From NCBI GenBank assembly GCA_025453925.1, contig JALOPK010000041.1, positions 1 through 14,979 on the forward strand: DNA of 14,979 nucleotides, written 5' to 3'. The notes below the pieces were generated by a model. That model searched no databases and was not told the DNA's origin. It saw only the letters and a program-made list of their open reading frames with translations. Shown here one piece after another: positions 1 through 14,979 of this stretch; position 1 is the first letter of the stretch, and each line of letters begins with the position of its first letter. Source of the stretch: Candidatus Eiseniibacteriota bacterium (GTDB lineage Bacteria > JAFGKV01). Made by a program: the position numbers and the translations under genes.

Positions 1-260
1 TGCCGGGGTTTGTTCACGAACGCAAGGAAATCACGGGAGAAGTCGGACAACACCGTTTCGATGCCGAGCTGCACTCCGACCTGCGTGACTTCCGTGGCCG
101 CCGCCGGCGTCGCGCGCTCATCGGGCCATGAACCGGGATCCCCCGGCCGGTTGAACCGGTGAAAGAAGTGCACACCGACGACTTCAATGCCTTGGCGCTG
201 AACCACGCGAACGGCGAGTTGACTGTCGAGGCCGCCGGAAAGCAACGCCACGGCTCTCAT
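1..260 (-). CDS. PP-loop ATP pyrophosphatase family protein, N-terminal part (probable tRNA thiolation-type enzyme)
   Basis: The frame starts at ATG 260 and runs off the left edge, so only about 86 residues are visible. A GGAGGA ribosome site lies about 10 bases upstream of the ATG. Residues 1-7 are a short hydrophobic strand, followed by SGGLDS at residues 8-13. This is the ATP-binding PP-loop found in MnmA, ThiI, QueC and related adenylating enzymes. The pattern after it (AVRVVQRQGIEVVGVHFFHRF) is the helix-strand expected after the loop and resembles the thiouridylase/ThiI-like branch. Such enzymes adenylate a substrate, usually a tRNA uridine, before sulfur transfer. The catalytic cysteines would lie outside the window, so the exact substrate cannot be assigned and I give no symbol. 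It is transcribed divergently from the small gene at 640. Confidence 0.8.
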   Translation of the reverse strand, partial: MRAVALLSGGLDSQLAVRVVQRQGIEVVGVHFFHRFNRPGDPGSWPDERATPAAATEVTQVGVQLGIETVLSDFSRDFLAFVNKPR

Positions 261-567
261 CAACCATCTTCCTCCGCACTGTCGTCACAACCCGCGCTCG
301 CTCGAGCGGTACTGCCGTGAAGGAACGCCAGAGTCAAAGTGCATCCTCACGGACGACTGGCCGTGATGCCGGTACATCCGCCACCCCGAATCGTACGCCC
401 GAGCTCGGCAGCCGGCCACATGCCGACGAAAGTCCGGCGGCGGCGCCCTCTCCGCGGGTGCCGGTGATGAGCTGCGTGTGATGTTGATACGGCATCTCTG
501 CATCGCTCCTCACCAGCCCTCCGGAAATGGTCATGCGTTTCCTGTCTAGCTGCCTATGCACTCCGGT

Positions 568-577
568 TGTCATGACA
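568..577. promoter_or_regulatory. Perfect 10-bp palindrome TGTCATGACA upstream of the -35 (candidate operator)
   Basis: TGTCATGACA is a perfect dyad ending three bases before the TTGACG -35 of the small-gene promoter. Its position (about -40 to -50 from the expected transcription start) suits a dimeric regulator. A second, weaker dyad, ATGCT at 577-581 and AGCAT at 598-602, brackets the -35/-10 spacer. No regulator is known; the function is inferred from symmetry and location only. Confidence 0.35.
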
Positions 578-580
578 TGC

Positions 581-609
581 TTGACGAAGCGCTCTGCAGC
601 ATGTATATT
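581..609 (+). promoter_or_regulatory. Sigma-70-type promoter for the small cysteine protein
   Basis: The -35 is TTGACG (581-586), the spacer is exactly 17 bp, and the -10 is TATATT (604-609). Both hexamers are close to consensus, in an AT-rich pocket that stands out in this GC-rich window. Transcription should start near 616, giving a leader of only about 24 bases before the AAGGAG ribosome site and the ATG at 640. Confidence 0.75.
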
Positions 610-639
610 TGTACTGGGTCTAGCACATAAGGAGCATTC

Positions 640-900
640 ATGCAGAAGAGCACAGTTCAGCTCGATATCTTCGAAACACCAATGGGTCCTGTCGCGACTG
701 CGGTCTTCCCCGAAGCCCCGCTCGCCGTCCAGGTCATGGAGCTTCCGGAGCCCGCCGCAGATGAAGGCGTGGACATGCATCAATCCCTCTGCCTGGCGCC
801 ATCGGCCGGCATCGGGGAGTGCCGGGAGTGCTGGGAGCGGCATCCCGATCTCTGGCCCCGCTACATCACCAGGGCGAACTGCGTCAAGCATACCCGCTGA
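640..900 (+). CDS. Small cysteine-containing protein of unknown function (86 aa)
   Basis: I do not recognise this protein. It is the only convincing plus-strand gene. It has AAGGAG at 629-634, five bases before the ATG, a near-consensus promoter, and strongly GC-biased third codon positions throughout, so I prefer it to the antisense open frame. There is no signal peptide or membrane segment, so it should be cytoplasmic. The first half is hydrophobic/proline-rich (residues 1-40), followed by a short acidic stretch. The second half holds four cysteines at 51, 61, 64 and 81 (C-x9-C-x2-C-x16-C) with histidines at 47, 68 and 84. That spacing could bind zinc or an Fe-S cluster. A strong promoter with an adjoining palindrome suggests a highly expressed, regulated product. 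It converges on lptD with 17 bases between the two stop codons. Confidence 0.75.
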   Translation: MQKSTVQLDIFETPMGPVATAVFPEAPLAVQVMELPEPAADEGVDMHQSLCLAPSAGIGECRECWERHPDLWPRYITRANCVKHTR

Positions 901-917
901 ATCCCACACGGCATCGC

Positions 918-3900
918 TTACCCGCGCTCTTCATGTTTGACGAAGAGCGACTGCGGGTAGGCCCTCACGAACACCCGTAGCAGATAATGCCACTGGTTGG
1001 CGGCCTGGTACCACGAGAAGTCCGCCTGCCAGCAGTGCAGATCCCTCACCAGAGACAACGACTTGTTCATCGCGGTGTGGCCGGCGAGGTCGTAGTTCAC
1101 CCAGGCGCGGACGTCCCACCCCTGGGTGGGCGAGATGTTCAGATCGAGACGAAGGGTCTGCGGTTCATCGGTGTTCCCCCGGCGGTGGGAGTAGGAGTGG
1201 GTGGCGGAGATGCCCCACGTGCCGCGGAAAGCGCTTGCCACCGCCCCGCCATGACCCCTGAACGGCGGTCTGTTCCACCCGCCGTTCAACCGGGCGGTGA
1301 GCGTGGACGTGGCGGACACGAACTCCAATGATCGATTCGGGTCGTGGGATGTGCCGAGGCTCCATGACCACCCCCTGCCGGGCGAGAGCGTGAGCGAACT
1401 GCCGAGGGGCGACCAGGGATTCTCCTCTTCCCCGCGTTTCTCCAGATCGTACCCCGTCGTGAAGTTCAGATTGGCGAGGTTGTCGTTCTTGACCGTGGTT
1501 TCTCCCTTGCGGGTCTTGAGCTGGAACACATTCCCCAGGCCGAACGTGAGACGACGGGACTTCGCATACGCCGATCCGAACCCAGATGCCGCATACGGGT
1601 CATCATCGCCATCGCTGAAGCGTCCGGCCGCGAAATCCCAGCCATGGAAGAACCAATCCGGTGTATAGCTGAAGCCGATGGTCGGGGATGCCACGTGGCG
1701 GAGGGTTACGTCCCACGGGATCGGGGGGCTCCACAGTCCATAGAGCTTGGTTGACGTGGTGATGCCGATGCCGTGTAGCACCCCGTACCGGTCATTGGTG
1801 AGGCGCTCGCCCTCCGAAGGGGTCGCGCCTCGATGGATCCACGTCTCGTTGTAGATCGCTCGTGGTGACACGGTGAACTTCCCGAGCAGCTTCGGAAGCT
1901 GCCAGCTGAGCTGAACGGTATGTTGCGTCCCGGTTGCGGCCCCTTCCGCGGCTCCGCTCCCCGCGACAATGCGGTTCTTGAATGTGCTGCTCAGGGATGC
2001 ATAGATCTCCTGGTACCACCGGGCGCGGAGACCGGATGCGAAGATGCGCTTGCTCGGTCGAGACACCGCCACCTCGGGAAGCGTTGACGTCACGGTCTCT
2101 TGAGTGGACGACGAGTCGCCGATCGCCGAGGTGATCCACTGTTGATCCCTGCGGAGGCTCGCGCGGGCACCCCAGCCGGCCAGCGTCTTGGCGAAGGTGA
2201 TGTCCGAGTTGAGCCCCGCTCTCAGATCGAGGCGATCCTCGGCATCCCACGTCTCCTGATCAATGAACGACCGGCTCCTGGTGGCATTGATGTTTGCCGT
2301 CAGTCGCCAGCCCCGGGGGAGAACCTGTTCGTGGCGCTGGCGAAGGGTCCATTGCGTCGTGCCCTCCCGCCGTGCATAGGACGAAGCCAGGGACCCGCTG
2401 GGTATGCGATAACGAAGGGCATAGTTGGCAAGGCCGTTCACCGTCCATCCAAGCCCCTCTTTCCAGTCCAGCGACACCTCCGCATCAGCATAGTCTCCCA
2501 GGACGACATAGTACCCGAGACCCGTCACGCTGGCGCGGGAGCCCTGAAGGCCCAGGATGTTGCGCACGCTGAACGACGGCGTGAGGAAGCCGGAGTGCCG
2601 GTCGCGCCGTATGGGGAAGACGAAGTACGGAAGGTAGAGCACAGGAACGTCGTGAATCCAGAGAACCAGCGACCGGGCCACGACCTTGTTGTCCAGCTCC
2701 ACCCGCATCCTCGGGGACGTGATGTAGAAGTGGGGATGATCCATGTCACAAGAGGTGAAACGGCCTTCGGAGATGCTCAACCGCCGGTTGTCGATTCGGG
2801 CAACCCGCTCGCCCAACGAGAACGCCTCCTCGAACTGGGTGAATCCCTTGCGAACGACTCCCTGCCGGCGATCAACGTCGAAGGTCATGACCTCGCCTTT
2901 GATCTCCTGATGGCCGTCGCGAAGCACGGCCCCGCCTTCTGCGACCATGTCGCGTGTCGTGGGGGAGAACCTCACGGTTTCCGATGTCAGTCGGGCCGAT
3001 CCGCTGGTGAGCGTAGAACCGCCGTCCATGACGAGTACGCCCGAGTCCTCCGAGTACGACAGGGTCTGTGACGAGTAGTCGAGACTGTCGCCCGGTAGGT
3101 CGGATCCGGGTGTCTGAGGCAAATAGGATCCTCGCGCCGAACCTGTGATGCGAACGCTTCGCAACGCGTCCTCACCCATTCCCAGGATGATGCTGTCACC
3201 CTCCGCCCGGTTTGTGCCCAACTGGGCGCCGGAGGCATCAACGATACGATGGTGCGCCGTGGCACTGCCCGTCACGATGAGGTCCGAGGGCTCCCCGTTG
3301 CTCACCCACACCACCATACGATCACCCCAGGCCTGATCCCACGTCGAGTCCGCCGGCGAGGCTCCCACCTGCGCCGCCCAGGCATCGCCTTCCAGTACGA
3401 TCTGTCTGACCTCCCCCCCGCGCCGCTGGAGCACGATGCGCTGCGCATGGCACCGAATCGAGCGCCCTTCCAGGGATGGTTCGCCGGCGAGAACGACCCG
3501 GTCGTCACCACTGAGGAACGTGAGAGACTGGCAGGATCCCCGCAGGTCAGGACCGAGGATCGACACGCTTCCCCGGGCCGTGATGCTGCCCTCCGACCGA
3601 TTCATGACCGTGCTGTCCGAGGCAACGCGGATGGACTCGTAGGGCGGAGACTGTATGAACAGGGTGCACTGTCTCGCCAGATGCATGCGGTCCGAGGTCC
3701 GCTCGTACCAGCCCGTGTCCGCTCGGGCATGGTACAGCCCGGAGGAGTCAGCCAGGGAAACGGGCCCGGACAGCAGAACCCTCTCCGTTCGCTCTCGATA
3801 GACCAGCCGTGCGCACCTGAGCACCGACCCGTCCTCTGTCGCGAGGAACACTCCACCCGCCAGCTCGACCAGCGAGTCGAGGGAGACGATCCGGGCGGTG

Positions 3901-4235
3901 AGGCACCTGGCGCTATCGCCCCGCCACTCTCCCGAGACGCCGCCCCCGAGAAGGATCTCTTCGGGACTGAGCCGGTAGGTACCCCATGCCGCCCGCAGCA
4001 TGAACTCGTCGCCCCATGCTATGACATTGGATCGGAGGGTGACCGCGCCGGAGCGAAGGTCCGAGCTGGACTCGTCGGCACGGTACTGGATGCCCGGTGA
4101 TCCTCGGGCAGGGAGAAGGGCGATGATCAGGGCGGCGATTCGGGCCGGGCCGCAGAGCAAAGAGGACCGGCCGCACGGTACACGGGTGCCGGCAGTACGA
4201 ACAGGCGTCGGACTCGATCCTCTCGCGGTGCTCAC
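918..4235 (-). CDS. lptD: LPS-assembly protein LptD (OstA), outer-membrane beta-barrel
   Basis: LptD inserts lipopolysaccharide into the outer leaflet of the outer membrane, receiving it from LptA. The start is GTG at 4235, overlapping the upstream stop as GTGA. No ribosome site is visible, so translation probably depends on coupling. Residues 31-46 form a hydrophobic signal sequence after a basic N-terminus. Residues about 60-480 are beta-rich OstA/LptA-like jelly-roll material. The LptD hallmark follows: TSCDMDHPHFY at about 494-504, VPVLYLPYF at 530-538 and SGFLTP at 548-553, then the barrel to 1105, rich in alternating aromatic strands. At 1105 residues it is much longer than the enterobacterial protein (about 784), mostly because of an extended N-terminal region. 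The lone hallmark cysteine and the cysteine pattern do not reproduce the four-cysteine disulfide arrangement of E. coli LptD. No lptE is visible nearby. Confidence 0.92.
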   Translation of the reverse strand: MSTARGSSPTPVRTAGTRVPCGRSSLLCGPARIAALIIALLPARGSPGIQYRADESSSDLRSGAVTLRSNVIAWGDEFMLRAAWGTYRLSPEEILLGGGVSGEWRGDSARCLTARIVSLDSLVELAGGVFLATEDGSVLRCARLVYRERTERVLLSGPVSLADSSGLYHARADTGWYERTSDRMHLARQCTLFIQSPPYESIRVASDSTVMNRSEGSITARGSVSILGPDLRGSCQSLTFLSGDDRVVLAGEPSLEGRSIRCHAQRIVLQRRGGEVRQIVLEGDAWAAQVGASPADSTWDQAWGDRMVVWVSNGEPSDLIVTGSATAHHRIVDASGAQLGTNRAEGDSIILGMGEDALRSVRITGSARGSYLPQTPGSDLPGDSLDYSSQTLSYSEDSGVLVMDGGSTLTSGSARLTSETVRFSPTTRDMVAEGGAVLRDGHQEIKGEVMTFDVDRRQGVVRKGFTQFEEAFSLGERVARIDNRRLSISEGRFTSCDMDHPHFYITSPRMRVELDNKVVARSLVLWIHDVPVLYLPYFVFPIRRDRHSGFLTPSFSVRNILGLQGSRASVTGLGYYVVLGDYADAEVSLDWKEGLGWTVNGLANYALRYRIPSGSLASSYARREGTTQWTLRQRHEQVLPRGWRLTANINATRSRSFIDQETWDAEDRLDLRAGLNSDITFAKTLAGWGARASLRRDQQWITSAIGDSSSTQETVTSTLPEVAVSRPSKRIFASGLRARWYQEIYASLSSTFKNRIVAGSGAAEGAATGTQHTVQLSWQLPKLLGKFTVSPRAIYNETWIHRGATPSEGERLTNDRYGVLHGIGITTSTKLYGLWSPPIPWDVTLRHVASPTIGFSYTPDWFFHGWDFAAGRFSDGDDDPYAASGFGSAYAKSRRLTFGLGNVFQLKTRKGETTVKNDNLANLNFTTGYDLEKRGEEENPWSPLGSSLTLSPGRGWSWSLGTSHDPNRSLEFVSATSTLTARLNGGWNRPPFRGHGGAVASAFRGTWGISATHSYSHRRGNTDEPQTLRLDLNISPTQGWDVRAWVNYDLAGHTAMNKSLSLVRDLHCWQADFSWYQAANQWHYLLRVFVRAYPQSLFVKHEERG
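919..959. terminator. Interrupted hairpin at the convergent junction of the small gene and lptD
   Basis: TACCCG (919-924) pairs with CGGGTA (954-959), and CGCTCTTC (925-932) pairs with GAAGAGCG (942-949). This leaves a 9-base loop and a single 4-base bulge (950-953), for 14 base pairs in all. The structure starts 18 bases after the small-gene stop and covers the last codons and most of the stop codon of lptD, so it could end transcripts from both sides. There is no T-run on either strand, so it would be a U-less hairpin or a 3'-end protector rather than a classical intrinsic terminator. Confidence 0.5.
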
Positions 4236-5842
4236 CGGGTGCGAGTGTGCAGGGGAACCGCCAGGCCGTTGGATATGGTGTACAGCCGGACATCGCCGGC
4301 CGCGTCGTCGTCACGCCAACTGAGAATCCCCGAAACCCCTTCATACGGGCCACGTTCCGCAAGATTCCGTCGAAGCTCTTCGCGGGAGGAAACGGCACGA
4401 GACACCTCCTCCCACACTACCGACGCCAGGTCGAATCCCAGTGACGCATAGTGGTCAGGGTCCTTCCGGTATACGTCATGGTAACGAGCCGCGAAGAGCC
4501 GTGCAGCGTGCGGATCCCTGCCCATGCCGACCACGTCGGCGAAGACCACTCCTTCCACGAGCCGCCCACCTTCGGCGATGACGTCGGGGAGGCCCCATCC
4601 ACTGGTTCCAAGGATCTGACATTCGAGGTCGTAGAAGGCGATCTGACGCGCGATTTGCGTGATCTCCCGTGGTTCTCCAGGCACGAAAAGGGCCTGAGGC
4701 GCTGCCCGCTTCAGGTTCACGATCTGATCCCGGAAGTTGGTGTCGCGGCCCTCGGCGTATCGCTCGAGGGCGACCACATCACCCCCCAGACCCAACACTT
4801 GATCCCGAAACGCCTCCATCGCTCTCTCCCCGGCGGCGTGGGACGGGTAGAGCACCGCGAATCGGGAGAGTCCGCCGTCCACCATACCGTATCTGGCAAC
4901 GGCCTTCGCCTCGGCCTGGCGGGGTGCCGAACTCTGCAGGACCCATGGCCCGAGGCGGCTCAACCCGGTTGGAGCGCTGAGAGGCATCAGGAGGGGAAGC
5001 TCGATCTGGTTCGCCGAAACCGCGGCCCCAGTCGCCGCCCGACTCTCCAGGGGCCCGATGGCGGCGATGACGTCGGGAGCAGAGGCTAATCTCCCGATGG
5101 CACGAACCGCGTCGACCGGGTCCGACCCGGTATCTTCCACCCGAAGCGCCAGCACCATAGAGTCACCGATGGCCAGCGCCGCACCGTTCCGCAGACTGGC
5201 ACCATACTCGGCGTACTCGCCGCTGAGGGGCACTACCAGCCCGAGAGTGCGACCGCTCCGTTCGAGACAGCGAACCACCCTGCGGCTCAGATCGGCCCGT
5301 TGCGCTTCTCGCCCCGGATCGCCGGCATGCCCGGCCCGTGAGAGAGTTGCGGAGGCGGCACGGCAGCGGCCGGCCTCCAGGAGCGACGACGCGGCATCCA
5401 GCAACAGGGGGGAACCGTCCAGTGGCTCCGTGACTCGCTCGATCCGTGACCACGGGGTGCCGCTCTCGGAAGCGGCCGTAACCGCTTTGCCGATGTGGGA
5501 GCGCAGTTGTTGGGCGATCCACGGTGACGGCGAACCGGCGGTGGCGCAGGCCACCAGCGCCTCCAGGGCCTCCTCGGAGCTCCCTCGCTCCCGATGGGTC
5601 AGATACAATTCCCACTGTGCCTCAGCGCGAAGCGTGGGTGACGCGTGTGACGCCGCAACCCGTTCCAGCTCCCGGGCCGCAGCCTCGTGGTCGTTCGCCT
5701 CCCTTAGGCGCACCGCCTGCGCGAGGCTGTCGGGCGCCGCGCGGGAAGGGACGGGCTGCAATCGAGCGCCGGACGAGCACGCGATCCCAACGATGATACC
5801 CAGGGCCAGCGGTCTCGCCCGCCGGATGTGTGCTGACGTCAT
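4232..5842 (-). CDS. Probable lipoprotein: helical TPR-like domain plus periplasmic binding fold (LpoA/LivK-like)
   Basis: I place the start at ATG 5842 (536 aa), not the in-frame ATG at 5902. It has GGAGG at 5850-5854 with 7-base spacing, it overlaps the secA stop as ATGA, and it begins directly with a signal sequence (RRAR then a hydrophobic core) ending in a plausible though imperfect lipobox, GIAC, with Cys22. Residues about 38-110 are TPR-like helices (repeated AA/LE patterns, e.g. EAAARELERVAAS and SSEEALEALVA). From about 199 (TLGLVVPLSGEYAEYG) to 525 it is a type-1 periplasmic binding fold of the branched-chain amino-acid receptor family. This architecture is that of LpoA, the penicillin-binding-protein activator, but also of free-standing receptors. 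The ligand or partner is unknown. Its position between secA and lptD suggests an envelope-assembly role (inference). Confidence 0.85.
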   Translation of the reverse strand: MTSAHIRRARPLALGIIVGIACSSGARLQPVPSRAAPDSLAQAVRLREANDHEAAARELERVAASHASPTLRAEAQWELYLTHRERGSSEEALEALVACATAGSPSPWIAQQLRSHIGKAVTAASESGTPWSRIERVTEPLDGSPLLLDAASSLLEAGRCRAASATLSRAGHAGDPGREAQRADLSRRVVRCLERSGRTLGLVVPLSGEYAEYGASLRNGAALAIGDSMVLALRVEDTGSDPVDAVRAIGRLASAPDVIAAIGPLESRAATGAAVSANQIELPLLMPLSAPTGLSRLGPWVLQSSAPRQAEAKAVARYGMVDGGLSRFAVLYPSHAAGERAMEAFRDQVLGLGGDVVALERYAEGRDTNFRDQIVNLKRAAPQALFVPGEPREITQIARQIAFYDLECQILGTSGWGLPDVIAEGGRLVEGVVFADVVGMGRDPHAARLFAARYHDVYRKDPDHYASLGFDLASVVWEEVSRAVSSREELRRNLAERGPYEGVSGILSWRDDDAAGDVRLYTISNGLAVPLHTRTR

Positions 5843-8800
5843 ACCGTTTCCTCCGTCTGGCCATGGCAGCGCTTGTACTTCTTCCCGCTCCCGCACGGAC
5901 ATGGATCATTGCGGCCCACACGCTCCTTCCGTACCGTCGCGGGCGCCTCGGACGCCGCCCGCGATCCGTCCACGGATGGATGGTGTGCCATCAGGCGCGG
6001 GGGGCGCCGCTCGGGCACGGGAGTTGCCGACACCAGCTCCGCCTTGAAGGCGGTCTCCACGATCTGCTGATCGATCTCATCCAGGAGTTGAACGAACATC
6101 TGGAACGCATCCTGCTTGTACTCCAGGAGCGGGTCCTTCTGCCCGTAGGCCCGCAAACCGACGCCGGCCTTGAGCTGATCAAGCTCATAGAGGTGATCGC
6201 GCCACCGTTCATCTATCACACGGAGCGTGACCAGCTTCTCCAGATGCCGCAATGTTTCGGCGCCGAGCTGCTGCTCGCGATGCTCATACGCCGCCCGCGT
6301 CTCATCCTGGACGAGCGCGGCGAGGTCATTGCGGCCCAAGTCGCGGAGCGCGGCGTCGTCCCTGCCGAGATCCAGAAGGAAGAACCGGGCCAGGTCGGTG
6401 CGCAGGCCAGAGAGGTTCCAGTCAGCCGGGTATGCCTCGTCCGGACAGTGCTGATCGAGCAGGCGTCCGGCGAGGACCGAAACCAAATCGAAGAACACCG
6501 CCCGCAGATCGCCATCCTCCAGCGCAGCCGCCCGACGGGCGTAGATCACCTCGCGCTGCTGGTTCATGACATTGTCGTACTCGAGCAGATGCTTGCGTAT
6601 GTCGAAGTTGTGCGCCTCGACTCGTTTCTGAGCCGTCTGGATGGCGCGCGTCACCAGACCATGCTCGATGGCTTCGCCTTCTTTTGCACCCATGCGGTCC
6701 ATGATGGAGGCAACGCGGTCCGAGCCGAACAGACGCATCAGGTCGTCTTCGAGCGCGAGGAAGAAGCGAGACGATCCCGGATCGCCCTGGCGGCCGCTTC
6801 GTCCGCGAAGCTGGCGGTCGATCCGCCGGGCTTCGTGGCGCTCCGTCCCCAGAATGTGGAGGCCGCACGGCATGTCTTGCCGGCACTGCGCGACGCTCCA
6901 ACCCTCAGGAATCCCGTCACCGTGGTCGCTCCCCCATTCCGGAGAGGGATTCAGCGAGCAGCGGGAGCACTTGACCACGCCGGGCCCCAGCTTGATGTCG
7001 GTTCCGCGGCCCGCCATGTTGGTGGCAATGGTCACGACGCCGGGTTGTCCGGCTTGCGACACGATCTGCGCTTCCTGCTGGTGGTACTTCGCGTTCAACA
7101 CCGAGTGTCTGATCCCCTGGCGCTTCAGGAGTCTGCTGAGGGTCTCGGAGACTTCGACACTCACCGTGCCCACCAGCACCGGCCGGCCCCGTTCATGCTG
7201 CCGCACGATCTCGTCGATCACCGCGCCGTACTTCTCGCGACGGGTCTTGTAGACGACGTCATCGTAGTCCTGACGGCGGACCGACTCATTGGTGGGTATC
7301 ATGACCACGTCGAGCTTGTAGATCTCATGAAACTCCGGCGCCTCGGTCTCGGCGGTGCCCGTCATGCCCGCAAGCTTGCGATACAGTCGGAAGTAGTTCT
7401 GGAGCGTGATGGTCGCGAGGGTCTGCGTCTCCTGCTCGATCTGGACCCCCTCCTTCGCCTCCAGTGCGGAATGGAGCCCGTCGGAGTACCGGCGGCCCGG
7501 CATGAGTCTGCCTGTGAACTCATCGACGATGAGTACCTTGCCCTCCTGCACGACATACTCCACGTCGCGCTCGAACAGGCTGTACGCCTTGAGGAGTTGG
7601 CCGATGTTATGGATGCGCTCGTTGGTGACGGCGTAGTCCCGCATCAGCTGCTGCTTCTTGACTGCGCGCTCCCCCGGGGTCAGTCCGGGCTCGGTATCCA
7701 CCGCCTGGAGCTCCTCACTGAGATCGGGAAGCACGAAGAGGGAATGGTCGGTGGGGGAGAAATGCTCTCTCCCCTTGTCCGTCAGGTCGACGGAATGGCC
7801 CTTCTCGTCAATGGCGAAGTAGAGCTCCTCGTCCAGCTCTCCGAGGCGCTTGTCGCGCATAAAGTCGGCCTCGACCCGGTTGATCGATTTCTGAACTCCG
7901 GGCTCTTTCACCAACTTGAGGAACCGCTTGTTCTTCGGGGCGCCACGCTGGACCTGAAGCAACCGCGTCGCGCTCTCGTACTCCTTGCCTTCCTCCCGCA
8001 TCCGCACCGCCTCGGCCAGCAGGTCGTTCACCAGAGCGGTCTGCACTCTCATCAGCCGTTCCACCGGCGACTTCCACTCGTGGAAACGATGCAGGGAGTG
8101 TGACACCGGACCCGATATGATGAGCGGCGTCCGGGCCTCGTCGATCAGCACCGAGTCGACCTCATCAACGATGGCGTAGTAATGCCCCCGCTGGACCCGA
8201 TCCTCGGCCCGCACCGACATGTTGTCGCGGAGATAGTCGAATCCGAACTCGTTGTTCGTCCCGTAGGTGATGTCGGCGCAATACTGGGGCTTGCGCTGCT
8301 CCGGCATCATGTCGTGCTGGATGCAGCCCACCGACAGCCCGAGGGACTCATAGACCTTACCCATCCACTCCGAGTCGCGCCGGGCGAGGTAGTCGTTCAC
8401 CGTCACCAGGTGAACGCCTTTGCCGACCAGCGCGTTCAAGTACAGAGGCAGCGTCGCGACCAGCGTCTTGCCCTCTCCCGTCGCCATTTCGGCGACTCTT
8501 CCCTCGTGAAGGACGATGGCGCCGACCAATTGCACATCGAAGGGGACCATGTCCCAGGAAATCGGGACATCGGTGACTTCCCAGCTCTTCCCCACCAGCC
8601 TGCGGCAGGCCTCCTTCACGAAGGCGAAGGCCTCTGGAAGGATCTCATCCAGAATCTCAGTCTCCCGATCAGGATTGTCGCGCAGGTGGGATTGCCACTG
8701 CTCGGTCTGCTGGATCATCCGCTCATCCGGCATATCGCGGAGGGTCGCGAACACCCCGTTGATCTTCTCGATCACGGGGCGCAAGCGCTTCACGTCGCGC

Positions 8801-8844
8801 TCCTGCTTTGAACCGAACACGGTCGTGAGCAGGCGGGTCAGCAT
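5839..8844 (-). CDS. secA: Preprotein translocase ATPase SecA
   Basis: SecA is the motor that drives unfolded preproteins through SecYEG. The start is ATG 8844, with AAGGAG and 7-base spacing. In the 1001 residues I see Walker A ATGEGKT (121-127), DEVDSVLIDEAR (227-238), the preprotein-binding region (about 240-385), GMTGTAETE (493-501), GRGTDIKLG (612-620), the arginine-finger stretch QLRGRSGRQGD (678-688), the helical scaffold with HLLEYDNVMNQQR (752-764), and a SEC-C zinc motif with C982, C984, C993 and H994. All motor motifs look intact. The preprotein-binding region carries the long PKNK-containing insertion that I associate with FCB bacteria. Unusual is a 35-residue insertion after GRGTDIKLG with four cysteines at 626, 629, 654 and 660. 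Its stop overlaps the next gene (ATGA). It follows the FmdB-family gene by 92 bases. Confidence 0.97.
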   Translation of the reverse strand: MLTRLLTTVFGSKQERDVKRLRPVIEKINGVFATLRDMPDERMIQQTEQWQSHLRDNPDRETEILDEILPEAFAFVKEACRRLVGKSWEVTDVPISWDMVPFDVQLVGAIVLHEGRVAEMATGEGKTLVATLPLYLNALVGKGVHLVTVNDYLARRDSEWMGKVYESLGLSVGCIQHDMMPEQRKPQYCADITYGTNNEFGFDYLRDNMSVRAEDRVQRGHYYAIVDEVDSVLIDEARTPLIISGPVSHSLHRFHEWKSPVERLMRVQTALVNDLLAEAVRMREEGKEYESATRLLQVQRGAPKNKRFLKLVKEPGVQKSINRVEADFMRDKRLGELDEELYFAIDEKGHSVDLTDKGREHFSPTDHSLFVLPDLSEELQAVDTEPGLTPGERAVKKQQLMRDYAVTNERIHNIGQLLKAYSLFERDVEYVVQEGKVLIVDEFTGRLMPGRRYSDGLHSALEAKEGVQIEQETQTLATITLQNYFRLYRKLAGMTGTAETEAPEFHEIYKLDVVMIPTNESVRRQDYDDVVYKTRREKYGAVIDEIVRQHERGRPVLVGTVSVEVSETLSRLLKRQGIRHSVLNAKYHQQEAQIVSQAGQPGVVTIATNMAGRGTDIKLGPGVVKCSRCSLNPSPEWGSDHGDGIPEGWSVAQCRQDMPCGLHILGTERHEARRIDRQLRGRSGRQGDPGSSRFFLALEDDLMRLFGSDRVASIMDRMGAKEGEAIEHGLVTRAIQTAQKRVEAHNFDIRKHLLEYDNVMNQQREVIYARRAAALEDGDLRAVFFDLVSVLAGRLLDQHCPDEAYPADWNLSGLRTDLARFFLLDLGRDDAALRDLGRNDLAALVQDETRAAYEHREQQLGAETLRHLEKLVTLRVIDERWRDHLYELDQLKAGVGLRAYGQKDPLLEYKQDAFQMFVQLLDEIDQQIVETAFKAELVSATPVPERRPPRLMAHHPSVDGSRAASEAPATVRKERVGRNDPCPCGSGKKYKRCHGQTEETV

Positions 8845-8851
8845 ATCAAAT

Positions 8852-8870
8852 CTCCTTCGAGTGGGAGGAG
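8852..8870 (-). promoter_or_regulatory. Possible hairpin masking the secA ribosome-binding site
   Basis: On the minus strand the secA Shine-Dalgarno AGGAG (8852-8856) is preceded, after 9 bases, by its exact complement CTCCT (8866-8870). A 5-bp stem would cover the ribosome site. It is short and could be chance, but secA is known to be translationally controlled in enterobacteria by secM-dependent masking of its ribosome site, so it is recorded. Confidence 0.3.
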
Positions 8871-8902
8871 GTGCAGAACAAGTTGTGCGAATGGCCGGCC
8901 AC

Positions 8903-8928
8903 GAAGCGAGGCGCCGCCGCCTCGCTTC
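8903..8928 (-). promoter_or_regulatory. Perfect 11-bp hairpin between the FmdB-family gene and secA
   Basis: GAAGCGAGGCG (8903-8913) and CGCCTCGCTTC (8918-8928) are exact reverse complements around a 4-base loop. The hairpin lies in the 92-base spacer, 58 bases before the secA start, and ends 8 bases after the FmdB-family stop. No T-run follows on the minus strand, and the next bases are the GC palindrome GGCCGGCC. It may attenuate transcription, stabilise the upstream message, or separate expression levels of the two genes. Confidence 0.55.
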
Positions 8929-8936
8929 CGCGCATG

Positions 8937-9302
8937 TTAGGCGAGATCGTCGTCGTCGCCGGTCTGTCCCCCCTCGCTCTCCCGGGCGGCAGCGTCCTCC
9001 ATCTCGTCCACCATGCCATCGAAGTCATCGCCGGCCTCCTCGCCGAGACCCTGGCCCATCTTGCGGGCCCAGCGTGCAATGCTCTTCGGGTCGTTCTCGT
9101 CGACTCCCGCCAGCGATGTCGGATCCAGCATGCGCTCCATCCGGTCTTCCTCGCCGAGGAGATGGCGAACCCGAGACATCAACCGATCGAGTTCGTCACC
9201 GCCGCACCGTGCGCAGCGAAGTGCGGGAGCATGAATGCTCACGCCGACCAGGAAGGTGTTCACCTTGCCACACTGCCGGCACTTGTACTCATACAAAGGC
9301 AT
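8937..9302 (-). CDS. FmdB-family zinc-ribbon protein with acidic tail
   Basis: The 121-residue protein begins MPLYEYKC, the signature start of the FmdB/CxxC_CXXC_SSSS family. Two CxxC pairs, C8/C11 and C30/C33, form the zinc ribbon. The rest is unlike the short family members: residues 40-80 are helical and charged, and the last 35 are strongly acidic, ending DDDDLA. Members are small regulatory or chaperone-like proteins of uncertain function; the name comes from a formamide-induced gene and proves nothing here. GGAGGGAGG at 9307-9315 is an excellent ribosome site. The gene starts inside the last codons of the small frame at 9289-9486 and is followed by secA, so the two may be co-expressed. 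No signal peptide is present; it should be cytoplasmic. Confidence 0.85.
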   Translation of the reverse strand: MPLYEYKCRQCGKVNTFLVGVSIHAPALRCARCGGDELDRLMSRVRHLLGEEDRMERMLDPTSLAGVDENDPKSIARWARKMGQGLGEEAGDDFDGMVDEMEDAAARESEGGQTGDDDDLA

Positions 9303-9486
9303 GAAACCTCCCTCCGCTCAGAGGTTCCCGAACGTACCAACCAAGCGGGGCGGTCAGCCCCGCCGCGACTGAATGCCGCGCCACTTTCGCGACGCGTACG
9401 GCCTCTCCCTGCCACGCAGCCCGGTGGTCCGCCGTTCCGGGGAGCAACCGCGTGCATAGCCAGAAGTCATCGAGATCCCGCCGCAC
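9289..9486 (-). CDS. Possible small protein bridging the propeller gene and the FmdB-family gene (65 aa)
   Basis: An open frame from GTG 9486 to TGA 9289 fills the spacer that would otherwise be empty. It starts 9 bases after the propeller-gene stop and overlaps the FmdB-family start by 14 bases. Third positions are mostly G or C over the first 46 codons, and the product reads like a folded protein with several tryptophans (FWLCTRLLPG, AAWQGEAVRVA, LGWYVREPL). A GGAGG lies 13 bases before the GTG, rather far. The frame is the same as that of the preceding gene, so suppression of its TAG stop would extend that protein. No family is recognised and there is no signal peptide. It could still be an untranslated spacer. 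Confidence 0.45.
   Translation of the reverse strand: MRRDLDDFWLCTRLLPGTADHRAAWQGEAVRVAKVARHSVAAGLTAPLGWYVREPLSGGRFHAFV
9345..9363. repeat. 7-bp GC hairpin upstream of the FmdB-family gene
   Basis: GCGGGGC (9345-9351) and GCCCCGC (9357-9363) pair perfectly around a 5-base loop, about 43 bases before the FmdB-family start. On the minus strand TTGGTTGG follows, which is not a real T-run. If the small frame at 9289-9486 is translated, the hairpin is internal to it. It is a weak terminator or leader-structure candidate. Confidence 0.35.
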
Positions 9487-9493
9487 TGCGGGA
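9476..9493 (-). terminator. Weak hairpin directly after the propeller-gene stop
   Basis: TCCCGC (9476-9481) and GCGGGA (9488-9493) pair around a 6-base loop, starting two bases beyond the stop codon at 9496-9498. There is no T-run after it. It also covers the possible GTG start of the small frame at 9486, so it could equally be a translational structure. Confidence as a terminator is low. Confidence 0.3.
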
Positions 9494-9495
9494 AT

Positions 9496-11358
9496 CTATC
9501 CTCCGATGCAGTACAGCCACCCGGTCATGTCCCCGAAATAGACGCGCTCGGTCGCGAGGGCAGGCGTGGAGTAGATCCGCGATTCAGTGTCAAACGCCCA
9601 CTTCTTCCTCCCACTGACCGAGAAGGAGTAGAGCCGGCCATCGTAGCTTCCGACAAGGACCGAACCGTCAACGACGACGGGCGACGATCGCACATCGGCT
9701 CCGGTGGCGTATCTCCACACCTCGCGGTGGTCGGTCAACGACACGCAGAGGACATCCCCGCCCTTGCATCCGAAAAACAGGTGGCCGTCGGCCACGGCCG
9801 GCGAGGAGTACACCGGCTCGTACTTCGCGCGCCACTCCTGCGTGCCATCGCGCTGCCCGAGCTGATACAGGGTGCCGTCGTTGGTGGCAAACAACACCGT
9901 GCTGTCAGGGCCGGGAGCGGCCGTGGTGTAGACCGCACCTGCCACGGGGACCGTCCACAGTTTCGCGCCCGTCTTGACATCGACGCAGTAGAAATGCCGG
10001 TCAATGCTGCCGATGAACAGGCGCGAGCCGACGATCAAGGGCCGCGCCCAGACTTCCGCGCCGGTCTCCAGACGCCACCGGAGAACGCCTGACCGGGTAT
10101 CCCAGGCGTACACTCGCCCATCCTTGCAGCCGCAGTATGCAGTGGCCTCATGGATCAGGGGACTGGCGCCGATGCTCGCGCCGACGCGTTGCTTCCAGAT
10201 GCAGCGGCCCGCATGTCGGTCGACACAGTAGAAGGTGCTGTCATAGCTGCCGAAATACACGTTCCCCGCGTCCACTGCGGGAGAAGACCCGATCCCTCCG
10301 CCGGACTTGAACTTCCAGAGGACCTCGCCGCTGGACGTCAGGAGGCAGTAGAGGTGGTGATCCTTGCTGCCTACGTACACCTTCATGCCGGCGAGAGCGG
10401 GCGACGATGAGAAGTTCGAGCCACCGATTCGCTGCTTCCAGACGAGGGTCGACGGCGCGACGGATGCTACGGCTGCGGAATCCCCGGCCGCGAGGTCGGC
10501 GTCCGCTTCACTCCCCGTGGAATCGAACAGGGCGACCGACTCGGCCGGCGTCGCGGCGGAATCGCGGGGCGATTGCTGACTCGCCCCAAGGCTCGAATCC
10601 CGCGCCTCAGAGGCCTGGGGGATTGCGGGTGGTCGTGGTCGGCGCTGCCACGGTGTGGCAAACGTCAGAACCGCGGCAGCAGCGCAGATCGCCAGGACCG
10701 CGGGGACGATGACTTTCCATCGTGGCGGCCGTGCAACCTTACTTGCCTTGACCTCCGCCGTCGGTCTGACCAGACGGCCGAAACGGGCCGCGCAGTAGAG
10801 TTGCGGCACCGAGCTCCCCGCGATTCGCTTCTCGACGAGTTCAGCGCTCTCATCCCCGGCCGAGGATAGAAGCACGCCCAGCAACTCAGGGGGTGGAATC
10901 TCCTCCAGGACTCCGAGGGACAGCGTCACCAGGACGTCACCCGGACCGATGGCGTAGTTCGTCGCCGTGACGGCCTCGCCGTGCTTGACGCCGGGGACAT
11001 GCCACCGTGCGTCCCTGGCCGCCGCGCACCGGATCTGCAGGTCCCCCGAGTAGGCGGCCTCGATCATTCGCCCCTTCCGAAGGGCCACCGCGGCCGAGAC
11101 CTTCACGCCTCCGTGGACGGTCATGGGTTCGACGGCCGCCAGGGCATGTCGCACGATCGCCGAAGCGCCCTGGCGCCACGCGTCGGGATCCGCAACAAGC
11201 CCCAGCAGAGTCGAGACTACGCGGGACGAAATCTCACCAGCATGGTGCCCCTGGGCCGCCACTGCAACGAACTGCGCGAGCTCGCCGCTTCTGGGATCGA
11301 CCTCGGGAAACGCCAGCACGACGCCGTCGTAGCCCGAGGCGCGAACGACGCGGAGCAT
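9496..11358 (-). CDS. Membrane protein: degenerate PP2C-like phosphatase domain, one TM helix, 8-bladed PQQ-type beta-propeller
   Basis: I do not know a characterised protein with this layout. Residues 25-200 follow a PP2C fold. VAAQGHHAGEISS (33-45) matches the VADGMGGHxAGEVAS motif with the aspartate and its glycine replaced and two residues missing. YSGDLQIR (103-110) matches VGDSRAY and keeps its aspartate. GDVLVTLSLGVLEEI (140-154) matches the GDxLLLCSDGLTD motif with Asp changed to Leu148. Two of the three main metal ligands are gone, so it should be a pseudophosphatase. Residues about 214-235 form a transmembrane helix, then an Ala/Ser/Asp-rich linker. From 301 there are eight repeats of about 40 residues, each with an SSPAV-like turn (318, 358, 398, 438, 479, 518, 558, 597), and most with a YVG/YFG strand and G-x-W or G-x-L end. 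The propeller should be periplasmic and the N-terminal domain cytoplasmic. It starts 6 bases after the ppdK stop with no visible ribosome site, so coupling is likely. Confidence 0.85.
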   Translation of the reverse strand: MLRVVRASGYDGVVLAFPEVDPRSGELAQFVAVAAQGHHAGEISSRVVSTLLGLVADPDAWRQGASAIVRHALAAVEPMTVHGGVKVSAAVALRKGRMIEAAYSGDLQIRCAAARDARWHVPGVKHGEAVTATNYAIGPGDVLVTLSLGVLEEIPPPELLGVLLSSAGDESAELVEKRIAGSSVPQLYCAARFGRLVRPTAEVKASKVARPPRWKVIVPAVLAICAAAAVLTFATPWQRRPRPPAIPQASEARDSSLGASQQSPRDSAATPAESVALFDSTGSEADADLAAGDSAAVASVAPSTLVWKQRIGGSNFSSSPALAGMKVYVGSKDHHLYCLLTSSGEVLWKFKSGGGIGSSPAVDAGNVYFGSYDSTFYCVDRHAGRCIWKQRVGASIGASPLIHEATAYCGCKDGRVYAWDTRSGVLRWRLETGAEVWARPLIVGSRLFIGSIDRHFYCVDVKTGAKLWTVPVAGAVYTTAAPGPDSTVLFATNDGTLYQLGQRDGTQEWRAKYEPVYSSPAVADGHLFFGCKGGDVLCVSLTDHREVWRYATGADVRSSPVVVDGSVLVGSYDGRLYSFSVSGRKKWAFDTESRIYSTPALATERVYFGDMTGWLYCIGG

Positions 11359-11364
11359 GTTGGG

Positions 11365-14079
11365 TCAGTTGCGTGGAGCCAACGCCGCACGGGCCGCAGC
11401 CAGGCGAGCCACCGGGACCCTGAACGGCGAGCAGCTCACATAGTTCAGTCCGATCTCATGGCAGAACCCCACGGTCGCCGGGTCACCGCCGTGCTCACCG
11501 CAGATGCCGACCTTGAGGTCGGGGCGCGTCCGCCGTCCCCGCTCGACGCCGATCCTCATGAGTTCTCCGACGCCTTCCCGATCGAGGCTCTCGAACGGAT
11601 CGTGTGGGATGATGTCATGCTCGACGTAGTAAGGCAGGAAGCTGCCCGCATCGTCGCGGGAGATGCCCAGCGTGGTCTGGGTCAGGTCGTTGGTGCCGAA
11701 GGAGAAGAACTCGGCGTTTTGGGCGATCTGATCAGCGGTGATCGCCGCCCTTGGAAGCTCGATCATGGTGCCGACCAGATAGTCGAGACGCACACCCTGC
11801 TCCGCAAAGACCTCATCCGCAACCCGTCGGACGATTCGCTCCTGGTCCTGCAGCTCGCGTCGCTCGAACACGACGGGGATCATGATCTCGGGCAGGACCC
11901 GGACGCCCTCCTTGGACACGATGCAGGCAGCCTCGATGATGGCACGGGCCTGCATCGCGGTGATCTCGGGGTAGAAAATCCCGAGCCTGCACCCACGGTG
12001 ACCGAGCATGGGGTTGGACTCCCTGAGGCTCTCCACCTTCGCTTTGAGGCGGGACGCCGGGATGCCCATGTTCGTGGCAAGCTCCTGGATGCCGGCATCG
12101 CCATGGGGGAGGAATTCGTGGAGCGGCGGGTCGAGGGTTCGGATGGTCACCGGGAGGCCATCCATGGCGCGGAAGATACCGACGAAGTCCTCCCGCTGCA
12201 TCGGGAGCAACCTGGCCAGCGCTTTCTCGCGGCCGGGTGTGTCCTCTGCGACGATCATCTCCCGCATGGCGTCGATGCGATGCCCGCCGAAGAACATGTG
12301 CTCGGTGCGACAGAGCCCGATTCCCTCCGCCCCGAACGCCCGCGCGTTGCGCGACTGGTCGGGCTGGTCGGCATTCGTCCGGATGCGCAGGCTGCGGTAC
12401 TTGTCTGCCCACACCATGAGTTTCTCGTACTTCTGGTAGATCGTGGAGGCGGAGGCGAGCAGGGTTCCCTCGATGAGAACTTGCACGACCTCTGACGGCC
12501 GTGTCTTCAGCTCGCCCTGGATCACCTCGCCCGTGAACCCGTCGATGCTGACCACGTCGCCTTGCCGGATCGTCCGGTCGCCCACGAGCATGAGCGACTG
12601 TGCGTAGTCGATACGAAGCGCGCCGCATCCCGCCACGCATACTTTGCCCATCTGTCGGGCAACCAGCGCCGCGTGAGATGTCATGCCCCCACGGGCCGTC
12701 AGAATGCCCTCGGCCGCGTGCATGCCGCGGATGTCCTCGGGGCTCGTTTCGATGCGGACCAGGATGACCTTCTCGCCCTTGGCCTTCCATTGCTGCGCGT
12801 CGGAGGCATGGAACACAACTTTTCCACAGGCGGCTCCCGGCCCCGCGTTCAATCCCTTGGCAAGGAGGCGACCGCCTCGGCCGACGGCGTCGCGCTTCTC
12901 CTCGGGGTCGAAGATGGGGCGGAGAAGGTGATTGAGCTGCTCGGGGTTCACTCTGAGCAGCGCCTCCTGTTCGGAGATAAGGCCTTCCTCAGCCATCTCC
13001 GCGGCGATCCGCACCGCTGCGAAGCCCGTGCGCTTGCCCGCCCGGGTCTGGAGCATCCACAGCTTCTCATCCTGGATCGTGAACTCAACGTCCTGCATTT
13101 CCCGGTAGTGCCGTTCCAGCCGTCGGAATGTCTCGACGAGTTGCTCGAACACCTCGGGCCGCTCGCGTTGGAGATCCGCAAGGGGCAGGGGAGTGCGGGT
13201 TCCCGCGACGACATCTTCGCCCTGGGCGTTCATCAGGTACTCGCCATAGGGGTGACGCTCGCCGGTGGCCGGATCCCGCGTGAAGGCGACACCGGTTCCC
13301 GACCGGGGACCCATGTTTCCAAACACCATTGACTGCACGTTCACCGCCGTGCCCCAGTCATCGGGAATGCCGTTCAGACGGCGGTAGGCGATGGCTCGAT
13401 CATTGTTCCACGACCGGAACACCGCACTGATCGCTCCCCACATTTGCTCCCTGGGATGTTCGGGGAAGTCTTGCCCGGTGGAGGTCTTGATGGCCGCCTT
13501 GAACCGTGCCACCAGGTCCTTGAGGTCCTCGGTGGTGAGATCGAGGTCCAGAATTGCGCCGACCTCCGCCTTCTTCCGCTGGATGATGACCTCGAATGGA
13601 TCCTCTTCGTTCCTGGAGAAGGGTTTGAGGCCGAGCACGACGTCGCCGTACATCTGTACGAAGCGTCGATAACTGTCGTAGGCGAACCGCGGCTCCCCTC
13701 CCAGGTCGATGAGGCCCTGCACGGTTGCGTCGTTGAGGCCGAGGTTCAGCACCGTGTCCATCATGCCGGGCATCGACGCCCGGGCCCCGCTTCGGACGGA
13801 CACAAGAAGCGGCCGAGCCGGGTCACCGAAGCGCCGGTCCATGATCCCCTCGACTTTCTTCAGCGCTTCATCGACTTCCTGGTCGAGTCCCTCGGGATAG
13901 ACCTGGCCATGCTCGTAGAAGTGAGTGCACACTGCCGTGGAGATGGTGAACCCCGGGGGCACCGGGAGCCCCAGGCTCGTCATCTCGGCCAAGCCCGCGC
14001 CTTTCCCCCCGAGAACCTCGCGCATCTTGTCCGAACCTTCTGCCTGCCCGGCTCCAAAAAAGAACACTCGCTTCATCAT
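11365..14079 (-). CDS. ppdK: Pyruvate, phosphate dikinase
   Basis: The enzyme interconverts pyruvate, ATP and phosphate with PEP, AMP and pyrophosphate, in the cytoplasm, for gluconeogenesis or PPi-linked glycolysis. At 904 residues it is full length. The ATP-grasp part shows [20 protein letters not shown] at about 94-113 and [11 protein letters not shown] at about 287-297. The swivelling phosphohistidine domain has [12 protein letters not shown], with the catalytic His near 469 next to Thr and Ser. The PEP-binding barrel has LPEIMIPVV (about 728-736), [11 protein letters not shown] (about 794-804) and the catalytic cysteine in [10 protein letters not shown] near 859. The N-terminal signature ([10 protein letters not shown]) and [13 protein letters not shown] distinguish it from PEP synthase. 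AGGAGG lies 9 bases before ATG 14079, so I prefer that ATG to the second methionine. The propeller gene follows after 6 bases. No catalytic residue is missing. Confidence 0.96.
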
Positions 14080-14143
14080 GGTATGGATCCTCCTGACGTA
14101 TGTCGTCGCCCCGTCTGGCGCAGGCGTTTCCCCGATCTGATGG

Positions 14144-14160
14144 GCGCGCTCATCGCGCGC
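14144..14160. repeat. GCGCGC hairpin in the ppdK leader
   Basis: GCGCGC (14144-14149) and GCGCGC (14155-14160) flank a 5-base loop, 65 bases before the ppdK start. GCGCGC is self-complementary, so several registers are possible. It could structure the ppdK leader. There is no T-run, so a terminator is unlikely. Confidence 0.3.
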
Positions 14161-14290
14161 GTCGCACCGCAGGGATCTCGTCGTCGCCGGTCACCTGAAT
14201 GATGGGCTTGTCGAGAGAGCGGATGAACATGTACTGGGTGAGAACGAATGAACTTAGCTCAGACGCGGCCCCTCGCGCAAGAGTCGGCAT
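14150..14290 (-). CDS. Doubtful small open frame between nrdR and ppdK (46 aa)
   Basis: A minus-strand frame from ATG 14290 to TGA 14150 gives a plausible-looking sequence (segments [15 protein letters not shown] and [11 protein letters not shown]) with GC-rich third positions. No ribosome site precedes the ATG. Upstream in the same frame an amber codon (14321-14323) arises exactly from the 9-base tandem duplication; with one copy the frame would stay open back to nrdR. It may be a small gene, a decayed gene, or noncoding. The family is unknown. Confidence 0.22.
14251..14280 (-). promoter_or_regulatory. Possible ppdK promoter
   Basis: On the minus strand TTGCGC (14275-14280), an 18-bp spacer and TAAGTT (14251-14256) make a moderate sigma-70-type match, giving a leader of about 165 bases to the ppdK start. 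It sits directly downstream of the repeat cluster at 14285-14330, which is where an activator would bind. It overlaps the doubtful small frame, so both cannot be fully right. Confidence 0.3.
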
Positions 14291-14330
14291 ACCGATGGAA
14301 TCTGGAATCCCGTATGCCGTCTATGCCGTC
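14285..14330. repeat. Inverted repeat plus 9-bp tandem repeat (candidate operator)
   Basis: CGGCATAC (14285-14292) and GTATGCCG (14312-14319) are an exact inverted pair 19 bases apart. TATGCCGTC occurs twice in tandem (14313-14321 and 14322-14330). Three TATGCC half-sites are therefore clustered just upstream of the possible ppdK -35. The sequence is not the NrdR box, which is AT-rich with ACA/TGT ends. A regulator site or an RNA stem-loop both fit. Confidence 0.4.
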
Positions 14331-14394
14331 ACTGGCCGCGCCACGCAGGGGAGGTTCACTATCGAGCGCTCAAGCCGAGGGTCCGGGCGGTTGA

Positions 14395-14850
14395 CTACCG
14401 GCTCCCCAGCAGCCGGTTGAGTTCCTTGAGGAACTGTTCGCTGTCCTTGAACTCCCGGTATACGGAGGCAAAACGCACATAGGCCACCTGGTCGGCCTGC
14501 CGCAGCTCCTCCATTACGAGTTCCCCTATCAGTGATGTCGGGATCTCCCTGCCCTGCAGAGCAAGAAGCCCGGCTTCCACCCTCTCCACGATCTCATCGG
14601 TTTGGCGGGGACCGATGGGGCGCTTGCCGCAGGCCCGACTGATCGAACGGTGAACCTTCTCACGGTCATAGGGTTCACGTCGGCCGTCCTTCTTCACCAC
14701 GACCACGTCGGCGTCCTCGACGTATTCGTACGTCGTGTATCGGCGGCCACAGCCCAGACACTCGCGCCTTCTCCTGACCGCAGACCCGTCGTGCACGGAT
14801 CGGCTGTCGACTACTCTGTCTTCGGCGTGGCTGCAGAAAGGACACTTCAT
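14395..14850 (-). CDS. nrdR: Transcriptional repressor NrdR
   Basis: NrdR represses ribonucleotide reductase genes in response to bound ATP/dATP. The 151-residue protein is the usual length. It opens MKCPFC, and C3, C6, C31 and C34 form the zinc ribbon that contacts DNA; VDSR and RRRRECLGCGRRYTTYE are the family signatures. Residues about 49-139 are the ATP-cone (VVKKDGRREPYDREKV, then AYVRFASVYREFKD). The start ATG overlaps the rpiB stop as ATGA, so the two are coupled. No ribonucleotide reductase gene or NrdR box is visible in the window, so its targets lie elsewhere. Confidence 0.96.
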   Translation of the reverse strand: MKCPFCSHAEDRVVDSRSVHDGSAVRRRRECLGCGRRYTTYEYVEDADVVVVKKDGRREPYDREKVHRSISRACGKRPIGPRQTDEIVERVEAGLLALQGREIPTSLIGELVMEELRQADQVAYVRFASVYREFKDSEQFLKELNRLLGSR

Positions 14851-14979
14851 TCTGCTTCACCATCCGCGCACTCCATGTCCTCGATCTGCCGGATCCGCCG
14901 GAGGTGGCGATCCCCCTCGAACTCGGTCCGGAGCCATACCTCCACGATCCTCCTCGCCATCTCGGACCCCACCAGCCTT
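14847..14979 (-). CDS. rpiB: Ribose-5-phosphate isomerase B, C-terminal part
   Basis: Only the last 44 codons are in the window; the gene runs off the right edge. The visible part contains ARRIVEVWLRTEFEGDRH followed by LRRIRQIED, which fits the C-terminal helix and FEG-RH-RR-I signature of RpiB/LacAB-type isomerases. RpiB interconverts ribose 5-phosphate and ribulose 5-phosphate in the pentose phosphate pathway. Its stop overlaps the nrdR start by four bases. The active-site cysteine would be outside the window. A related LacAB-type sugar isomerase cannot be excluded from this fragment. Confidence 0.75.
   Translation of the reverse strand, partial: RLVGSEMARRIVEVWLRTEFEGDRHLRRIRQIEDMECADGEAE

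Follow-up and report, generated by a model that had tools for sequence, protein, structure and literature searches.

RssB binds sigma-S and ClpX through its inactive PP2C domain. It has a PP2C fold without the active-site residues and acts through protein binding (PMC7226468, PMC5468089). Degenerate metal sites on a PP2C fold are also found in the eukaryotic proteins TAB1 and PHLPP2, which still retain one metal (PMC12002173). In AfsK-type Ser/Thr kinases, a signalling domain is joined to PQQ-type repeats (PMC1262709). The protein described here shares something with each of these. Like RssB, it has a predicted PP2C/PPM fold that lacks the active-site residues, but RssB is soluble and begins with a receiver domain, whereas in this protein the apparently dead PP2C domain is N-terminal, tethered to the membrane and joined to a propeller. 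An RssB-type adaptor architecture was rejected, as the Pfam scan gave no receiver-domain match and the PP2C-like domain begins at residue 1. TAB1 and PHLPP2 carry other partner domains. AfsK has an active kinase where this protein has an inactive phosphatase fold, and an AfsK-type kinase was likewise rejected: the Pfam scan contained no kinase domain, and the score was far below the AfsK cut-off. The N-terminal domain has the fold of bacterial PP2C enzymes such as PstP and tPphA (Z 17-19), but it is without their aspartates at ADG and SDG, and the flap region is largely lost. The C-terminal half is an eight-bladed propeller of the PQQ_2 type, as in BamB, YxaL and PF13360, and like them it shows no sign of binding PQQ; BamB itself is a lipoprotein of the outer membrane, whereas this propeller comes after a transmembrane helix.

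The gene lies in the window, the whole stretch of 14,979 nucleotides that was analysed. Three Ca. Fermentibacteria genomes from two genera were compared: that of the window (G000, 82% complete), G001 and G002. The original prediction had the coordinates right and left out the strand, which is minus. The 620 codons run from 11358 to 9499, with the stop codon at 9496-9498, and the start codon is well fixed since the stop-to-stop frame exceeds the ORF by just two codons. The parts of the gene are as follows:

9496..11358, minus strand: whole gene for the putative pseudo-PP2C, transmembrane and eight-bladed propeller protein (ORF of 620 amino acids plus stop; full-length homologues in G001 and G002)
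10768..11358, minus strand: predicted PP2C-fold domain, residues 1-197, expected to be cytoplasmic
11251..11262, minus strand: ADG-motif position, residues 33-36 (VAAQ), aspartate absent in homologue and PP2C alignments; A35, Q36 and G37 invariant in all three homologues
11041..11046, minus strand: GD motif, G105-D106, the one metal-site aspartate retained in all three homologues
10912..10920, minus strand: SDG-motif position, S147-L148-G149, Asp replaced by Leu
10801..10812, minus strand: DN-motif position, residues 183-186 (SVPQ), aspartate absent
10657..10713, minus strand: single transmembrane helix, residues 216-234, at the centre of the hydrophobic segment (mean Kyte-Doolittle value of 2.58 across 19 residues)
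10453..10656, minus strand: disordered linker rich in Ala, Ser, Pro and acidic residues, residues 235-302 (pLDDT mostly 22-47)
9499..10452, minus strand: eight-bladed, velcro-closed PQQ_2/BamB-like beta-propeller, residues 303-620

A PP2C-like N-terminal domain had been predicted from the sequence, and the modelled structure agreed. The AlphaFold2 (AF2) model of residues 1-203 had a pLDDT of 86.2 and a pTM of 0.85. The matches listed when Foldseek was run with this model were PP2C/PPM-fold proteins (E down to 1.8e-10), and the nearest structures among the matches listed were tPphA, RsbX, PstP and Stp1 (Z 17-19 over 175-192 residues). VIA-align superposed the model on tPphA with a Z of 19.3 over 187 residues at 3.0 A. 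A profile-profile comparison against 44 genuine PP2C domains scored 42.0, higher than all 200 column-shuffled controls (maximum 33.1) and the reversed control (15.8). The HMM searches proposed with the original prediction gave a divided answer: the PQQ_2 profile matched, and no PP2C, PP2C_2 or SpoIIE match was found in Pfam for the N-terminal domains of the three homologues at E values up to 10. A PDB sequence search with the N-terminal domain alone also returned no PP2C match. The assignment therefore leans on structure and on profile-profile comparison, and because these two agree, a PP2C/PPM fold is well supported for the modelled domain. Separately, the segment PEVDPRTGEL (residues 18-27; window 11278-11307, minus strand) is near-invariant in the three homologues; it has no obvious counterpart among the aligned PP2C enzymes and is a candidate binding surface.

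The loss of catalytic residues is well supported. The ADG aspartate is missing in all three homologues (VAAQ, VTAQ and VAAQ). It had been matched to Ala35 in the original prediction; the loss stands, but the exact partner depends on the alignment and is V33, A35 or a two-residue deletion, none of them acidic. As predicted, Leu148 aligns at the SDG aspartate, which is Leu in G001 and Gln in G002. To these can be added the DN aspartate, a motif left unmentioned before, which is missing in G000 and G001; G002 carries an aspartate nearby (RDPQ). The GD pair expected at 105-106 does align with the PP2C GD motif and is invariant in the three homologues. Between the GD and SDG positions there are about 40 residues, compared to about 70 in PP2C enzymes, with much of the flap and of the DHS and NxxTR motifs lost.

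The ADG and SDG aspartates of PPM enzymes hold catalytic metals, and since both are absent, the domain should be inactive. It would be unable to build a normal metal centre, making it a probable pseudophosphatase. With D106 retained, there would still be space for a single metal, as in TAB1 and PHLPP2. Another explanation is that this is an unusual active metal phosphatase whose metal site is built from other residues. The fold, D106 and the aspartate near the DN position in G002 would allow for this, but none of the three homologues has either core aspartate (ADG or SDG), the flap region is largely lost and the PPM enzymes known so far require two or three metals (PMC12002173), so we consider it very unlikely. 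R6 is also invariant in the three homologues and was placed by the global alignment, with moderate confidence, on the Arg of the RxxNED motif; D11, from the same motif, is not invariant. R6 is possibly a phosphate-site Arg.

Full-length homologues were found in G001 (62% identical from end to end) and G002 (40%), and the N-terminal domain occurs exactly once in each of the three genomes. A search of 386 genomes across Bacteria gave no convincing further match to this domain; outside Ca. Fermentibacteria it returned five matches, all weak and partial (E 1e-4 to 8e-3, about 40-80 residues). A pattern scan of GTDB, with patterns too specific for distant relatives, recovered only the two known relatives, in Candidatus Fermentibacteria MAGs. 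Between G000 and G001, identity was 60% in the PP2C-like domain, 30% in the linker region (198-300) and 74% in the propeller, and the corresponding dN values were 0.31, 0.85 and 0.18. The dN/dS ratios of about 0.20, 0.52 and 0.10 are rough because dS (1.5-1.9) is near saturation. The N-terminal domain is clearly constrained, under purifying selection. It could be proposed that a decaying or neutral N-terminal domain is carried on an otherwise functional propeller protein, since this domain changes faster than the propeller (60 vs 74% identity). Its dN is, however, 2.7 times below that of the linker, and the motifs PEVDPRTGEL and VEPMTVHGG are conserved; the selection test largely refutes decay, which is extremely unlikely. 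The relatives, which had been named as a check on the metal-ligand losses, lack the ADG and SDG aspartates too, and decay in a single genome was rejected because the domain is conserved and constrained. Conservation in two genera, although thinly sampled with three homologues known, makes this look like a working signalling or scaffold protein rather than a decayed gene.

The two halves are joined by one strongly hydrophobic segment, residues 216-234, with a mean Kyte-Doolittle hydropathy of about 2.6, close to the single helix expected at about 214-235. A single transmembrane segment is likewise present in the G001 and G002 homologues. The linker that follows the helix has a pLDDT below 50 in the AF2 model. 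In the window protein, positive charges flank the helix on both sides, a point against the receptor or scaffold reading favoured below. Propellers of the PQQ_2 type are usual outside the cytoplasm. This, together with the lack of a signal peptide ahead of the helix, suggests an N-in/C-out topology that would place the propeller in the periplasm.

The eight PQQ-type repeats reported earlier were confirmed, and the eight-bladed PQQ_2-type architecture is well supported. The sequence matched Pfam PF13360 (PQQ_2) at 145.6 bits against a cut-off of 27.6 and PF13570 at 231.2 bits. The eight blade tryptophans (307, 348, 388, 428, 468, 509, 548 and 587) are all invariant in the three homologues, and the first strand (305-310) closes the last blade as a velcro closure. 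The pLDDT of the propeller was mostly above 90 in AF2. In VIA-align, the designed eight-bladed protein Cake8 was nearest (Z 47.8), and BamB (Z 37-41) and YxaL were also close. Three known identities were considered and rejected. The TIGR03300 equivalog score of 142.8 bits is below the BamB cut-off of 285.2 bits. A BamB-type lipoprotein is not indicated: there is no lipoprotein signal or lipobox, the PP2C-like domain starts the protein and the only strongly hydrophobic segment is 216-234. A PQQ-dependent dehydrogenase was rejected at 63.6 bits against the TIGR03075 cut-off of 480, and the protein fell below the cut-off of every NCBIfam PQQ dehydrogenase family. A pqqC search gave no match in the host set, and the control genomes gave no match either. 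A further observation is that several blades carry a cysteine at an equivalent place, preceding the W motif as part of a YC or LC pair (C338, C378, C458, C538 and C617). Such cysteines are unusual in a domain outside the cytoplasm, except in an anaerobic host.

The gene sits in a conserved neighbourhood, whose main members in the window are:

11365..14079, minus strand: ppdK, pyruvate phosphate dikinase (TIGR01828, 1317 bits)
8937..9302, minus strand: FmdB-type zinc-ribbon protein, conserved downstream neighbour (TIGR02605)
5839..8844, minus strand: secA, conserved downstream neighbour (family match)

The order ppdK, this gene, fmdB and secA is common to the three genomes. An LppC-like gene follows secA in the window and in G002, and the G001 contig ends soon after secA; in the window, lptD comes next. 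The LppC-like gene (4232-5902, minus strand) encodes a periplasmic-binding-fold protein with an upstream helical region, scoring just above the LppC (LpoA-type) cut-off. From its called start, the gene shares 64 bases with secA, and the protein, whose gene adjoins lptD, is a possible cell-wall synthesis activator. SecA itself (window 5839-8844, minus strand; L031 5717-8722; L032 11204-14197) has a four-cysteine insertion, KCSRCS...QCRQDMPC in the window, directly before GLHILGTERH. The insertion is kept in the three genomes and may bind zinc.

The envelope genes secA, LppC-like and lptD raise an alternative in which the propeller is a membrane-tethered, BamB-like factor for assembly of outer-membrane proteins or the envelope and the PP2C-like domain is an anchor or Sec docking site. 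Of the solved structures, BamB is one of the closest (Z 37-41), and in G000 and G001 no other protein matches PQQ_2 nearly as strongly as this one. The score is nevertheless far under the BamB equivalog cut-off (142.8 vs 285.2 bits), the propeller is preceded by a transmembrane helix and not by a lipobox, so that it is not a lipoprotein, and the nearest structure is a designed PQQ propeller and not BamB. Purifying selection on the PP2C-like domain also speaks against this alternative, which we regard as rather unlikely.

The ppdK stop is 6 bases upstream of the gene start in the window, and the spacing is 6-9 bases in all three genomes, suggesting co-transcription of the two genes. PF03618, the usual PPDK regulator family, was not found in the three Ca. 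Fermentibacteria genomes, compared to matches in 3 of 14 control genomes. Both observations would suit a PPDK regulator, in which the pseudo-PP2C domain binds PPDK (perhaps phosphorylated PPDK) and couples PEP/pyruvate metabolism to a signal from the envelope. The link is one of adjacency only, though, and fmdB and secA are equally conserved neighbours. In addition, no homologue of the pseudo-PP2C protein was found outside Ca. Fermentibacteria. Such a regulator is quite unlikely; the position after ppdK may mean no more than that two functionally unconnected genes are transcribed together.

All three genomes encode Ser/Thr kinases and phosphatases of the SpoIIE type. Genuine PP2C_2 phosphatases were found in G001 and G002, with none seen in the 82%-complete G000. 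These kinases and phosphatases give the host genomes a phospho-signalling background. One of the genuine PP2C proteins in G001 (L052 1444-3087) keeps its motifs intact, and after them come a membrane helix and a long tail rich in Pro. Its contig also carries a Ser/Thr kinase about 2 kb away, and the protein is a natural active counterpart for comparison.

The reading we favour, at slightly better than an even chance, is a one-pass receptor or scaffold. The protein would cross the inner membrane once, with the PP2C-fold domain inside and a flexible tether holding the propeller in the periplasm. The propeller would bind a protein or polymer of the envelope, and in the cytoplasm the dead PP2C domain would serve as a protein-binding output, analogous to the inactive PP2C domain of RssB. 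By this analogy, the domain probably has a protein partner. That the partner is a phosphoprotein, or PPDK itself, is speculative; the phosphoprotein is suggested by the invariance of R6, whose alignment to the phosphate-site Arg is of moderate confidence. The roles put forward in the original prediction, periplasmic sensing, binding of a phosphoprotein and competition with a true phosphatase, are likewise hypothetical. A more specific form, a new transmembrane receptor class in which the periplasmic propeller controls a dead PP2C output that reads phosphoproteins produced by Hanks-type kinases, modified PPDK possibly being one, has a low but appreciable chance of being correct.

Each half of the protein is of a known kind, and the combination is new as far as searched. 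The fusion had been put forward as undescribed, and our searches are consistent with this. None of 50 PP2C-matching ORFs elsewhere, a sample into which most of the long ORFs among the matches listed were deliberately taken, carried a propeller when tested with the model of the window propeller only, and no PP2C-propeller fusion was found in the literature searched. Sensor-propeller kinases are known in bacteria, and pseudophosphatases are known in both bacteria and eukaryotes; a membrane receptor with a dead PP2C domain as its inner half was not found in the searches made. The gene is conserved and uncharacterised, in a phylum represented here by metagenome-assembled genomes only. Should the domain serve as an output that binds proteins or phosphoproteins, the PP2C fold would have been turned into a bacterial transmembrane signalling adaptor, and the protein would offer a compact test of how a pseudophosphatase works.
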